From Terrabacter sp. Root181 (GTDB lineage: Bacteria > Actinomycetota > Actinomycetes > Actinomycetales > Dermatophilaceae), in assembly GCF_001428505.1 (NCBI RefSeq), contig NZ_LMHU01000010.1, positions 248,001 through 312,000 on the forward strand: DNA of 64,000 nucleotides, read 5' to 3'. The translations under genes and the position numbers were made by a program. Of the stretch, positions 1-64,000 are shown in pieces. The notes under the pieces were generated by a model. The model was not told where the DNA came from, did no database searches, and saw only the letters and a list, made by a program, of their open reading frames with translations. Position 1 is the first letter of the stretch. The number at the start of each line of letters is the position of its first letter.

Positions 1-737
1 CAGCCGGGGTGCGTCGCGGCCTTGGCGACGATGTGCCCGATGGGGGTGACGATGTGGGAGTTGCCGAAGTAGAGCACGCCGGCGGGGTCGGCGCCGACGG
101 CGTTGGCCCCGATGACGTAGACGTGGTTGTCGTAGGCGCGGGCCCTCGAGGTGAGGTCCCAGATGTCGGCCGAGCGCAGCAGCGCGGACGGGCGGCAGAT
201 GACCTCGGCACCCTGCACGGCCTGGATGCGTGAGAGCTCGGGGTAGTCGCCGTCGAAGCAGATGATCATGCCGATGCGGCCGAGCTCGGTGTCGCACACC
301 GTCACGGTGTCGCCCGGCGTGACCCAGCCTCCGCCGCTCACGATCTCGGAGCAGAAGGGGTGGGTCTTCCGGTAGATGCCGAGCACGTCACCCGAGGGGC
401 CGACGAGCACCGAGGAGTTGTAGACGACACCGCGCTCCGGGCCGCGCTCGTAGGTGCCGATGCAGACGTGCACGCCCAGCTCGCGGGCGACCGCCTGGAT
501 CGGCTCGACCATCGGCCCGGGCAGGTCGGTCATGAGGTCCCAGAGCTCCTCCTTGGAGCAGCCGGGAGTGAAGCCGGTCGTCGCCGTCTCGGGCAGGACG
601 ACGAGCTCGGCGCCGGTGGCCGCGACGCAGCGACGGGTCATCTCGACGCACGCGTCGAGGTTCGCGCGGATCGTCTCGGGGCTCAACGGTGCCGGGACGG
701 GGGCGACCTGCACGGCCGCGGCGGTGAAGGCCCGCAT
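1..737 (-). CDS. Nitrilase-superfamily carbon-nitrogen hydrolase (C-terminus cut by window edge)
   Basis: Likely hydrolyses a non-peptide C-N bond of an amide, nitrile or N-carbamoyl compound in the cytoplasm. The 245 residues visible begin MRAFTAAAVQVAP and contain the family's catalytic triad: Glu50 in VVLPETATTGF, Lys124 in GIYRKTHPF and Cys160 in GMIICFDGDYPE. The frame is open to base 1, so the C-terminus lies outside. The ATG is 2 bases after the stop of the CoxG-like gene, making this the last visible gene of the coxM-S-L-G operon. That context suggests a step downstream of a molybdenum hydroxylase, for example amide or ureido hydrolysis. The substrate cannot be read from the sequence; omega-amidase, N-carbamoyl amidohydrolase and plain nitrilase remain possible. 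Family call is firm, reaction is not. Confidence 0.9.
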   Translation of the reverse strand, partial: MRAFTAAAVQVAPVPAPLSPETIRANLDACVEMTRRCVAATGAELVVLPETATTGFTPGCSKEELWDLMTDLPGPMVEPIQAVARELGVHVCIGTYERGPERGVVYNSSVLVGPSGDVLGIYRKTHPFCSEIVSGGGWVTPGDTVTVCDTELGRIGMIICFDGDYPELSRIQAVQGAEVICRPSALLRSADIWDLTSRARAYDNHVYVIGANAVGADPAGVLYFGNSHIVTPIGHIVAKAATHPG

Positions 738-739
738 CG

Positions 740-1396
740 TCAGCGCCTCCCGATCGCCCAGCCGACGACGACGCCGACGAGGGCGACGACGCCGCCGGTG
801 ACGACGCCGAGGGCGTACTCGCGCCCGGCGAACGGCCCCGCCGGAGCCGGCCGGCCGGCATACGACACGGGGGTGCCGGTCGCTGCCGCGCCGGCGGGTA
901 GGCCGCCTGCCGCGGTCTGTGGGAGCGCCTCGGGAGCGCTCGGGCCGGCCGGGCGCACGCCGGAGATGTCGGCGTCGACCGCCGAGAAGAACTGGCCGGC
1001 CATCTTCTTCGTCACGCCGGCGAGCATGCGCTGGCCGACGCCGCCGATGACCCCACCGACGGAGGCGTCGGCGTCGTAGGTCAGGTCGGTGCCGCCGGTG
1101 GTCGACGGGCTGAGCCGCACGACGACGTCGGCGTCGACGGTGCCGGGCGCGCCCGCCCCGGAGGCCTTCATCGTGAAGGAGCCCGGGTGCTGCGGGTCGC
1201 GCAGCGACACCTCGCCGTCGTACGTGCCCTTGATCGCGGCGACACCCGCGGTCACGGTCATCGCGTAGTGGTCGGGACCGACCTCGGTGAGGCGCTCGCA
1301 GCCCGGCAGGCAGCGCGCGAGCACGGCCGGGTCGTGGAAGGCGTCCCACACCTGCTGCGGGTCGGCAGCGAGGGTGGCGGATCCGGTGATCTTCAT
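740..1396 (-). CDS. CoxG-like SRPBCC protein with C-terminal membrane anchor
   Basis: CoxG-type proteins carry an SRPBCC (START-like) ligand-binding fold and, in CO dehydrogenase systems, help attach or mature the enzyme at the membrane. This 218-residue protein begins MKITGSATLAADPQQVWDAF, a typical start of the CoxG/Carbon monoxide dehydrogenase subunit G family. Residues about 1-145 form the SRPBCC domain, 150-190 are a Pro/Ala/Gly-rich linker, and the last 25 residues (YALGVVTGGVVALVGVVVG) form one membrane helix ending in Arg-Arg. Its ATG overlaps the stop of the large subunit by 4 bases (ATGA), so the two are translationally coupled. The role here is inferred from family and operon position. 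Confidence 0.85.
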   Translation of the reverse strand: MKITGSATLAADPQQVWDAFHDPAVLARCLPGCERLTEVGPDHYAMTVTAGVAAIKGTYDGEVSLRDPQHPGSFTMKASGAGAPGTVDADVVVRLSPSTTGGTDLTYDADASVGGVIGGVGQRMLAGVTKKMAGQFFSAVDADISGVRPAGPSAPEALPQTAAGGLPAGAAATGTPVSYAGRPAPAGPFAGREYALGVVTGGVVALVGVVVGWAIGRR

Positions 1397-3843
1397 GCGG
1401 TCGGCTCCTTCGATGACGTGCCGGACGTGCGTGTCGTGCTGGATGTGCGGTGCAGGGACGGGATCTCGCCGTCGGCGTGGCGGCGACGCAGCTCCCAGAG
1501 GTCGTAGGGGGAGATCGGCATCCGGGTGATCGGGAAGCCCTCGGCGTCCTCGATGGCCGACGCGATGACGGCCGAGACGGGAATGCAGCCCGCCTCACCG
1601 GCGCCCTTGATGCCCAAGGGGTTCAGCGGCGACGGGGTCTCGAGGTGGTCGGCCTCGATCGTCGGCACCTCGGACGCGTAGGGCATGAGGAAGTCCATGA
1701 ACGACGCGTTGAGCAGCTGCCCGGACTCGTCGTAGGCCATCCGCTCGTAGAGCGCGCCGCCGACACCCTGGGCCACCCCACCGTGGACCTGGCCCTCGAC
1801 GATCATCGGGTTGATCATCGTGCCGCAGTCGTGGATGACGCAGTAGCGCAGGATCTTGATCTCGGCCGTGACCGGGTCGGTCTCGACGATCGCCGCGTGC
1901 ATGCCGTTGGCGAAGGTCGCCTGGGTGGGGGAGTAGAAGTCCTTGCCCTCGAGGCCCGGCTCCTCGTCGTCGGCCACTGGCGGCTTGTCGGGGTCGAAGG
2001 TCCCGGCGAACTGCGTCGCGGCCTGTGCCGCCTCGTCGAACGCGTAGCGGAGCGGGTTGGACAGCACCGAGACGGTGCCGAGGCTCATCGATGTGGCAGG
2101 GGCGCCCTTGACGCGCACCGTCCCCTCGACGATCTCGAGGTCGTCGGGTGACACCTCGAGGGCATCGGCCGCGATGCGCAGCGCCTTGGCCCGGACGTTG
2201 CGGGCGGCGAGCGCGATCGCGCTGCCGCTCATGACCGCGGCGCGCGACGCGAAGGTGCCCACGGCATACGCCATCTTGCGGGTGTCTCCGGTGGTGACGA
2301 AGACGTCCTCCATGCGGACGCCGAGCTCCTGGGCGACGATCTGGGCGAAGACGGTCTCGTGCCCCTGGCCCTGCGACGTGAGTCCCGTCGACACGTTGAC
2401 GCGGCCGCTCGTCTCGATCTGGATGTGGCCGCCCTCGTAGGGGCCCACTCCCGTGCCCTCGACGTAGCAGCCGATGCCGAGCCCGACCTTGCGTCCCTCG
2501 GCCTCGGCCTGGCGGCGGTAGTCGGCGAAGTCGTCCCAGCCGACGAGGGACTTGAGCTTGGCGAGGCTCGCCGGGAAGTCGCCCGAGTCGTACTTGAGCG
2601 GGCGGCCGTCCTGGAAGAGCAGGCCGTGGTCCCAGGGCATCTCGGTCGGGAGGATGAAGTTGCGCGACCGCACCTCGGCGCGGTCGAGACCGAGCTCGTC
2701 GGCGATGGCGTCCATCGTGCGCTCCATCGCGAAGCAGCCCTGCGGCCGGCCGGCGCCCCGATAGGGCGTCACGAGAACGGTGTTCGTGTAGAGCGACCAG
2801 AACTCGCAGCGGTAGGTCCCCGGCTTGTAGGGGCCGAGCAGCTGGGTCGAGGTGATGATCGGGACGATGATCCCGTAGGGGGTGTAGGCGCCGTTGTCGT
2901 GCCACAGCTTGACGTCGAGCGCGAGCAGGTGGCCCTCGTCGTCGAAGCCGACGGTGACCTGCTGGAGCTGACCGCGCTCGTGCGCGGCGCTGATGAAGTG
3001 CTCGCGCCGGTCCTCGGCCCACTTGACCGGGCGGCCGAGCCGGATCGCGGCCCAGGGGACGAGGACCTCCTCGGGCCAGGGGTGCACGATCTTGACGCCG
3101 AAGCCGCCACCCACGTCGGGGGCGATGCACTCGACCTTCGCGAGCGGGAGGTCGAGCTTCGCCGCGACGGCCGCGCGGACACCGGTCGACGTCTGCGTCG
3201 AGGAGTACATCCGCAGCTCGCCGCGGTCGCGGTCCCAGCGGGCGTAGACGCCCTTGCCCTCCATCGGCATGCAGGCGCTGCGCTCGATGTCGAGGTCGAG
3301 GGTCAGGGTGCGCGGCGCCGCGGCCATCGCGGCCTCGACGTCGCCGACCTCCTGCAGCATGTGGGCCGCGACGTTGTCGGGCACGTCGTCGTGGACGAGC
3401 AGCTCGCCCGCGCGGGCGGCCTCGATGCCGACGACGACGGGCAGCTGCTCGTAGGTGACGCGGATGCGCTGGCACGCGTCCTCGGCGACGTAGCGGTCGG
3501 ACGCGACGACCATGACGATCGGCTCGCCGACGTGGTTGACCTCGTCCTTGGCGAGCGCGTAGCCGGTGCGGCCGTGGGTCAGCGTCGGGTGCGGGATGAG
3601 CAGGGGCAGCGGCTCGCCGACCCGCCCGGGGAGGTCCTCGTGGACGTAGATGCCGACGACCCCCTCGACGTCGACGGCGTCGGACGCGTCGATGTCGACG
3701 ATGCGGGCGTGCGCGTGCGGGCTGCGGACGAAGGCGGCCGCGAGGGCGTCGTGGCCGAGGTCGTCGAGGTAGCGGCCACCGCCGGTGAGGAGGCGCGGGT
3801 CCTCCTTGCGTCTGATCGGAGCGCCGAACATCTGCGTGGTCAC
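1393..3843 (-). CDS. Molybdenum hydroxylase large subunit, CoxL-like form II
   Basis: Catalytic subunit (816 aa) of a xanthine oxidase-family molybdenum hydroxylase, which inserts oxygen from water into a carbon centre. The N-terminus GAPIRRKEDPRLLTGGGRYLDD is typical of the family. The active-site loop reads PYRGAGR near residue 360. True CO dehydrogenases (form I) have AYXCSFR with a cysteine there, so this is a form II enzyme and CO is not the expected substrate. The C-terminal KGAGEAG near residue 750 carries the conserved catalytic Glu. The GTG start overlaps the small-subunit stop by 4 bases; a longer upstream reading frame is antisense-free but lacks family similarity. Purines, pyridines or other N-heterocycles are plausible substrates given the neighbouring nucleobase permease and PucR; this is inference. 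Confidence 0.9.
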   Translation of the reverse strand: MTTQMFGAPIRRKEDPRLLTGGGRYLDDLGHDALAAAFVRSPHAHARIVDIDASDAVDVEGVVGIYVHEDLPGRVGEPLPLLIPHPTLTHGRTGYALAKDEVNHVGEPIVMVVASDRYVAEDACQRIRVTYEQLPVVVGIEAARAGELLVHDDVPDNVAAHMLQEVGDVEAAMAAAPRTLTLDLDIERSACMPMEGKGVYARWDRDRGELRMYSSTQTSTGVRAAVAAKLDLPLAKVECIAPDVGGGFGVKIVHPWPEEVLVPWAAIRLGRPVKWAEDRREHFISAAHERGQLQQVTVGFDDEGHLLALDVKLWHDNGAYTPYGIIVPIITSTQLLGPYKPGTYRCEFWSLYTNTVLVTPYRGAGRPQGCFAMERTMDAIADELGLDRAEVRSRNFILPTEMPWDHGLLFQDGRPLKYDSGDFPASLAKLKSLVGWDDFADYRRQAEAEGRKVGLGIGCYVEGTGVGPYEGGHIQIETSGRVNVSTGLTSQGQGHETVFAQIVAQELGVRMEDVFVTTGDTRKMAYAVGTFASRAAVMSGSAIALAARNVRAKALRIAADALEVSPDDLEIVEGTVRVKGAPATSMSLGTVSVLSNPLRYAFDEAAQAATQFAGTFDPDKPPVADDEEPGLEGKDFYSPTQATFANGMHAAIVETDPVTAEIKILRYCVIHDCGTMINPMIVEGQVHGGVAQGVGGALYERMAYDESGQLLNASFMDFLMPYASEVPTIEADHLETPSPLNPLGIKGAGEAGCIPVSAVIASAIEDAEGFPITRMPISPYDLWELRRRHADGEIPSLHRTSSTTRTSGTSSKEPTA

Positions 3844-4394
3844 GACTGCACCTCGGCCGTCTCGCTCGCCCGCTCGGCCTTGATCTCGGCGGCGCGCAGG
3901 ACGCTCTTGACGATGTTCTGGTAGCCCGTGCAGCGGCAGAGGTTGCCCGAGATCGCCTCGCGTGCCTCCTCGCTCGTCGGTGCGGGGTTCTCGTCGAGGT
4001 AGGCCGTCACCGTGGTGAGGAAGCCCGGGGTGCAGAAGCCGCACTGGAGCCCGTGGCACTCGGCGAAGGCCTGCTGCACGGGGTTCATCGACTCACCGGT
4101 CGGCGCGACGCGGGCATCGGGAGCCGTGCCCAGGCCCTCGACCGTCGTGATCTCGTGGGCCTGGGCCGTCACGGCGAACATGAGGCACGAGCGCATCGGG
4201 CTGCCGTCCACGAGGACCGTGCAGGCGCCGCACACCCCGTGCTCGCAGCCCACGTGCGTGCCGGTGAGCTCGAGGTCGTGGCGGAGGAAGTCCGAGAGCA
4301 GACGGCGCGCCGGGACGGAGGCCGAGTGGCGTACGCCGTTGACCGTGACCGTCACGTCGTGAAGGGTCTCGGTGCCTTGGGTCGTGTCGGTCAT
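3840..4394 (-). CDS. Molybdenum hydroxylase small [2Fe-2S] subunit, CoxS-like
   Basis: Electron-transfer subunit (184 aa) with two [2Fe-2S] clusters. The plant-type ferredoxin motif GCEHGVCGACTVLVDG supplies Cys50, Cys55, Cys58 and, with SCLMF, Cys70. The second cluster uses CGFC (Cys118, Cys121) and CRC (Cys153, Cys155) in the helical domain ending CTGYQNIVKSV. All eight ligands are present. Length is slightly above the usual 160-170 because of a charged C-terminal tail. The start overlaps the stop of the medium subunit (ATGA) and its own stop overlaps the large-subunit GTG, giving tight M-S-L coupling as in classical cox operons. Confidence 0.94.
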   Translation of the reverse strand: MTDTTQGTETLHDVTVTVNGVRHSASVPARRLLSDFLRHDLELTGTHVGCEHGVCGACTVLVDGSPMRSCLMFAVTAQAHEITTVEGLGTAPDARVAPTGESMNPVQQAFAECHGLQCGFCTPGFLTTVTAYLDENPAPTSEEAREAISGNLCRCTGYQNIVKSVLRAAEIKAERASETAEVQS

Positions 4395-5272
4395 GCGGTT
4401 GCTCCTGCGCGGTCGGCGGCCTGTGGGAGGACCCGGCGGGTCAGCTCGGTGACGAGCATGCGGCGGTAGTCGGCGCTCGCGTGGATGTCGCCCTCGGGGT
4501 CGACGTGCTCGCGCACCGCCTCGGCGGCGTCCTCGACCGCCTCGTCCCAGGCGGCCGTGCCCGGCTCGACGCCACCGAGCGCGGGGCCGAGGTCGAGGAC
4601 CGACGGCACGTCGGTGACGGAGACGAACGAGGCCCTCGCCGCCGAGACGACCCCGTCGGTGACCGTCACCGCGACACCGACGCCGGCCATCGCGTAGTCA
4701 CCGTGACGACGGGCCGCCTCGGTGAACGCCGTGCCGGTGCCGACGGGGAAGCGGCCGAAGCGCACCGCGACCGCGAGCTCCTCCGCCGCGAGCGACGTCT
4801 CGAGGGCGCCGAGGAAGAAGTCGGGCCACTCGATCTCGCGCGACCCGGAGGGCCCCGCCACCTCGACGACGCCGTCGGTCAGGGCGAGGATCGCCGGCAT
4901 CTCCCCCGCCGCGTCGGCGTGCGCGATCGAGCCGACCGTCGTGCCGCGGTTGCGGATGGCCGGGTGGGCGACGTTGACGAGCGCCTGGCGCAGGAGGGGG
5001 AGGGCGGCAAACGCCTCCTCGGAGCGCTCGAGGCCGGCGTGGCGCACGAGGGCGCCGACGCGTACGGCCTCGGGCGTCACCTCGACCGAGTCGAGGCCGG
5101 CGACGCGGTTGATGTCGACGAGGTGCGCCGGCGACGCCAGTCGCATGTTGAGGATCGGGATGAGGCTCTGGCCGCCCGCGAGGACCTTGCCTTCGTGCCC
5201 GACCTCGCTGAGGACGGAGACGGCCTGCTCGACGGTGAGCGGTGCGTGGTGCTCGAAGGGGGCGGGCTTCAC
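4391..5272 (-). CDS. Molybdenum hydroxylase medium FAD subunit, CoxM-like
   Basis: FAD-binding subunit (293 aa) that passes electrons from the iron-sulfur clusters to an acceptor. The flavin-binding segments AGGQSLIPILNMRLASP near the N-terminus and RGTTVGSIAHADAAGE in the middle match the FAD_binding_5 family; the C-terminal third matches the CO-dehydrogenase flavoprotein C-terminal domain. The GTG at 5272 (VKPAPFEHHAPLT) is chosen because homologues begin here; an ORF 25 codons longer has no family support. It is the first gene of the operon and follows the strong hairpin at 5363-5401 that ends the permease transcript. Confidence 0.9.
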   Translation of the reverse strand: MKPAPFEHHAPLTVEQAVSVLSEVGHEGKVLAGGQSLIPILNMRLASPAHLVDINRVAGLDSVEVTPEAVRVGALVRHAGLERSEEAFAALPLLRQALVNVAHPAIRNRGTTVGSIAHADAAGEMPAILALTDGVVEVAGPSGSREIEWPDFFLGALETSLAAEELAVAVRFGRFPVGTGTAFTEAARRHGDYAMAGVGVAVTVTDGVVSAARASFVSVTDVPSVLDLGPALGGVEPGTAAWDEAVEDAAEAVREHVDPEGDIHASADYRRMLVTELTRRVLPQAADRAGATA

Positions 5273-5362
5273 CGAACTGATCCTGCCTTCCGACCCCCGG
5301 TGGGGACTAGTGATGGTTGTGCATCGCTGCTCGTGGGCTTTTGGCAACTTCTGCCCTGAACG

Positions 5363-5401
5363 GGCCGTGGGCCCCCGATCCGAGATCGGGAGCCCACGGC
5401 C
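5363..5401 (-). terminator. Stem-loop terminator between the permease and the cox-like operon
   Basis: Arms GGCCGTGGGC and GCCCACGGCC pair perfectly (10 bp), then a mismatch and 7 more pairs around the loop CGA. It lies 17 bases past the permease stop on the minus strand and about 90 bases before the medium-subunit start, so it most likely ends permease transcription. There is no clear U-tract, which is usual in this GC range. Confidence 0.75.
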
Positions 5402-5417
5402 GGTGCTGCGTGATGGG

Positions 5418-6905
5418 TCAGCGTCGCCGCAGGTCCGGACCGCCGGGGCGGTCCTGGTAGAGGTCGTCGATGCCGTCGGCGTCGCCGTAGTCCCCTTCCC
5501 GTTCGCCGAGCGAGATCATCGTGCCGCTCGCGGCGTCGGCCCGCTCACGCAGGTCTGTCGGGGCGAGGGCGCGGGCCGCGTGGTAGGCCACGATGGTCAC
5601 GATCGTGCCGAGCGCGATGCCACCGAGCGTGAAGTCCGACGTGAAGACGAGCGAGACGCCGCCGATGCCGATGATGATGCCGGCCGCGATGGGCACGAGG
5701 TTGATCGGGTTGCCGAAGTCGACCCCGTTCTCCTTCCAGATCTTCGCGCCGAGCAGGCCGATCATGCCGTAGAGCACGACCGTGATGCCGCCGAGCACGC
5801 CGCCCGGGACCGACGCGACGAGCGCACCGAACTTCGGCGAGAGGCCGAAGACGATCGCGACGATCGCCGCGACGTAGTAGGCGGCCGTCGAGTAGACGCG
5901 GGTGGCCGCCATGACGCCGATGTTCTCGGCATACGTCGTCGTCGGCGAGCCGCCGACCGAGCTGGCGATGACGGTGCCGATGCCGTCGGCCGCGATGGCG
6001 CGCCCCATGTAGGGGTCGAGGTTCGACTTCGTCATCTCGGCGACGGCCTTGACGTGGCCGGTGTTCTCGGCGATGAGCGCGATGACGGCCGGCAGGACGA
6101 GCAGGATCGCGGCGACCGAGAACGACGGCGCGTGGATGCCGACGATCTCCTTGCCGTCAGCGCCGGTCGTCGACGTCGGCGGGAGGCCGAACCAGGGCTG
6201 GCTCGCGAGGTTGTCGAAGTTCGTGCGGAAGTGCGTCGTGACCTTGCCGGCGCCGGCGTCGAAGGACGTGATCTGGCCGAACATCCTGTCGAAGAGCCAC
6301 GAGATGACGTAGCCGAAGATCAGGGCGAGGAAGACCGCGATGCGCGACGCGAAGCCCTTGAAGGCGACCGCGCAGATGATCGTGAACGCCATGACGAGCA
6401 ACGCGACCCACTGGTCCTGAGGCCAGTAGATGCTGGCGACGACCGGCGCGAGGTTGAAGCCGATGAGCATGACGACGGCGCCCGTCACGACCGGCGGCAG
6501 CACCTTGTGCAGCACCGCGGACCCGGCGAAGTGGATCGCCACACCGACGAGTGCGAGCACGACACCGGCGACGAGGATCGCGCCTGTCACGTCGGCGGAC
6601 GTGCCGCCCTGGGCCCGGATGGCCGCGACGGCGCCGACGAAGCTCGCCGACGTGCCGAGGTAGCTCGGGACCTTCCCGTTGACGATCAGCAGGAAGCAGA
6701 TCGTCGCGATCCCGCTCATCATGATCGCGAGCTGGGCGTTGAGACCCATGACCAGCGGGAAGACGAAGGTCGCCCCGAACATCGCGACGACGTGCTGCGC
6801 ACCGAGACCGATCGTCCTGCCCCACGCGAGTCGTTCGTCAGGTGCGACGACGTCGTCGGGGCCCATCGTCTTGCCGTCCCCGTGCAGTTTCCAGCCCAAA
6901 GCCAT
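5418..6905 (-). CDS. NCS2-family nucleobase permease (uracil/xanthine type)
   Basis: Polytopic inner-membrane symporter (495 aa, about 12-14 helices) of the nucleobase/ascorbate NCS2 family; members import uracil or oxidised purines with H+ or Na+. Diagnostic segments are GAQHVVAMFGATFVFPLVMG near the N-terminus, ALIAENTGHVKAV and GGSPTTTYAENIGVMAATRV in the second half. The TTTYAENIG segment resembles UraA/RutG-type uracil permeases more than xanthine-specific ones. The ATG at 6905 is preferred because TAGGAG sits 5 bases upstream. Placed between the cox-like operon and PucR, it probably imports the substrate of this island. Confidence 0.9.
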   Translation of the reverse strand: MALGWKLHGDGKTMGPDDVVAPDERLAWGRTIGLGAQHVVAMFGATFVFPLVMGLNAQLAIMMSGIATICFLLIVNGKVPSYLGTSASFVGAVAAIRAQGGTSADVTGAILVAGVVLALVGVAIHFAGSAVLHKVLPPVVTGAVVMLIGFNLAPVVASIYWPQDQWVALLVMAFTIICAVAFKGFASRIAVFLALIFGYVISWLFDRMFGQITSFDAGAGKVTTHFRTNFDNLASQPWFGLPPTSTTGADGKEIVGIHAPSFSVAAILLVLPAVIALIAENTGHVKAVAEMTKSNLDPYMGRAIAADGIGTVIASSVGGSPTTTYAENIGVMAATRVYSTAAYYVAAIVAIVFGLSPKFGALVASVPGGVLGGITVVLYGMIGLLGAKIWKENGVDFGNPINLVPIAAGIIIGIGGVSLVFTSDFTLGGIALGTIVTIVAYHAARALAPTDLRERADAASGTMISLGEREGDYGDADGIDDLYQDRPGGPDLRRR

Positions 6906-7083
6906 TCCGACTCCTATGGTTGCCACATGCGGTGATGTGGGTCACGTCCCACTCCGGGATGGGCGAAAACTACTCCCACCGCATGGGATTGCGTTCGTCA
7001 AACGTTGATACACGCCGAGGGTGACCCTCTGGCACGTCATGACGTATGCCGTCACCCCCGTTCCCGGCGTTCCGCCCGGCCGA

Positions 7084-7127
7084 GCGCGTGGAGCGTCACA
7101 CCCCTCAGCGGGGTGCGATGTCCCACG
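7084..7127. repeat. Imperfect palindromic repeat, copy 1
   Basis: A 44-base element centred on CACCCCTCAGCGGGGTG, a 6-bp stem-loop inside a longer weak palindrome. It is about 80% identical to copy 2 at 7687-7731 in the same orientation. It overlaps the stop codon of the DUF559-like pseudogene. Confidence 0.7.
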
Positions 7128-7630
7128 CTCGGGACGTCGAGCCGACGGGGCAGCCGGGGCCGCACGGGCGTGGCGCGCCGGTCCAGCCCCGGGCACGCAG
7201 CACCTGGCCCACCTCACCCGCCAGGGCGCATCCGGTCGGCACGAGATCGGTCCAGTAGCACCGGAGCGTGATGCGTCCGGCCACGAGAGCGGAGCGGTCC
7301 CGCCGGCCGTCGCGCTGCACGTCGGTCCACGACGCGTGCCCGAGGCGGCCGTCGACCTCCACGACGACTCCCCATTCGTACTCGCGGTCCCGCCGGCCGG
7401 CGCGCCCGAACGGCGACTGCGAACGCCCGCGGGGGAGGCCATGGGCCCGCTCGACGTCGCGGACATAGCGCCGCTCGGCCGGGCTCTCGCACCCCCGGGT
7501 GCACGACCTGCCATCGCCCCCGGTCCAGCCGCCACTCGATCGCCTTCGGGCTGAGGCCGCCGGTCAGCGCCTGGGCCCGGGTCAGCAGGCCGGCCTGACC
7601 TGCGGCCCTGGCCCGGAGCAGTGCATCCAC
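7105..7630 (-). pseudogene. Decayed AbiEi-antitoxin-like / DUF559 (endonuclease-fold) gene with internal deletion
   Basis: Two pieces of one familiar actinobacterial protein sit in different frames. Bases 7630-7490 encode an N-terminal winged-helix-like part (LLTRAQALTGGLSPKAIEW, then RGRWQVVHPGV). After a frame change near 7497, the rest down to the stop at 7105 encodes the C-terminal part: SPAERRYVRDVERAHGLP, then VVVEVDGRLGHASWTD and LRARGW, typical of the DUF559/very-short-patch-repair-like fold. Full-length relatives are about 280-320 aa; here about 120 residues between the pieces are missing and the remaining length is not a multiple of three. No single start gives an intact protein. 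The gene is bounded on both sides by copies of the same palindrome. The N-terminal start (GTG 7630) is a guess. Confidence 0.75.
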
Positions 7631-7686
7631 CCTCCGATCGTCACGGGATCGCTGCGGCCGCCGCGGCGCGCGTCCACAGGGTCGAG

Positions 7687-7731
7687 GCGCGTGAAAGGTC
7701 ACACCCCTGGGCGGGGGTGCGAGTTTCCACG
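7687..7731. repeat. Imperfect palindromic repeat, copy 2
   Basis: A 45-base element with the core CACCCCTGGGCGGGGGTG. On the minus strand the arms CGTGGAAACTCGCACCCC and GGGGTGTGACCTTTCACG are complementary at about 14 of 18 positions. It lies about 60 bases upstream of the pseudogene start; copy 1 lies at its stop. Confidence 0.7.
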
Positions 7732-7765
7732 GACCGCGCGACACGGCATACGGAGGCGGTCGGCG

Positions 7766-9490
7766 TCAGATGCCGCGCATCTGGTGGATCTTGAGCGCGA
7801 GGGCGAGGGTCAGGCGCAGGTCGGGGTCGGTCGTGAACGGGCCGAGGATCTTCTCGAGCTTTCCGATGCGGTAACGCAGGGTGTTGTAGTGGAAGAAGAG
7901 CAGGCGAGCTGTCTCGGCGACGTTCATGTTGGTGTCGATGAGGATGCTCAGGGTCTGGCGGAGGCCGGCGTACTCCGGTGAGTCGTCAGTGGCCAGCTCG
8001 CGCAGCGACTCGGTGACGAAGCGCCGCAGGTCCGCACCGTCGGGGATGAGGGCCAGCAGGCGGTAGATGCCGAGGCCGTCGACATGGGTGGTGGCGCCGT
8101 CGCCGTGCATCTGGCGGCCCACGGTGACGGCCGAGAGGGCCTCGTCGTACGCCTGGGGCAGGCCGGCGACCGAGGTGATGGGTCGTGAGACGCCGGCCGA
8201 GAAGCTGCGTCGACCACCCCCGCCGTCGCCCCGGACGACGCGGACGTACTCGCCGACGATCCGCATCACCTGCTCGGTCTCAGCGCCGGACGGCACGCCG
8301 ATGAGCGCCACGACCTCCCGGCTGAACCCCATGACGGGCGACCGCGAGTCGCGCACGGCCACGGCGTGCGTCCAGGCACGGGCGAACCGCTGCTGGAGGA
8401 AGCGCACCTCGTCGGCGTCGCGGGTCGAGCGGTCGTCGTCCTCGTCGGTCTCGGCCACGACGACGACCATGGGCCGGTCGATGTCCCAGCCGAGCGAGCT
8501 CGCGTGGGCGACGGCGTCGACCGGGGAGCCGGCGCGTCCGGCCAGGGCGTCGCGGAGGAACTCGGCGCGGTACTTGCTCTCGACGGCCGAGACGGCCTGG
8601 TCCTTGGTGATGGCGAGCGCGGCGACCGTCGCGGCGCGCTCGAGCAGGCGCACGTCGTCGACGGTCAGGTGGCGGTGGCTGCAGAAGGCCATGAGCACGC
8701 CGTGGTCGAGGTGCCCGGCGACGATGCGTACGGCCGAGCGGTTGGCGGTCGGGCCGTCGGGGCGTGGCCCCATCGGCTCGGCCTCGGTGAGCAGGCGCCC
8801 CGTCCGGTCGAAGCACTCGAGCGACAGGGCGTGGTCGAGCTCGCGCGGCGACCCGGCGCGCGCGATGACGCGGCCGTCGGTCGTCGTCACCATCGCCGCG
8901 CCGTCGAGGAAGCCGACGACCTGCTCGCAGAGGTCGTCGAGCGAGCCGCCGGCGAGGACGATCTGCACGAGGGCACGGTCGGCGTCCTCGAGCCGGCGCA
9001 GGATCGCGGTCTGGTGCTCGAGCATCGCGCTCAGCACGTCGGTGGTGAAGGTCGCGATGTGGTCGAGCGGGACCTCGATGAGCGGCAGACCGGTGGACTC
9101 GGCGGCCTTGACGAGGGCCGCCAGGGGCTTGCCCGACAGCCCGGACACGACGAGCCCCGCGGCACCGGCCGCGTCGAGGGCCGCCACGGTGCGGCCGAGC
9201 GAGCGGGTGTCTCCGTCCTGCTCCGCGAGGGCCGCGGCGTCGGCGAGCACGAGCCGATGGGTCAGCCGCACCGCACCGCCGTCGCGCAGGGCGGACCGGA
9301 GCGGCGTCGTGCTGTCGACGCTGACGTCGAGGCGGGCTGCGTCGGCGCGGACGACCCCGTGGGCCGTCGCGGCGAGGCCGGCGATGAGCCGCAGCGAGAT
9401 GCCGGACACCTCGGGCTCGGCCTCGCCGGAGCGCCCCGCGGCTGTCAAGTCACCCTCGGGGAGGGCCGGATCGTTGGCAACTTTCACCAT
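7766..9490 (-). CDS. PucR-family transcriptional regulator
   Basis: 574-residue regulator of the PucR/CdaR class, which typically controls purine, allantoin or related catabolism. Residues about 25-160 match the PucR N-terminal ligand-binding domain (RLVLADAAALAEQDGD, AAGLVVSGLSGKPL), the middle is GAF/GGDEF-like, and the C-terminus (VAETARLLFFHYNTLRYRI) is the PucR-type helix-turn-helix. The ATG at 9490 has no Shine-Dalgarno sequence but a TAGGGT hexamer 6 bases upstream, consistent with leaderless translation. It is divergent from the DUF2877/FdrA operon across about 120 bases, so that operon is its most likely target; it may also act on the permease and cox-like genes. Confidence 0.92.
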   Translation of the reverse strand: MVKVANDPALPEGDLTAAGRSGEAEPEVSGISLRLIAGLAATAHGVVRADAARLDVSVDSTTPLRSALRDGGAVRLTHRLVLADAAALAEQDGDTRSLGRTVAALDAAGAAGLVVSGLSGKPLAALVKAAESTGLPLIEVPLDHIATFTTDVLSAMLEHQTAILRRLEDADRALVQIVLAGGSLDDLCEQVVGFLDGAAMVTTTDGRVIARAGSPRELDHALSLECFDRTGRLLTEAEPMGPRPDGPTANRSAVRIVAGHLDHGVLMAFCSHRHLTVDDVRLLERAATVAALAITKDQAVSAVESKYRAEFLRDALAGRAGSPVDAVAHASSLGWDIDRPMVVVVAETDEDDDRSTRDADEVRFLQQRFARAWTHAVAVRDSRSPVMGFSREVVALIGVPSGAETEQVMRIVGEYVRVVRGDGGGGRRSFSAGVSRPITSVAGLPQAYDEALSAVTVGRQMHGDGATTHVDGLGIYRLLALIPDGADLRRFVTESLRELATDDSPEYAGLRQTLSILIDTNMNVAETARLLFFHYNTLRYRIGKLEKILGPFTTDPDLRLTLALALKIHQMRGI

Positions 9491-9611
9491 GAGCGCACCC
9501 TACCCACCGTCGATAGCGTCGCGTCAGCGGTCCGCGGCGGGCGGTCCGCGACGGAGCCCGTCCGGCCGGGACGGCACGGCGGCGGTCTGACGGCTGGAGG
9601 TGCGCGCGGGC
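9491..9611. promoter_or_regulatory. Divergent promoter region between pucR-like and DUF2877-FdrA operons
   Basis: The minus-strand gene has ACCCTA (TAGGGT on its strand) at 9497-9502, 6 bases from its ATG. The plus-strand gene has GGAGG at 9596-9600 before ATG 9612. The 120 bases are the natural place for a PucR operator, but no convincing long palindrome was seen. Confidence 0.55.
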
Positions 9612-10541
9612 ATGGACGACGGTCTCGACCTGACGCTGCTGCCGGCCGCCGTGTCCCCGCTCGTGGCCGGCGAGGTGGCCGGTGCCCCGCGGCGCTGCCG
9701 GGTGCTCGCAGCCTTCCCGACGTGCCTCTATCTCGACCTCGGTGCGCACGAGCGGGTGCTCGCCGTCCTCGCCTCCGATGCCGTCGCGCTGCCCATCGGC
9801 ATCCGACTGGCGCTGCCGTCGACCGAGGTCCGTTGGGGCGTCGAGCCCGGCACCCAGGTCGTCGTCGGGGAGGGACGCGTCCGCCTGCCTCGCGCCGACG
9901 TCGTCGCGGCTCGGCTGCTGCGACCGGCGCGGGTGCGTCCCGCCCCTCGCGGATCCACCTCCTCCGAGGCCCTGCCCGAGCCCGGAGTGCTCGGTGACCT
10001 CGCCCACGACCTCACCGCAGCGGCGCTCGCGGGGCGTTCGGCCGGGCCCGGCGTGCGTGGCCTGGTCGGCGTCGGGCGGGGGCTCACCCCGAGCGGCGAC
10101 GACGCGCTCTGCGGCGTCCTGCTCACCCTGGCCGCGGTCGACGCGCCGTCGTCGCGCCGCGCCCTGTCGGCCGTGCGGACCGCCGTCCGCGGTGCGCTGC
10201 CCCGGACGACGAGCCTCTCGGCCGCGCTCCTCGTCGCGGCGGGGGCCGGGTATGCCGTCCCGGACGTCGCATGTCTCGTGACCCTCGTCGCCGGGGCCGG
10301 GTCGACCGGCCGGAACGACGGGCCGGAAACGGCCGCCACAGCAGGTTCCGGTGGTTCGGTCCGGCCCGTCGGACCATCGCCCGGCCACGCCGACATCACC
10401 GCGCTCGTCGACCGCGTGCTCGGCATCGGGCACACGTCCGGTCGCGACCTCCTGTCCGGTGTCAGCGGCGCCCTCCGTGCCGTCGACGCCCAGCACACCG
10501 CCCCACGACCCGAACCCCACGAAGGAGCCCACCGTGGCTGA
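9612..10541 (+). CDS. DUF2877 protein, YlbF/AllH-like (putative oxamate carbamoyltransferase subunit)
   Basis: 309-residue protein of the DUF2877 family. In E. coli the DUF2877 protein YlbF is encoded with FdrA and the DUF1116 protein YlbE, and the three have been assigned as subunits of oxamate carbamoyltransferase, the step of anaerobic allantoin use that yields carbamoyl phosphate. The family hallmark GLVGVGRGLTPSGDDALCG is present near residues 151-169. The ATG at 9612 follows GGAGG by 11 bases; a GTG at 9600 overlaps that sequence and is less likely. The gene overlaps the next start by 8 bases. The last 60 residues before the stop are more variable. Function is by homology and context only. 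Confidence 0.85.
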   Translation: MDDGLDLTLLPAAVSPLVAGEVAGAPRRCRVLAAFPTCLYLDLGAHERVLAVLASDAVALPIGIRLALPSTEVRWGVEPGTQVVVGEGRVRLPRADVVAARLLRPARVRPAPRGSTSSEALPEPGVLGDLAHDLTAAALAGRSAGPGVRGLVGVGRGLTPSGDDALCGVLLTLAAVDAPSSRRALSAVRTAVRGALPRTTSLSAALLVAAGAGYAVPDVACLVTLVAGAGSTGRNDGPETAATAGSGGSVRPVGPSPGHADITALVDRVLGIGHTSGRDLLSGVSGALRAVDAQHTAPRPEPHEGAHRG

Positions 10542-13518
10542 CCACGTCGAGCTGAGAACCGGCGCCTACCTCGACTCCGTGACCCTCATGCAGGTCTCAC
10601 GCACCGTCGCCGCAGCCCCCGGGGTCGAGGCCGCACAGGTCGCGATGGCCACCGAGCTCAACCTCGAGGTCATCCGCGGCATGGGCTTCGACGTGCCCGC
10701 GTCGGCGCCGAACGACCTCGTGGTCGCGATCCGCGGTGACGAGGCCGGCATCGCCGCCGGGCAGTCGGCGCTGGAGGCAGCGCTCGCCCAGAGTCGTTCT
10801 GCCGCAGGCGCTTCGGCTGGCTTCGGCGAAGCCCCCGCTGCACGGACGCTCGGCGGTGCGATCCGCCTGTCGGGCGCCGACCTCGCCCTCGTCTCGGTGC
10901 CCGGCGAGCACGCCGTCACGGAGGCGCTCGACGCCGTCCGCGCCGGGGTGTCCGTCATGGTCTTCTCGGACAACGTCCCGGTCGAGGACGAGGTGCGCCT
11001 CAAGAACGCTGCCGCTGCCGCCGATGTGCTCGTCATGGGCCCCGACTGCGGCACGGCCGTCGTCGGCGGCGTCGCGCTCGGCTTCGCCAACGTCGTGCGG
11101 TCGGGGTCGGTCGGCCTCGTCGCGGCCTCCGGCACGGGCGCCCAGCAGGTCATGTGCCTGCTCGACGCCGCCGGGGTCGGGATCAGCCACTGCCTCGGCG
11201 TCGGCGGCCGTGACCTGTCGTCCGAGGTCGCCGCCCGCTCGACGAAGCAGGCGCTCGCCGCCCTCGCCGCCGACCCGGAGACGACGTCGGTCGTCGTCGT
11301 CTCCAAGCCTCCGGCACCCGAGGTGCTCGCCGACCTCGAGGCGTATGCCGCCGGGCTGGGCAAGTCGGTGCACTGGGCCACGCTCGGGGCGGGTCGACCC
11401 GACCTCACCGCAGCCGTCGAGTCGGTGCTGTCCGCCGTCGGCGCTGCGGTGCCGGAGTGGCCGACGTGGTCCGCGGTCGGGTCCGACCACGACGCGGCCG
11501 CGTCGACCGGGTCGCTGCGCGGGCTCTTCTGCGGCGGCACGCTCGCCGACGAGGCGATGCTCGTCGCAGGCGAGGCGCTCGGCGACATCCGCTCCAACAT
11601 CCCGCTGCGACCCGACCTCGCCCTGGGCGCCGACCTGCGCGACCCCGGCCACGTCGTCGTCGACTTCGGGGACGACACGATGACCCGCGGACGTGCGCAC
11701 CCGATGATCGACCCGTCGCTGCGCCTCGACCGGATCGCCCTCGAGGCGGCCGACCCCACGTGCGGCGTGCTCCTCCTCGACCTCGTCCTCGGCCACGGGG
11801 CCCACGCCGACCCGGCGCCCGAGCTCGCCGCAGCCGTGCGCAACGCCCGCGAGACCGCGGCGGCAGCAGGCCGCGACCTGCACGTCGTCGTCTCGGTCAC
11901 CGGCACGACCTCGGACCCGCAGGGGCTCGAGCGGTCGGCGCAGGCCCTCGCCGAGGCCGGTGCCGACGTCCTGCTGTCCAACGCCGCCGCCACACGCCGG
12001 GCCTTGCACCTGCTCGGCCACGACGTCCCCGCGCCCGAGAGCGCGACGGGCGACACGGCATACGCCACCCTGGCCGGGCCGGCCTCGGATGCGGCAGCCG
12101 AGCCGCTCCACGGACTTCTCACGAGCGAGGTCTCGGTCGCGGCCGCGGGTGTCTCGCTCTTCTCGGACGCCCTTCGCGCACAGGCGGTCTCGGTGACGGA
12201 GGCCTCGTGGCAGCCGCCGATGGCAGGCACGACGGCCGACCTCGGTCGCGTCCTTGCCGACTCGCGTCGTGACGAAGCCAACGCCGAGGCGCTGCGTCGC
12301 ATGACCGCCGCGGGCGCCGACCTCGTCGACGTCCGCCCCGCCCACGAGGCGCTGGGGCTCGAGCGCGGCACCTTCCTGCACGCCGGACCGCCGATCACCT
12401 TCGACCGGGCGTCGGGGCCGCTCAAGGGCGCACTCATCGGCGCCATGCTCTTCGAGGGCCTCGCCGACACGGCCGAGGAGGCCGAGGCGAAGCTCGAGCA
12501 GGGCGACGGCATCACCCTCGAGCCGTGCCACCACCGCGACGCCGTCGGACCCATGGCCGGCGTCATCAGCCCGTCGATGTGGGTCTACGAGCTGCGCGAC
12601 GAGGTGCACGACAACACGTCGTGGTGCTCGCTCAACGAAGGGCTCGGGAAGGTGCTGCGCTACGGCGCCTACGGTCCCGAGGTCATCGAGCGCCTCCGGT
12701 GGATGAACACCGTGCTCGGGCCGATCCTCCAGCAGGCCGTCCGGGCGCGCGTCGACCAGCAGGGCTCCATCGACGTCAAGGGGATCATCGCCCAGATGCT
12801 CCAGATGGGCGACGAGGGCCACAACCGCAACCGCGCCGGCTCGCTCATGCTGCTGCGCGAGCTGCTCCCGACGATGATCACGGCCGACGCGTCGTCCGCC
12901 GACATCGCCGAGGCCGTGCGCTTCTCTGGGGCCAACGAGCACTTCTTCCTCAACCTCGGCATGCCGGCCTGCAAGCTGAGCACCCTTGCCGCGCATGGCA
13001 TCCCGGGGTCGTCGGTCGTGACGACGATGGCGCGCAACGGCACCGACTTCGGCATCCGCGTGTCGGGGACCGGCGATGCATGGTTCACCGGTCCGGCCAA
13101 CACGCCCGAGGGGCTCTTCCTGGGGTCCTACGGCCCGGACGACGCGAACCCCGACATCGGAGACTCGGCGATCACCGAGACGGCCGGCATCGGCGGCTTC
13201 GCGATGGCCGCCGCACCCGCGATCGTGAAGTTCGTCGGCGGCGACGTGCCGTTCGCGCTGCGGGCGACGCAGACGATGTACGAGATCACGGTGGGGGAGC
13301 ACACGGCCTACCAGGTGCCGATCCTCGAGTTCCGCGGCACGCCCACGGGCATCGACGTCGCCGCCGTGGCGCGGACCGGAATCCTGCCCCAGATCAACAC
13401 CGGCATGGCCGGCCGGGTCGCGGGCACGGGCCAGGTCGGTGCGGGTCTCGTGACCCCGCCCGAGCAGTGCTTCACGCAGGCCCTCGCCGCGCTCGCGTCG
13501 GCTGCCGGTCGGGGCTGA
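10534..13518 (+). CDS. Fused FdrA-DUF1116 (YlbE) protein, putative oxamate carbamoyltransferase core
   Basis: A 994-residue fusion of two proteins that are separate in E. coli. Residues 1 to about 530 are FdrA, built like succinyl-CoA ligase domains: MGPDCGTAVVGGVALGFAN near 170 and RAHPMIDPSLR with a candidate active-site His near 389. From about residue 555 the DUF1116/YlbE part follows, with HRDAVGPMAGVISPSMWVYE, WCSLNEGLGKVLRYGAYGPE and NEHFFLNLGMPACK. Predicted reaction: transfer between an oxalurate-like carbamoyl compound and phosphate, giving carbamoyl phosphate. GTG 10534 is chosen: GAAGGAG lies 6 bases upstream and homologues begin here. It overlaps the DUF2877 gene by 8 bases. No carbamate kinase is seen in the window. 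Fusion is certain; enzymatic role is inferred. Confidence 0.88.
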   Translation: MADHVELRTGAYLDSVTLMQVSRTVAAAPGVEAAQVAMATELNLEVIRGMGFDVPASAPNDLVVAIRGDEAGIAAGQSALEAALAQSRSAAGASAGFGEAPAARTLGGAIRLSGADLALVSVPGEHAVTEALDAVRAGVSVMVFSDNVPVEDEVRLKNAAAAADVLVMGPDCGTAVVGGVALGFANVVRSGSVGLVAASGTGAQQVMCLLDAAGVGISHCLGVGGRDLSSEVAARSTKQALAALAADPETTSVVVVSKPPAPEVLADLEAYAAGLGKSVHWATLGAGRPDLTAAVESVLSAVGAAVPEWPTWSAVGSDHDAAASTGSLRGLFCGGTLADEAMLVAGEALGDIRSNIPLRPDLALGADLRDPGHVVVDFGDDTMTRGRAHPMIDPSLRLDRIALEAADPTCGVLLLDLVLGHGAHADPAPELAAAVRNARETAAAAGRDLHVVVSVTGTTSDPQGLERSAQALAEAGADVLLSNAAATRRALHLLGHDVPAPESATGDTAYATLAGPASDAAAEPLHGLLTSEVSVAAAGVSLFSDALRAQAVSVTEASWQPPMAGTTADLGRVLADSRRDEANAEALRRMTAAGADLVDVRPAHEALGLERGTFLHAGPPITFDRASGPLKGALIGAMLFEGLADTAEEAEAKLEQGDGITLEPCHHRDAVGPMAGVISPSMWVYELRDEVHDNTSWCSLNEGLGKVLRYGAYGPEVIERLRWMNTVLGPILQQAVRARVDQQGSIDVKGIIAQMLQMGDEGHNRNRAGSLMLLRELLPTMITADASSADIAEAVRFSGANEHFFLNLGMPACKLSTLAAHGIPGSSVVTTMARNGTDFGIRVSGTGDAWFTGPANTPEGLFLGSYGPDDANPDIGDSAITETAGIGGFAMAAAPAIVKFVGGDVPFALRATQTMYEITVGEHTAYQVPILEFRGTPTGIDVAAVARTGILPQINTGMAGRVAGTGQVGAGLVTPPEQCFTQALAALASAAGRG

Positions 13519-13620
13519 CCGGCGCACCCTCCCGAACTCGGGTCGCGCGGTCGTCGTCGGCCGCGCGGCCCGGCCCTCGCTCCGGATCGGGCAGGCATCT
13601 GCCGAGGGAGAAAAGAAGTG

Positions 13621-13648
13621 GGTCGGTGTCGGTGCGCCGACCTAGGGT
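13621..13648 (+). promoter_or_regulatory. Inverted repeat abutting a -10-like hexamer before the ABC exporter operon
   Basis: GGTCGG (13621-13626) and CCGACC (13637-13642) form a 6-bp inverted repeat that runs straight into TAGGGT (13643-13648), which lies 9 bases before the ATG. Promoter with a possible operator; no binding protein is suggested by neighbours. Confidence 0.4.
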
Positions 13649-13657
13649 GGACAGGCC

Positions 13658-15556
13658 ATGCGAGACTTTCCGCCCCAGATCCGGGCCTACACCGACCGAG
13701 GCGCCGAGGCGCCCGACACCCGCTCGCCGCGGGCCTTCCTCTGGTGGATGGTGCGGCAGAACGGCGTGCTGTTCTGGGCCGGGCTGCTCGCCGCCCTCGT
13801 CTGGATGGTGCCGCAGACCGTGGGCCCGTGGATGGTGGGCAAGGCCATCGACACCGGCATCGTCGCCGGCGACCCGGCCGCCACGATGCAGTGGGTGCTG
13901 GCGCTGGCCGTCGTGACGCTCTTCGGGGCGTGCAGCGGCATCATCTTTCACACGATCATCGTCCGCGAGTGGCTCATCGCGCTCTACGGCACGACGAAGC
14001 TCGTCACGCGCAAGGCGCTCCAGCTCGGGCACGTCCTGACGCGGCGCACGCCGACGGGTGAGGTGCTCTCCGTCTCGGGCAGCGACGGCGACCAGTTCGG
14101 CGCCCTCATGGAGATCAGCACGCGCGCCATCTCGCAGCTCGCGGCCTACCTCGTCGTGGCCGCGATCGTGCTCGGCACCTCGGTGCGCATGGGCGTCCTC
14201 GTGCTCGTCTCCGCCCCTCTGCTCGTGGTCCTCGGCACGCCGCTGCTGCGACCGATGCAGCGCTGGCAGGGCGTCGAGCGCTCGCGCAACTCCGAGCTCA
14301 CGTCGATGGCGACCGACATCGTCGGCGGGCTGCGCATCCTGCGTGGCATCGGCGGCGAGGAGACCTTCGGCGGCAACTACGCCGGCCAGTCCCAGCGCGT
14401 GCGCCAGTCCGGCGTCTCCGCCGGTCGCTGGCTCGCGGCGGTCGAGTCCGTCGGCGTGCTGCTCTCGGGTGGTTTCGTCGTCGCCTTGATGTGGCTCGGC
14501 ACGCGCGAGGTCGCCCAGGGTCAGCTCACCGTGGGCCAGCTCGTCAGCTTCCTCGGCTACGGCCTCTTCCTCATCCAGCCCATGCGCACCTTCGTCGAGT
14601 TCGCCCAGAAGTGGACCCGTTCGGTCGTCTCGGCGCGCAAGGCCGTCGCCGTGCTGTCGCAACGCCCACCGTGGGTGCATCCCGACGAGCCGGCCGTCCT
14701 CGACACGAGTGCCGAGATCGTCGACGGCGAGTCCGGGGCGACCATCCGCCCGGGCATCCTCACCATGGTCGTCTCGGCCGTGCCCGACGACTCCGCGGCG
14801 CTCGCCGACCGGATCGGCCGCTACCTGCACAGCGACGAGGGCGCCCTCGTCAGTGACGAGATCCCCGAGGAGCTCAAGGGCCGGGCGGCCCGACGCGAGC
14901 GCTCCGCACGCACCCGGGCCCGCGAGGAGCAGGCCCGGCGCGACGAGGAGCGTGCTCGCCAGCCGTGGGGCGTGACCGTCGGTGGCATCGACCTGTCGCG
15001 CGTGGAGCTCGACGACGTACGCCGACACATCCTCGTCAGCGACACCTCGCCCCAGGTGTTCGCGGGGAGCCTGCGCTCTGCCGTCGACCCGCTCGGCCGG
15101 CTGACGCGCGAGCAGGCCGAGCTGGCACTGCACACCGCCGCTGCCGACGACGTCTTCGACGCCCTCCCGGGCGGGTGGCAGGGCGAGCTCGAGGAGCGCG
15201 GCCGCGGACTGTCCGGCGGGCAGCGCCAGCGACTCGTGCTCATGCGCGCCCTCGCCGCCGACCCTGACGTCCTCGTGCTCGTCGAGCCCACCTCGGCCGT
15301 CGACGCCCACACCGAGGCCCGCATCGCCGGCCGCCTCGGCGCCCACCGGGCCGGTCGCACCACCGTCGTCATGACGGCGTCACCGCTGCTGCTCCACCAC
15401 GCCGACGAGGTCATCCTCCTCGAGGGGGGTGTGGCGACCGCCCACGGACGGCACGCCGACCTGCTGGCCGACTCGCCGGCATACCGCTCCGTCGTCGTGC
15501 GCGGCGGCGACGCCGGCCCGTCCGTCCTCTCCCACCTCGCCGAGGAGTCCCGATGA
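13658..15556 (+). CDS. ABC exporter subunit 1: membrane domain plus degenerate ATPase (no P-loop)
   Basis: 632-residue half-transporter with an N-terminal six-helix ABC-exporter membrane domain (about 35-330) and an ATP-binding domain. The ATPase is degenerate: where Walker A should be (near residue 366) the sequence reads LTMVVSAVPDDSAALAD, with no GxxGxGKS; the Walker B aspartate is replaced (LVLVEPTSAVD); and the switch histidine is lost (VMTASPLLL). The signature LSGGQRQR (about 518) is intact. A highly charged insert of about 30 residues (RRERSARTRAREEQARR) occupies the ATPase core. Its stop overlaps the next ATG (ATGA). It must work with the next gene, to which it can contribute only the signature. 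Substrate unknown. Confidence 0.88.
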   Translation: MRDFPPQIRAYTDRGAEAPDTRSPRAFLWWMVRQNGVLFWAGLLAALVWMVPQTVGPWMVGKAIDTGIVAGDPAATMQWVLALAVVTLFGACSGIIFHTIIVREWLIALYGTTKLVTRKALQLGHVLTRRTPTGEVLSVSGSDGDQFGALMEISTRAISQLAAYLVVAAIVLGTSVRMGVLVLVSAPLLVVLGTPLLRPMQRWQGVERSRNSELTSMATDIVGGLRILRGIGGEETFGGNYAGQSQRVRQSGVSAGRWLAAVESVGVLLSGGFVVALMWLGTREVAQGQLTVGQLVSFLGYGLFLIQPMRTFVEFAQKWTRSVVSARKAVAVLSQRPPWVHPDEPAVLDTSAEIVDGESGATIRPGILTMVVSAVPDDSAALADRIGRYLHSDEGALVSDEIPEELKGRAARRERSARTRAREEQARRDEERARQPWGVTVGGIDLSRVELDDVRRHILVSDTSPQVFAGSLRSAVDPLGRLTREQAELALHTAAADDVFDALPGGWQGELEERGRGLSGGQRQRLVLMRALAADPDVLVLVEPTSAVDAHTEARIAGRLGAHRAGRTTVVMTASPLLLHHADEVILLEGGVATAHGRHADLLADSPAYRSVVVRGGDAGPSVLSHLAEESR

Positions 15557-17562
15557 GCCGCGCCGACAGCACGGTCGCGACGGACGCCGCTGGCGTCACG
15601 CGCGCCGAGTGGGTCTCGCCGCTGCCCGAGCAGCTCGCGGCCGAGTCCGCCCGCACGTGGGAGTCCGGCAGCCACGCGCCCGCGGTGCCCGAGGAGCTGC
15701 GCCCGTCCGAGTCCGCCTCGCCGGGTGAGCGCATCAGCGCGCTGCACCGACGCCATCTGCTGCGCGAGCGGCGGGCCCAGGAGTTCGTCGCCGACACGAT
15801 GAACGCCCGCACCGGCCTGCCCATCGCCGACAACGCGCGCGTCGTGCGCTTCATCGGCGGGCTCCTGTCGCAGGAGCGCGTCCTCGTCGTCGCCGTCATC
15901 CTCGCCAACGCCCTGGCCGCGACCGCCGGCCTGCTCGTCCCGCGCCTGCTCGGAGAGCTCGTCGACTCGACGGTCGCCGACGTCGAGGCGGGCCGGGTCG
16001 ACGCCGCCCTGGCCGGGGCCAACTCCGCGGCCCTCGTCGTCGCCGGGCTCGTCGTCGTGCAGAGCGCGTTCACGTTCGCGGCCAAGATGTCCTCGACGGT
16101 GCTCGGCCAGAGCGTCCTCGCGACGGCGCGCGAGTACGTCGTGCGCGCCATCCTGCGGCTGCCGCTCTCCCGCGTCGAGAGCGCGAGCTCCGGCGACCTC
16201 GTCACGCGCGTCACCCGCGACGTCGGCACGATGAGCGAGAGCGTGCGCTGGGCGCTGCCCGAGGCCATCATCGCGAGCATCACCGTCGTCCTGACGCTCG
16301 TGGCCATGGTGAGCAACTCGCCGATCCTGTCGCTGCCCTCGATCGTCCTCATGGCGCTCGCCCTCTTCCAGGTGCGCCGCTACCTCGGCCGCGCCCCGAA
16401 GGGCTACCTCACCGAGGGCGGCACCTACTCGCGCATCAACACCACGCTCACCGAGACGGTCGAGGGCGCTCGCACCGTCGAGGCGCTGGGTCTCACGGGT
16501 CACCGTCTGCACCGCGGCGACGACGACATCGAGGTGTCCGGCCAGGCCGAGCGCTACACGATGACCCTGCGCAACCTGCTCTTCGCGGTCATGGACGTCG
16601 CCTTCAGCCTGCCGCGCGTGCTCGTGCTGCTGCTCGGCGCCATCGGGTACGCCCAGGGCTGGGCCACGCTCGGACAGATCACCACGGCGATCCTCTACAC
16701 GGAGGCGCTGTGGGGGCCGTTCGACATGCTCGTCCACACCGTCGACCGCGTGCAGGTCGGCATCGCGTCGACGACCCGCCTGCTCGGCATCGCGACCGTG
16801 CCACCCGACCGCGAGGCCGGAGACGGCCGACCGGCCGGACCCGAGCTCGTCGGCACCGACCTGCGCTACGCCTACCGCACCGGCCACGACGTGCTGCACG
16901 GCATCGACCTCGACCTGAGCACGGGGGAGCGCCTCGCCATCGTCGGCCCCAGCGGCTCCGGCAAGTCGACCCTGGGCCGGCTGCTGTCCGGCATCCACGG
17001 GCCGCGCACGGGATCGGTCACGGTCGGCGGCGTCGAGCTCACCTCGCTACCCCTCGACCAGCTGCGCACCGAGGTCGCCCTCGTGACGCAGGAGCACCAC
17101 GTCTTCATCGGGTCCGTGCGCGACAACGTCGTGCTGGCGCGCGAGGGCTCGACCGACGACGAGGTCCGCGAAGCGCTGCGGGCGGTCGACGCCCTCGACT
17201 GGGTCGAGCGGCTGCCCGAGGGGCTCGACACGAAGCTCGGATCGGGCCACCAAGTGCTGACGCCCGGACGGGCGCAGCAGATCGCCCTGGCCCGGCTCAT
17301 CCTCGCCGACCCGCACACGATCGTCCTCGACGAGGCGACCTCGCTCATCGACCCGCGCACGGCCCGTCACCTCGAGGGCTCGATGAACGCCCTGCTGACG
17401 GGGCGCACCGTCGTCGCGATCGCGCACCGTCTGCACACGGCGCACGATGCCGACCGCATCGCGGTCGTCATCGGCGGTCGCGTCGCCGAGCTCGGCAGCC
17501 ACGACGAGCTCGTCGATCAGGACGGTGAGTACGCCGCCCTCTGGCGCGCGTGGACCTCCTGA
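15553..17562 (+). CDS. ABC exporter subunit 2: membrane domain plus ATPase with degenerate signature
   Basis: 669-residue half-transporter, membrane domain about 95-390 and ATPase 420-669. Walker A GPSGSGKST (about 465), Walker B TIVLDEATS (about 590) and the switch histidine IAHR are intact, but the signature LSGGQ is replaced by LTPGRAQ (about 569). This is the exact complement of subunit 1: one composite site (Walker A/B here, LSGGQ there) should hydrolyse ATP and the other should be dead. A 90-residue charged N-terminal extension precedes the first helix. The gene is coupled to subunit 1 by a 4-base overlap and followed by a strong stem-loop. Exported substrate cannot be inferred. Confidence 0.9.
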   Translation: MSRADSTVATDAAGVTRAEWVSPLPEQLAAESARTWESGSHAPAVPEELRPSESASPGERISALHRRHLLRERRAQEFVADTMNARTGLPIADNARVVRFIGGLLSQERVLVVAVILANALAATAGLLVPRLLGELVDSTVADVEAGRVDAALAGANSAALVVAGLVVVQSAFTFAAKMSSTVLGQSVLATAREYVVRAILRLPLSRVESASSGDLVTRVTRDVGTMSESVRWALPEAIIASITVVLTLVAMVSNSPILSLPSIVLMALALFQVRRYLGRAPKGYLTEGGTYSRINTTLTETVEGARTVEALGLTGHRLHRGDDDIEVSGQAERYTMTLRNLLFAVMDVAFSLPRVLVLLLGAIGYAQGWATLGQITTAILYTEALWGPFDMLVHTVDRVQVGIASTTRLLGIATVPPDREAGDGRPAGPELVGTDLRYAYRTGHDVLHGIDLDLSTGERLAIVGPSGSGKSTLGRLLSGIHGPRTGSVTVGGVELTSLPLDQLRTEVALVTQEHHVFIGSVRDNVVLAREGSTDDEVREALRAVDALDWVERLPEGLDTKLGSGHQVLTPGRAQQIALARLILADPHTIVLDEATSLIDPRTARHLEGSMNALLTGRTVVAIAHRLHTAHDADRIAVVIGGRVAELGSHDELVDQDGEYAALWRAWTS

Positions 17563-17585
17563 CTCCGTTCCGCCTCGCGGGGCGT

Positions 17586-17622
17586 GAGCGCTCCGCCCCA
17601 TCTCGAGTGGGACGGAGCGCTC
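17586..17622 (+). terminator. Stem-loop terminator after the ABC exporter operon
   Basis: Perfect 10-bp arms GAGCGCTCCG / CGGAGCGCTC, one mismatch, then 4 pairs around a TCTCGAG loop. It begins 24 bases after the exporter stop. Confidence 0.7.
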
Positions 17623-17656
17623 ACTCGAGCGGGGCGGCGCGCTCACTCGAGTGGGG
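17617..17656. repeat. Two 18-base direct repeats GCGCTCACTCGAGNGGGG
   Basis: Copies at 17617-17634 and 17639-17656 differ at one base (C or T). The first copy shares its GCGCTC with the right arm of the terminator, and the CTCGAG core also occurs in the terminator loop, so CTCGAG appears three times in 50 bases. No coding function; a spacer repeat or a second, alternative hairpin is possible. Confidence 0.6.
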
Positions 17657-17704
17657 AACGCCACGGGTCTCGACGGGCACGGACTCGCGTGTGAGGGTGT
17701 GGTC

Positions 17705-18964
17705 ATGACCACTGACACGACCGGACAGCAGGGGCGCACGGCATACGTCATCGTCGGTGGCGGGCTCGCCGCGGCGAAGGCGATCGAGGGCATCCGCGAG
17801 AGCGACACCGACGGGGCGATCGTCCTCGTGACAGAGGAGGACCGGTTGCCCTACGAGCGACCGCCGCTGTCGAAGGCCGTGCTCAAGGGCGAGGACGAGA
17901 TGGACACGGCGTTCACGCACGACCGCGACTGGTACACCGAGCAGGGCGTCGAGCTGCGCCTCGGCAACCCGGCCACGTCGCTCGACGCCGAGCAGCATGC
18001 CCTGACCCTCGCCGACGGCGACCGGCTCTCCTACGAGCGCCTCCTCATCGCGACCGGCTCCTCGGCGCGCGCCCTCGACGCGCCGGGTGCGGACCTCGAC
18101 GGCGTGCTCTACCTCCGCGAGATGCAGGAGTCGGAGGCGCTCAAGGCCCGCCTCACCGACGGGGCGCACATCGTCATCGTCGGTGCCGGGTGGATCGGCC
18201 TCGAGGTCGCCGCAGCAGCGCGCGAGGCGGGCTGCACGGTCACCGTCATCGAGCCGCAGGCCGCGCCACTCCTCGGCGTCATGGGCGAGCAGGTCGGTGG
18301 CTGGTTCGCGCAGCTGCACCGGGGCCACGGGGTCGAGTTCCGGTTCGGCGAAGGCGTCGAGCGCATCGAGGGCGAGACCTCGGTGACCGGCGTCGTCACG
18401 AAGTCCGGTGACACGGTGCCCGCCGACGCCGTCGTCGTCGGGGTCGGCATCACCCCGAACACCGGTCTCGCCGAGGGCGCCGGCATCGACACCGCCAACG
18501 GCATCACGACCGACGAGGCCCTCCGCACGTCGGCGGAGGGCGTCTGGGCGGCCGGCGACGTCGCCAGCTGGCGCTCGACGGCGCTCGATGCCTTCGTCCG
18601 GGTCGAGCACTGGGCCAACGCCCTCGACGGCGGCCTCGCGGCCGGCCGGTCGATGGCCGGCCAGGACGTCACCTACGACCCCATCCCGTTCTTCTTCTCC
18701 GACCAGTACGACATCGGACTCGAGTACGCCGGCTACGTCCCCCGTGGGTCCGACGCCGAGGTGCTCCTGCGCGGCGAGCCGTCGAGCAACGAGTTCATGG
18801 CCTTCTGGGTCGTGCCCGAGGGCGACGGCGTGCGCGTGCTCGCGGGCATGCACGTCAACGTCTGGGACACCATCGACGACGTCCAGCGCCTCGTGCGCGA
18901 CCGCACGGTCGTCGACCGCGACCGCCTGGCCGACCCGGGCGTCGCCCTTGCCGACCTGACGTGA
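17705..18964 (+). CDS. FAD-dependent NAD(P)H:ferredoxin/rubredoxin reductase-like oxidoreductase
   Basis: 419-residue flavoprotein that should move electrons from NAD(P)H to a small iron-sulfur protein. The FAD motif [15 protein letters not shown] is near residue 14, the NAD(P) motif [16 protein letters not shown] near 160, and GVWAAGDVA precedes the typical reductase C-terminal domain ([16 protein letters not shown]). It resembles ThcD/rubredoxin reductases of actinobacteria. ATG 17705 is chosen: GAGGGT lies 6 bases upstream, a leaderless arrangement; an ORF 18 codons longer lacks similarity. No partner ferredoxin or P450 gene is adjacent, so the partner is unknown. Confidence 0.88.
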
Positions 18965-18998
18965 CCGACCCGCGGGTCGGGGTGGCAGGATGTCCACC

Positions 18999-19853
18999 GT
19001 GACGGCACAGATCCTCGACGGCAAGGCCACCCTCAAGGCGATCAAGGTCGAGCTGACCCAGCGGGTCGCTCGCCTCCGCGAGCAGGGGGTCGTGCCCGGA
19101 CTCGGCACCGTCCTCGTCGGCGACGACCCGGGGAGCCACTGGTACGTCAACGCCAAGCACAAGGACTGCGCCGAGATCGGCATCACGAGCCTGCGCCGCG
19201 ACCTGCCGGCCACCGCGACCCAGGCCGAGGTCGAGGCCGTCATCGACGAGCTCAACGCCGACCCCAGCTGCACCGGCTTCCTCGTCCAGCAGCCGACCGG
19301 CCTCGACGAGATGGCGCTGCTCTCGCGCGTCGACCCCACCAAGGACGTCGACGGACTGCACCCGATGAACCTCGGCTGGCTCGCCCTCGGCAAGCCGGCC
19401 CCGCTCCCGTGCACGCCGATGGGCTGCATCGAGCTGCTCCGGCGCCACGACGTGCCGATCGCCGGTGCCAAGGTCGTCATCATCGGCCGCGGCCTCACCG
19501 TGGGACGCCCGCTCGGACTGATCCTCACCCGCAAGAGCGAGAACGCCACCGTGACGCTCTGCCACACCGGCACGAAGGACCTCGCCGCCGAGGTGCGCCA
19601 GGCCGACATCGTCATCGCCGCGGCCGGCGTGCCGGGCATCGTCACCAAGGCCATGGTCAAGCCCGGCGCCGCGGTGCTCGACGTCGGTGTCAGCCGCGTC
19701 GACGGCAAGATCGCCGGCGACGTCGCGCTCGACGTCGCCGAGGTCGCCGGCTGGGTCAGCCCCAACCCGGGTGGCGTCGGCCCCATGACCCGGGCCCTGC
19801 TGCTCACCAACATCGTGGAGGCGGCCGAGTCCTCGGTCGCGTCCGGCGCCTGA
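18999..19853 (+). CDS. folD: Bifunctional methylene-tetrahydrofolate dehydrogenase / methenyl-tetrahydrofolate cyclohydrolase
   Basis: Interconverts 5,10-methylene-, 5,10-methenyl- and 10-formyl-tetrahydrofolate in one-carbon metabolism. The 284-residue protein has the catalytic Tyr/Lys segment [17 protein letters not shown], the [13 protein letters not shown] segment and the cofactor motif [11 protein letters not shown], as in actinobacterial FolD. The GTG at 18999 ([13 protein letters not shown]) is chosen over the ATG at 18990 because FolD proteins begin [10 protein letters not shown] and CAGGAT lies 7 bases before it. A DUF3017 gene follows, the usual actinobacterial pairing. Confidence 0.95.
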
Positions 19854-19862
19854 GCGGCCCTG

Positions 19863-20183
19863 ATGCAGTGGCGGGGTAGCGGCTTCGTCGTCCTCAGCTG
19901 GTGGTACCTCGTCGCAGGCCTGGCCGCCGTCGGGGTCCTCGTCATGGCCTTCCTCGACGTCCGCTGGGGCGGGCGCATCATGGCCGGGGCGTTCTTCATC
20001 GGCGCCCTGATCCGGGTCGTGGCGAGGCCCTCGCGCAAGGCGGGCGGCCTCAACGTCCGCTCCCGCACCCTCGACGTCGTCATCCTGCTGACCCTCGGGA
20101 TCGGGGTGCTCATCGCCTCGGCCACCGTCAACGTCCGGGCCGACGTCCCCGACCGCACGTCCGTCGGCCGCAGCGCCCGCTGA
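19863..20183 (+). CDS. DUF3017 small membrane protein
   Basis: 106-residue protein with three predicted membrane helices (WWYLVAGLAAVGVLVMAFL, MAGAFFIGALIRVV, TLDVVILLTLGIGVLIAS) and the R-S-R-T-L-D-V segment common in DUF3017 proteins. This family regularly follows folD in actinobacteria. It starts 9 bases after the folD stop. Function unknown. Confidence 0.85.
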   Translation: MQWRGSGFVVLSWWYLVAGLAAVGVLVMAFLDVRWGGRIMAGAFFIGALIRVVARPSRKAGGLNVRSRTLDVVILLTLGIGVLIASATVNVRADVPDRTSVGRSAR

Positions 20184-20187
20184 GCGC

Positions 20188-21126
20188 ATGTCCGTGCCGA
20201 GCGCCCAGCCGCAGGAGTTCGAGCACTACCTCCTGACGCGCTTCAGCGCGGCCTTCTCGCCCGGGGTCCCGGCGCAGGAGGAGTGGCTGCGCTACCGCCT
20301 CGGCTTCTTCGTCGATGCCTGCTGGTCGTCGGTGCGCGGCCAGCAGGGCGCGGAGTTCACGTGGCTCGTCCTCTTCGACGACCGCTGCAGCGACGACTTC
20401 CGCGCCGACGTCGAGGCCCTCGCCGAGGGCACCTTCACCCCGGTGTGGAGCCACGAGCGCTGGAGTCCGTCGATCTTCGGCCGCGCGATCGCGGAGCGCA
20501 GCCCGGCCGCGTCGGCACCCCCCTGGTTGCTGACGACCCGACTCGACAGCGACGACGCGATCGCCCGGGGCTTCATGGCGGCAGCCCAGCGCGAGTTCAC
20601 GCCCACGCACGGACTCTTCGTCGACTTCCCGCGTGGCATCCAGATCGACCGGAGCGGCGCGACCTACCTCTACGACCAGCTCTCGAGTCCCTTCCTGACG
20701 CTCGTCGAGCAACGCCAGCCGGGGTCACGACCGAGCACCGTGTATGCCGCCCGGCACGCCCGCGCGCGCCAGTGGGGGCCCGTGCGGGAGGTGAGCGCGC
20801 CGCCCATGTGGGTGCAGGTCATCCACGGCACCAACCTGCTCAACATGACCGTCGGTGCACGCGTCTCGCCGCGCGTCGTCAACGAGCGCTTCGACCTCGA
20901 GCTCGTCTACGACCGCGACGTGCCGGGCCTGAACCTGTTGCGGCAGAAGGCTGTCCACCGCGCGGGGCTCATGCGCCTGTGGGTGCAGCACCCGGGCGAG
21001 GCGACGAAGTGGGCCGAGGCGAAGTACTGGCGGCTGCGGGGCACGCACGTGCGGCCGCAAGGCACGACGCCCCCGCTGACCGAGCTGGTCAAGGCCGGGG
21101 TCGCCCGGCTCGGCTGGCGTCGCTGA
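20188..21126 (+). CDS. Putative rhamnosyltransferase-family protein
   Basis: 312 residues matching the putative rhamnosyltransferase family (Pfam Rhamno_transf): EHYLLTRFSAAF at the N-terminus, WLVLFDDRCSDDF, and the TTRLDSDDAIARGF motif whose DSDD resembles a nucleotide-sugar/metal site. No signal peptide or membrane helix. It begins 4 bases after the DUF3017 stop, so may be cotranscribed, but its role fits the polysaccharide genes elsewhere in the window (dTDP-rhamnose synthesis at 27.8-32.6 kb). A convergent terminator follows. Donor and acceptor are not determinable. Confidence 0.75.
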   Translation: MSVPSAQPQEFEHYLLTRFSAAFSPGVPAQEEWLRYRLGFFVDACWSSVRGQQGAEFTWLVLFDDRCSDDFRADVEALAEGTFTPVWSHERWSPSIFGRAIAERSPAASAPPWLLTTRLDSDDAIARGFMAAAQREFTPTHGLFVDFPRGIQIDRSGATYLYDQLSSPFLTLVEQRQPGSRPSTVYAARHARARQWGPVREVSAPPMWVQVIHGTNLLNMTVGARVSPRVVNERFDLELVYDRDVPGLNLLRQKAVHRAGLMRLWVQHPGEATKWAEAKYWRLRGTHVRPQGTTPPLTELVKAGVARLGWRR

Positions 21127-21148
21127 CCCGGGCACACGGCATACGCGA

Positions 21149-21182
21149 AGGGCGCCGCCCACCTCGTGGTGGACGGCGCCCT
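21149..21182. terminator. Bidirectional stem-loop between convergent genes
   Basis: AGGGCGCCG...CGGCGCCCT arms with CCCACC/GGTGGA continuing the stem around TCGT. It separates the plus-strand rhamnosyltransferase-like gene from minus-strand mdh. Confidence 0.8.
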
Positions 21183-21196
21183 CTGTCGGGGGTGGC

Positions 21197-22186
21197 TCAG
21201 ATGAGGCCGAGACCCTTGACCGCGTCGCGCTCCTCGGCGAGCTCGGCGACCGAGGCGTCGATCTTGCCGCGCGAGAAGTCGTCGATGTCGAGGCCCTGGA
21301 CGATGCTCCACCGGCCGTCCTCGACCGTGACGGGGAAGGAGGAGATGAGACCCTCCTGCACGCCGTAGGAGCCGTCGGAGCGGACGGCCATCGAGACCCA
21401 GTCGCCGTCGGGCGTGCCCTGCACCCAGGTGCGGGCGTGGTCGATGGTTGCGGAGGCGGCCGACGCGGCCGAGCTCGCGCCGCGGGCCTCGATGATCGCC
21501 GCGCCGCGCTTGGCGACGGTCGGGATGAAGGTGCCGGCCAGCCAGTCCTGGTCACCGACGGCCTCGGCGGCGTTGCGGCCACCGACCTCGGCGTGGAAGA
21601 GGTCGGGGTACTGCGTTGCCGAGTGGTTGCCCCAGATCGTCATCTTCGTGATCTCGGTGACCGGCACGCCGAGCTTGGCGGCGAGCTGGCTGATCGCGCG
21701 GTTGTGGTCGAGGCGCGTCAGGGCCGAGAAGCGCTCGGTCGGGATGTCGGGGGCGTTGCTCATCGCGATGAGGGCGTTGGTGTTGGCCGGGTTGCCGGTG
21801 ACCGTGATGCGGATGTCGTCGGCCGCGACCGCGTTGAGCGCCTTGCCCTGCGGGGCGAAGATGCCGCCGTTGGCCTCGAGGAGGTCACCGCGCTCCATGC
21901 CCGGGCCGCGGGGACGGGCGCCGACGAGGAGGGCGTGGTTGACGTCGTCGAAGACCTTCGTCGCGTCGTCGCCGATCTGGACGCCGGCGAGGGTCGGGAA
22001 GGCGCAGTCGTCGAGCTCCATGACGACACCCTCGAGCGCCTTGAGCGCGGGGGTGATCTCGAGCAGGCGCAGCTCCACCGGGGTGTCGGGCCCGAGCAGG
22101 GCACCGCTCGCGATGCGGAACAGGAGGCTGTAGCCGATCTGGCCGGCGGCGCCGGTGACGGCGACCTTGACAGGGGTAGTGCTCAC
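21197..22186 (-). CDS. mdh: Malate dehydrogenase
   Basis: TCA-cycle enzyme oxidising malate to oxaloacetate with NAD+. The 329-residue protein has the Rossmann motif [18 protein letters not shown], the substrate arginines in [24 protein letters not shown], the catalytic Asp in [13 protein letters not shown] and the catalytic His in [12 protein letters not shown]. This is the cytosolic-type (type 2) MDH usual in actinobacteria. GTG 22186 is preferred: GAAGGG lies about 8 bases upstream and the length matches; a GTG five codons earlier is possible. Confidence 0.96.
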
Positions 22187-22358
22187 AGGAAGGCCCTTCA
22201 CATCGGTGTGGCGCTGGACGCTCCGACGCTATCAGTGCGTCCGTGCTCAGCCGGACGGGCGCCCGCGCTCACGAGCGACCCGCCGGCACGCGTACGCGAG
22301 TGGCGTGACGACGATCACCCCGCAGGCCTACTGACGGACTACAGGCGGGCGTATGCCG

Positions 22359-23381
22359 TCACGCCGGGTCGGCGCCGGGAGCGCGGTCGCGACCGCGGCG
22401 GGCCCTCGCGGTCGCCTTGTCGGCTTCCGCGTCCTTGGCGGCCTGGGTGGCTTCCCGGTACCACTGCGGCAGCGGCTCGGCCCGGCGCGCCCGAACCGCG
22501 ACCTCGCCGCCGTCGCAGTCGTACTGCTGTCGTCCGAGCAGCTCGGGCAGCACGGTCATCGCGCGCTCGAGGGCGTGGGCGAGCGTGCCGTCCTTCGGGG
22601 TCGGCTCACGGACGAAGCCGAGGGTGTCGGGGTGCAGGAGCGGGCGGATGGCGTCGAGGCGGGCCCAGAACATCGTCCCGGCGAAGAAGCCCAGCTCCCT
22701 CGGGTCGTCGAGCAGGGCGAGCGCCTCGGACGACACCGCGGGCTCCACGAGACGCCGCACGGTCTCGGCGTTGCCGGCCCAGTAGGTGGAGAGGGCGAAG
22801 TAGCTGCCGCGCGGCCCGATGACCCCGGTGTCGGGACGGTGCAGGACCTCGACGAGCTGCGCGAGGACGACGGGGTCGGTGGGGACGAGCTCCTCGACCA
22901 TCTGGTCGCGCCAGACGTCGCCGGCACCGAAGTGGAGCGACCGCTTGGCGTGGATCTTGAGGGTGGCGACGTAGCCGCGGTCGGCCAGGTGCTCGGCGAC
23001 GACGAGGAAGGGGAGGACATCACGCCCTCGGTTGGGCACCGTCACGCACCGGGTGCCCGGCAGCTCCGCCTCGATGTCGGGGGCGAGGTGGGCGTGCTGG
23101 CGGGGGAGGGTGACGTAGAGGTCGACCCCGGCGGATGCGAGGCGCTCGAGGGAGGGCACGAGGGCGGGCCACACGTCGGCGTAGTAGAGGTGCAGGACGG
23201 CTGCCGTCTCGCCGGTCGGCACGCCACGGCGGCGGTCGTGGCGGTCGTGGCGGGCGAGCTGATGCCGGGCGCGTCGCATCGTCAGCACGTCCCGGAGGTC
23301 GACGCCCCGCGCACGGAGGTGGCGCCGCACGGGGCGGAGGCGTCGGTGGACCCGACGGACGAGCGACGTCGGGTGGGGCAT
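22359..23381 (-). CDS. RgpF-like rhamnan synthesis protein
   Basis: 340-residue cytoplasmic protein of the RgpF family, glycosyltransferase-like proteins of rhamnose-containing wall polysaccharides. Family segments are HLYYADVWPALVPSLERL, VPNRGRDVLPFLVV, ATLKIHAKRSLHF, GVIGPRGSYFALS and FFAGTMFWARLDAIRPLL. AGGAG precedes the ATG by 5 bases. The N-terminal 45 and C-terminal 35 residues are rich in Arg/Lys/Ala. With the nearby rml genes it supports a rhamnose-containing surface polymer. The 172 bases between it and mdh hold one GTATGCCG site and probably the mdh promoter. Confidence 0.82.
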   Translation of the reverse strand: MPHPTSLVRRVHRRLRPVRRHLRARGVDLRDVLTMRRARHQLARHDRHDRRRGVPTGETAAVLHLYYADVWPALVPSLERLASAGVDLYVTLPRQHAHLAPDIEAELPGTRCVTVPNRGRDVLPFLVVAEHLADRGYVATLKIHAKRSLHFGAGDVWRDQMVEELVPTDPVVLAQLVEVLHRPDTGVIGPRGSYFALSTYWAGNAETVRRLVEPAVSSEALALLDDPRELGFFAGTMFWARLDAIRPLLHPDTLGFVREPTPKDGTLAHALERAMTVLPELLGRQQYDCDGGEVAVRARRAEPLPQWYREATQAAKDAEADKATARARRGRDRAPGADPA

Positions 23382-23414
23382 GGGTCTCCTGCGTGTTGCC
23401 GGTGTGGGAGGGGC

Positions 23415-24260
23415 TCAGACGGTGAGGGCGAGGGAGCCGAGCGCGATGAGCCAGCTGACGAAGCTGCCGACGAGGAAGTACTCGGTGACGTCGTCGATGC
23501 CGGCGGGGCCGCCCGGGTAGGAGCCGTTCGCGCCGGTGGCCCCGCCGCCGGCCGAGCGGGCGGCGGCCTGGATCTCGGGGAAGCGGAGGAGGCCCTTGGC
23601 GGCGATGACGAGACCGGCCGCGCCGAACTCTCCGGCCACGCCGAGGCCGAGGATGACGAGGCGCTCCATGGGCCCGAGCAGTCGGCCGCCCTTGAGCCGG
23701 TCGGCGGGCTGCCCGCCGGTCGGGGGAGCCGCGCGCCCCGCGAGGGAGGCGGCAGCCGCGGCAGCGGCGTGGGCGTCGGTGACGTCGGACGGACGCAGGG
23801 CGCCGATGGTCAGCAGCACGAGCCGCACGATGACGTTGGCTGTCGCGATGTTGAAGAGGACGAGCCCGGTGAGCAGCAGCACCCGGCCCACCGGCAGCGG
23901 GCCGCTGCCGGGCAGGTCGGCCCAGCCGAGCCAGGTGGCGAGCACTCCACCCGCCGGTGACGCCGCTCCCGAGAAGGCGACCAGACCGACGACGATGCCG
24001 GCGAAGACGGCGAGCGGCGCGAGCGAGGTGCGGCCCGTCATCTGGGTGCGACGTGAGAGCTCGGCCCACCCGGCGCCGGCGGCTGCGGCGAGGACGAGCG
24101 CGACCAGGTCGGCCCAGCCGTGCATCCCGGCCAGCAGGGCCAGGGCGAGGATGACGACCGGTGCGGCCACGTGCCCGACGACGCGGCCCGGTCGCCACGA
24201 CGTCGACCGGACGACGTCGCCGACGCCGATGCCGGCGAGGGCGATCGAGAGCCACGTCAC
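23415..24260 (-). CDS. DUF3307-like membrane protein partnered with SatD
   Basis: 281-residue protein with about seven membrane helices. The C-terminal segment GRLLGPMERLVILGLGVAGE...GLVIAAKGLLRF and the final EYFLVGSFVSWLIALGSL resemble DUF3307-type membrane proteins that follow satD genes in other bacteria. It overlaps the SatD gene by 4 bases (ATGA), so the two act together. Function of the pair is not established; SatD was first linked to acid tolerance and secretion in Streptococcus mutans. Confidence 0.7.
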   Translation of the reverse strand: MTWLSIALAGIGVGDVVRSTSWRPGRVVGHVAAPVVILALALLAGMHGWADLVALVLAAAAGAGWAELSRRTQMTGRTSLAPLAVFAGIVVGLVAFSGAASPAGGVLATWLGWADLPGSGPLPVGRVLLLTGLVLFNIATANVIVRLVLLTIGALRPSDVTDAHAAAAAAASLAGRAAPPTGGQPADRLKGGRLLGPMERLVILGLGVAGEFGAAGLVIAAKGLLRFPEIQAAARSAGGGATGANGSYPGGPAGIDDVTEYFLVGSFVSWLIALGSLALTV

Positions 24261-24907
24261 GGGAGCTCGCCCAGGGCCGTCATGGCCTCGAGCGCGACGC
24301 CGATACCGTCGCGCCGGACGCGCTGCGACACGGCGGACGGGCTGATGCCGACCTGGTCGGCGACGTCCTGCTGCGCATGGCCGTGCATGAGTCCTCCGAG
24401 GATCTCGCGTGAGGTGGTCGACATGGAGCCAACCATGAAGTCCAGACAGTCGAGCGCGGCCCGCACCGCAGCGACGGTGGCCGGCGGCTCGTCTGGTGCG
24501 AGGTATGCCGTGCGCGACGTGCGCGTCTGCGCTCGCTGCGCACGGTCCTCCGCCAGGGTGATGGCCTCGCGGGCGGCCCAGTACGCGGGCCCGTCGTGGA
24601 TGCCGCGGACGGGGTCGAGCGTCGAGACCGCCCCGCGCCCCAGTCCGAAGCGGACGTCGGCCCGGGGGAAGAGCTCGGTGCGGACGACGAAGCTGGCCCG
24701 CAGGGCCGCTCCCAGGGTGGGGTAGACGCCCTGGAACTCGTCGCCGACCGTGATGACGGCAGGCTCCTCGATCGGCACCTCGGTGTTGGCCCGGGCGACG
24801 GCGGCCTCGAAGGTGTCGTGCAGGGCCTGGCGCTCGCGGTGCGTGCGCGACTCGACGATGTCCCCGATGAGCGCCACGGGTGAAGGTGTGTCCTTCAGAT
24901 CTGACAT
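24257..24907 (-). CDS. SatD-family protein with C-terminal helix-turn-helix
   Basis: 216 residues. The N-terminal two-thirds match SatD (LIGDIVESRTHRERQALH, ITVGDEFQGVYPTLGAALRA, DVRFGLGRGAVSTLD, DGPAYWAAREAI); the GDEFQG segment resembles a nucleotide-cyclase-like active loop. The C-terminus (AQQDVADQVGISPSAVSQRV) is a sigma-70 region 4-like helix-turn-helix, so the protein may bind DNA. The ATG has no Shine-Dalgarno but TATGAT ends 6 bases before it, and a perfect palindrome covers that hexamer. Autoregulation is the simplest reading. Coupled to the membrane protein downstream. Confidence 0.85.
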   Translation of the reverse strand: MSDLKDTPSPVALIGDIVESRTHRERQALHDTFEAAVARANTEVPIEEPAVITVGDEFQGVYPTLGAALRASFVVRTELFPRADVRFGLGRGAVSTLDPVRGIHDGPAYWAAREAITLAEDRAQRAQTRTSRTAYLAPDEPPATVAAVRAALDCLDFMVGSMSTTSREILGGLMHGHAQQDVADQVGISPSAVSQRVRRDGIGVALEAMTALGELP

Positions 24908-24908
24908 G

Positions 24909-24925
24909 TGAAGATCATATCTTCA
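24909..24925 (-). promoter_or_regulatory. Palindrome TGAAGATCATATCTTCA over the satD -10 and start region
   Basis: Perfect 7-bp arms around CAT, AT-rich in a 70% GC context. On the coding strand it contains TATGAT (24914-24919), 6 bases from the satD ATG. A protein bound here would block the promoter of a leaderless transcript. The HTH of SatD itself is the nearest candidate ligand. Confidence 0.65.
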
Positions 24926-24928
24926 TAT

Positions 24929-25771
24929 TCAGGAAATAGAGCGCTGACCTTCATCGGAGTCCACGTCGAGCACCGGACGGCCCTCGTCGTCGACGGCGGC
25001 GTTCTCGGCCAGGTCGGTCGAGCCGCTGATGTCCATGTCGTCGCGGCGCTCGCCGGTGATCCACGCGAAGGTGCTGCCCGCGATGAGGCCGCCCACGATC
25101 GGCGCGACCCAGAAGGCCCACAGCTGCCCCGGGGCCCCGTTGCCGTTGAAGAAGGCGACGGCCGTCGAGCGGGCCGGGTTGATCGACGCGTTGCTGATCG
25201 GGATGGCGACGAGGTGCGCGAGGAGCAGGCCGAAGCCGATCGCGAGCGGGGCGAAGCCCTTGGGGGCGTCGTCCTTGGTCGCGCCGAGGATGATGTAGAC
25301 GAAGAAGGCGGTGACGAGAGCCTCGACGATGAGCACGCCGCCGAGCGCGAACCCGCCGGGGGAGTGGACGCCGAAGCCGTTGGCCGCGAGGTTGCCCGTG
25401 ACGGGACGGCCCGTCGAGGACAGCAGCCCGGCGAGCGCCCCGCCGGCCAGCAGGCCGCCGACGAGCTGGGCGCCGACGTAGGCCGGCACCTCTCGCCACT
25501 CGAAGCGCTTCGCGACGGCGATGCCGATCGTCACGGCCGGGTTGAAGTGCGCCCCGGAGACGTGCCCCACGGCATACGCCATCGTCGTGACCGCCAGGCC
25601 GAAGGCGATGGCGACACCGAGGTGGCCGATGCCGTAGTCGATGACCTGTCCGTCGAGGGTCCGGGCGACGAACTTCGCGTCGAAGATGGCCGAGCCGCAG
25701 CCGATGAAGACGAGCCAGAAGGTCCCGAGCGCCTCGACCGCGAGGCGTGAGCTCATCTTGGGGGTGTACAT
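24929..25771 (-). CDS. aqpZ: Aquaporin Z-type water channel
   Basis: 280-residue MIP-family channel with both selectivity boxes, HFNPAVTIG and SINPARSTAV, six membrane helices and a 45-residue acidic C-terminal tail. The pattern (EALGTFWLVFIGCGSA at the N-terminus, GHVSGAHFNPAV) is that of AqpZ rather than glycerol facilitators, where the second box is usually NPARD. ATG 25771 is preceded by GGAGGAG at 4 bases. A TACGCT hexamer on its strand at 25830-25835 is a possible -10. It ends 21 bases before the satD palindrome. Confidence 0.9.
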   Translation of the reverse strand: MYTPKMSSRLAVEALGTFWLVFIGCGSAIFDAKFVARTLDGQVIDYGIGHLGVAIAFGLAVTTMAYAVGHVSGAHFNPAVTIGIAVAKRFEWREVPAYVGAQLVGGLLAGGALAGLLSSTGRPVTGNLAANGFGVHSPGGFALGGVLIVEALVTAFFVYIILGATKDDAPKGFAPLAIGFGLLLAHLVAIPISNASINPARSTAVAFFNGNGAPGQLWAFWVAPIVGGLIAGSTFAWITGERRDDMDISGSTDLAENAAVDDEGRPVLDVDSDEGQRSIS

Positions 25772-25889
25772 CGGGCTCCTCCAGCAGGGACGTCGAGGCC
25801 GAACCACACGGGACGCTCCCGGTGCTCGCAGCGTAGTGGACCCTCCCGGTCCCACCGGGGGATGCGACGGGCGCCCGGCGCGTACGCCG

Positions 25890-27626
25890 TCAGCGCCGCT
25901 CGAGCACCGTGCCCACGCCCGGGACCACCCGCTGGACGGGGTATGCCGTCGCGAGCCACGCGCGCAGCGGGTCGCGTCCCGCCCACGCGGCGGCGCCCCC
26001 GGCCCGCGCGTCCGCCGCCGCCGTGACGACCACGACGTCCGGGGTGCGTCCGGTCCGCGCGAACCAGTCGAGGACCCACCGGTTGGCTGCCCCGTGGTCC
26101 TCGAGCCACACCGACGGGGTCGCCATCGGGCCGTTCGCCGCCAGGTAGCCGCCGGAGGCGCCGAGCAGCAGCACGGGACGCCCTCCCCGGGTCAGGTCGG
26201 CGACCGTGGTCGACAGGGCGGTGATCCCGGAGGCCCGGTCGGCGGTGGTGACCAGCCCCGCCCACGGTCCCGTCGCGATCCGGGTGTCCACCCGGAGCGA
26301 GCCGGGCTCGTCGAACGGGAGGGAGAGCAGCCCGAGAGCCATCGCGACCGCGGGGAGCGCGGCCAGTGCGCGGATCGCTCGCGACCGGGGCTCCGTGACG
26401 AGCAGACCGGCCACCGTCGACCACTGGACGACGAGGACGAGCAGGAGCCCGCCGAGGGCCGCGCCGTGCACGGAGTACCGCGGGCCGGAGTTGGTGGTGG
26501 CGGCGACGACGGTCGCGGCCACAAGCGCGGGCAGGGCGGCAGCGACGAGGTCGCCGATGTCCCCGCGGCGACGCGACCAGTGCAGCTCGGCCAGGACGGG
26601 CAGTAGGAGGATGACGACGAGGAGGGACTCGAGGGCGGCCACGGTGTTGCCGAACCACAGCTGCGGCAGGTAACCGAGCGCGGCCGCGACGGTCACCGCG
26701 GTGGCCCACGCGACGCCGCCCGCGCTGGCACCGACCCGGACCGCGCGCCACTCCCGGCGGACGCACCCGGCCGCGGTCAGCCCGAGGCAGGCGAGCAGCG
26801 GCCAGTAGAGCGGGAACCGCACCATCTCGTACGTCCCGACCGCCCGCCCCAGCCGCCCGAGCGGCGACAGCCCGTCACCGCGGACCTCCAGCAGGTAGCG
26901 CACCGTGTCCGCGACCGGCGTGGGTCCGGCCACGAGCAGCACCCACGCGGCGGCCACCGCGACGAGGCCTCCGCTCGTCGCCAGGGCCACGACCCGGGGA
27001 CGGGTGCCCTGCACCCGTACGACTCCGACGGTGAGGGCAAGGGCGAACGCCGGTGCCAGCTGAGGGCTCGAGACGACGCCCATGGCGGTCGCCACCCCGA
27101 GGACGGCCGCCCACGCGGACGATCGCCTCTCCCGGAGGGCGATTCCGGCGGCCGCCGCGAGGACGAGGGCGAGCACCGGCACGGAGCTGTAGCTGATGAG
27201 CGGCAGCTGGTACGGCAGGCCGAGGAGCGCCGCGACGGTGGCGACGGCGGCGGGACCCGCGGCATACCTCGTGCGCAGCGCGCGTGCCGTCACCACTGCG
27301 ACGACCGCGGCGAGCGCGACGAACCAGACGCGGGACGCGAGCACGATGCCCGTCGTCCCGACCGCGTGGTCCCACGCCCAGACGAAGGGCACGGCGAGGA
27401 ACGCGCCCGTCGCCTGCAGGTTCATCTCGTCGCCCAGGGCCGAGTCGCCGCGGGAGAGGCGCAGGGCCAGCGCGACGACGTGGCCGTCGTCCTCCGCGCT
27501 CGCCCCGAGCGTCAGCCGCCACGCGAGCACGAGCGCCAGGACGATGGTGCCGGCCACCACCAACACGCGGCCGGGGCGCCGGGGCGCGCCGACGGCCTCG
27601 TCGTCGGTCTGGGTGCGCGTGGACAC
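25890..27626 (-). CDS. Large polytopic membrane protein, possibly GT-C-type glycosyltransferase
   Basis: 578 residues with about 11-12 predicted membrane helices and a C-terminal soluble part (about 440-578). The first loop after helix 1 carries an acidic segment SAEDDGHVVALALRLSRGD followed by NLQATGAFLAVPF, which recalls GT-C mannosyl/arabinosyltransferases that keep acidic residues in loop 1, but no family was recognised with certainty. GTG 27626 is chosen because the cytoplasmic stretch TRTQTDDEAVGAPRRPG then precedes helix 1. It lies directly downstream of rmlD on the same strand (140 bases apart), so a role in building or exporting the rhamnose polymer is plausible. Confidence 0.6.
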   Translation of the reverse strand: MSTRTQTDDEAVGAPRRPGRVLVVAGTIVLALVLAWRLTLGASAEDDGHVVALALRLSRGDSALGDEMNLQATGAFLAVPFVWAWDHAVGTTGIVLASRVWFVALAAVVAVVTARALRTRYAAGPAAVATVAALLGLPYQLPLISYSSVPVLALVLAAAAGIALRERRSSAWAAVLGVATAMGVVSSPQLAPAFALALTVGVVRVQGTRPRVVALATSGGLVAVAAAWVLLVAGPTPVADTVRYLLEVRGDGLSPLGRLGRAVGTYEMVRFPLYWPLLACLGLTAAGCVRREWRAVRVGASAGGVAWATAVTVAAALGYLPQLWFGNTVAALESLLVVILLLPVLAELHWSRRRGDIGDLVAAALPALVAATVVAATTNSGPRYSVHGAALGGLLLVLVVQWSTVAGLLVTEPRSRAIRALAALPAVAMALGLLSLPFDEPGSLRVDTRIATGPWAGLVTTADRASGITALSTTVADLTRGGRPVLLLGASGGYLAANGPMATPSVWLEDHGAANRWVLDWFARTGRTPDVVVVTAAADARAGGAAAWAGRDPLRAWLATAYPVQRVVPGVGTVLERR

Positions 27627-27766
27627 TGGCCCATGATGACGGGTCGGAGTGCCCAGGGAGCCCAAGCCGTGTCGTGTCCTCGACGTCCCGGGCCAGGAGT
27701 GCCCGACGGCTCCCGCACGACCGGCCCAGTCCGACGCACGTGCTGGGGGTTCGACCCCTGGTGCGC

Positions 27767-31051
<3,285 letters not shown>

Positions 31052-31106
31052 GGACTCGTCGCGGTGGCGTGACGACCTGCCCACGACGCCGCCGTCGCAC
31101 ACGGCA

Positions 31107-31112
31107 TACGCT
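31107..31112 (+). promoter_or_regulatory. -10 hexamer TACGCT of rmlA, overlapping a GTATGCCG site
   Basis: TACGCT ends 8 bases before ATG 31121. Its TAC is the end of GGCATAC (31103-31109), one of the window-wide octamers, so anything binding that octamer would cover the promoter. Confidence 0.5.
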
Positions 31113-31120
31113 GGCCGACC

Positions 31121-31999
31121 ATGAAGGGGATCATCCTCGCGGGGGGCACGGGCAGCCGGCTGCACCCGATCACGCGCGGCATCAGCAAGCAGCTCATGCC
31201 CGTCTACGACAAGCCGATGGTCTACTACCCCCTGTCGACCCTCATGATGGCCGGCATCCGCGAGGTCCTCGTCATCACGACCCCCGTCGACGTCGAGCAG
31301 TTCCAGCGCCTCCTCGGCGACGGCTCGCAGTGGGGCATGTCGATCACGTATGCCGTCCAGCCGCGCCCCGAGGGCCTCGCCCAGGCGTTCGTGCTGGGTG
31401 CCGACTTCATCGGCGACGACCGGGTGGCGCTCGTCCTCGGCGACAACATCTTCTTCGGCCCGGGGCTCGGCACCCGCCTCGCCGACCACGCCGACGTCGA
31501 GGGCGGCCACGTCTTCGCGTACCGCGTCGCCGACCCGACGGCCTACGGCGTCGTCGAGTTCGACCCCGAGGGCCACGTCATCTCCATCGAGGAGAAGCCC
31601 GAGCACCCGAAGTCGAGCTACGCCGTGCCCGGCCTCTACTTCTACGACAACGACGTCGTCGCCATCGCCCGCGACCTGACGCCCAGCGCCCGTGGCGAGC
31701 TCGAGATCACGGCGGTCAACGACGAGTACCTCCGTCGCGGCACCCTGTCGGTCAGCGTCCTGCCCCGGGGCACGGCGTGGTTCGACACCGGCACGTTCGA
31801 GGGACTCATCGAGGCGAGCCAGTACGTCCACGTGGTCGAGGTACGCCAGGGTCAGAAGATCGGCTGCGTCGAGGAGATCGCCTGGCGCAACGGGTGGCTC
31901 GACGACGAGGGCATGCGCCGGCACGCCGACGACCAGGCCAAGAGCGGCTACGGTCTCTACCTGCATGCCCTGCTCGCCGAGGGCAGGGACACCCCGTGA
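31121..31999 (+). CDS. rmlA: Glucose-1-phosphate thymidylyltransferase
   Basis: First step of dTDP-rhamnose synthesis. 292 residues with [20 protein letters not shown] (nucleotide-binding and catalytic Arg/Lys), [24 protein letters not shown] and the EKPEHPKS segment. Leaderless start. rmlC follows after 13 bases. Confidence 0.96.
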
Positions 32000-32012
32000 A
32001 GGCGAGGACCTG

Positions 32013-32618
32013 ATGGACATCCGCCCGCTCCGCATCGATGGAGCCTTCGAGATCACGCCCCGCCAGTTCCCCGACGACCGCGGGGTCTTCGCGGAGGGCT
32101 TCCGCGCCGACCGCCTCGCCGAGGCCATCGGCCACGAGCTGCAGGTGCGCCAGACCAACATCTCGGTCTCGTCGGCCGGAGCTCTCCGCGGGATCCACTT
32201 CGCCGACGTGCCGCCCTCGCAGGCGAAGTACGTCACGGCGACCGGCGGTGTCTTCGTCGACTTCGTCGTCGACGTCCGGGTCGGGTCCCCGACCTTCGGG
32301 CAGTGGGACTCCGTCGTGCTCGACACCCTCGACCGCCGGGCCGTCTACCTCGCCGAGGGCCTCGGGCACGCGCTCGCCTGCGTCGAGGACGGCACGGCCG
32401 TCTACCTCTGCTCCGAGGTGTTCACACCCTCGATCGAGCACGGCATCAACCCGCTCGACCCGGAGGTGGGGCTGGTCCTGCCCGACGGGTTCCAGCCGGT
32501 GATCTCGCCGAAGGACGCCGCCGCCCCGACGCTGGCCGCGGCCGCGGACGCCGGGCTGCTGCCGACGCTCGAGGCGTGCCTGGCCTACACCTCGTTGCTC
32601 GCCGGGGTGCGCCGGTGA
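32013..32618 (+). CDS. rmlC: dTDP-4-dehydrorhamnose 3,5-epimerase
   Basis: Third step of dTDP-rhamnose synthesis. 201-residue cupin: TPRQFPDDRGVFAEGF, the catalytic His in LRGIHFADVPPSQAKYV, DVRVGSPTFGQWD and the late catalytic-Tyr region VYLCSEVFTPSIEHGINP. The ATG follows GAGGACCTG. Its stop overlaps the phosphatase GTG. Together with rmlA here and rmlBD at 27.8-29.6 kb the four-gene pathway is complete. Confidence 0.94.
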   Translation: MDIRPLRIDGAFEITPRQFPDDRGVFAEGFRADRLAEAIGHELQVRQTNISVSSAGALRGIHFADVPPSQAKYVTATGGVFVDFVVDVRVGSPTFGQWDSVVLDTLDRRAVYLAEGLGHALACVEDGTAVYLCSEVFTPSIEHGINPLDPEVGLVLPDGFQPVISPKDAAAPTLAAAADAGLLPTLEACLAYTSLLAGVRR

Positions 32619-33238
32619 GGTCGGTGGGCCGGGTCCTCGTCATCTGCACGGGCAACGTGTGCCGCTCGCCCTACCTCGAGCGGCGCCTGCGGCAGCTGCT
32701 CGAGGGCCAGGACGTGCTCGTCGAGAGCGCCGGGACCCGTGCCCTCGTCGGCGCCGACATCGAGCCCGGCTCCGTGGCCGCCCTCGAGGCCGTGGGCGCC
32801 GACACCCGGGGCTTCGCCTCGCGCCAGCTCGCTCCCGCCCTGCTCGACGCCGCCGACATCGTCATCACGGCGACGCAGAAGCACCGTGCCGAAGCCGTCG
32901 CCCTGCACCCTCGAGCCCTGCGCAAGACCTTCACCCTCGGCGAGCTCGCCGACCTCGTCCGCGACGCCGACCTCGTCCGCGACGCCGATCTCGTCGGCGC
33001 CACCGACGCCCCCGACCCGTCCGCCTCCGATCCAGACACGCCGTGGGCGGCGGTCGTGGCGGAAGTCGCCCGCGGTCGCCGAGGGCTCCACCAGGCCCGG
33101 ACCGCGGCCGAATCGGACATACCCGACCCATACGGGCGCGGTTCTGCCGCTTATGACCTGATGTCGACCGAGATCGAGGCGCAGCTCCCCGTCGTCGTCG
33201 CCGCCCTCACACCGCCCGCTCGCCGACCTCCCTCCTGA
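32615..33238 (+). CDS. Low-molecular-weight protein tyrosine phosphatase
   Basis: Dephosphorylates phosphotyrosine. The P-loop VICTGNVCRSPY (Cys11, Arg17) lies at the N-terminus and the general acid is in DIPDPYG near residue 170. 207 residues, longer than the usual 150-165, because of an insert around residues 113-145 that includes a tandem DNA repeat. GTG overlaps the rmlC stop by 4 bases. It is the obvious candidate to reverse autophosphorylation of the BY-kinase at 48.2-49.6 kb, the usual Wzb/Wzc-type pairing, though the genes are 15 kb apart. Confidence 0.9.
   Translation: MRSVGRVLVICTGNVCRSPYLERRLRQLLEGQDVLVESAGTRALVGADIEPGSVAALEAVGADTRGFASRQLAPALLDAADIVITATQKHRAEAVALHPRALRKTFTLGELADLVRDADLVRDADLVGATDAPDPSASDPDTPWAAVVAEVARGRRGLHQARTAAESDIPDPYGRGSAAYDLMSTEIEAQLPVVVAALTPPARRPPS
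32951..33001 (+). repeat. Tandem 18-base repeat inside the phosphatase gene
   Basis: Two identical copies of gacctcgtccgcgacgcc (32951-32968, 32969-32986) and a diverged third partial copy. They encode DLVRDA twice, then DLVGA. In frame, so length variants would not disrupt the gene. Confidence 0.85.
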
Positions 33239-33333
33239 CTCGATCGCGGACTGCCGCGTGCGACAGGCAGCTTCGCCTCTAGCATGTCCCCCGGGGGAAG
33301 GGCCATCGGGCGTGTCGAGGGGGAGCTGCAGCA

Positions 33334-34272
33334 ATGAACAACCGAATGGCGACGGCAGGGCTCGTCGCCTTCCTCGCGGTCGACGTCGCGCTGGTCGCGC
33401 TCGCCCTGCGGTCGGGCCAGAACACCTCGCACTCACTGCCTCCGGTCTCGACGACGCGGACCGCCCCCCTGACCACGAGTCCGCCCGCGTCGGCGACGAA
33501 GAGCCCGACCCAAGGCACGACGCAGGCACCGGCCGCCAAGGCCGTCCCGGTCACCCGGCTCGTCTCGGCGCTCGACGCGGCGACGGCCTGGCGCGCCACG
33601 ACCGGCACCTGCGACACCGGTGGCGCGACGGTCGAGGTCACCGCCGACGGCGGGCAGACCTGGACCAAGCGCCGGTCACCGGCCCGAGCCCTCGCCCGCG
33701 TGCAGGCGCTGGACGAGACCCGCGCGTTCGTCATCGGTGCGGGCGGGGACTGCGTCGTCAAGCAGTACGCCTCCCGTGACGCGGGCGCGACGTGGCAGGC
33801 GCCGACGGTTGTCGTCGGTGGCTGGGCGCGCCGGCTGGACCAGCCCACTCAGGTGCTCACCCCCAAGGAGCCGGCCGCGACGCCCTGCGACAAGGCGGTC
33901 GTCCTCGACCTCTCGCGCACGTCTGCGGAGCAGGCCGAGTCGCTCTGCGCCGACGGCTCGGTCGTCGTGACCGAGGACGGCGGGACGACCTGGTCGGACT
34001 CCGGTGACGCGCCGGGCGCGGTCGCGCTCAGCAACCTGCTCGTCAACGACAGCCTGACGACGTATGCCGTCCGCATGGTCGGCGCGTGCAAGGGGGTCCA
34101 GCTCGTCAAGGTGGTCAAGGGCAGCAACGCCGAGGTCATCGCGTGCGTGCCCGTCGCCAGTCCCGAGCGCGGGACCGTCGGCCTGTCGGTCACCGAGCGT
34201 GCGGCCTGGATCGTCGCCGGCAACCAGACGTGGACCTCGCAGCGCGACCTGACGTCGTGGAAGCGGGTCTGA
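33334..34272 (+). CDS. Membrane-anchored exported protein with BNR/Asp-box repeats
   Basis: 312 residues. An N-terminal signal anchor (AGLVAFLAVDVALVALAL) is followed by a Ser/Thr/Pro-rich stalk (about 30-70) and a domain with three Asp-box-like motifs: TADGGQTWT, SRDAGATWQ and TEDGGTTWS, the hallmark of sialidase/YCF48-type beta-propellers. Propeller blades would be fewer than usual. No catalytic residues of a glycosidase are recognised. TAGCAT at 33281-33286 is a possible -10, and GGGGGAG precedes the ATG. Likely a surface sugar- or protein-binding protein; function unknown. Confidence 0.7.
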   Translation: MNNRMATAGLVAFLAVDVALVALALRSGQNTSHSLPPVSTTRTAPLTTSPPASATKSPTQGTTQAPAAKAVPVTRLVSALDAATAWRATTGTCDTGGATVEVTADGGQTWTKRRSPARALARVQALDETRAFVIGAGGDCVVKQYASRDAGATWQAPTVVVGGWARRLDQPTQVLTPKEPAATPCDKAVVLDLSRTSAEQAESLCADGSVVVTEDGGTTWSDSGDAPGAVALSNLLVNDSLTTYAVRMVGACKGVQLVKVVKGSNAEVIACVPVASPERGTVGLSVTERAAWIVAGNQTWTSQRDLTSWKRV

Positions 34273-34281
34273 CCCCGCTCT

Positions 34282-34296
34282 CCCCGCTCCGCGGGG
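34282..34296. terminator. Short hairpin between convergent genes
   Basis: CCCCGC-TCC-GCGGGG, 6 bp, in the 45 bases between the convergent stops at 34272 and 34318. Confidence 0.5.
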
Positions 34297-34317
34297 TGTG
34301 CCCGTGCCCGCCGCGGC

Positions 34318-35421
34318 CTACTGGTAGGCGTTGAGCTCGTCGTTGCGGATGGCGTCGCCGAGGTCGGCCATCTTGACCTCGTCGACGATGTCGATCGATG
34401 CGCCGGCCGGGCTCGTGCCGAAACCCGTGAAGGGCGCCGTGATGAACCGGATGTCGCCCCCGCGCAGGCCGCGGAGCGCCAGGCCCTCCGAGCGCATCGT
34501 CCCGACGTCGAGCTTCTGGTCGACCGTGAGGTTGCTCGTGGCCGCCTCGGTGAAGTCCTTGAGCTTGATCGGGTTGGTCAGCACGTCCTTGCTCACGGTC
34601 TTGAGCATGAGGGACTTGATGAAGGCGAGCTGGCGTCGACCACGGGAGATGTCGCCCTCGCTCAGCTGCTTGCGCTCGCGGACGAAGGCCAGGGCCATCG
34701 CACCGTCCATGTGCTGGGTGCCCTTGGTGAAGACGTAGGGCGGCTGGTTGCTCGACTCCTCGACGTTGACGTCGACGCCGCCGACGGCATCGGTCATCGC
34801 CTGGAACCCCTCGAACCCGACGAGCGCCACGTGGTCGATGCGCACGCCGAGCATGTTCTGCATCGTCTCGACGAGCAGCGGGGGACCACCGAACGCGTAG
34901 GCGGCGTTGAGCTTGTTCTTGCCCTTGCCCGGGATGGAGACGTAGAGGTCGCGCGGGAAGTGGATCAGGGTGACGGCGGAGTGGTCGGCCGGCACGTGCA
35001 CGAGGACCATGACGTCCGAGCGACCGCCCACGCGGCCCGGACCGGCATCGCTGCCGATGACGAGGTAGTTGGTCCCGTTGCCCGCCGGCTGCACGACCAC
35101 GTTGCCGTTCTGGTCGGTCGGCTGGCTGCCCGCCGACCCGTCGTCGGGCAGGAGCAGCTCCTGCTTCACGTTGTTGGTGACGATGTGGTTGAGCCACGCG
35201 AGGTAGCCGCCCACGGCGAGCACGGGCACGAGCAGCAGCACGAGCGCGGCCACGAGCACCTTGCGGTTGCGCTTCTTCTCGCGGCGGCCCGAGCCACCGT
35301 CGGCAGGCGAGTCTCCGTCCCAGTCGTCGCCGTCGGACCCGCCGGATCCTCCGGAGGAGCCGGCGCCGGCCGCGACCTGGGGCTCGAACAGGTCGGTGTC
35401 GCGCTCTCGGGTGCTGTCCAC
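34318..35421 (-). CDS. LytR-CpsA-Psr (LCP) family glycopolymer transferase
   Basis: Attaches lipid-linked surface polymers to peptidoglycan outside the membrane. 367 residues: cytoplasmic acidic Gly/Ser/Asp-rich N-terminus ending REKKRNRK, one membrane helix (about 55-77), then the LCP domain with NYLVIGSDAG, RSDVMVLVHVPAD, LIHFPRDLYVSIPG, KLNAAYAFGG and FVRERKQLSEGDISRGRRQ, containing the conserved Asp/Arg residues. GTG start with TAGACT 6 bases upstream (leaderless). It fits as the final ligase for the polysaccharide or for teichoic acid. Confidence 0.93.
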   Translation of the reverse strand: MDSTRERDTDLFEPQVAAGAGSSGGSGGSDGDDWDGDSPADGGSGRREKKRNRKVLVAALVLLLVPVLAVGGYLAWLNHIVTNNVKQELLLPDDGSAGSQPTDQNGNVVVQPAGNGTNYLVIGSDAGPGRVGGRSDVMVLVHVPADHSAVTLIHFPRDLYVSIPGKGKNKLNAAYAFGGPPLLVETMQNMLGVRIDHVALVGFEGFQAMTDAVGGVDVNVEESSNQPPYVFTKGTQHMDGAMALAFVRERKQLSEGDISRGRRQLAFIKSLMLKTVSKDVLTNPIKLKDFTEAATSNLTVDQKLDVGTMRSEGLALRGLRGGDIRFITAPFTGFGTSPAGASIDIVDEVKMADLGDAIRNDELNAYQ

Positions 35422-35427
35422 GGCGCA

Positions 35428-35467
35428 AGTCTAGGTGTCAGAAGCCGATCGCACGGCTGCTTACACT
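35428..35467. promoter_or_regulatory. Back-to-back leaderless promoters of the LCP gene and a membrane-protein gene
   Basis: On the minus strand TAGACT (35428-35433) ends 6 bases before GTG 35421. On the plus strand TACACT (35462-35467) ends 7 bases before ATG 35475. Only 28 bases separate the two hexamers, so the -35 regions overlap. Confidence 0.55.
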
Positions 35468-35474
35468 ATGCGCC

Positions 35475-36062
35475 ATGCCCGGAGGACTGACACGACGCGT
35501 GAGCGCCGACGTCCCCCTCGCGATCGGGGCGTCCCTGGCCTTCGTGGGCTACGTGTGGGTGCTCATGCACGCCACGGTCCCGTTGGTGACCGTCTTCGCC
35601 TTCGCCTCCGACGGTCACCCCAAGCTCTACGCCGCCTTCCTCGCGGGGCTGGCGGGCCTGCCGGGGCTGCTGCTCACCCTTCCGCGCGCGTTCACCCCGC
35701 CCAGGCCGTCGGTGCAGCCGTCGGTGCGTAGCCGTCGGCAGGCCTCGGCCCTGAGGCGCTCCTACGTGCGCACCGACGTGCTCGGACTCGCGGCCCTGCT
35801 GCTGGCCCAGGTGCCTCTGCCCGCGCCGTGGGGGCCGGCCGGCAAGGCCGCGACGATCGCCAACATCACGAAGTCGCCCGAGATCGTCGAGCTGAGCGCG
35901 ATGTTCGCGAACTACTCCCTCGCCATCTTCGCCGTCGGGATCCTCGGGGCGGTCGTCGCCAAGGTCTACAGCCACGCGGCCGCGCTTCGTGTCCTCGCGA
36001 TCATCCTCGTCGTCGGCGCCCCCGTCGTCGCCTGGCTCCTCGTGGTGCGCGCCGTCAGCTAG
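35475..36062 (+). CDS. Four-helix membrane protein of unknown function
   Basis: 195 residues with helices at about 13-33, 47-70, 98-118 and 140-193 (two close segments), and an Arg-rich cytoplasmic loop RSRRQASALRRSYVR. No recognised domain. Divergent from the LCP gene and convergent with a methyltransferase 16 bases away. Start fixed by the leaderless hexamer TACACT. Confidence 0.7.
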   Translation: MPGGLTRRVSADVPLAIGASLAFVGYVWVLMHATVPLVTVFAFASDGHPKLYAAFLAGLAGLPGLLLTLPRAFTPPRPSVQPSVRSRRQASALRRSYVRTDVLGLAALLLAQVPLPAPWGPAGKAATIANITKSPEIVELSAMFANYSLAIFAVGILGAVVAKVYSHAAALRVLAIILVVGAPVVAWLLVVRAVS

Positions 36063-36078
36063 TCGGGTGTGACAGACC

Positions 36079-36738
36079 TCAGGATGGTCGGCGCCCCACC
36101 ACGACGAAGTGCAGCCAGGTGGAGTCGGGGATGATGGCGGTCCAGGCGCGGCGTAGCGGACTACGGCGGTTCCAGCGCTCGTCGTACACGGAGTTGACAC
36201 CCTCGCACGCCGTGACCTCGAGGCCCGCCCCTTCGAACATCTCCACCATCGTCTGCCGGGTGAAGAAGCGTACGTGGGTTCGGTCCAATGTCCCGTCGTC
36301 GGTGTAGTCCCAATGGCCTCGCAGCAAGGCGATCGTCACGGGCGCGTACTGGATGCTTGGAATCGCCGCCACGACGTGACCGCCGGGGTTGAGGCGCTCG
36401 GTTGCCGACGCCAGAGTCGTCCAGGGGTCGACGACGTGCTCCAAGACATCGTTGAAGCACACGAGGTCGAACGTGTCCTCGGTTCTCAGCCCCTGCGGGA
36501 AGTACCCGTCGATTACGTCGTCGAATCCGTGGCCGGTGCGAGCCACGGCTGCCTGAGTAGGGACCGGCTCGATACCGACGATCCGCGCCTGCTCGCCCAG
36601 CGTGCGGCGAAGTGTAGGACCGAAGCCACCCTTGCCGCACCCGACCTCGAGCACCGAGCGCGCGCCGGTGGGGATGAAGGGTGCGACATCCAGCCGTGGG
36701 TTGTCGTGATAAAGGTCCTGCTGCGGAAGGTCGGTCAC
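36079..36738 (-). CDS. Class I SAM-dependent methyltransferase
   Basis: 219 residues. SAM-binding motif I SVLEVGCGKGGFGPTL, motif II RIVGIEPVP and motif IV FDLVCFNDVLEHVVDP, followed by LNPGGHVVAAIPSIQYAPV, as in Methyltransf_23-type enzymes common in polysaccharide loci. GTG 36738 (VTDLPQQDLYHDN) is chosen: TAGATT ends 7 bases upstream and homologues begin near here. The next gene (GT2) is divergent. Probably methylates a sugar or lipid-linked intermediate. Base composition of 36.1-37.7 kb is slightly less GC-rich than neighbours. Confidence 0.85.
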   Translation of the reverse strand: MTDLPQQDLYHDNPRLDVAPFIPTGARSVLEVGCGKGGFGPTLRRTLGEQARIVGIEPVPTQAAVARTGHGFDDVIDGYFPQGLRTEDTFDLVCFNDVLEHVVDPWTTLASATERLNPGGHVVAAIPSIQYAPVTIALLRGHWDYTDDGTLDRTHVRFFTRQTMVEMFEGAGLEVTACEGVNSVYDERWNRRSPLRRAWTAIIPDSTWLHFVVVGRRPS

Positions 36739-36860
36739 GTCATGGAATCTACTGGCCCGTGGAGCGCAGCGGGCTGCCATGTCGCGCGCGCAAGGTCGGT
36801 GGAGGCTAGCCACGACCTCTTGGTGGCGTGCGCGAGGCAGCACTGCGCTACTTTCATCTG

Positions 36861-37751
36861 ATGCCCAAGGTGTCCGTCATCCTCCCTGTCCACAACCCGG
36901 GGACTGACCTTTCCCTCGCTCTGACGTCCGTCCTCGGCCAGACGGTCGCGAACCTCGAGGTGATCGTGGTCGACGACGGTTCCGACACCCCCGTCGACTG
37001 GGTGCGGGACGTGGATCCCCGGGTCGTGCATCTGCGCCAGGAGAACCAGGGCGTCTCGGTGGCACGGAACGTCGCCGTGGAGGTCGCCAAGGCGGAGCTC
37101 GTCGCCTTCATTGACCAGGACGATCTGTGGCACCCAGAGAAGCTCGAGCGGCAGCTGACGGCTGTGTCTGAGCACCCCGATGCCGGCTTCTGGTGCACGT
37201 GGTTCACCTGGGTCGTCGACGGGTCCCGGGTCGGTGGAGACCAGCGCGACCTGAGCTACCGCAAGCTGTTGGCAGACCAGATGGTGTGCCAGAGCAGCGC
37301 AATGGTCCGTCGTTCCGACTACCTCCGCGTCGGCGGCCAGAGTCCGTTGCTGGCCCAAACCCAGGACTGGGACCTCTTCCTGCGCCTTCTCCTTTCGGGA
37401 CATGCGCCGGTCGTGGTCCATGAGGCCCTCGTGGACGTGCACCTGCACGGTCAGAACGCATCTCGCGACTACGCCCGCGGATCGCGCGAGCGGCGCCTGA
37501 TCCTCGAGCAGCACCGCCTGCGCGCCCAGGCAAGGGGCGACCGCGAGACGGTACGTGCGGCAAAGGCAGGGCTACGGCGAAGCAAGGAGATCTACGGTTC
37601 CCAAGCCGTTGATGCAGCGCGGGCAGCCCTCGCGCAGGGACGTCGGATCGATGCGGCACACCACCTCCGCGCGGCTGCCGGAATCAGCCCTCAGGTGCTT
37701 GGGCGCAGCCTGTTCCTGAGCGTTCGGCGCCGGCTCCCAGCCGGGGAGTGA
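36861..37751 (+). CDS. Glycosyltransferase family 2
   Basis: 296-residue GT-A inverting transferase: KVSVILPVHNPGTDLSLAL, VIVVDDGSDTP, NVAVEVAKAELVAFIDQDD (DxD-like) and QTQDWDLFLRLLLSGH. ATG 36861 has TACTTT 6 bases upstream. The C-terminal 80 residues are Arg/Ala-rich helical. Adds one sugar to the repeat unit; specificity unknown. Stops 9 bases before a convergent gene. Confidence 0.88.
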   Translation: MPKVSVILPVHNPGTDLSLALTSVLGQTVANLEVIVVDDGSDTPVDWVRDVDPRVVHLRQENQGVSVARNVAVEVAKAELVAFIDQDDLWHPEKLERQLTAVSEHPDAGFWCTWFTWVVDGSRVGGDQRDLSYRKLLADQMVCQSSAMVRRSDYLRVGGQSPLLAQTQDWDLFLRLLLSGHAPVVVHEALVDVHLHGQNASRDYARGSRERRLILEQHRLRAQARGDRETVRAAKAGLRRSKEIYGSQAVDAARAALAQGRRIDAAHHLRAAAGISPQVLGRSLFLSVRRRLPAGE

Positions 37752-37760
37752 TCCAACAGG

Positions 37761-40055
37761 TCAGATGTCGAGAGCGGCGACTTCTGCGCGGATCCGTTCG
37801 TTGAAGCGCTCTTCCGAGAAATGCTCCGCGTGCGCCCGGATCGCCGCGGCGTCCCACGCTCGGCCACGGTCGGCCACGACGGCGGCACGAACCGCAGCGG
37901 CGGTCGCCTCCTCGAAAAAGGTCCCGTTGACGCGCTCGTCGATCGTGTCGAGGTAGCCACCGGCGTGGAGGGCCAGCGTGGGTACCCCGAAGGCCGCGGC
38001 CTCGAGCGGGGTGAGCCCGAAGTCCTCGAGGCTCGGCGCGAGCAGCGTGCGGGCGTGGGCGTACGTCCACCGCAGCTGCGCGTCGCTGAGCCCGGTCACG
38101 ATGCGGACGTTGTCGGGTGCCTGGGCGCGCAGCCGGGCCTCGAGCGGGCCGGATCCGACAACGACGAGCCGCTCGGGCAGGCCGCGCACGGCCGCAACCG
38201 CGACGTCGACGTTCTTGTAGGGCAGCAGACGCGAGACGAGCAGAAGGTAGCCGCCGTCGGCCCAGTCCTCCAGCATGGGCACCGGCTGCTGCGGGTCGGC
38301 AGGGTCGATGCCATAGGGCGGGGGCAGCACCTCAGCGTCGATCCCGTATGCCGCCGCGATGCGGTCGCGCACCACGGTCGAGTTCGCGAGGTAGCGGTCG
38401 GCGGACGCCGCGGCTCGACGGTCCCAGCGGCGTAGCCACCCGCCGAGCAGTCCCAGCGCACGCGCCCGCAACGAGCGGCCTGCCTCGTCCCCGAGGTAGG
38501 CGTCGGCCTGGTAGAGCCATCGGGCCGGGGCGTGGCAGTAGACGAGCTTGCGGCCCGTCGTCGGCACCCCGTGCGCCCACCCCGAGCTCGACGCCACGAC
38601 GACGTCGGCATCTACGCGAAGGCGCGACACGGCATACGGCAGCAGGGGGAGAGCAGCCCGGTGCTCACGGCGGAGCGCGCCGATGTGGTTGAGGGGGGAG
38701 ACGACCACGTGCGCGTCGCCGAACTCCGGGTAGGTGCCGTCCGGGTTGTAGAGGGTCGTGTGGATCGTCGCGTCGGGGAAGGCGCGGTGCAGCGCGAGGA
38801 CGACCCGTTCGGCGCCGCCGCGCTGCGTGAGATAGTCGTGCGCGATGGCGACCCGCGGTCGGGGGGCCGCGAATGAGGCAGCGGACTGCCACACGGACGT
38901 AATGGTCTCAGCGGTTTGCGTTGCGGTGAACCGCCGGGAGACGTCGGCGTGGGCGCGCGCCGCCCGTGCGAGGGCGTCGTCGGGGTGGTCGAGCACCTCC
39001 AGGATCGCGTCGGCCAGGCCGACCTCGTCGCCCGGCTCGACAAGCAGACCCGTCTGCGAACCGACGGGGGTCGTGCGCACTATCTCGTCGACACCGCCAC
39101 CTCTCGTCGCGACGACTGGCACGCCCCACGCGATCGCCTCGGTCACTACCTGCCCGAACGGCTCCGGCACGGTAGATGCGTGGACACAGACGCTGAGGGC
39201 GTCGAGCTCCCTGCGGGGATCCTCCACGAACCCCACGAGGTCCACGTGCTCGCCGAGGCCCAGCTCCTCGATCGTCTCACTGACCTTGCGCGCGTAGCTC
39301 TCGGCGCCGAACGCCGCATCACCGAGCAGCCTGAAGCGGGTGCCCGGACGGGCGTCGACCACCCGTCTCGCCGCCCGCACGAGGACGAGCTGACCTTTGG
39401 TCGGGCTCAGACGTCCCACCATGCCGATGACGCCGGCACCGATGGGCTGGTGGTCCCTCGGAGCGGCGGCCAGCTGGCTGTCGGACACGCCCGGGTGGGC
39501 CACCGTGAGCCGGCGGGCCCCGGGCAGCGTGGCCGCGGTGGCGGCGGAGTTGGCGACGACCGCGTAGGGAAGGCGACGCGCCAGAGTGCGGATCGCGCGC
39601 ACGGTCCGCGCCGGGAGGTAGTCGTCGGCGATGCGATCGTGGATGTGCCAGACGAGTGGGGTGCGCAGCGCCATCGCCGCAGGCACGGCGAGCAGGTCGG
39701 CCTTCAGAGATGTCGAGTGGATCACGTCGACCTCCATGCGCCGCAACGTCGCGACTAGTCGCGTGAGGAACCCGGCCCCTGCCACGCCTGCGCGCAAGGC
39801 AGCCACCGGGCCGACGGCGCGATCCACGTCCCGGATGCCCGGGTCGAGCGCCACCACGATGACCCGATGGCCCGCCAGCCGGAGCCTTTCCTCCAGCGCA
39901 CCCGTCGAGAAGAGGAGCACGACAGGCTCGATCCGCGAGGGATCCAGACTCTCCAGCAGACGCACGAGGGCGAGCTCCGCGCCGCCCAGCTCGGCCGTGT
40001 GATCGAGGATCGCCACACGTAGCGGCCGGTCGGGCAAGGTGGGGGCTGTGGGCAC
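37761..40055 (-). CDS. Two-domain glycosyltransferase (GT4-GT4 fusion)
   Basis: 764 residues holding two complete GT-B domains. Residues 1 to about 390: RVAILDHTAELGGAELALVRLL, then IGMVGRLSPTKGQLVLVRAA and STVPEPFGQVVTEAIAWGVP with the conserved Glu pair. From about 397: RVAIAHDYLTQRGGAERVVLAL, GWAHGVPTTGRKLVYCHAP, YLLLVSRLLPYKNVDVAV and PSLEDFGLTPLEAAAFG, close to WbaZ-type mannosyltransferases. Both keep the E(x7)E-type donor-site pattern, so both may be active and add two successive sugars. GTG start with TAGCCT 6 bases upstream. Confidence 0.88.
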   Translation of the reverse strand: MPTAPTLPDRPLRVAILDHTAELGGAELALVRLLESLDPSRIEPVVLLFSTGALEERLRLAGHRVIVVALDPGIRDVDRAVGPVAALRAGVAGAGFLTRLVATLRRMEVDVIHSTSLKADLLAVPAAMALRTPLVWHIHDRIADDYLPARTVRAIRTLARRLPYAVVANSAATAATLPGARRLTVAHPGVSDSQLAAAPRDHQPIGAGVIGMVGRLSPTKGQLVLVRAARRVVDARPGTRFRLLGDAAFGAESYARKVSETIEELGLGEHVDLVGFVEDPRRELDALSVCVHASTVPEPFGQVVTEAIAWGVPVVATRGGGVDEIVRTTPVGSQTGLLVEPGDEVGLADAILEVLDHPDDALARAARAHADVSRRFTATQTAETITSVWQSAASFAAPRPRVAIAHDYLTQRGGAERVVLALHRAFPDATIHTTLYNPDGTYPEFGDAHVVVSPLNHIGALRREHRAALPLLPYAVSRLRVDADVVVASSSGWAHGVPTTGRKLVYCHAPARWLYQADAYLGDEAGRSLRARALGLLGGWLRRWDRRAAASADRYLANSTVVRDRIAAAYGIDAEVLPPPYGIDPADPQQPVPMLEDWADGGYLLLVSRLLPYKNVDVAVAAVRGLPERLVVVGSGPLEARLRAQAPDNVRIVTGLSDAQLRWTYAHARTLLAPSLEDFGLTPLEAAAFGVPTLALHAGGYLDTIDERVNGTFFEEATAAAVRAAVVADRGRAWDAAAIRAHAEHFSEERFNERIRAEVAALDI

Positions 40056-40124
40056 ATCCTGAGGCTACCCACGACCTTCCCGAACTCGGTCGGTCCGTGC
40101 AGCTTTGCTGACATACTTCCGCAC

Positions 40125-41096
40125 ATGCCGGCTTCCTCGCCCTCCGCCGACGTGGTCGTCGCGACGTTCAACCGCCCCGAAAACGTGCGGATCTGCCTCG
40201 AGCACCTCGGTCGCCAGACGCTCACGCCGGACGAGATCGTCGTCGTCGACTCGTCGCCGCACCGCCTGACGGCCGACGTCGTCGCCGACTTCCCGGGTGT
40301 GCGCTACATCCGCAACGACGCCGGCCCGGGCACGCTCGCGACGTCGCGCGCCATCGGCGTCGCCGAGACGCGGTCCGACATCATCGCCTTCGTCGACGAC
40401 GACGCCTACGCTGAGCCCGACTGGCTCGAGAACATCGTGGCCCGCTACGCCGACCCGGCGGTCGGCGCGGTGGGCGGACGCGCGAGCAACGGGCGACCCG
40501 GCGAGGAGCACGAGGGGCTCGACGCCGTCGGACGCCTCCTGCCCGACGGCACGCTGACCGGCAACTTCGCCGCCGACACCGGTCGCGACCTCGACGTCGA
40601 CCATGTCCTCGGCGCCAACATGTCGGTGCGGCGATCGGCGCTCGAGCAGATCGGCGGCATCATCGATCTCTTCCCGGGCACCTGCCTGCGCGAGGAGAGT
40701 GACATCATGCTGCGCCTCGGTCGGGCCGGCCATCGCATCGTCTACACGCCGACGGCCCTCGTCGAGCACGTCGCGGCGCCCTACACCCGGGGGCGCCGCT
40801 TCGACGTGCGCTACACCTTCTACGGTCACCGCAACCACGTCGTGCTCCTGTCGCACACGTTCGGCATGGGCGCCCCGATCCTGCGGCGCTTCTACGGCAC
40901 GGCCCTGCGCGAGGTCGGGGGCAACGCCGTCGACGCCGCCAAGGCCGTGGTCGACGGCGAGCGCACCCCGCGCGAGCGCGTCCGCACCATCGGCGGCCGG
41001 GCGCTGCACGCCTCGGCAGCGCTCGGTGGCCTCGCCGCCGGCACCACCGCGGCCGTCCGCACCCGCCTCGGCGACCGGCATACGGCCCGGGCCTGA
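40125..41096 (+). CDS. Glycosyltransferase family 2
   Basis: 323 residues: ADVVVATFNRPENVRICL, EIVVVDSSPH, TRSDIIAFVDDDAYAEPDWL (DDD metal site) and CLREESDIMLRLGRAGH. A C-terminal hydrophobic region (about 245-270) may touch the membrane. CATACT (40112-40117) ends 7 bases before the ATG. First of three adjacent plus-strand genes ending with the flippase. Confidence 0.88.
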   Translation: MPASSPSADVVVATFNRPENVRICLEHLGRQTLTPDEIVVVDSSPHRLTADVVADFPGVRYIRNDAGPGTLATSRAIGVAETRSDIIAFVDDDAYAEPDWLENIVARYADPAVGAVGGRASNGRPGEEHEGLDAVGRLLPDGTLTGNFAADTGRDLDVDHVLGANMSVRRSALEQIGGIIDLFPGTCLREESDIMLRLGRAGHRIVYTPTALVEHVAAPYTRGRRFDVRYTFYGHRNHVVLLSHTFGMGAPILRRFYGTALREVGGNAVDAAKAVVDGERTPRERVRTIGGRALHASAALGGLAAGTTAAVRTRLGDRHTARA

Positions 41097-41099
41097 CCA

Positions 41100-42047
41100 G
41101 TGCCCGCGGCATACGTCGTCCTCAGCCACACCGAGGCCGACCAGGTCACCCGGCTCGTGCACGCCATCCTGCGGTCGAGCCCCGAGGCGACGGTCTTCGT
41201 CACCCACGACGCGCGCCGCACCCCGGCCCCCGTCATCGATGACGAACGCGTGCACGTCCGCAGCCACGGCAGAGCTACCGACTGGGGGTCGTGGGAGCTC
41301 GTCGAGGTCACCCTCGAGGCGATGCGTGAGGCCCGTGACGCCGTCGACCCCGACCTCCTGGTGCTCGTGTCCGGCCAGTGCTACCCGGTGCGGCCGCTCT
41401 CGGCCTGGGAGCACGAGCTGCTCGCTGCCGGCGGCTGGCAGGGCACCGCACGCGAGCTCGCCTACGCCCGCGCCTGGGGGAGCCGCCACGGCACCGGCGA
41501 CGACGAGCTGACCCGCTACACCCACCGCTGGTACCCCGTCGGTGCGCTCGACGGGGTCCTGCGCTCCGGACGCCTCCCCGGTCGGGCGCTCTGGGCGCTG
41601 GCCCACCGCACCGAGCCCCTCGTGTCGCTCCGCGTCGTCGCGCGGGGCCGTGGTGCGCACGTGGGCCTCCGCGGCCGTATGCCGTCCGGTTCCTCCGCGA
41701 TCCACCTCGGCTCCCAGTGGCTGGCGCTCGACCGGGAACGCCTCGATCTCGTGCTGCGCGAGCTCGGTGAGGGGAGCCCGCTGCGACGGGTCTACGAGCG
41801 CTCGGTCATCCCCGACGAGTCAGCCGTCCAGACGGTGCTGGCCCGGCAGCAACCGCCGGCCGTCGCGCGCCCGGTGTCGTACTCGGTGTGGATGGCGGGC
41901 GACGACACGACGCGGACCTTCGGCATCGACGACCTCGACGAGATCCGGGCCTCGGGCTCACCCTTCTGCCGTAAGGTCCACACGGTGCGCAGCGCGGAGC
42001 TGATGGACGCCCTCGACCGGGTGAACGGGGTCGGACGTGGCGAGTGA
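41100..42047 (+). CDS. Branching beta-1,6-N-acetylglucosaminyltransferase-like protein (GT14)
   Basis: 315 residues with the core-2/I-branching enzyme pattern: AYVVLSHTEADQVTRLVHAI at the N-terminus, LVLVSGQCYPVRPLS in the middle, GSSAIHLGSQWLALDRE and VIPDESAVQTVLAR. Bacterial members are found in polysaccharide clusters and may add a branch sugar. GTG lies 3 bases after the preceding stop; the gene overlaps the flippase start by 11 bases. Confidence 0.8.
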   Translation: MPAAYVVLSHTEADQVTRLVHAILRSSPEATVFVTHDARRTPAPVIDDERVHVRSHGRATDWGSWELVEVTLEAMREARDAVDPDLLVLVSGQCYPVRPLSAWEHELLAAGGWQGTARELAYARAWGSRHGTGDDELTRYTHRWYPVGALDGVLRSGRLPGRALWALAHRTEPLVSLRVVARGRGAHVGLRGRMPSGSSAIHLGSQWLALDRERLDLVLRELGEGSPLRRVYERSVIPDESAVQTVLARQQPPAVARPVSYSVWMAGDDTTRTFGIDDLDEIRASGSPFCRKVHTVRSAELMDALDRVNGVGRGE

Positions 42048-43740
42048 CCGACCCGACGAGGGCGCGGCCGACCCGCGCCCCGACGACGCGACCCCGGCGG
42101 GCTTCCCGAGCACGCCCGCGGCCGCCGAGGTCGAGGCGGACCTGCTCCTCCCCGACCGCCAGGTCGACGACCTCGAGGCGCAGCCCGCGGGGCAGATGAG
42201 CCGGGAGGGTCTGCAGGAGGGTGCCGTCCGCGGTGCCGTCTGGACCGTCATCCACACCTTCATCGCCATCCCCGTCGCCTTCCTCGTCAACCTGCTCATG
42301 GCCCGCGTGCTCGGTGCCGCCGACTACGGCCGCCTCGCCTTCCTCACCGCCCTGATGGAGGTCGTCTCCCGGATGCTGACGGCCGGGTTCGGCTCTGCCG
42401 TCATCCAGTTCGGCGCCAAGGCCCACGCCGCCGGGCGCACCGAGGCGGTGTCCAGGCTGCTCTCGCAGTCGCAGGGCTTCCGACTCCTCGTCGTCATGCC
42501 CGTGCTCTCGGTCGTCGTGCTGCTCTTCGCCGACGTGTCCACGAGCGCCATGGTCATCGCCATCGTCTTCGGCATCGTCGTCCCAGCGGCGCTCGACGGT
42601 GCCGTCGCCTGCCTGACCATCGAGAACAAGACCGCCGACGGCGCCAAGATCGCGCTCGTCACGTCGCTGGCCACCCAGGTGGCGGTCGTCGCCGTCGTGC
42701 TCGTCGTCGGAACCCCCGACGCCGTCTGGACGATACGGCTCATCGTCAGCGGGGCGGCCGTCGCACTCTGCCTCGTGCCGATCTCGGCCGTCTACCGCCG
42801 GGCCGTGCTGCGACCGGTCCTGCCCACGGGGATGCCGACCGGCTTCTGGCGCTATGCCGTGCCCGTGGGCCTGGCCAGCGTCATCGGCGGGCTGGTCATG
42901 TCGCGCAGCGAGATCTTCTTCATGAACTGGCTCGCGGCGCCGGCCGCGGTCGGGGTCTTCGCCCTGGCCTTCGGGCTCGCCGGGCACGTCTTCGCGCCCG
43001 CCCAGGCCTTCGTCGGCCCGCTCGTGCCAGCCATCTCGGGCCTCATGGAGGTCGACGCACCGGCCGTGCGGCCGGCCTTCCGGCGCGTGCTGCGGGCCGG
43101 GGCCACCGTCGTCGGGCTCGTCGAGGCGGTGGCCGTCGTGCCGCTCGCCGTGCTCGTGCCCGTGCTCTACGGTCCGGAGTTCGTCGAGGCCGGCCCGGTC
43201 GTCGTCGCCCTCGGCGTCTCGGCGGGCTTCGTCACCGTCGCGAGCCCGGTCGTGGCCTTCGTCTCGGCCCGGCTGTCGGCCGGCGAGATGCTCAAGGCGA
43301 CGTCGGTGGCGCTCGTCGTCGACGTGGTCCTCGCCCTCGCCCTCATCCCGCCTCTCGGGGTGTGGGGTGCCGTCATCGCGAACGTCGGCGGCTCGATGAC
43401 GAGCCTGCTGCTGCTGACCCGGTCGGAGCTGCGCGGGCTGGGCATCACGGTGTCGCTGGCGATGCGCGACGCCCTGCCATGCTTCGTCGGGGCAGCCCTG
43501 GCCGGCGTCCTGATGGTCGCCGGTGACGTCACCCCCGGCAACGAGTGGCTGCGCGCCCTCGGCGTCGCGGTCGTGGGTGGCCTGGTCTACGTCGCCGTCC
43601 TGCGGGTGACCCGCTCGGGCCTGACGGTGCCCGACGCCGACGCCATCATCCGGGCGCTGCCCCGACCGGCGCGTCGTGTCGGCCCGTGGGTGCTCGGACT
43701 GCTCACCGGCCGCGCCCTCGACGCACCCGGCACGTCCTGA
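42037..43740 (+). CDS. Wzx-like polysaccharide flippase (MOP superfamily)
   Basis: 567 residues, about 12-14 membrane helices after a 65-residue acidic cytoplasmic N-terminus. The segment GAVRGAVWTVIHTFIAIPVAF followed by RVLGAADYGRLAFLTALMEV is typical of MOP-family exporters, which flip undecaprenyl-diphosphate-linked repeat units. The GTG start overlaps the GT14 gene. With Wzy- and Wzz-like genes at 48-53 kb it indicates a Wzx/Wzy-dependent pathway. Confidence 0.88.
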   Translation: MASDRPDEGAADPRPDDATPAGFPSTPAAAEVEADLLLPDRQVDDLEAQPAGQMSREGLQEGAVRGAVWTVIHTFIAIPVAFLVNLLMARVLGAADYGRLAFLTALMEVVSRMLTAGFGSAVIQFGAKAHAAGRTEAVSRLLSQSQGFRLLVVMPVLSVVVLLFADVSTSAMVIAIVFGIVVPAALDGAVACLTIENKTADGAKIALVTSLATQVAVVAVVLVVGTPDAVWTIRLIVSGAAVALCLVPISAVYRRAVLRPVLPTGMPTGFWRYAVPVGLASVIGGLVMSRSEIFFMNWLAAPAAVGVFALAFGLAGHVFAPAQAFVGPLVPAISGLMEVDAPAVRPAFRRVLRAGATVVGLVEAVAVVPLAVLVPVLYGPEFVEAGPVVVALGVSAGFVTVASPVVAFVSARLSAGEMLKATSVALVVDVVLALALIPPLGVWGAVIANVGGSMTSLLLLTRSELRGLGITVSLAMRDALPCFVGAALAGVLMVAGDVTPGNEWLRALGVAVVGGLVYVAVLRVTRSGLTVPDADAIIRALPRPARRVGPWVLGLLTGRALDAPGTS

Positions 43741-43751
43741 CGGCTCGAGGC

Positions 43752-44990
43752 TCAGCGGCTCGACGGCCCCTCGCGGCCGGGTCCGCCGGCGCTCACGGAC
43801 CCCTGGTCCGCGGCACCCTCGTTCTCGGGTCGCAGGACGTCCGCGTGGAGCGCCGCGTAGGACTCGGCCACCGCCTGCCAGGAGTAGCGGCGAGCGGACG
43901 CCTCGCCGGCCGCGCCGAGGGCCGAGCGCCGAGCAGGGTCGTGCAGGAGCGACTCGACGACGTGGGCCACCGCCGCGGTGTTGACCGGGTCGACGAGCAC
44001 GCCGTCGACGCCGTCCGTGACGAACGACGCCGGGCCGCCGAGGCTGGTGGCGACGAGGGGGGTCCCGGCGCGCCACGCCTCGAGGGCGACGATGCCGAAG
44101 GCCTCGCGACGGCTCGGCATGACGACGACGTCCGCCCGCCGCATCCACGCGTCGACCGCGGCCTCGTCGAGAGGACCGACGAGCCTGAGGCGGTCGCCGA
44201 GACCGAGCCCGTCGCCCAGGGACCGCAGAGCCTCACGCTGCGATCCGTCGCCGCCGAGGACGAGCGTGACGCGCAGGTCGGGATCCATGCCGGCGACCGC
44301 CTCGACGAGCAGGTCGAAGCCTTTCGTCATCTCGAGTCGGCCCACGCCGAGTACGAAGGGGCCGTCACCGAGGTCGAGATCGTCGGGCAGGACGCTCGAG
44401 GATGTCTTCGTCGGGGCCGGTCCCACACCATTCGGTACGACCTCCCCACCGATGAGGCCGAAGCGATTCCGAAGGTCCTCGAGCACGGGTTCCGAGCAGC
44501 CTGTTGTCGTCGCAGCCGCGGAGATCGCCCACCGCAGTCCCAGTCGAAGCAGGGCTGAGGTGCCGAAGACGTCGTGGTCATCCGCCGTCGTCTCGCCGTG
44601 ACTCGACAGCACGAGGGGGACCCCTGCTCTGCGGGCCAGTGCGGCGGCATATACCCCGTTGGGGCCGAAGCACTGGACGTGCAGGAGGTCAGGGTGGAAG
44701 GCGCGGAACGCCGATCTCCACGCCTTCCAGGCGCGGGGCGCGGCCAGCCCGAAGCTCATGAGGGCTCTGCCGGACCGTGCCGGCATGGGAGTCGGCAGGT
44801 GGCGCACGACGGTGCCGTCGAGCTCGGTGACTCCGAGGTGCTCGCCGCGGTCGACGGTCCAGACCTCGACCTCGGTGCCCCGGCCGCGCAGCTCGCGCGC
44901 GACGTGTCGGACGTGCGACTCCACCCCGCCGAGGTGCGGGTGGTAGGACGAGGTGACGAGCGCGATGCGGGGCCTACCGACACCACCCAT
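43752..44990 (-). CDS. Glycosyltransferase family 4
   Basis: 412 residues, GT-B fold: RIALVTSSYHPHLGGVESHV, HVQCFGPNGVYAAALA, FVLGVGRLEMTKGFDLLVEA and MPSRREAFGIVALEAWRAGTP with the E(x7)E donor motif. ATG 44990 has GAGGAG about 6 bases upstream. Divergent from the next GT4 gene. Specificity unknown. Confidence 0.88.
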   Translation of the reverse strand: MGGVGRPRIALVTSSYHPHLGGVESHVRHVARELRGRGTEVEVWTVDRGEHLGVTELDGTVVRHLPTPMPARSGRALMSFGLAAPRAWKAWRSAFRAFHPDLLHVQCFGPNGVYAAALARRAGVPLVLSSHGETTADDHDVFGTSALLRLGLRWAISAAATTTGCSEPVLEDLRNRFGLIGGEVVPNGVGPAPTKTSSSVLPDDLDLGDGPFVLGVGRLEMTKGFDLLVEAVAGMDPDLRVTLVLGGDGSQREALRSLGDGLGLGDRLRLVGPLDEAAVDAWMRRADVVVMPSRREAFGIVALEAWRAGTPLVATSLGGPASFVTDGVDGVLVDPVNTAAVAHVVESLLHDPARRSALGAAGEASARRYSWQAVAESYAALHADVLRPENEGAADQGSVSAGGPGREGPSSR

Positions 44991-45041
44991 CGCGGCTCCT
45001 CTCGGTCGGCGCCGCGAGCTGACCGGCTCGCGTGCGGTATC

Positions 45042-45051
45042 ACCCTACGAT
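45042..45051. promoter_or_regulatory. Overlapping divergent -10-like hexamers
   Basis: TAGGGT on the minus strand (45042-45047) and TACGAT on the plus strand (45046-45051) share the dinucleotide TA in the 114 bases between two divergent glycosyltransferase genes. Confidence 0.4.
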
Positions 45052-45104
45052 GCGAGGGCGGACCGTCCCGCACTCGACCAGCACCCCGACAGGCAGGAAC
45101 AAGC

Positions 45105-46166
45105 GTGCCCCGGCTCACCATCGTCACGACCGCGACGGCGGTGCCCATGGGCGCGCAGGCCTACGAGCGACACATCGTCTCGCGTGCGGCAGCCGCCCTG
45201 GCGGCACTCGCCGGGCCGGATGAGGACTGGCGGGTCCGGCACGTCGTGGCGCGCTCGCTGCGGTCGCCCCTGGCCGGCACGCTCCGTCTGCCGATGGGCT
45301 GGCTCGGGGACGCGTCCCCGAGCGCTCGCGCGGCGGCCGGCCGTCTCGCGTACGCCCGCGGTGGTCTCGTGCACCGGATGAACCTCGAGCTGCCGCCCGC
45401 GCCCCGCGAGGTCGTGACCCTCCACGACGTCGTGGCGTGGCGCTACGCCGATGAGTCCGCGCCCGTAGCCGCCGCGGCCCACGAGCTGCGCCGGGCCGCG
45501 GCCGTCGTCTGCGTCTCGGCCTTCACCGCGGCGGAGGCCGTCGACCTGCTCGGGCTGGAGGACCCCGTCGTCGTGCCCAACGGGGTGGAGGACCGTTACT
45601 TCGGCGCGGCGCCGCTCGGCGCCGACGCGCTGGCCGGGCTGGGGGTCGAGGGCCCGTACGTCCTCACGGCCGGCGGGGCGTCCGAGCGCAAGAACCTCGC
45701 CGCGCTGGCCGAGGCGTGGCCGCGGGTGCACTCCGCCCGCCCCGACGTGACGCTCGTCCTCGCCGGGCCGCCGCACGCCCGGCGCACCGAGCTCTTCGGC
45801 GCGCTGCCCGGCGTTCGCTTCGTCGGGCGCGTCTCCGACGAGGTGCTGCCGAGGCTGTACGCCGCCGCGTCCGTCGTCGTCGTCCCCTCTCTCGTCGAGG
45901 GCTTCGGGCTTCCGGCGCTCGAGGGCATGGCCACGGGCGTGCCCGTCGTCGCCTCCGACCGGTCGTCGCTGCCCGAGGTCGTCGGCGACGGCGGCCTGCT
46001 CGTCGAGCCCACCGGCGGGGCGCTCGCCGACGGGATCCTCGACGTCCTCGCGGGTGGCGACGACGTCGAGGCGATGGCGCGCCGCGGCCTCGAGCGGTCG
46101 CGTCGCTTCACCTGGGAGGCGAGCGCCGAGGGGCACGCCCGGGTCTGGCGCTCGGTCGGCGACTGA
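45105..46166 (+). CDS. Glycosyltransferase family 4
   Basis: 353 residues: VTLHDVVAWRYADESAP, the donor-site region YVLTAGGASERKNLAALAEA and PSLVEGFGLPALEGMATGVP, typical of WcaI/mannosyltransferase-like GT4 proteins. GTG 45105 is preceded by AGGCAGGAA at about 6 bases; longer frames upstream are antisense to the neighbouring gene. Stops 1 base before the convergent PAP2 gene. Confidence 0.86.
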   Translation: MPRLTIVTTATAVPMGAQAYERHIVSRAAAALAALAGPDEDWRVRHVVARSLRSPLAGTLRLPMGWLGDASPSARAAAGRLAYARGGLVHRMNLELPPAPREVVTLHDVVAWRYADESAPVAAAAHELRRAAAVVCVSAFTAAEAVDLLGLEDPVVVPNGVEDRYFGAAPLGADALAGLGVEGPYVLTAGGASERKNLAALAEAWPRVHSARPDVTLVLAGPPHARRTELFGALPGVRFVGRVSDEVLPRLYAAASVVVVPSLVEGFGLPALEGMATGVPVVASDRSSLPEVVGDGGLLVEPTGGALADGILDVLAGGDDVEAMARRGLERSRRFTWEASAEGHARVWRSVGD

Positions 46167-46167
46167 C

Positions 46168-46842
46168 TCAGGCGACCCGGTCGGGGTCGCCGCCTTCGCG
46201 GGCGTCGCTGGTGCCGGCAGGGTCCGCCGAGCCGCGGGCCCGGACCTCCGCTGCGAGGTTGGGGGAGTCGCCGCCGACCACGGCGAAGGTCGCGGCGGCC
46301 ACGGCGACCACGAGCAGCGCGCTGCCGACGACGTCACGGGGCTGGTGGGCGTACCACGTGACGTTGCCGAGACCGATGCAGAACGCGGCCACACCCAGTC
46401 CGACCAGACCGTGTCGCGTGACCGGACGCGGCCAGACGACAGCCACCCCGACGAGCAGGCCGAGGCCCGCAGCCGCGTGGTTGGACGGGAAGGCGTCCCC
46501 GCCGATGCCGAAGGTGTCGCGCACGCGCAGCTCGAGGGCGATGAACGTCGCTGCCGCAGGGATGACGACGCCGGCGAGGGCCCGCTGCCAGCCACGTCGC
46601 ACCAGGGCCAGGAGCGCGAGGACGAGCACCGCGGGAGTAAGCACGACGATGACGAGCGGACGCGCCAGCCGGTCCAGACCCTGGCGCAGCGGCACGGGCA
46701 GCTCGTTGAGGACCCAGTTGCGCGTGGCCTCGTCGACGGACACCCCGACTCCGGTGCGGGTCGACGCGAGCGCCGTCACCACGAAGGCCGCCGCGGCGGC
46801 GACCGCGAGACCGGCCCAGCGGAGGCGATCGCCATGCGGCAC
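46168..46842 (-). CDS. PAP2-superfamily membrane phosphatase
   Basis: 224 residues, five to six membrane helices. Phosphatase motifs AFPSNHAAAG and GNVTWYAHQPRDVVGS match motifs 2 and 3 of PAP2 enzymes; motif 1 is less clear (ELRVRDTF). Possible substrate is undecaprenyl diphosphate, which would recycle the lipid carrier, or another lipid phosphate. GTG with AGGAGG 6 bases upstream. The C-terminal 40 residues are polar and charged. Confidence 0.82.
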   Translation of the reverse strand: MPHGDRLRWAGLAVAAAAAFVVTALASTRTGVGVSVDEATRNWVLNELPVPLRQGLDRLARPLVIVVLTPAVLVLALLALVRRGWQRALAGVVIPAAATFIALELRVRDTFGIGGDAFPSNHAAAGLGLLVGVAVVWPRPVTRHGLVGLGVAAFCIGLGNVTWYAHQPRDVVGSALLVVAVAAATFAVVGGDSPNLAAEVRARGSADPAGTSDAREGGDPDRVA

Positions 46843-46910
46843 GTGCGCCTCCTGCGGGGCTGTTATGGTGCGATCGACCAGTCCGCTTGCAGTCTATGGG
46901 GGTTCGCGCG

Positions 46911-47822
46911 ATGGCAACCCACGAGGCGACGGAGGCCCCCGCAGCGGGGGCCACGGTGCCTCTCGAGGTCCGGATCGGATTCGCGCACGCCTGCCTCCAG
47001 TGGATCGCCGACCGGTGCGGCGCCGACCTGCTGCACGTCAAAGGCGCGGCGCTCGACCCGACACTGGTGCCGGGCCGCGGCTTCTCCGACGCGGACGTGC
47101 TGGCCCGGCCCGAGCACGTGCGGATGCTGCTCGACGAGCTGCGCCACCACGGGTGGGAGCTGATCAACTCCTTCGCGTACGGCTCGTCGTTCGAGCACTC
47201 GGCGACGTTGCGGCACAGCGACTTCGGACTGCTCGACCTGCACCGCATCTACCCGGGCACCGGGCCGACGCCCGGGCGCGCCTTCGACACCCTCTGGGCC
47301 GAGCGCACGACGAGGGTGCTGGGCGGCGTCGAGTGCGCCGTCCCCTCGCGGGACGCCCAAGCCGCACTCCTGCTGCTCCATGCCGCGCGCGGGGGCAGCG
47401 ACCCGAAGGCCGCCCACGACGTCGACTGGGTGTGGACAACCGCCGACCAGGCCCGGCGCGCCCGCATCCTCGACTGGGTCGAGCGGCTCGACGCCGGACT
47501 GGGCTTCTCCGTCATCACGGGCACCCTCGACGACCACCGCGACGACCCGGCCTACGACCTCTGGCGCGTCGCGTCCCGGGGCGGCACCCGCATGGACGAG
47601 TGGCGGGCCCGGGTCCGGGCGGCGCACGGGCTGCGTGCAAAGCTCACGGTCGCGTCACGGTCGGTGCTCGTCAACGTCGAGCACCTGACGATCGTGCGCG
47701 GCCGACCGGTGACGCGCCGCGAGATCGTGGCCGAGTTCTTCGGCCGGCCGGCACGCGGCCTGCGGGAGCAGGTCGCGCGTCGCGCCCGTGGTTCCCGGGC
47801 GACCGGGGAGCGAGAGCAGTGA
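46911..47822 (+). CDS. Nucleotidyltransferase-like protein (NTP_transf_5 type)
   Basis: 303 residues resembling the uncharacterised nucleotidyltransferase family seen in polysaccharide loci beside PqqD-like and HprK-like genes: LHVKGAALDPTLVPGRGFSD, then DADVLARPEHVRMLLDEL (the DxD of nucleotidyltransferases) and FGLLDLHRIYPG. ATG 46911 follows GGGGG at 8 bases; in-frame ATG 46896 is an alternative. Its stop overlaps the PqqD-like gene. What it modifies is unknown. Confidence 0.72.
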   Translation: MATHEATEAPAAGATVPLEVRIGFAHACLQWIADRCGADLLHVKGAALDPTLVPGRGFSDADVLARPEHVRMLLDELRHHGWELINSFAYGSSFEHSATLRHSDFGLLDLHRIYPGTGPTPGRAFDTLWAERTTRVLGGVECAVPSRDAQAALLLLHAARGGSDPKAAHDVDWVWTTADQARRARILDWVERLDAGLGFSVITGTLDDHRDDPAYDLWRVASRGGTRMDEWRARVRAAHGLRAKLTVASRSVLVNVEHLTIVRGRPVTRREIVAEFFGRPARGLREQVARRARGSRATGEREQ

Positions 47823-48115
47823 CCGCCGCCTACCGGCCCGGACCGGATGCAGGGGTCACCGTGAGCGACGACGGACAGTGCGTCTACGTCGCACACCTGC
47901 CCGGCGGACCGATCGTCGTGCTCGAAGGTGCGGCTGCGCTGATCTGGGTCGAGGCGACGACGGAGCCCGCGACCGGCTGGGTCGCTCGCGTCGCCGAGGC
48001 CTTCGGGCAGTCCGAGGAGGTCATCGCCGCCGACGTCGCGGCGTTCGTCGCCGACCTGGGCGCGCGGGATCTGCTCGTGACTGCACCGACGGAGGCGCCC
48101 GGCACGCCGGGCTGA
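47819..48115 (+). CDS. PqqD-like small protein, copy 1
   Basis: 98 residues from GTG 47819 (overlapping the preceding stop by 4 bases). YRPGPDAGVTVSDDGQCVYVAHLPGG, VVLEGAAALIWVEAT and VAAFVADLGARDLLV follow the PqqD pattern: short beta strands, a (G/S)xxxxIW-type centre and a C-terminal helical region ending in a hydrophobic strand. PqqD proteins chaperone peptides for modifying enzymes; here the partner is the nucleotidyltransferase-like gene. Confidence 0.7.
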   Translation: MTAAYRPGPDAGVTVSDDGQCVYVAHLPGGPIVVLEGAAALIWVEATTEPATGWVARVAEAFGQSEEVIAADVAAFVADLGARDLLVTAPTEAPGTPG

Positions 48116-48165
48116 GCCCGAGCGCCGGGCGTCGCGGGCGCCACCCGCCCCACCGTGGCCCGGGG

Positions 48166-49587
48166 TCAGGCGTGGCGCTTGGCCTGTGCTCGCCTCTCGC
48201 GGCGGCTCGGCTTCGCGTCGGCGCCCCGGTTGTAGCCGTAGTAGCCGTAGCGGTGCGCGGTCGACGAGCCGGCCGACACCATGTTGAGCGCGAAGCCCGC
48301 GACCGGGGCGTCCACCGTCTCGAGGGACTGGACGGCGCTCGCGAGGTCGCGCTTCTTCGTGCGCTCGGCCCCGACGACCATGATGAGCCCGTGCGTCAGC
48401 TTGTTGATGAGCACGGCGTCGATGACCGGGACGACCGGGGGGCTGTCGACGAGGATGAAGTCGTAGTCGTGCGACAGCTTGCCGAAGAGGATCTCCATCG
48501 GCTCCGAGCCGAGCAGCTCGCTCGGGTTGGGCGGGACGGGCCCGGCCGGCAGCACGTGCAGCGTCGTCTCGCGCCACCGCTGGACGACGTCCTCGGGGTC
48601 GGCCTGACCGAGCAGGAGGGTGGTCAGTCCGAACGAGCCGTCGAGACCCATCGTGCTCGCGACCGAGGGGTTGCGCAGGTCGCCGTCGATGAGCAGCACC
48701 TTGGACCCGGCGTCGGACATCGCGAGCGCGAGGTTGATCGTCGTCGTCGTCTTGCCCTCACCGGGCACCGACGACGTGACGACGAAGGAGTGGCCGGCCG
48801 TGGTGACGTCGACGAAGAGGATGTTGGTGCGCAGGCGACGGATCGACTCCGCGTGCCGCCCGTGCGGGTCGCTCTCGAGCGAGAGCAGGCCGCTCTTGAC
48901 CGACTTGACCATCGGGATGTCACCGAGGATCGGACGGTTCGACAGGGCCTTGACGTCGTCCTCGGTGCGCACCTTCGTGTCGAAGGTGTGTCGGAGTAGC
49001 GCGAGGCCGATGCCGAGGGCCAGGCCGAGCAGGGCACCGAGCATGAGGTTGCGCTTGGCGTTGGGGGACACGGGCTCGGTGGGCACGGTGGCCGGCGCGA
49101 TCGGCGTGGCCTCGACCGACTGCCCGTTGGCGGCCAGGAGCGGGGAGAACTTCTTCGTCGCGACCTCGGCGAGCACGGGGCCCGCCGTGTTGGCGATGCG
49201 GGCGATCAGCTCCGGGCTGCCCCCGGTGGCGGTGATCGTCATGACGTTGGAGGTCTGACCCACCTCCGCGGACACCGCGATGGGCGTCCCGGGCTCGAGA
49301 CCGAGTCGGTCGCGCAGGGGCTCGATGACGGACGGCGCGTTGAGGACGTCGATGTACCTGGCCAGGTCGTCGGCGCTCAGGGCGTAGGTCACGACCTGGT
49401 TGTTCGTGCCCGCCCCGGGCGGCTGCGTGGCGGACAGGAAGATCTTCGCGCTGGCGGTGTAGACGGCAGGCGTCACCATCGTCTGGACCGCTGCGGCCGC
49501 GATCACGGCGAGCAGGCTCACCGCGATGACCCGCCACCGTGCCCCCAGAACGCCCAGGAACTCCCGGAACGTCACTTTGCCCCCCAC
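48166..49587 (-). CDS. Wzz/BY-kinase: polysaccharide co-polymerase with tyrosine autokinase domain
   Basis: 473 residues in one chain: two membrane helices (about 17-37 and 178-198) flanking an extracytoplasmic Wzz domain, then the kinase with Walker A SSVPGEGKTTTTINLA, Walker A' LLIDGDLRNP, Walker B FILVDSPP and a C-terminal tyrosine cluster HRYGYYGYNRG. Sets chain length in Wzx/Wzy pathways and cycles by autophosphorylation. Start GTG 49587; GTG 49575 (VTFREFLG) is an alternative. The probable partner phosphatase is at 32.6 kb. Confidence 0.93.
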   Translation of the reverse strand: MGGKVTFREFLGVLGARWRVIAVSLLAVIAAAAVQTMVTPAVYTASAKIFLSATQPPGAGTNNQVVTYALSADDLARYIDVLNAPSVIEPLRDRLGLEPGTPIAVSAEVGQTSNVMTITATGGSPELIARIANTAGPVLAEVATKKFSPLLAANGQSVEATPIAPATVPTEPVSPNAKRNLMLGALLGLALGIGLALLRHTFDTKVRTEDDVKALSNRPILGDIPMVKSVKSGLLSLESDPHGRHAESIRRLRTNILFVDVTTAGHSFVVTSSVPGEGKTTTTINLALAMSDAGSKVLLIDGDLRNPSVASTMGLDGSFGLTTLLLGQADPEDVVQRWRETTLHVLPAGPVPPNPSELLGSEPMEILFGKLSHDYDFILVDSPPVVPVIDAVLINKLTHGLIMVVGAERTKKRDLASAVQSLETVDAPVAGFALNMVSAGSSTAHRYGYYGYNRGADAKPSRRERRAQAKRHA

Positions 49588-49690
49588 GCCTCAACTCGAC
49601 AGTACGTGCGGCGATCCTCCCATATCATCCAAGGGGTTGTGCCGAGTCGCAGACATCCGGGGCTCGGCACGGGGAGAGGGGTGAGTGGTC

Positions 49691-51712
49691 ATGTGGGCAC
49701 TGCGCGTGTCCCACAGCGCCGTCGTCGACGCGTGGCGTGAACGGGAGCGGGCTCTGCGTCGCCTGGGCCACCGCGTCGACGTCGTGTCGGCTGCCGCGTG
49801 GTCGGAGGGTGGGCGCCGCGTCGCGCTGTCGGTGCGCCCTGACGAACCCGTCGTCCCCGCACGGACCATCGGCTCCCACCCGGCCCTCTTCCTCTACGAC
49901 CCGCGTCCGCTGTGGCGGGCTCTCGGCCGGCCCGTCGACGTCATCGACGTCCACGAGGAGCCCTTCGCCCTCGCGACCGCCGAGGTGCTGCTGCTCCGGT
50001 GGCTGCGCCGTCAGCGCGCCCCGTACCTGCTCTACTCCGCCCAGAACCTCGACAAGCGCCACCCCGTCCCGTTCCGCTGGTTCGAGCGGATGGCGCTGAG
50101 GCACGCGAGCGGCCTCAACGTGTGCAACGAGGCCGCCGGGCACATCGCCGAGCGCAAGGGCTTCCCGGGTCGGGCCCGCACCATCGACCTCGGCACCGAC
50201 CTCAACGTCTACACACCACCCGCGTATGCCGTCACGCCTCGCGAGGTGCCCGTCGTCGGGTTCGCGGGACGCCTCGACGCGGCCAAGGGGGCCGACGTGC
50301 TCCTGCGCGCAGTGGCCCTCGAGCCGGCCGTACGCGTACGCCTCGCCGGTGACGGACCCGAGCGGCACCGGCTGGTCGAGCTGGCGGAGGGGCTCGGCGT
50401 CGCCGACCGCGTCGAGCTCCTCGGCGCGCTCGCACCCGAGGGGCTGCCCGACTTCTACCACTCCCTCGACGTGCTGGTCGTCCCATCGCTGACGACCCCC
50501 TCCTGGGTCGAGCAGTTCGGCCGGGTCGCCCTGGAGGCCATGGCCTGCGGCACCCCCGTCGTGGTCAGCGACAGCGGGGCGCTGCCCGAGGTGGTCGGCG
50601 AGGCCGCCATCGTCGTCGCCGAGGGCGACGCCGCCGAGCTCGCCAAGGCGATCGGAGCCGTGGTGCACGACCCCGACGTCGCGCAGAGGCTGCGTGCCGC
50701 GGGGCTCGCCCGGGCTGCGACGACGTCCTGGGACCGAGTCGCGGTCGAGCACGACGCGATGTACCGCGCCGCGACGAAGCAGTGGTCCACGGACGTCACC
50801 GACGAGCGTGGGCTCGAGGTCGTCGTCGTCGCGTACGGCCGGCCCGAGCTGCTCGCCTCGGCGCTCGAGCCGCTCGGCGCGCTGTCGGTGACCGTCGTCG
50901 ACAACTCGTCGTCACCTGACGTGCGGGCCGTCGCCGAGGCCGCCGGGGTCCGCTACGTCGACCCGGGGCGCAACGGCGGCTTCGGCGCCGGTGTCAACGA
51001 GGCGCTGCGACGTGTCGATCCGCGCGCCGACGTGCTCCTCGTCAACCCGGATGCCGTCGTCGGCACGGGAGACGTCGCGCTGCTGCGCGCCGCCCTGCTC
51101 GCCGAGCCCGACCTCGCGAGCGTCGGACCGACACAGGTCGATGCCACCGGCACACCGGCGCGCGTCGAGTGGCCCTTCCCGTCGCCCCTCGGGACGTGGG
51201 TCGAGGCGGCCGGACTCGGCCGCCTGAGGCGCAGCCGCTACGTCATCGGCGCGGTGCTGCTGCTCCGCCGCGAGGCCATCGAGCACGTCGGGCCTTTCGA
51301 CGACGAGCGCTTCTTCCTCTATGCGGAGGAGACCGACTGGGCGCAGCGCGCGAGCCTGCTCGGTTGGCGGCACGCGGTCGTGCCGGCTGCACGAGCCACG
51401 CACGTGGGTGCGGCCACGAGCACCGACCCGACCCGGCGTGAGGGGCACTTCCACGCGGCCCAGGAGGTCTATCTCCGGAAGCACTTCGGCGCCCTCGGCT
51501 GGCAGGTGGCCCGCGCTGGGCAGGTCACCGGCTCGACCGTGCGCGGAGTCCTGCTCCGTGGTGAGCGTGGGCGCTCCGCCCGATCCCGGGCGCGGCTCTA
51601 CCTCGCCGGTCCCGTCCGGTCCGAGGTGCGTCCCGACGACGCGCGGCGCCCTGCGCCGACGGGCACCGCCCGTCCCGACACCGCGACGCCCGTCCGGTCG
51701 GAGGCGTCGTGA
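49691..51712 (+). CDS. Two-domain glycosyltransferase (GT4-GT2 fusion)
   Basis: 673 residues. Residues 1 to about 365 are GT4 (GFAGRLDAAKGADVLLRA, EQFGRVALEAMACGTP). From about 372 a GT2 domain follows: LEVVVVAYGRPELLASAL, VTVVDNSSSPDVR, PGRNGGFGAGVNEALR, LVNPDAVVG and FFLYAEETDWAQRA, typical of rhamnosyltransferases of the WbbL/GlfT type. The tail after 610 is disordered. ATG 49691 has a GAGAGGGG tract upstream; GTG 49685 is possible. The fusion may add two sugars in sequence. Confidence 0.88.
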   Translation: MWALRVSHSAVVDAWRERERALRRLGHRVDVVSAAAWSEGGRRVALSVRPDEPVVPARTIGSHPALFLYDPRPLWRALGRPVDVIDVHEEPFALATAEVLLLRWLRRQRAPYLLYSAQNLDKRHPVPFRWFERMALRHASGLNVCNEAAGHIAERKGFPGRARTIDLGTDLNVYTPPAYAVTPREVPVVGFAGRLDAAKGADVLLRAVALEPAVRVRLAGDGPERHRLVELAEGLGVADRVELLGALAPEGLPDFYHSLDVLVVPSLTTPSWVEQFGRVALEAMACGTPVVVSDSGALPEVVGEAAIVVAEGDAAELAKAIGAVVHDPDVAQRLRAAGLARAATTSWDRVAVEHDAMYRAATKQWSTDVTDERGLEVVVVAYGRPELLASALEPLGALSVTVVDNSSSPDVRAVAEAAGVRYVDPGRNGGFGAGVNEALRRVDPRADVLLVNPDAVVGTGDVALLRAALLAEPDLASVGPTQVDATGTPARVEWPFPSPLGTWVEAAGLGRLRRSRYVIGAVLLLRREAIEHVGPFDDERFFLYAEETDWAQRASLLGWRHAVVPAARATHVGAATSTDPTRREGHFHAAQEVYLRKHFGALGWQVARAGQVTGSTVRGVLLRGERGRSARSRARLYLAGPVRSEVRPDDARRPAPTGTARPDTATPVRSEAS

Positions 51713-53055
51713 GCAGTCTGTTCCCCGAGCGGCTCCGCGGTCCGGGCCGCACCGACCTCCTCGCGCAGGTCGGGTTCACACTCGCTGGTGTCGCCCTCGT
51801 CGCGCTCGTCGGGCGTCTCGCGGTCACCATGCCCGAGGCCGCCGTCATCATCGCCGTCGCTGTGCTCGCCATCGGAGTCACCGCGGTCCAGCCGGGGCTC
51901 ATCCCGCTTGCCGTCCTGCCCCTGTTGCTCGTGGTCCTGCGCATCGGCAGTGGGGGGATCGACTTGTCCCTGTCTGACTTCGCTCTCGCCGCTGCGGTGA
52001 TCCCGGCGCTCTTCCTCGCCAAGCGCCCGTTCTCATCGGGGCTGCGCGCCGTACTCTGGGCCTCGGCCCTCTACCAGTTCGCCACACTCATCAGTGTCGT
52101 CAACAACCCGTACGCCGCCAATGCCGTCGAGTGGGCGCACGCATGGGTCCTGGTGGCCGGGTCCCTTCTCGTCGGCTGGGCCGTCGGCGCCAACGGCCAT
52201 GGCCGGGCCGGTGTGCGTCTGCTCGTCGGCACCATCGCGGTTCTGGCTCTCATCACCGTCATCGAGGGCAGCGTGCACCTTGCCCAGGGAGACTTCTCAG
52301 CGGTCTACCCCACCTTTCCCTACGGCATGCACAAGAACTTCGCCGGCACGGTGTGTGCCACCGGAGCGGTCATGGTCTACGCCAGGCCGACGTGGGCGGG
52401 CATCAACCGGCGATGGTCAATCCTGCTCATGGCTCTGATGCTCGCCGCCGTGCTGTTCACACAGTCGAGACAGGCGGTCATCGGTCTCGTGGCGGCGGTC
52501 TTCGTCCTCGTGCTCCGGTCGAAGACCGATCGCAGGAGGTCGAAGCTCGTGCTGCTCCTCGCCGCCCCACTCGTGCTCTTCGTGACCAACCTCGTGCAGG
52601 ACCAGGTCCAGTCGGGCAACCAGTTCAACTCGGTCTTCCAGCGTCTGACGTGGTTCCAGGACTCGATGACCGTGTGGTCGTCAGACCCCTGGTTCGGCGT
52701 CGGGCTGCGCTGGTGGTACACCGACAGGTTCCCGTTCCAGTTCCAGCCGCCCAACGCCGAGATCGAGGTGCTGACCTCCGTCGGGGTCGTCGGGCTCGCC
52801 GCCTTCGTGCTGCTCATGGTCGTCTCCCTGCGAGTGGCGTGGCGGCTCGACCCGGCGTATGGCTCCATGGCGGTTGCCGTGCTCGTGTCGCGCGTGGTTC
52901 AGGGCCAGTTCGACCTGTTCTGGTCGGCGGTCCAGGGCTCCCTGCCCTTCGTCGTTCTCGGGCTCTGCCTGGGTGCGAGCTGGCATGCGGAACGAGAGAT
53001 CGCGACGACCACCGATGTCGCCATCAGCTCTCGTCTACCGGTGGGCACGGCGTGA
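51709..53055 (+). CDS. Wzy-like O-antigen ligase/polymerase-family membrane protein
   Basis: 448 residues with about 11 membrane helices. The Wzy_C/O-antigen ligase pattern is visible: FPYGMHKNFAGTVCA in the large periplasmic loop, FTQSRQAVIGLVAAVFVL, and the segment DPWFGVGLRWW followed by NAEIEVLTSVGVVGLAAF. Likely polymerises repeat units outside the membrane. GTG overlaps the preceding stop by 4 bases, and the following GT4 start by 4 bases. Confidence 0.87.
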   Translation: MSSLFPERLRGPGRTDLLAQVGFTLAGVALVALVGRLAVTMPEAAVIIAVAVLAIGVTAVQPGLIPLAVLPLLLVVLRIGSGGIDLSLSDFALAAAVIPALFLAKRPFSSGLRAVLWASALYQFATLISVVNNPYAANAVEWAHAWVLVAGSLLVGWAVGANGHGRAGVRLLVGTIAVLALITVIEGSVHLAQGDFSAVYPTFPYGMHKNFAGTVCATGAVMVYARPTWAGINRRWSILLMALMLAAVLFTQSRQAVIGLVAAVFVLVLRSKTDRRRSKLVLLLAAPLVLFVTNLVQDQVQSGNQFNSVFQRLTWFQDSMTVWSSDPWFGVGLRWWYTDRFPFQFQPPNAEIEVLTSVGVVGLAAFVLLMVVSLRVAWRLDPAYGSMAVAVLVSRVVQGQFDLFWSAVQGSLPFVVLGLCLGASWHAEREIATTTDVAISSRLPVGTA

Positions 53056-54209
53056 CGACCATCGTCCAGATCACACCCGAGATCGGTCCGGGCACGGGGG
53101 TGGGGGCGGTGGCGTACCACCTCGAGCAGGAATGGCTGCGGCTCGGCGTCGACGTCCGGCGGTTTACTCTCGATGAGGCGGGCGGCGCCTGGCTCTCGAC
53201 ACCCCGCGGGGGCGTGTCGGGGCGGCTGGCGCTTGTCGGGCGCGTGGTCTGGTTCTCGACGGTGGGCACGGCCCGCGCGCGTCGTTACCTGCGGGACCAT
53301 CCGGAGCAGCTGTCGGTGTGCCACAACGACGCGGTGGCTGGCGACGTCTACGTCAACCACGGGATCGTCCAGGCCGCCATGCGGGCGCGTGGCCACCACT
53401 GGGTCCGTATGGCCCGCAACCCCCTCCACCTCTTCACGACGACCCGTGACCGGCGCCGATACTCGCACGCAGGCAGCCACCGGGTCGTCGTCAACCTCGT
53501 CACCGAAGAGGAGCGGCTGCTCCGCGAGTCCTACCCTCGCCTCGCGATCCCGACCGTCGTCATCGGCAACGGTGTCGACGTCGAGCGCTTCCGGCCGCCG
53601 ACTCCCACCGAGCGGGACGCGGCCCGTCGTGAGCTGGGGCTCGGCGGCGACGACCGGATGGTGCTCTTCATCGGCAACGAGTTCGGGCGCAAAGGCCTGC
53701 CGATGCTCGTCGACGCGGTCGCGCGGCTAGGGCCAGAGGTCCGTCTGGTGGTCGTCGGGGGCACTCCTGACATGATCGCGTCGGAGGCCGCCCGGGAGCC
53801 CGCCACCGCGCTTGCCCATCGCCTGGTCTTCGCCGGCGCCCATTCCGACCCCCGGCCCTGGCTCCACGCCGCGGACGCCCTCGCCATGCCGAGTGCCTAC
53901 GAGTCCTATGGGCTCGTCGTCCTCGAGGCGCTCGCCTGCGGCGTTCCTGTCGTCGCCACCCCCACCGGCTGCGTCCCCGACGTCGTCACCGACGGTGTCA
54001 ACGGTGCCGTCGTCGGGGCCGACCCCGACGAGCTCGCCGCAGGTCTCGCGCGCGTCCTCGCACTCGACCCGGCTGCTGCGGCTGCGGCGGCGCGGGAGAG
54101 CGCGGAGCGGCATTCGTGGGCCACCGTCGCCCAGCGCTATCTCGACCTGCTGACCGGACTGCGTCCGGGGCGCTCCACGTCGGCCGGGGTCGGCGGGGCA
54201 GCGGCGTGA
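53052..54209 (+). CDS. Glycosyltransferase family 4
   Basis: 385 residues: IVQITPEIGPGTGVGAVAYHL (N-terminal glycine loop), VVIGNGVDVERFRP, MVLFIGNEFGRKGLPMLVDA and PSAYESYGLVVLEALACGVP with the E(x7)E donor site. GTG 53052 overlaps the Wzy-like stop. The sequence continues a translationally coupled run of GT genes. Confidence 0.88.
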   Translation: MTTIVQITPEIGPGTGVGAVAYHLEQEWLRLGVDVRRFTLDEAGGAWLSTPRGGVSGRLALVGRVVWFSTVGTARARRYLRDHPEQLSVCHNDAVAGDVYVNHGIVQAAMRARGHHWVRMARNPLHLFTTTRDRRRYSHAGSHRVVVNLVTEEERLLRESYPRLAIPTVVIGNGVDVERFRPPTPTERDAARRELGLGGDDRMVLFIGNEFGRKGLPMLVDAVARLGPEVRLVVVGGTPDMIASEAAREPATALAHRLVFAGAHSDPRPWLHAADALAMPSAYESYGLVVLEALACGVPVVATPTGCVPDVVTDGVNGAVVGADPDELAAGLARVLALDPAAAAAAARESAERHSWATVAQRYLDLLTGLRPGRSTSAGVGGAAA

Positions 54210-55225
54210 GGATCCTGCACGCCATCCGCTCCGACGCGTTCGCAGGCGTCGAGAGCCATGTCGCCCGACTGGCCAGAGCGCAGCTCGCAGCCGGGGACGA
54301 GGTCCTCGTGCTCGGCGGTGACCCCGACCGGATGACCGACGCCGCCGGACCCGGTGTCCGCACCCGTCCTGCGGCCACCGTCACCCAGGTGCTCGCGACC
54401 GTGCGCCAGTGGGCGAGCCATGCTGACGTCGTCCATGCCCACATGACCGCAGCCGAGATCGCCTGTGCCACAGCGCTGGTCGGGGTCCGTACGCCCCTCG
54501 TCGTCACCCGGCACTTCGCCCGCGACCGCGGCAGCAACCGCGTCTCGGCCGTCGCGGCGGCAGCCGCCGCCCGCCGGGTCGACGCCCAGATCGCGATCAG
54601 TCACTACGTGGCCGAGATGATCGCGGGCGCGAGTGTCGTCATCCATCCCGGGGTCGACTCGACCACGAGCACCCGCACCGCGCAGGACCGCGACCGCGTC
54701 GTGCTCGTGGCCCAGCGGCTCGAACCCGAGAAGGACACCGACGTGGCGCTCCGCGCGTTCGCGGCCTCTGGCATCGCCGCGGACGGGTGGCGCCTCGAGG
54801 TCGCCGGTGACGGTGCTGAGCGCCGGCGGCTGACGGAGCTCGCGGACGATCTGGGCATCGCCGAGGCGACCTGCTTCCTGGGGCACCGCAGCGACGTCCC
54901 GGCCCTCATGGAGCGCGTTGGCGTGCTGCTCGCGCCCTGCCAGATCGAGGGCCTCGGACTCACGGTGCTCGAGGCGATGGCCGCCGCCCTGCCGGTCGTC
55001 GCGGTCGGCGCTGGCGGCCACCTCGAGACCGTCGGAGCCGTTGCCGGGGCCGCACTGCACCCGCCCGGCGACGCCGACCGGGCCGGAGAGCTGCTCCGCG
55101 AGCTCGCGGGGCACCCGGAGCGTCGCGACGGGTACGCCGCGGCGCTGCAGGGTGTCCAGCGCGACCGCTTCACGCCCGCGCACCAGGCGCAGGAGACCGC
55201 GGCGGTCTACCGGGGCGTGGTCTGA
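54206..55225 (+). CDS. Glycosyltransferase family 4
   Basis: 339 residues: RILHAIRSDAFAGVESHVARL, VHAHMTAAEIACATAL, VVLVAQRLEPEKDTDVALRA and APCQIEGLGLTVLEAMAAALP. GTG overlaps the previous stop by 4 bases and the stop shares one base with the next ATG (TGATG). Specificity unknown. Confidence 0.88.
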   Translation: MRILHAIRSDAFAGVESHVARLARAQLAAGDEVLVLGGDPDRMTDAAGPGVRTRPAATVTQVLATVRQWASHADVVHAHMTAAEIACATALVGVRTPLVVTRHFARDRGSNRVSAVAAAAAARRVDAQIAISHYVAEMIAGASVVIHPGVDSTTSTRTAQDRDRVVLVAQRLEPEKDTDVALRAFAASGIAADGWRLEVAGDGAERRRLTELADDLGIAEATCFLGHRSDVPALMERVGVLLAPCQIEGLGLTVLEAMAAALPVVAVGAGGHLETVGAVAGAALHPPGDADRAGELLRELAGHPERRDGYAAALQGVQRDRFTPAHQAQETAAVYRGVV

Positions 55226-56376
55226 TGGACCTCGTCGTCACCTCCCTCGAGGCCTGGGACCGCGTGTGGCGTCGCAACCAGCACCTCGTCGCCGGCCTGC
55301 TGCGCCGCGACCCCGGCCTGCGAGTGCTCTTCGTGGAGCCGGCCACCGACCCGCTCCATGCCGCCCTCGGCGCGAGTCAGCCGAGACTCGGTCGGGGACT
55401 CCGTGCCGGGCCGCCGCTCGACGGCGTCCGCGCCGAGGCCCTGTGGCTGCTCGAACCCACGAAGTGGCTGCCCCGCCGGGTCGACCGTCGGCTCGACGAG
55501 CGTTGGGCCCGACAGGTGCTGCGCGCCACGCGCACTCTCGACATGACAGATCCGCTGCTCTGGGTCAACGACCCCACGGGGTCGCTGCTCGTCGAGGCCA
55601 CGCAGTGGCCATCTCTCTACGACGTCACCGACGACTGGACCCTCGCCGAGCGATCGACGGCCGAGACCGAGCGGGTGCTTGCCCAGGAGCAGGTCCTGCT
55701 GACCCGGTGCGACGAGGTGGTCGTGTGCTCGCCCGCGCTCGCAGCGAGCAAGGGGGCGCTGCGGGAGGTGACGCTCGTGCCCAACGGCGTCGACACCGCC
55801 GCCTATCGCGTCGCGCACGACCGACCGACCGACCTGCCCGACGGACCGGTGGCGGTCTACGTCGGGACCCTTCACGGTGACCGGCTCGACATCGACCTCT
55901 GCGTCGCCACGGCGCATGCGCTCGACGTGACCCGCCACCTCGTGCTCGTCGGACCGAACGCGCTCGCGCCTGAGCAGCGTTCGCGTCTCGACGATGCCGG
56001 TGTGGTCATGCTCGGTGCCCGACCCAGCTCCGAGGTGCCGGCCTACGTCCAGCACGCCGACGTGCTCGTCGTGCCCCACGTCGTCACCCCGTTCACGGAC
56101 AGCCTCGACCCGATCAAGCTCTACGAGTACCAGGCCGCGGGTCGGCCCGTGGTCTCGACGCCGGTGGCCGGGTTCCGTGACGTCGTCGACGAGCTCGTCA
56201 CCGTCGCCGGGCACGAGACCTTCGCGGCCGCCGTCGTCAGGGCGCTCGCGGACGCCGGTGGCGACGGTCACGCGGCGACGGACCGGGAGCGGGCGGCGGA
56301 CGCCGACTGGGCCCGCCGGGTCGACCAGGTCGACGTGGTCCTCCAGCGGCTGCGCGAGCGCGGGGCCGTCGAGTGA
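55225..56376 (+). CDS. TuaH-like glycosyltransferase
   Basis: 383 residues. PLLWVNDPTGSLLVEA, SLYDVTDDWTLAE, CDEVVVCSPALAASKG, LVPNGVDTAAYRV and LDPIKLYEYQAAGRPVVSTP match the GT-B family that includes TuaH of teichuronic acid synthesis. The donor-site segment DPIKLYEYQAAG holds the conserved Glu. Coupled on both sides. Given ugd in the window, transfer to or of a uronic-acid-containing unit is possible. Confidence 0.82.
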   Translation: MDLVVTSLEAWDRVWRRNQHLVAGLLRRDPGLRVLFVEPATDPLHAALGASQPRLGRGLRAGPPLDGVRAEALWLLEPTKWLPRRVDRRLDERWARQVLRATRTLDMTDPLLWVNDPTGSLLVEATQWPSLYDVTDDWTLAERSTAETERVLAQEQVLLTRCDEVVVCSPALAASKGALREVTLVPNGVDTAAYRVAHDRPTDLPDGPVAVYVGTLHGDRLDIDLCVATAHALDVTRHLVLVGPNALAPEQRSRLDDAGVVMLGARPSSEVPAYVQHADVLVVPHVVTPFTDSLDPIKLYEYQAAGRPVVSTPVAGFRDVVDELVTVAGHETFAAAVVRALADAGGDGHAATDRERAADADWARRVDQVDVVLQRLRERGAVE

Positions 56377-57152
56377 CGGCCCCGGACGTCGACGAGGCCG
56401 TGCTGCACGTCGCGGCGCTCGGGGCGACGATCGCGATCGCGCTCCCTGACCACCGACTCCGGGCACCCGCTCGACAGGCGTGGTCGGCGTGCCGCACGCC
56501 GCCCGTCGTCGAGTGCCCCTCGGTGACGGCGCCCGCGCTGGTGGTGGACGCCGGTGCGGACGACATCGCCCGGGCCCTCCAGTCCCTGACGCAGCTCGTC
56601 ACCCGTGCGGCGATCCTGGCCCGTGCCGGCGAGCTGATGATGTTCCACGCCTCCGCGCTCAGCGACCAGCGGTCGGGTGCGACGATCGCGATGGTCGCAC
56701 CCGGAGGCACGGGCAAGACGACGCTCGTGCGCACGCTCGGTCCGGGCCGGGGCTACGTCACCGACGAGACCGTCGCGGTTGCTGCGGACCGTTCCGTCGC
56801 CGCGTACTCCAAGCCCCTGTCCGTGCGTCGGACGGAGCCCGGGCAGCCCAAGGACGAGGTCGCACCTGCCTCTCTAGGACTCCGACCACCGCAGGTGCAG
56901 CCGTGGCTCGCCGGGATGGTGCTGCTGCGACGGGACCGCGAGGCCGGCGAACCTGTGGTCGTCGAGCAGGTCGACCTGCTCGACGCCCTCGTCCTGCTGG
57001 CCCCGGAGTCCTCCTCGCTCGCGTCGTTCGACCGCCCGCTCCATCGGCTGGCCGACCTCGTGGAGTCGGTCGGTGGGCTGCGACGGGTCCGCTACCACGA
57101 CGCGGCTGACGTGGAGCCGGTCGTCGCCGACGTCCTCGGGAGGTCGCGGTGA
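56373..57152 (+). CDS. HprK-like kinase-related protein
   Basis: 259 residues with an HPr-kinase-like core: LMMFHASALSDQRSGATIAM leads into the P-loop APGGTGKTTLVRTLG (110-117), then TDETVAV as a Walker B-like segment. The order (His-containing strand, P-loop, acidic strand) is that of HprK/PEP-carboxykinase-like folds. No PTS HPr is nearby, so the target is not sugar-PTS. It sits between a glycosyltransferase and a PqqD-like gene with 4-base overlaps on both sides. Such HprK-related proteins are known beside PqqD-like genes in polysaccharide loci, but their substrate is not established. Confidence 0.78.
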   Translation: MTAPDVDEAVLHVAALGATIAIALPDHRLRAPARQAWSACRTPPVVECPSVTAPALVVDAGADDIARALQSLTQLVTRAAILARAGELMMFHASALSDQRSGATIAMVAPGGTGKTTLVRTLGPGRGYVTDETVAVAADRSVAAYSKPLSVRRTEPGQPKDEVAPASLGLRPPQVQPWLAGMVLLRRDREAGEPVVVEQVDLLDALVLLAPESSSLASFDRPLHRLADLVESVGGLRRVRYHDAADVEPVVADVLGRSR

Positions 57153-57490
57153 GCGACACGGAGCCGGTCCTCGGGCCCGACACCGTCCTGGTTCGGGGCG
57201 ACCTGCTCGACACGTACTCGACCGACGACGGAACGGTCGTCCTCGTCGCAGGGGCCGCGGGGCACCGCGTCGTGCGGCTCTCGCCCCTGGGCCACGCCGT
57301 CCACTCTGCCGTCGGACCGGGGCGGACGCTGGCCGAGCTCGAGGTCGAGCTCGTGTCTCTCCTGGGGCAGCCACCGACCGGGGACCTGTCTGACCTGGTC
57401 CGCTCAGCCGTGCACTCGCTGGTCGACGAGGGGGTCGTCGTCGCAGGTCAGGTGCCCAAAGACGACAATTCGGGCGACATCCGATCGTGA
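57149..57490 (+). CDS. PqqD-like small protein, copy 2
   Basis: 113 residues from GTG 57149, overlapping the HprK-like stop. TVVLVAGAAGHRVVRLSPLGH, AVGPGRTLAELEVELVSLLG and LVRSAVHSLVDEGVVV follow the PqqD plan: strand, a hydrophobic centre, helix, and a final helix ending in a hydrophobic strand. It is weakly similar to copy 1 at 47.8 kb and may serve the same or a parallel system. Confidence 0.7.
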   Translation: MSDTEPVLGPDTVLVRGDLLDTYSTDDGTVVLVAGAAGHRVVRLSPLGHAVHSAVGPGRTLAELEVELVSLLGQPPTGDLSDLVRSAVHSLVDEGVVVAGQVPKDDNSGDIRS

Positions 57491-57598
57491 TCTCCCTGGA
57501 GGGTGCCAAGGTGTGCGATTTCCGGCATCGAGGGCGCCCTGTTCCGGTATGTTGACGAAGCACTTGGGGGTTTCAGTCATCGAGTGGGGGATACATAC

Positions 57599-58195
57599 AT
57601 GTCACACAATCACGGTGCCGACTCGGCGCCTCCGAGCCGTCGCTCGGTCGTCAAGGGCGCGGCTTGGGCCGTGCCTGCCGTCGTGGTTGCCGGGGCTGCG
57701 CCCACGGTCGCCGCGTCAGCAGGGTTCCTGACCTTCAGCGGCAACGCGTGCAAGCTTCCCGGCAACTCCCAGAGCGTCTTCAAGGGCTACGTCTTCGAGC
57801 TGTTCGCCAACAACGCGGCGGGACCTCTGCCCCGAGATGCCATCACGGAGATCACCGGCATCAGCGTGTCCGGCTTCCCCGACCTCGGCGCCTTCGCCGT
57901 GGTCGTCAAGGGCCCCAACGACTCGTGCTCCTGCGGCCCGTGTCCCGGGACGGTCCTGGCCCACACCTTCTGCACCGCAGACGGCCACCTCAACCAGCGC
58001 ATCCTCATCTTCACCAGCGCGGACGTCACGGGCAACAGCGCGAACGCGACGGTGACGGTGACCTACCGTCAGTTCGACTGCAACAACACCAGCACGTGCG
58101 GGGCACCCACCAACGGGAGCGCCTCGACCGTCATCTCGAGCACCCCGCCGGTTCAGGGCCCGTGCACCATCGTGGACCCGACGCCGCCGACCTGA
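57599..58195 (+). CDS. Tat-exported cysteine-rich protein of unknown function
   Basis: 198 residues. The N-terminus PPSRRSVVKGAAWAVPAVVV is a twin-arginine signal (Arg14-Arg15) with likely cleavage after VAASA. The mature part, about 155 residues, has 8 Cys, four within SCSCGPCPG and QFDC, and many Asn/Thr/Gly, with a beta-rich look. No known domain. Translation starts at ATG 57599, 8 bases after GGGGG; TTGACG at 57552-57557 is a candidate -35. The 109-base gap from the PqqD-like gene suggests its own promoter. It may be the exported partner or substrate of the HprK/PqqD module, or simply a neighbour. Confidence 0.72.
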   Translation: MSHNHGADSAPPSRRSVVKGAAWAVPAVVVAGAAPTVAASAGFLTFSGNACKLPGNSQSVFKGYVFELFANNAAGPLPRDAITEITGISVSGFPDLGAFAVVVKGPNDSCSCGPCPGTVLAHTFCTADGHLNQRILIFTSADVTGNSANATVTVTYRQFDCNNTSTCGAPTNGSASTVISSTPPVQGPCTIVDPTPPT

Positions 58196-58226
58196 GGCAC
58201 CAGGGGCCCTCGGGCACCAGGTTCAG

Positions 58227-58265
58227 GACGCAAGCCGCAACCACCCCGTGGTCGCGGCTTGCGTC
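58227..58265. terminator. Bidirectional stem-loop terminator
   Basis: Perfect 12-bp arms GACGCAAGCCGC / GCGGCTTGCGTC around a 15-base loop, between the convergent Tat-protein and MauE-thioredoxin genes. Confidence 0.85.
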
Positions 58266-58299
58266 GTGTCCGCGGCCACTCGGTCGCGACCCGCGAGCG

Positions 58300-59286
58300 T
58301 CACGACGTCATGAGACCCAGCTCGACGCGGATGTCGTCGACGAAGGCGGTCACGTTCGCGGCACCGACGACGGGCCCACCGGCCAGCAGACCGTCGGCCC
58401 CCAACAGCACGGCGCTCGGCGTCCCACGCAGGCCGAAGGACTCGTAGACCAGGCCCTCGGTGTCGTGCAGGCTCTGCGGCTCGACGGGCGAGGCCAGGGC
58501 CGTCTCGTCTGGCGCCGACCGCACGACGAGGCGCACGTCGAGAGCAGGGAGGTCGTCTCGCCAGCCCGGTGCTCCCGCGATGACGTCCTGGCAGCTGGCG
58601 CAACCCTCTGACACGTAGAGGAGCAGCTGCGGGCGTGCCTCGCTCAGGCGCCGCAGGTGGGTGACCGAGCCGTCGCCCAGCGTCACCGGCAGGGCGGGTG
58701 TGCGCGTGCGGACGTAGTCGCCCTCCTCGTCGGTGTGGGCCGGCGGGTCCTCCCGCCGCTCCGGTGCCGTGGCCGGCCCGGCGACGAGCCACGTCGTCAC
58801 GGCGGTGGCGAGGGCCGCGACGAGCCACCACCACGGCAGCCGCTCGTCGGCGACGCGCGCCGCCACCGATGAGCCCTGGGTCGCCACCCCGAGCGTGACG
58901 GCCGCCAGGGCCACGAGCCAGGCGTTGCGCACGACCGTGCGACGTGTGATGCGTCCGGGCGCGAACTCTCCGAAGCAGGCACACTCGACGTCCTCGTCGA
59001 AGGCGAGGGCACGCACCACGAGCACGAGGTATGCCGTGAAGAGCAGGACCGCGGCCACGCCGGCGACCACGCCCACGGGCCCGCCCACGAGGAGCAGGAC
59101 GACGGCGAGCAGCAGCTCACCCCACGGCAGCGCCTCGACGACGAACCTCCCGGAGAGCGGAGCCGGCACACGGAGGTCACGGAAGGCCTCGGCCGACGCG
59201 CTGGGCGAGCGCAGCTTGCCGACCGCGCTGACGACGAGGACGACCGCGAGGATCACGGGCGCGAGGGCGAGGGCATCGGTGGGCAC
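58300..59286 (-). CDS. MauE/DoxX-like membrane protein fused to a thioredoxin-like domain
   Basis: 328 residues. Residues 1-190 hold about four to five membrane helices with the MauE-type DVECACFGEFAPGRIT segment. From about 215 a thioredoxin-like domain carries the redox pair in YVSEGCASCQDV and GTPSAVLLGADG. Such proteins move electrons across the membrane to support disulfide formation or reduction. GTG 59286 with TAGAAT 5 bases upstream. It is convergent with the Tat-exported eight-cysteine protein, an attractive client. Confidence 0.8.
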   Translation of the reverse strand: MPTDALALAPVILAVVLVVSAVGKLRSPSASAEAFRDLRVPAPLSGRFVVEALPWGELLLAVVLLLVGGPVGVVAGVAAVLLFTAYLVLVVRALAFDEDVECACFGEFAPGRITRRTVVRNAWLVALAAVTLGVATQGSSVAARVADERLPWWWLVAALATAVTTWLVAGPATAPERREDPPAHTDEEGDYVRTRTPALPVTLGDGSVTHLRRLSEARPQLLLYVSEGCASCQDVIAGAPGWRDDLPALDVRLVVRSAPDETALASPVEPQSLHDTEGLVYESFGLRGTPSAVLLGADGLLAGGPVVGAANVTAFVDDIRVELGLMTS

Positions 59287-59291
59287 GTCGC

Positions 59292-59297
59292 ATTCTA
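59292..59297 (-). promoter_or_regulatory. -10 hexamer TAGAAT of the MauE-thioredoxin gene
   Basis: On the minus strand TAGAAT ends 5 bases before GTG 59286. A GTATGCCG site lies just upstream at 59308-59314. Confidence 0.5.
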
Positions 59298-59386
59298 GGC
59301 AGGGGACGGCATACCACCGGGGGTGATCGGTCGATCCGACGGGGCGGACGGCGACCTGTCGGTCGCCTCCTGCACAATCGGGGACC

Positions 59387-61298
<1,912 letters not shown>

Positions 61299-61304
61299 GG
61301 AGTC

Positions 61305-61319
61305 GCACGGGGGCCGTGC
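61305..61319. terminator. Hairpin between trpS and a convergent glycosyltransferase gene
   Basis: GCACGG-GGG-CCGTGC, 6 perfect pairs, starting 7 bases after the trpS stop. Confidence 0.55.
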
Positions 61320-61337
61320 AGGTTGGGACCGGCGCGC

Positions 61338-62420
61338 TCAACCTCTCCGGGCGACCAACTCGTCTGCGATCGCCTCGAGGGCCGATGCCAGGTGCTCCAC
61401 GGTGAACCGTCGGGCCACAAATTCCGGCCCCCGGCGCGCACGGTCGTGCCACGAGGTGTCTGTCAGGGCCTGCCTGAGCCGGGACGGGTCGCCCGCTGGG
61501 ACGACGAGCATGATCGACGGATCGACGTAGTCGGCGACGCCGCTGACGCCGCTGATGACGACCGGTGTGCCCAAGGCGAGGTTCTCGAGGAGGACGGTCT
61601 GGCCCGACGACATCTCGCACTCCCGAAGAGGAAGCACCATGACGTCCGCGCGGGCATAGAGCTCGCGCAGCTCGGTGATGGGAACGTCGCTGCGGAAGGA
61701 GACGTCGAGACCGTCCGCCGACTCACGCGCCTGGGAGCGGTTCCACGCATCGGTGACGACGACGAGCTGCTCGCCTGGACGCAGGGCCGCCATCAGGGTC
61801 GGGTAGTCCTTGCCCGCGTTGGTGCCCACCGACAGCCGGCCGCCGTCGCGGGGGCGCGTGCTCGCGGAGAAGTACTGCGTGTCGACGCCGAGCGGGACCC
61901 AACGCACGGTCTCCGCCGGGCGCGCGAGCCGGCGGGCGAGGGGTTCGCGGTGCGAAGACGAGAAGACCGTGATCAGGTCTGCTCCCCGCAAGGCGGTGCG
62001 CTGCAGGACGCCGCCGGGTCCCGGCCGCGACGTCGCGTCGAGGGCCGCGACGGTCATCGCGATCACCGGGCGACGGATGAGACCCAGCCGGCGGAGTAGG
62101 AGGGCGGGGACCGCAGCGGCCTCGTGCGTCGCGATGACGACATCGACCTCTCGCTGGACGCCCAAGAGCCACCACAGCTGCGACACGCGCCAGCCCACGC
62201 GGCGGGTGAGTCTCGAGGTCACAGGCCGGGTGTGGTGGACGACGTGGTGCCCGAGGCTGCCCAGCTCGCGCATCCCGAAGAGCCGGTGCGAGGGCACGCG
62301 TCCCGCAGCGACGCTCTCGAACTCGTGGCCCCAGTCGGACACGAAGAGGGCCGCGATGCGCAGGCCCGGCTCCGAGCCGAAGCGTGGGCGGCGCTTCCGC
62401 CTCCCCCTGTCATCCGTCAT
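61338..62420 (-). CDS. Glycosyltransferase family 4
   Basis: 360 residues: LGSLGHHVVHHTRPV, DVVIATHEAAAVPALLL, RWVPLGVDTQYFSA, SVGTNAGKDYPTLMAAL and LRECEMSSGQTVLLENLALGTP; the donor motif is QTVLLENLALG rather than the common EGFGxxxxE. Start ATG with TAGTCT 6 bases upstream. Outlier from the polysaccharide block, on the other side of housekeeping genes. Confidence 0.85.
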   Translation of the reverse strand: MTDDRGRRKRRPRFGSEPGLRIAALFVSDWGHEFESVAAGRVPSHRLFGMRELGSLGHHVVHHTRPVTSRLTRRVGWRVSQLWWLLGVQREVDVVIATHEAAAVPALLLRRLGLIRRPVIAMTVAALDATSRPGPGGVLQRTALRGADLITVFSSSHREPLARRLARPAETVRWVPLGVDTQYFSASTRPRDGGRLSVGTNAGKDYPTLMAALRPGEQLVVVTDAWNRSQARESADGLDVSFRSDVPITELRELYARADVMVLPLRECEMSSGQTVLLENLALGTPVVISGVSGVADYVDPSIMLVVPAGDPSRLRQALTDTSWHDRARRGPEFVARRFTVEHLASALEAIADELVARRG

Positions 62421-62510
62421 GCGCCCAGACTAGGAGCGCGCGTCGACGGGATCTGCGAAAGGCCGGGCCCGGAACCGCGGCAGCGGGATGAGTTCGGTAC
62501 GGTCGGGTGC

Positions 62511-63041
62511 GTGAGTGTTGCGCGTCCCACGACGATCGGCGTCTCGATCCCGATCCCGGCCCCGCACGGCGACTACCTCCAGCGCCGCCGGGCCGACTTC
62601 GGCGACCCCCAGGCCTGGCAGATCCCCGCACACATCACGCTGCTCCCGCCCACAGAGGTGGACGCGGCGGCCTACGCCGCCTTCCGGAGCCACTGCGCCG
62701 ACGTCGCCGCCAGCCACGCGGCCTTCGACGTCGTCCTGCGCGGTACGGGCACGTTCCGTCCGCTGTCCGACGTGGTGTTCATCCAGGTGGCCCAAGGGGT
62801 CTCGAACTGCGAGGCGCTCGAGGTGTCGCTGCGCTCGGGCCCGGTGAGCCGCGACCTCGAGTTCTACTACCATCCGCACGTCACCGTGGCACACAACGTG
62901 CCGGCCGAGTCGCTGGACCTCGCCTTCACCGACCTCGCCGGCTACTCCGTCGCGTTCGAGGTCGGCGCGTACCAGCTCTACGAGCTGGGCGAGGACGACG
63001 TGTGGCGTCCCGTGCACGAGTTCACCCTCACCGGGGGCTGA
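62511..63041 (+). CDS. 2'-5' RNA ligase-family protein
   Basis: 176 residues of the 2H phosphoesterase superfamily with both HxT/S motifs: PAHITLLPPTEV and HPHVTVAHNVP. Members ligate or hydrolyse 2'-5' or cyclic phosphate bonds in RNA. GTG 62511 with TACGGT ending 7 bases upstream. The stop is 3 bases before the next gene. Confidence 0.88.
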   Translation: MSVARPTTIGVSIPIPAPHGDYLQRRRADFGDPQAWQIPAHITLLPPTEVDAAAYAAFRSHCADVAASHAAFDVVLRGTGTFRPLSDVVFIQVAQGVSNCEALEVSLRSGPVSRDLEFYYHPHVTVAHNVPAESLDLAFTDLAGYSVAFEVGAYQLYELGEDDVWRPVHEFTLTGG

Positions 63042-63044
63042 CGG

Positions 63045-64000
63045 GTGCCGGCGCTGGGGCCCCTCATGGACCGGCTCATGGCCACCCGTGCACATCGAGC
63101 CTGGACCCGTTATCGCGAGTCGAGCGGCAACCTGCTCGCCGCGGGGGTCAGCTACTACGCGTTCTTCTCCATCTTCCCGGCGCTGGCGCTGGCGTTCGCC
63201 ATCTTCGGCTTCGTCCTGCAGGGCCGGCCCGATCTCGTCGCGGCCATCGCCGACTCGCTCAACCAGGCCTTCCCAGGGATGATCCAGACCCCGAGCAACC
63301 CCGACGGCATCATCAGCATCGCGGCTCCCGAGAGCCTGACCCTGACCCTGACGGGCATCATCGCGTTCGTCACGCTGCTGTTCGCCGGACTGGGCTGGGT
63401 GCGGGCGCTGCGCACCGGCATCCGTGGTGTCTTCGGTCTCAGGACCATCCCCGACGACCTCGTGCGCACCAACGCCCGTGACCTTTTCGTCCTCGCGACC
63501 GTCGGTCTGGCCGTCGCAGTGTCGGCGATCCTCACGAGCAGCCTCGGCGGTCTGGCCGATCGTGTCCCGGGGTGGATCGGTGTCGAGGTCAACGGTCTGT
63601 TCGTGGGGCTGCTGGCGCTGCTCATCGGCGTCGTCTTCGACACCTTCATCCTCGTCGTCCTGCTGCGGGTCCTCTCGGGGGCCCCGCTGCCGATGCGCGA
63701 CATCCGTCAAGGAGCGGTGATCGGTGCCGTCGTCCTCACGCTGCTCAAGCTGTTCGGAGGGTTCATCGTCAGCCATGCCACCGCGAACCCGCTGCTCGGG
63801 GCCGTCGCGCTCTCGGTCGGGCTGCTCTTCTGGCTCGACCTCATGTCCAAGATCATCCTCATCTCGGCCGCGTGGGCCGCGAACGACGTCGACCTCGACC
63901 GACTGGGCGACGACAGCGAGCGCTCGCCCCTGTCCATAGCCCTGCGTCCCGTGTTCGTCGCCCCGCCCGCCGCCCGTGCGGACCCGGGCCTCGTGCCGTA
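63045..64000 (+). CDS. YihY/virulence factor BrkB-family membrane protein (C-terminus cut by window edge)
   Basis: 318 residues visible. NLLAAGVSYYAFFSIFPALAL, GGLADRVPGWIG, VVLLRVLSGAPLPMRDIRQG and GGFIVSHATANPLLGAVA match the YihY (formerly RNase BN) family with six helices. GTG 63045 follows GGGGG at 7 bases; ATG 63066 is an alternative. Frame is open to the last base. Function not established. Confidence 0.88.
   Translation, partial: MPALGPLMDRLMATRAHRAWTRYRESSGNLLAAGVSYYAFFSIFPALALAFAIFGFVLQGRPDLVAAIADSLNQAFPGMIQTPSNPDGIISIAAPESLTLTLTGIIAFVTLLFAGLGWVRALRTGIRGVFGLRTIPDDLVRTNARDLFVLATVGLAVAVSAILTSSLGGLADRVPGWIGVEVNGLFVGLLALLIGVVFDTFILVVLLRVLSGAPLPMRDIRQGAVIGAVVLTLLKLFGGFIVSHATANPLLGAVALSVGLLFWLDLMSKIILISAAWAANDVDLDRLGDDSERSPLSIALRPVFVAPPAARADPGLVP

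Follow-up and report, generated by a model that had tools for sequence, protein, structure and literature searches.

In lasso-peptide gene clusters, as outlined in PMC8498205, a homolog of HprK phosphorylates the precursor and a nucleotidyltransferase puts a hexose on the phosphate. The tailoring set of paeninodin and pseudomycoidin, in the accounts consulted, comprises a kinase (K), a PqqD-like protein (B1, an RRE) and a nucleotidyltransferase (N), and the PqqD-like protein PadeB1 is reported to bind its own leader at about 5 nM (PMC5067487). Two other systems invite comparison. In PEP-CTERM/EpsH (exosortase), as presented in PMC1569441, a short tag is carried by diverse proteins, one cognate enzyme follows it by phylogenetic profile, and there are ties to exopolysaccharide. 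NapD, as portrayed in PMC3712460, is a cytoplasmic reader of a twin-arginine signal before export.

Here we describe a kinase and PqqD-like pair (KIN-PqqD) that is coupled to an unusual Tat signal (GAAW-Tat); no description of this signal with a dedicated pair was found in the literature searched. The three enzyme types of the lasso set are also present at the locus, N being compared by type alone, and, going by those accounts, the two systems are alike in having precursors with a conserved leader and a variable core, and a recognition domain that is either separate or fused. Unlike in the lasso set, the proposed substrates are whole Tat precursors with the Tat signal as the "leader", and unlike for the lasso kinases, the passengers show no C-terminal Ser rule. 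Whereas PEP-CTERM/EpsH is described as a C-terminal tag with a membrane enzyme in bacteria with an outer membrane, the present system has an N-terminal Tat signal and a predicted cytoplasmic kinase and PqqD-like protein in actinobacteria. The proposed role of KIN-PqqD is like that of NapD, but NapD, as described, serves the NapA reductase, whereas one KIN-PqqD pair matches many unrelated passengers and includes a kinase domain. The view of the first-pass annotation that no such modification step had been described inside a polysaccharide locus broadly agrees with the literature searched, but the same enzyme set is known from the accounts of lasso-peptide clusters.

Results

The window, by which we mean the whole analyzed stretch of 64,000 nucleotides from Terrabacter sp. 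Root181, holds the following features.

46887..47822, plus strand: NTP_transf_5 nucleotidyltransferase (PF14907, E 6e-10) with KG and D-x-D motifs retained; its start is likely ATG 46911
47819..48115, plus strand: PQQ1, a second PqqD-like protein (PF05402, E 1.2e-6), overlapping the nucleotidyltransferase by 4 bases
48166..49587, minus strand: Wzz/BY-kinase type polysaccharide chain-length protein (TIGR01007, E 1e-50)
49685-51712, 53052-54209, 54203-55225 and 55225-56376, plus strand: glycosyltransferases (profile matches)
51709-53055, plus strand: Wzy/O-antigen-ligase-like protein, among the glycosyltransferases of 49685..56376
56373..57152, plus strand: KIN, HprK-like P-loop kinase, 259 aa (motifs, alignment of relatives)
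57149..57490, plus strand: PQQ2, PqqD-like (RRE-type) protein, 113 aa
57599..58195, plus strand: Cys8, predicted Tat-exported eight-cysteine protein, 198 aa, of the CK-x-PG domain family
57599..57715, plus strand: GAAW-Tat signal peptide (RR 57638-57643; GAAWAVP 57656-57676; cleavage site inferred by eye)
58300..59298, minus strand: MauE protein (PF07291, E 6e-20), convergent with the Cys8 gene; start 59298 guessed

The trio on which the first-pass annotation focused is borne out by the ORFs: KIN and PQQ2 overlap by four bases (GTGA), and the gene for the eight-cysteine Tat protein is next. Each of the three ORFs has a third-position G+C of 84-88%, the Tat ORF being measured from 57503, a mechanically assigned GTG; its start is most likely ATG 57599. 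From there the signal reads MSHNHGADSAPPSRRSVVKGAAWAVPAVVVAGAAPTVAA. By eye it has the twin arginine, hydrophobic core and AxA site of a Tat substrate (RRSVVKGAAWAVPAVVVAGAAPTVAA), and export is predicted; eight cysteines lie downstream. The C-terminal stretch of MauE looks thioredoxin-like by eye (a CASC motif, in a stretch with no Pfam match). Among 20 window ORFs (35466-59898), Pfam gave no lasso cyclase (Asn-synthetase-like), transglutaminase-like B2 or leader peptidase.

A kinase and PqqD-like unit

The active site of HprK/PEPCK-type enzymes includes a P-loop together with a His and an Asp. KIN has a Walker A motif (APGGTGKTT), an acidic T-D-E-T motif and a KPLSV motif, and the alignment of 26 relatives retains H92, GxxGTGKTT, T-D131-E and K147-P148, with D131 and K147 invariant and H92 and K115 conserved in at least 90%; the structural model of the kinase is too poor to use (pLDDT 44). 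The best 60 matches of the KIN profile among PDB sequences are P-loop proteins only. The best named relatives are HprK-related kinases A and B (TIGR04352 and TIGR04355), with KIN far under their curated cut-offs wherever scores are given: the window protein matches TIGR04352 at E 0.006 and 15.7 bits against a cut-off of 200 bits, and three relatives, at 21-24 bits, also fall below it. At E<=0.001, 20 of the 26 aligned relatives match TIGR04352 and five match TIGR04355. Because the window protein matches neither PF07475 nor TIGR00679 (HPr(Ser) kinase), and each is matched by one relative in 26, we regard KIN as HprK-like rather than HprK; judged by sequence, the resemblance to HprK is distant. 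The HprK-like label given earlier is thus weak for the window protein itself and firmer for its relatives.

Similarly, PQQ2 alone has no match in a Pfam search but is recovered by its family profile, and 14 of 23 family members match PF05402 at E<=0.01. Against the PDB, the family profile finds the lasso PqqD chaperone 9x90 (E 5e-4), TbiB1 (5v1u, 1e-3) and PqqD (3g2b, 2e-3), matches that place the family in the predicted PqqD/RRE fold; the earlier label therefore holds at the level of the family. A PqqD-like match is present at 117 of 120 KIN loci and is fused to the kinase at 75, which supports the proposal that the two form one unit.

The cysteine-rich neighbor

Across 26 aligned CK-x-PG sequences, C12, K13, P15, G16, K23 and S108 of the mature part are invariant. 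The best PDB match of the profile is only at E 0.12, and we do not rely on the top Foldseek match (DsbD N-terminal domain, E 0.018, TM about 0.3) of the all-beta model of the mature domain (pLDDT 55). The order kinase, PqqD-like, Cys-rich Tat gene recurs within the genus: seven genomes have KIN, and six of them, that of the window among them, show it, while in G148 the contig stops just past the kinase. Three more genera share this order: g40 (two genomes), g29 (one) and g45 (two). The linked protein of the window's genus and of three others carries 7-10 cysteines, and MauE adjoins it. MauE was found at 10/10 loci scored as having at least seven cysteines vs 2/29 others (L051 counted with its eight-Cys copy), and it may act as an accessory that forms disulfides in the Cys-rich variants.

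Neither the domain nor its cysteines are what KIN loci share. CK-x-PG matches lie within 5 kb of KIN in 17 of 52 cases and many KIN neighbors lack the domain, so it was rejected as sole partner; the exported Tat neighbors carry 0 to 10 cysteines past the signal and often have unrelated mature parts, which rules out cysteines as the shared feature. The three genes of the first-pass annotation are real and linked, with Tat proteins as recurrent partners, but its folded Cys-rich protein does not define the module: the Tat signal is the common feature, and the genes of most listed carriers lie at other places in the genome.

An unusual Tat signal co-occurs with KIN

The element that recurs at KIN is the Tat signal RRx(V/I)(V/A)xGAAWxxP (GAAW-Tat). 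The density of W-x-x-P Tat signals falls from 11.3 per 100 kb at distances up to 1.5 kb from KIN to 0.3-1.0 beyond 4.5 kb (129 loci, of which L181 and L182 were taken knowing of a CK-x-PG match nearby), and the refuting test set in the first-pass annotation therefore did not go against it; 39 loci have one within 1.5 kb, four of them (L100, L102, L107, L112) representing another Tat family of ~620 aa. GAAW-Tat lies within 3 kb of 13/75 fused vs 25/45 split KIN genes, and many fused genes are not near any Tat gene. In genus g62, KIN-PqqD is followed in four cases by a tandem array of five Tat genes. A comparison of 17 of these 20 proteins shows signals that are 66% identical and mature parts that are unrelated (median Z 0.5 over 29 pairs), a combination that resembles RiPP leaders and cores.

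Within the family, the GAAW-Tat profile matches 79/88 genomes with KIN vs 1/61 without, or 64/73 vs 1/61 once the 15 genomes contributing profile rows are removed. These totals leave out three weak matches (G031, G035, G064; E 0.001-0.01) of an initial 83. Two matches of a separate search (G094, G122:C4), in which the RR part is not covered, likewise do not enter the tally of signals. By genus, the signal is found in 34/34 with KIN vs 0/19 without, and when KIN was permuted within genera, nine of which hold both states, the observed overlap was never reached (0/200,000). Counting by a coarser DNA pattern separates the two groups less sharply (69/88 vs 7/61). Among genomes from the remaining families of the order, 40/40 with KIN vs 1/40 without have the signal at E<=1e-4; at the E 1e-6 used in the family set, 39/40 do (G365 is at 4.8e-5). 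As cases we took, from 48 KIN genomes of those families, the 40 with E below 1e-8, eight weak KIN matches being excluded, and the controls are the 40 lowest-numbered genomes without any KIN match; ten cases gave profile rows, and the remaining 30 all match. KIN lacks the signal in nine family genomes (G017, G072, G074, G077, G089, G098, G109, G115, G119), and the signal is found without a KIN match in G118 (83% complete) and G159.

Matching family genomes hold 1 to 16 GAAW-Tat matches at E<=0.01. Among the 150 matches listed, 35 are within 20 kb of KIN and 115 are not; the coupling therefore acts in trans. Moreover, at least 40 of the 58 KIN genomes without a listed cis match have GAAW-Tat. 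The tag and enzyme thus behave as a sorting pair, the profile of the tag following KIN while the passengers are unrelated, with the exceptions being 9/88 and 1/61 of the family genomes. Beyond RR, A, W and P, the signal alignment has no fully invariant column and no invariant Ser/Thr (RR, W and P were required at row selection), and the passengers show no obvious common acceptor site and, by eye, no common C-terminal Ser.

Discussion

The coupling of GAAW-Tat and KIN-PqqD is well supported: the two enzyme domains are fused or encoded by overlapping genes, the signal is enriched next to them, and signal and pair co-occur genome-wide. This co-occurrence in the surveyed actinobacterial genomes suggests an undescribed system that recognizes exported proteins and probably modifies them before export. 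As the best explanation, held at about even confidence, we propose that KIN and PQQ2 are one cytoplasmic enzyme unit acting on GAAW-Tat precursors before export, with Cys8 as the local substrate. The PqqD-like domain would bind the signal (RR-x-hydrophobic-x-x-G-A-A-W-x-x-P) as an RiPP recognition element binds its leader, and the HprK-like domain would spend ATP on the passenger, most likely in Ser/Thr phosphorylation, with Tat export afterwards. At polysaccharide loci like this one, NTP_transf_5, which has a PqqD partner of its own, may afterwards attach a sugar to the phosphate, as reported for pseudomycoidin, and the exported proteins could thereby be glycan-bearing or glycan-binding surface proteins. 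NTP_transf_5 is encoded at 21/38 KIN loci that have GAAW-Tat no farther than 3 kb away, vs 9/82 of the remaining KIN loci. In Cys-rich passengers, MauE may assist disulfide formation outside. Several results count against this explanation: no obvious acceptor site or C-terminal Ser is common to the passengers, nine KIN genomes lack the signal and two have it without a KIN match, the DNA-pattern count is less sharp, many fused KIN genes lie apart from Tat genes, and the likeness to HprK is distant.

A more elaborate version, which we put forward only tentatively, is a general pathway in which a leader directs the modification of entire exported proteins: the PqqD-like domain would read GAAW-Tat, the kinase would phosphorylate the passenger and NTP_transf_5 would add a sugar to that phosphate. 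The resulting phosphoglycosylated proteins, once secreted, would prime or anchor the exopolysaccharide.

It is also conceivable, if rather unlikely, that KIN-PqqD is a chaperone that gates export, binding the Tat signal in an ATP-driven cycle of hold and release, as thought for NapD and the NapA signal, and leaving the passenger unmodified. The signal is indeed the conserved element, no passenger motif or conserved acceptor residue is seen, and a small protein that binds a Tat signal has a precedent in NapD as described in PMC3712460. However, putative HprK-type catalytic residues are retained across the aligned KIN family, and in the lasso clusters, as described, the set of kinase, PqqD-like protein and nucleotidyltransferase modifies peptides.

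Coupling could instead be indirect, with KIN-PqqD working elsewhere in exopolysaccharide synthesis and GAAW-Tat marking matrix proteins gained and lost with the same lifestyle. All 80 signal-positive family genomes do have a TIGR01007-type BY-kinase by E cut, four of these matches (G068, G103, G129, G135) being weak and probably under the tool's own cut-off. Yet among BY-kinase genomes (110 by our E cut, 105 by the search tool's count) GAAW-Tat is present in 1/23 without KIN vs 79/87 with it, which contradicts a polysaccharide locus as sufficient cause. Among 150 listed BY-kinase sites, a Tat gene lies within 20 kb at 19/30 with KIN within 20 kb vs 17/120 without, kinship being ignored. Furthermore, the signal rather than the passenger tracks KIN, and G040 and G138 keep the signal though their fused KIN adjoins a ClpB-like or Fpg/Nei-type gene (L079, L124). 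We consider indirect coupling doubtful.

That the module serves to modify one small folded Cys-rich protein fits the loci with 7-10 cysteines plus MauE in the window's genus and three others, but is very improbable given the 0-6 cysteines of Tat proteins linked at other loci and the 35 of 52 CK-x-PG matches not within 5 kb of any KIN.

A recognizable class of export signal is now tied to a dedicated KIN-PqqD enzyme pair. Provided that Tat signals are indeed read by the PqqD-like domain, modification guided by a leader would extend beyond small peptides, and many unannotated kinase-PqqD genes would gain a testable function. Should the phosphoglycosylation reading be true, RiPP logic would apply to the secretome as well as to peptides, and a single enzyme pair would act in trans on many proteins that are unrelated to one another.

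Results

The kinase gene and its PqqD-like partner

The set of three genes studied here sits at the end of a polysaccharide locus of the window, which holds glycosyltransferases, a flippase-like protein, a Wzy-like protein and a Wzz/BY-kinase chain-length protein (BY-kinase); a genome of the same genus (G136) carries the same locus. The features are:

56373-57152, +, HprK-like P-loop kinase gene (KIN), first of the three-gene set at 56373-58195
57149-57490, PqqD-like gene
57599-58195, +, Tat-type protein (Cys8)
downstream of the Cys8 gene and convergent, MauE protein, with a C-terminal tail that is thioredoxin-like by eye
46887-47822, NTP_transf_5 nucleotidyltransferase of the same polysaccharide locus, with a 4-base overlap with a second PqqD gene

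The first-pass annotation had described a kinase-like and a PqqD-like gene overlapping by 4 bases and followed by a cysteine-rich exported protein; the overlap is present, and the product that follows is of Tat type with eight cysteines past its signal. Searching with the window kinase, we found relatives in 88 of the 149 genomes of the family. Of the 103 merged matches we took 100 with 7 kb of flanking sequence on each side, leaving out the window's own, a broken match in genome G119 and a weak match in G039; a further 20 loci came from the order outside the family. A PqqD-like profile match lies inside 117 of these 120 loci, and in 75 of the 120 within the kinase ORF itself; KIN and PqqD are one unit. 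The PqqD-like profile reaches solved RiPP recognition elements (RREs), namely the lasso PqqD chaperone 9x90, TbiB1 and PqqD. Residues conserved in the KIN alignment of 26 sequences include H92, D131, K147 and those of the Walker A motif, and the named relatives of KIN, HprK-related kinases A and B, are distant.

Some fused KIN-PqqD genes lie away from polysaccharide genes, adjoining by Pfam a ClpB-like gene (locus L079) or an Fpg/Nei-type DNA glycosylase (L124), and many other loci have ORFs of matching length (about 850 and 286 aa) beside fused KIN; in such surroundings the fusion resembles a core gene. Of the loci seen, L181:1697-13364 packs the system most densely, with two KIN-PqqD fusions, two genes with the GAAW-Tat signal (RRx(V/I)(V/A)xGAAWxxP), NTP_transf_5, two BY-kinases and MauE, all within 12 kb.

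A constant signal on unrelated passengers

The mature part of the Cys8 family has an invariant C-K-x-P-G, K and S (alignment A1, 26 sequences). The family has 52 matches in 37 of the 149 genomes, 17 of them (in 16 genomes) within 5 kb of KIN; across the order it was matched in 11 of 297 genomes, three of these outside the family, two of which (G177 and G259) have the match within about 2 kb of KIN. At other KIN loci, however, the adjoining Tat proteins are poor in cysteines or lack them altogether, and their mature domains are different. In five genomes of the window's genus (L144-L148), a second cysteine-rich copy with the Cys8-type domain (CK-x-PG) is encoded at a long distance from KIN or on a different contig; it has 10 cysteines in the four genomes for which the gene was recovered. 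Beside fused KIN in L100, L102, L107 and L112, Tat proteins of about 620 aa from a different family recur, with the signal RRAALR(A/V)GG...TAW(T/S)xP.

In four loci of genus g62 (L184, L185, L189 and L190), five GAAW-Tat genes follow KIN-PqqD. When 17 of the 20 proteins were compared within their loci (29 pairs), the signals shared a mean identity of 66%, and the mature parts 21%, with a median Z of 0.5 against shuffles and one pair above 5.

MauE is present in 9/9 loci scored with an adjacent protein of at least seven cysteines vs 3/30 others; since all nine come from three genera, this no more than suggests an accessory dedicated to cysteine-rich passengers. The cysteine-rich Tat gene, MauE and TrpS stand together at the locus end in the window (57599-61298) and in L153 (genome G015), a grouping kept even with KIN, PqqD and NTP_transf_5 16 kb upstream.

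The constant element of KIN neighbourhoods is the Tat signal. Over 129 KIN loci, uncorrected for kinship among genomes, the density of RR..W..P signals per 100 kb falls from 11.3 in the 1.5 kb nearest KIN to 4.0 at a distance of 1.5-3 kb and to 0.3-1.0 past 4.5 kb, and looser Tat motifs drop from 11.8 to 4.4-5.5 per 100 kb. Distant KIN relatives were matched in 9 of 246 genomes of the phylum, two of them in the family; outside the order, six of eight such loci have a Tat-like ORF within 1.5-kb flanks, five of the six with W-x-x-P. Tat-like genes adjoin distant relatives at L203-L206, L209 and L210, and five of these six loci show a variant signal of RRDFLKR...VWAAP type.

KIN predicts the signal genome-wide

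A degenerate DNA pattern of the signal gave 2.18 matches per genome with KIN and 0.51 without (reversed control, 0.94 and 0.61); after translation filtering and addition of protein matches, 69/88 and 7/61 genomes were positive. Because chance matches are expected for so short a pattern, we built a profile (A6) from 38 signals of KIN-adjacent genes, RR and W..P being required for the choice of each row. It matched 83 of the 149 genomes at E<=0.01, or 80 once three weak ones were dropped: 79/88 with KIN vs 1/61 without. By genus the counts are 34/34 vs 0/19; nine genera hold both states, and permuting KIN within genera reached the observed overlap 0 times in 200,000. The nine KIN genomes lacking the signal include G119, whose kinase match is weak (E 3.5e-5) with two stops, and the single reverse exception, G118, is 83% complete. 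Outside the family, the signal was found in 40/40 KIN cases vs 1/40 controls at E<=1e-4, the exception being a control with the signal (G159); one case is weak (G365, 4.8e-5). These results show that KIN-PqqD presence predicts the GAAW-Tat signal class genome-wide, on unrelated passengers that sometimes adjoin it.

Removing the genomes that contributed rows to the profile (fifteen in the family, ten of the outside cases) left 64/73 vs 1/61 and 30/30 vs 1/40. Adjacency to KIN does not carry the co-occurrence, because 115 of the 150 signal matches listed are not within 20 kb of KIN (two of the 115 in G118), and at least 40 of the 58 KIN genomes without a cis match among the matches listed have the signal. 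Nor does polysaccharide gene content alone predict it: among genomes with BY-kinase, the signal occurs in 1/23 without KIN vs 79/87 with it. In the family set, with BY-kinase called at our own E-value cut, no genome without BY-kinase was found to have the signal; in four of the genomes with the signal the BY-kinase match is no more than weak, and the tie of the signal to polysaccharide-making cells is therefore strong rather than absolute.

Discussion

PqqD-like RREs are described as binding leaders (PMC5067487). Lasso precursors are reported to be phosphorylated by HprK homologues, after which a nucleotidyltransferase puts a hexose on the phosphate (PMC8498205), and lasso clusters recurrently hold K, PqqD and an uncharacterised nucleotidyltransferase (PMC7533575). 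We infer as the probable mechanism that the PqqD-like domain would read the GAAW-Tat signal, that KIN would phosphorylate the passenger and that NTP_transf_5 may glycosylate it. Where GAAW-Tat lies no more than 3 kb from KIN, NTP_transf_5 (PF14907) is present in 21/38 loci, vs 9/82 of the other KIN loci; the pseudomycoidin nucleotidyltransferase is a candidate member of PF14907. The main rival to modification of the passenger is that KIN-PqqD could be purely an export-gating chaperone, like NapD (PMC3712460).

In the open PMC literature, which leaves most subscription papers outside, we found no paper joining an HprK-related kinase with PqqD, none joining HprK, the Tat pathway and exopolysaccharide, and none joining RRE, PqqD and a Tat signal; three papers mention both twin-arginine and PqqD. 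The nearest concept is PEP-CTERM/EpsH, a pair of tag and enzyme that is reported likewise from a phylogenetic profile and likewise tied to exopolysaccharide (PMC1569441). As far as these literature searches go, the components are of known kinds, and what is new is their combination, in which a kinase-PqqD has a cognate Tat signal.
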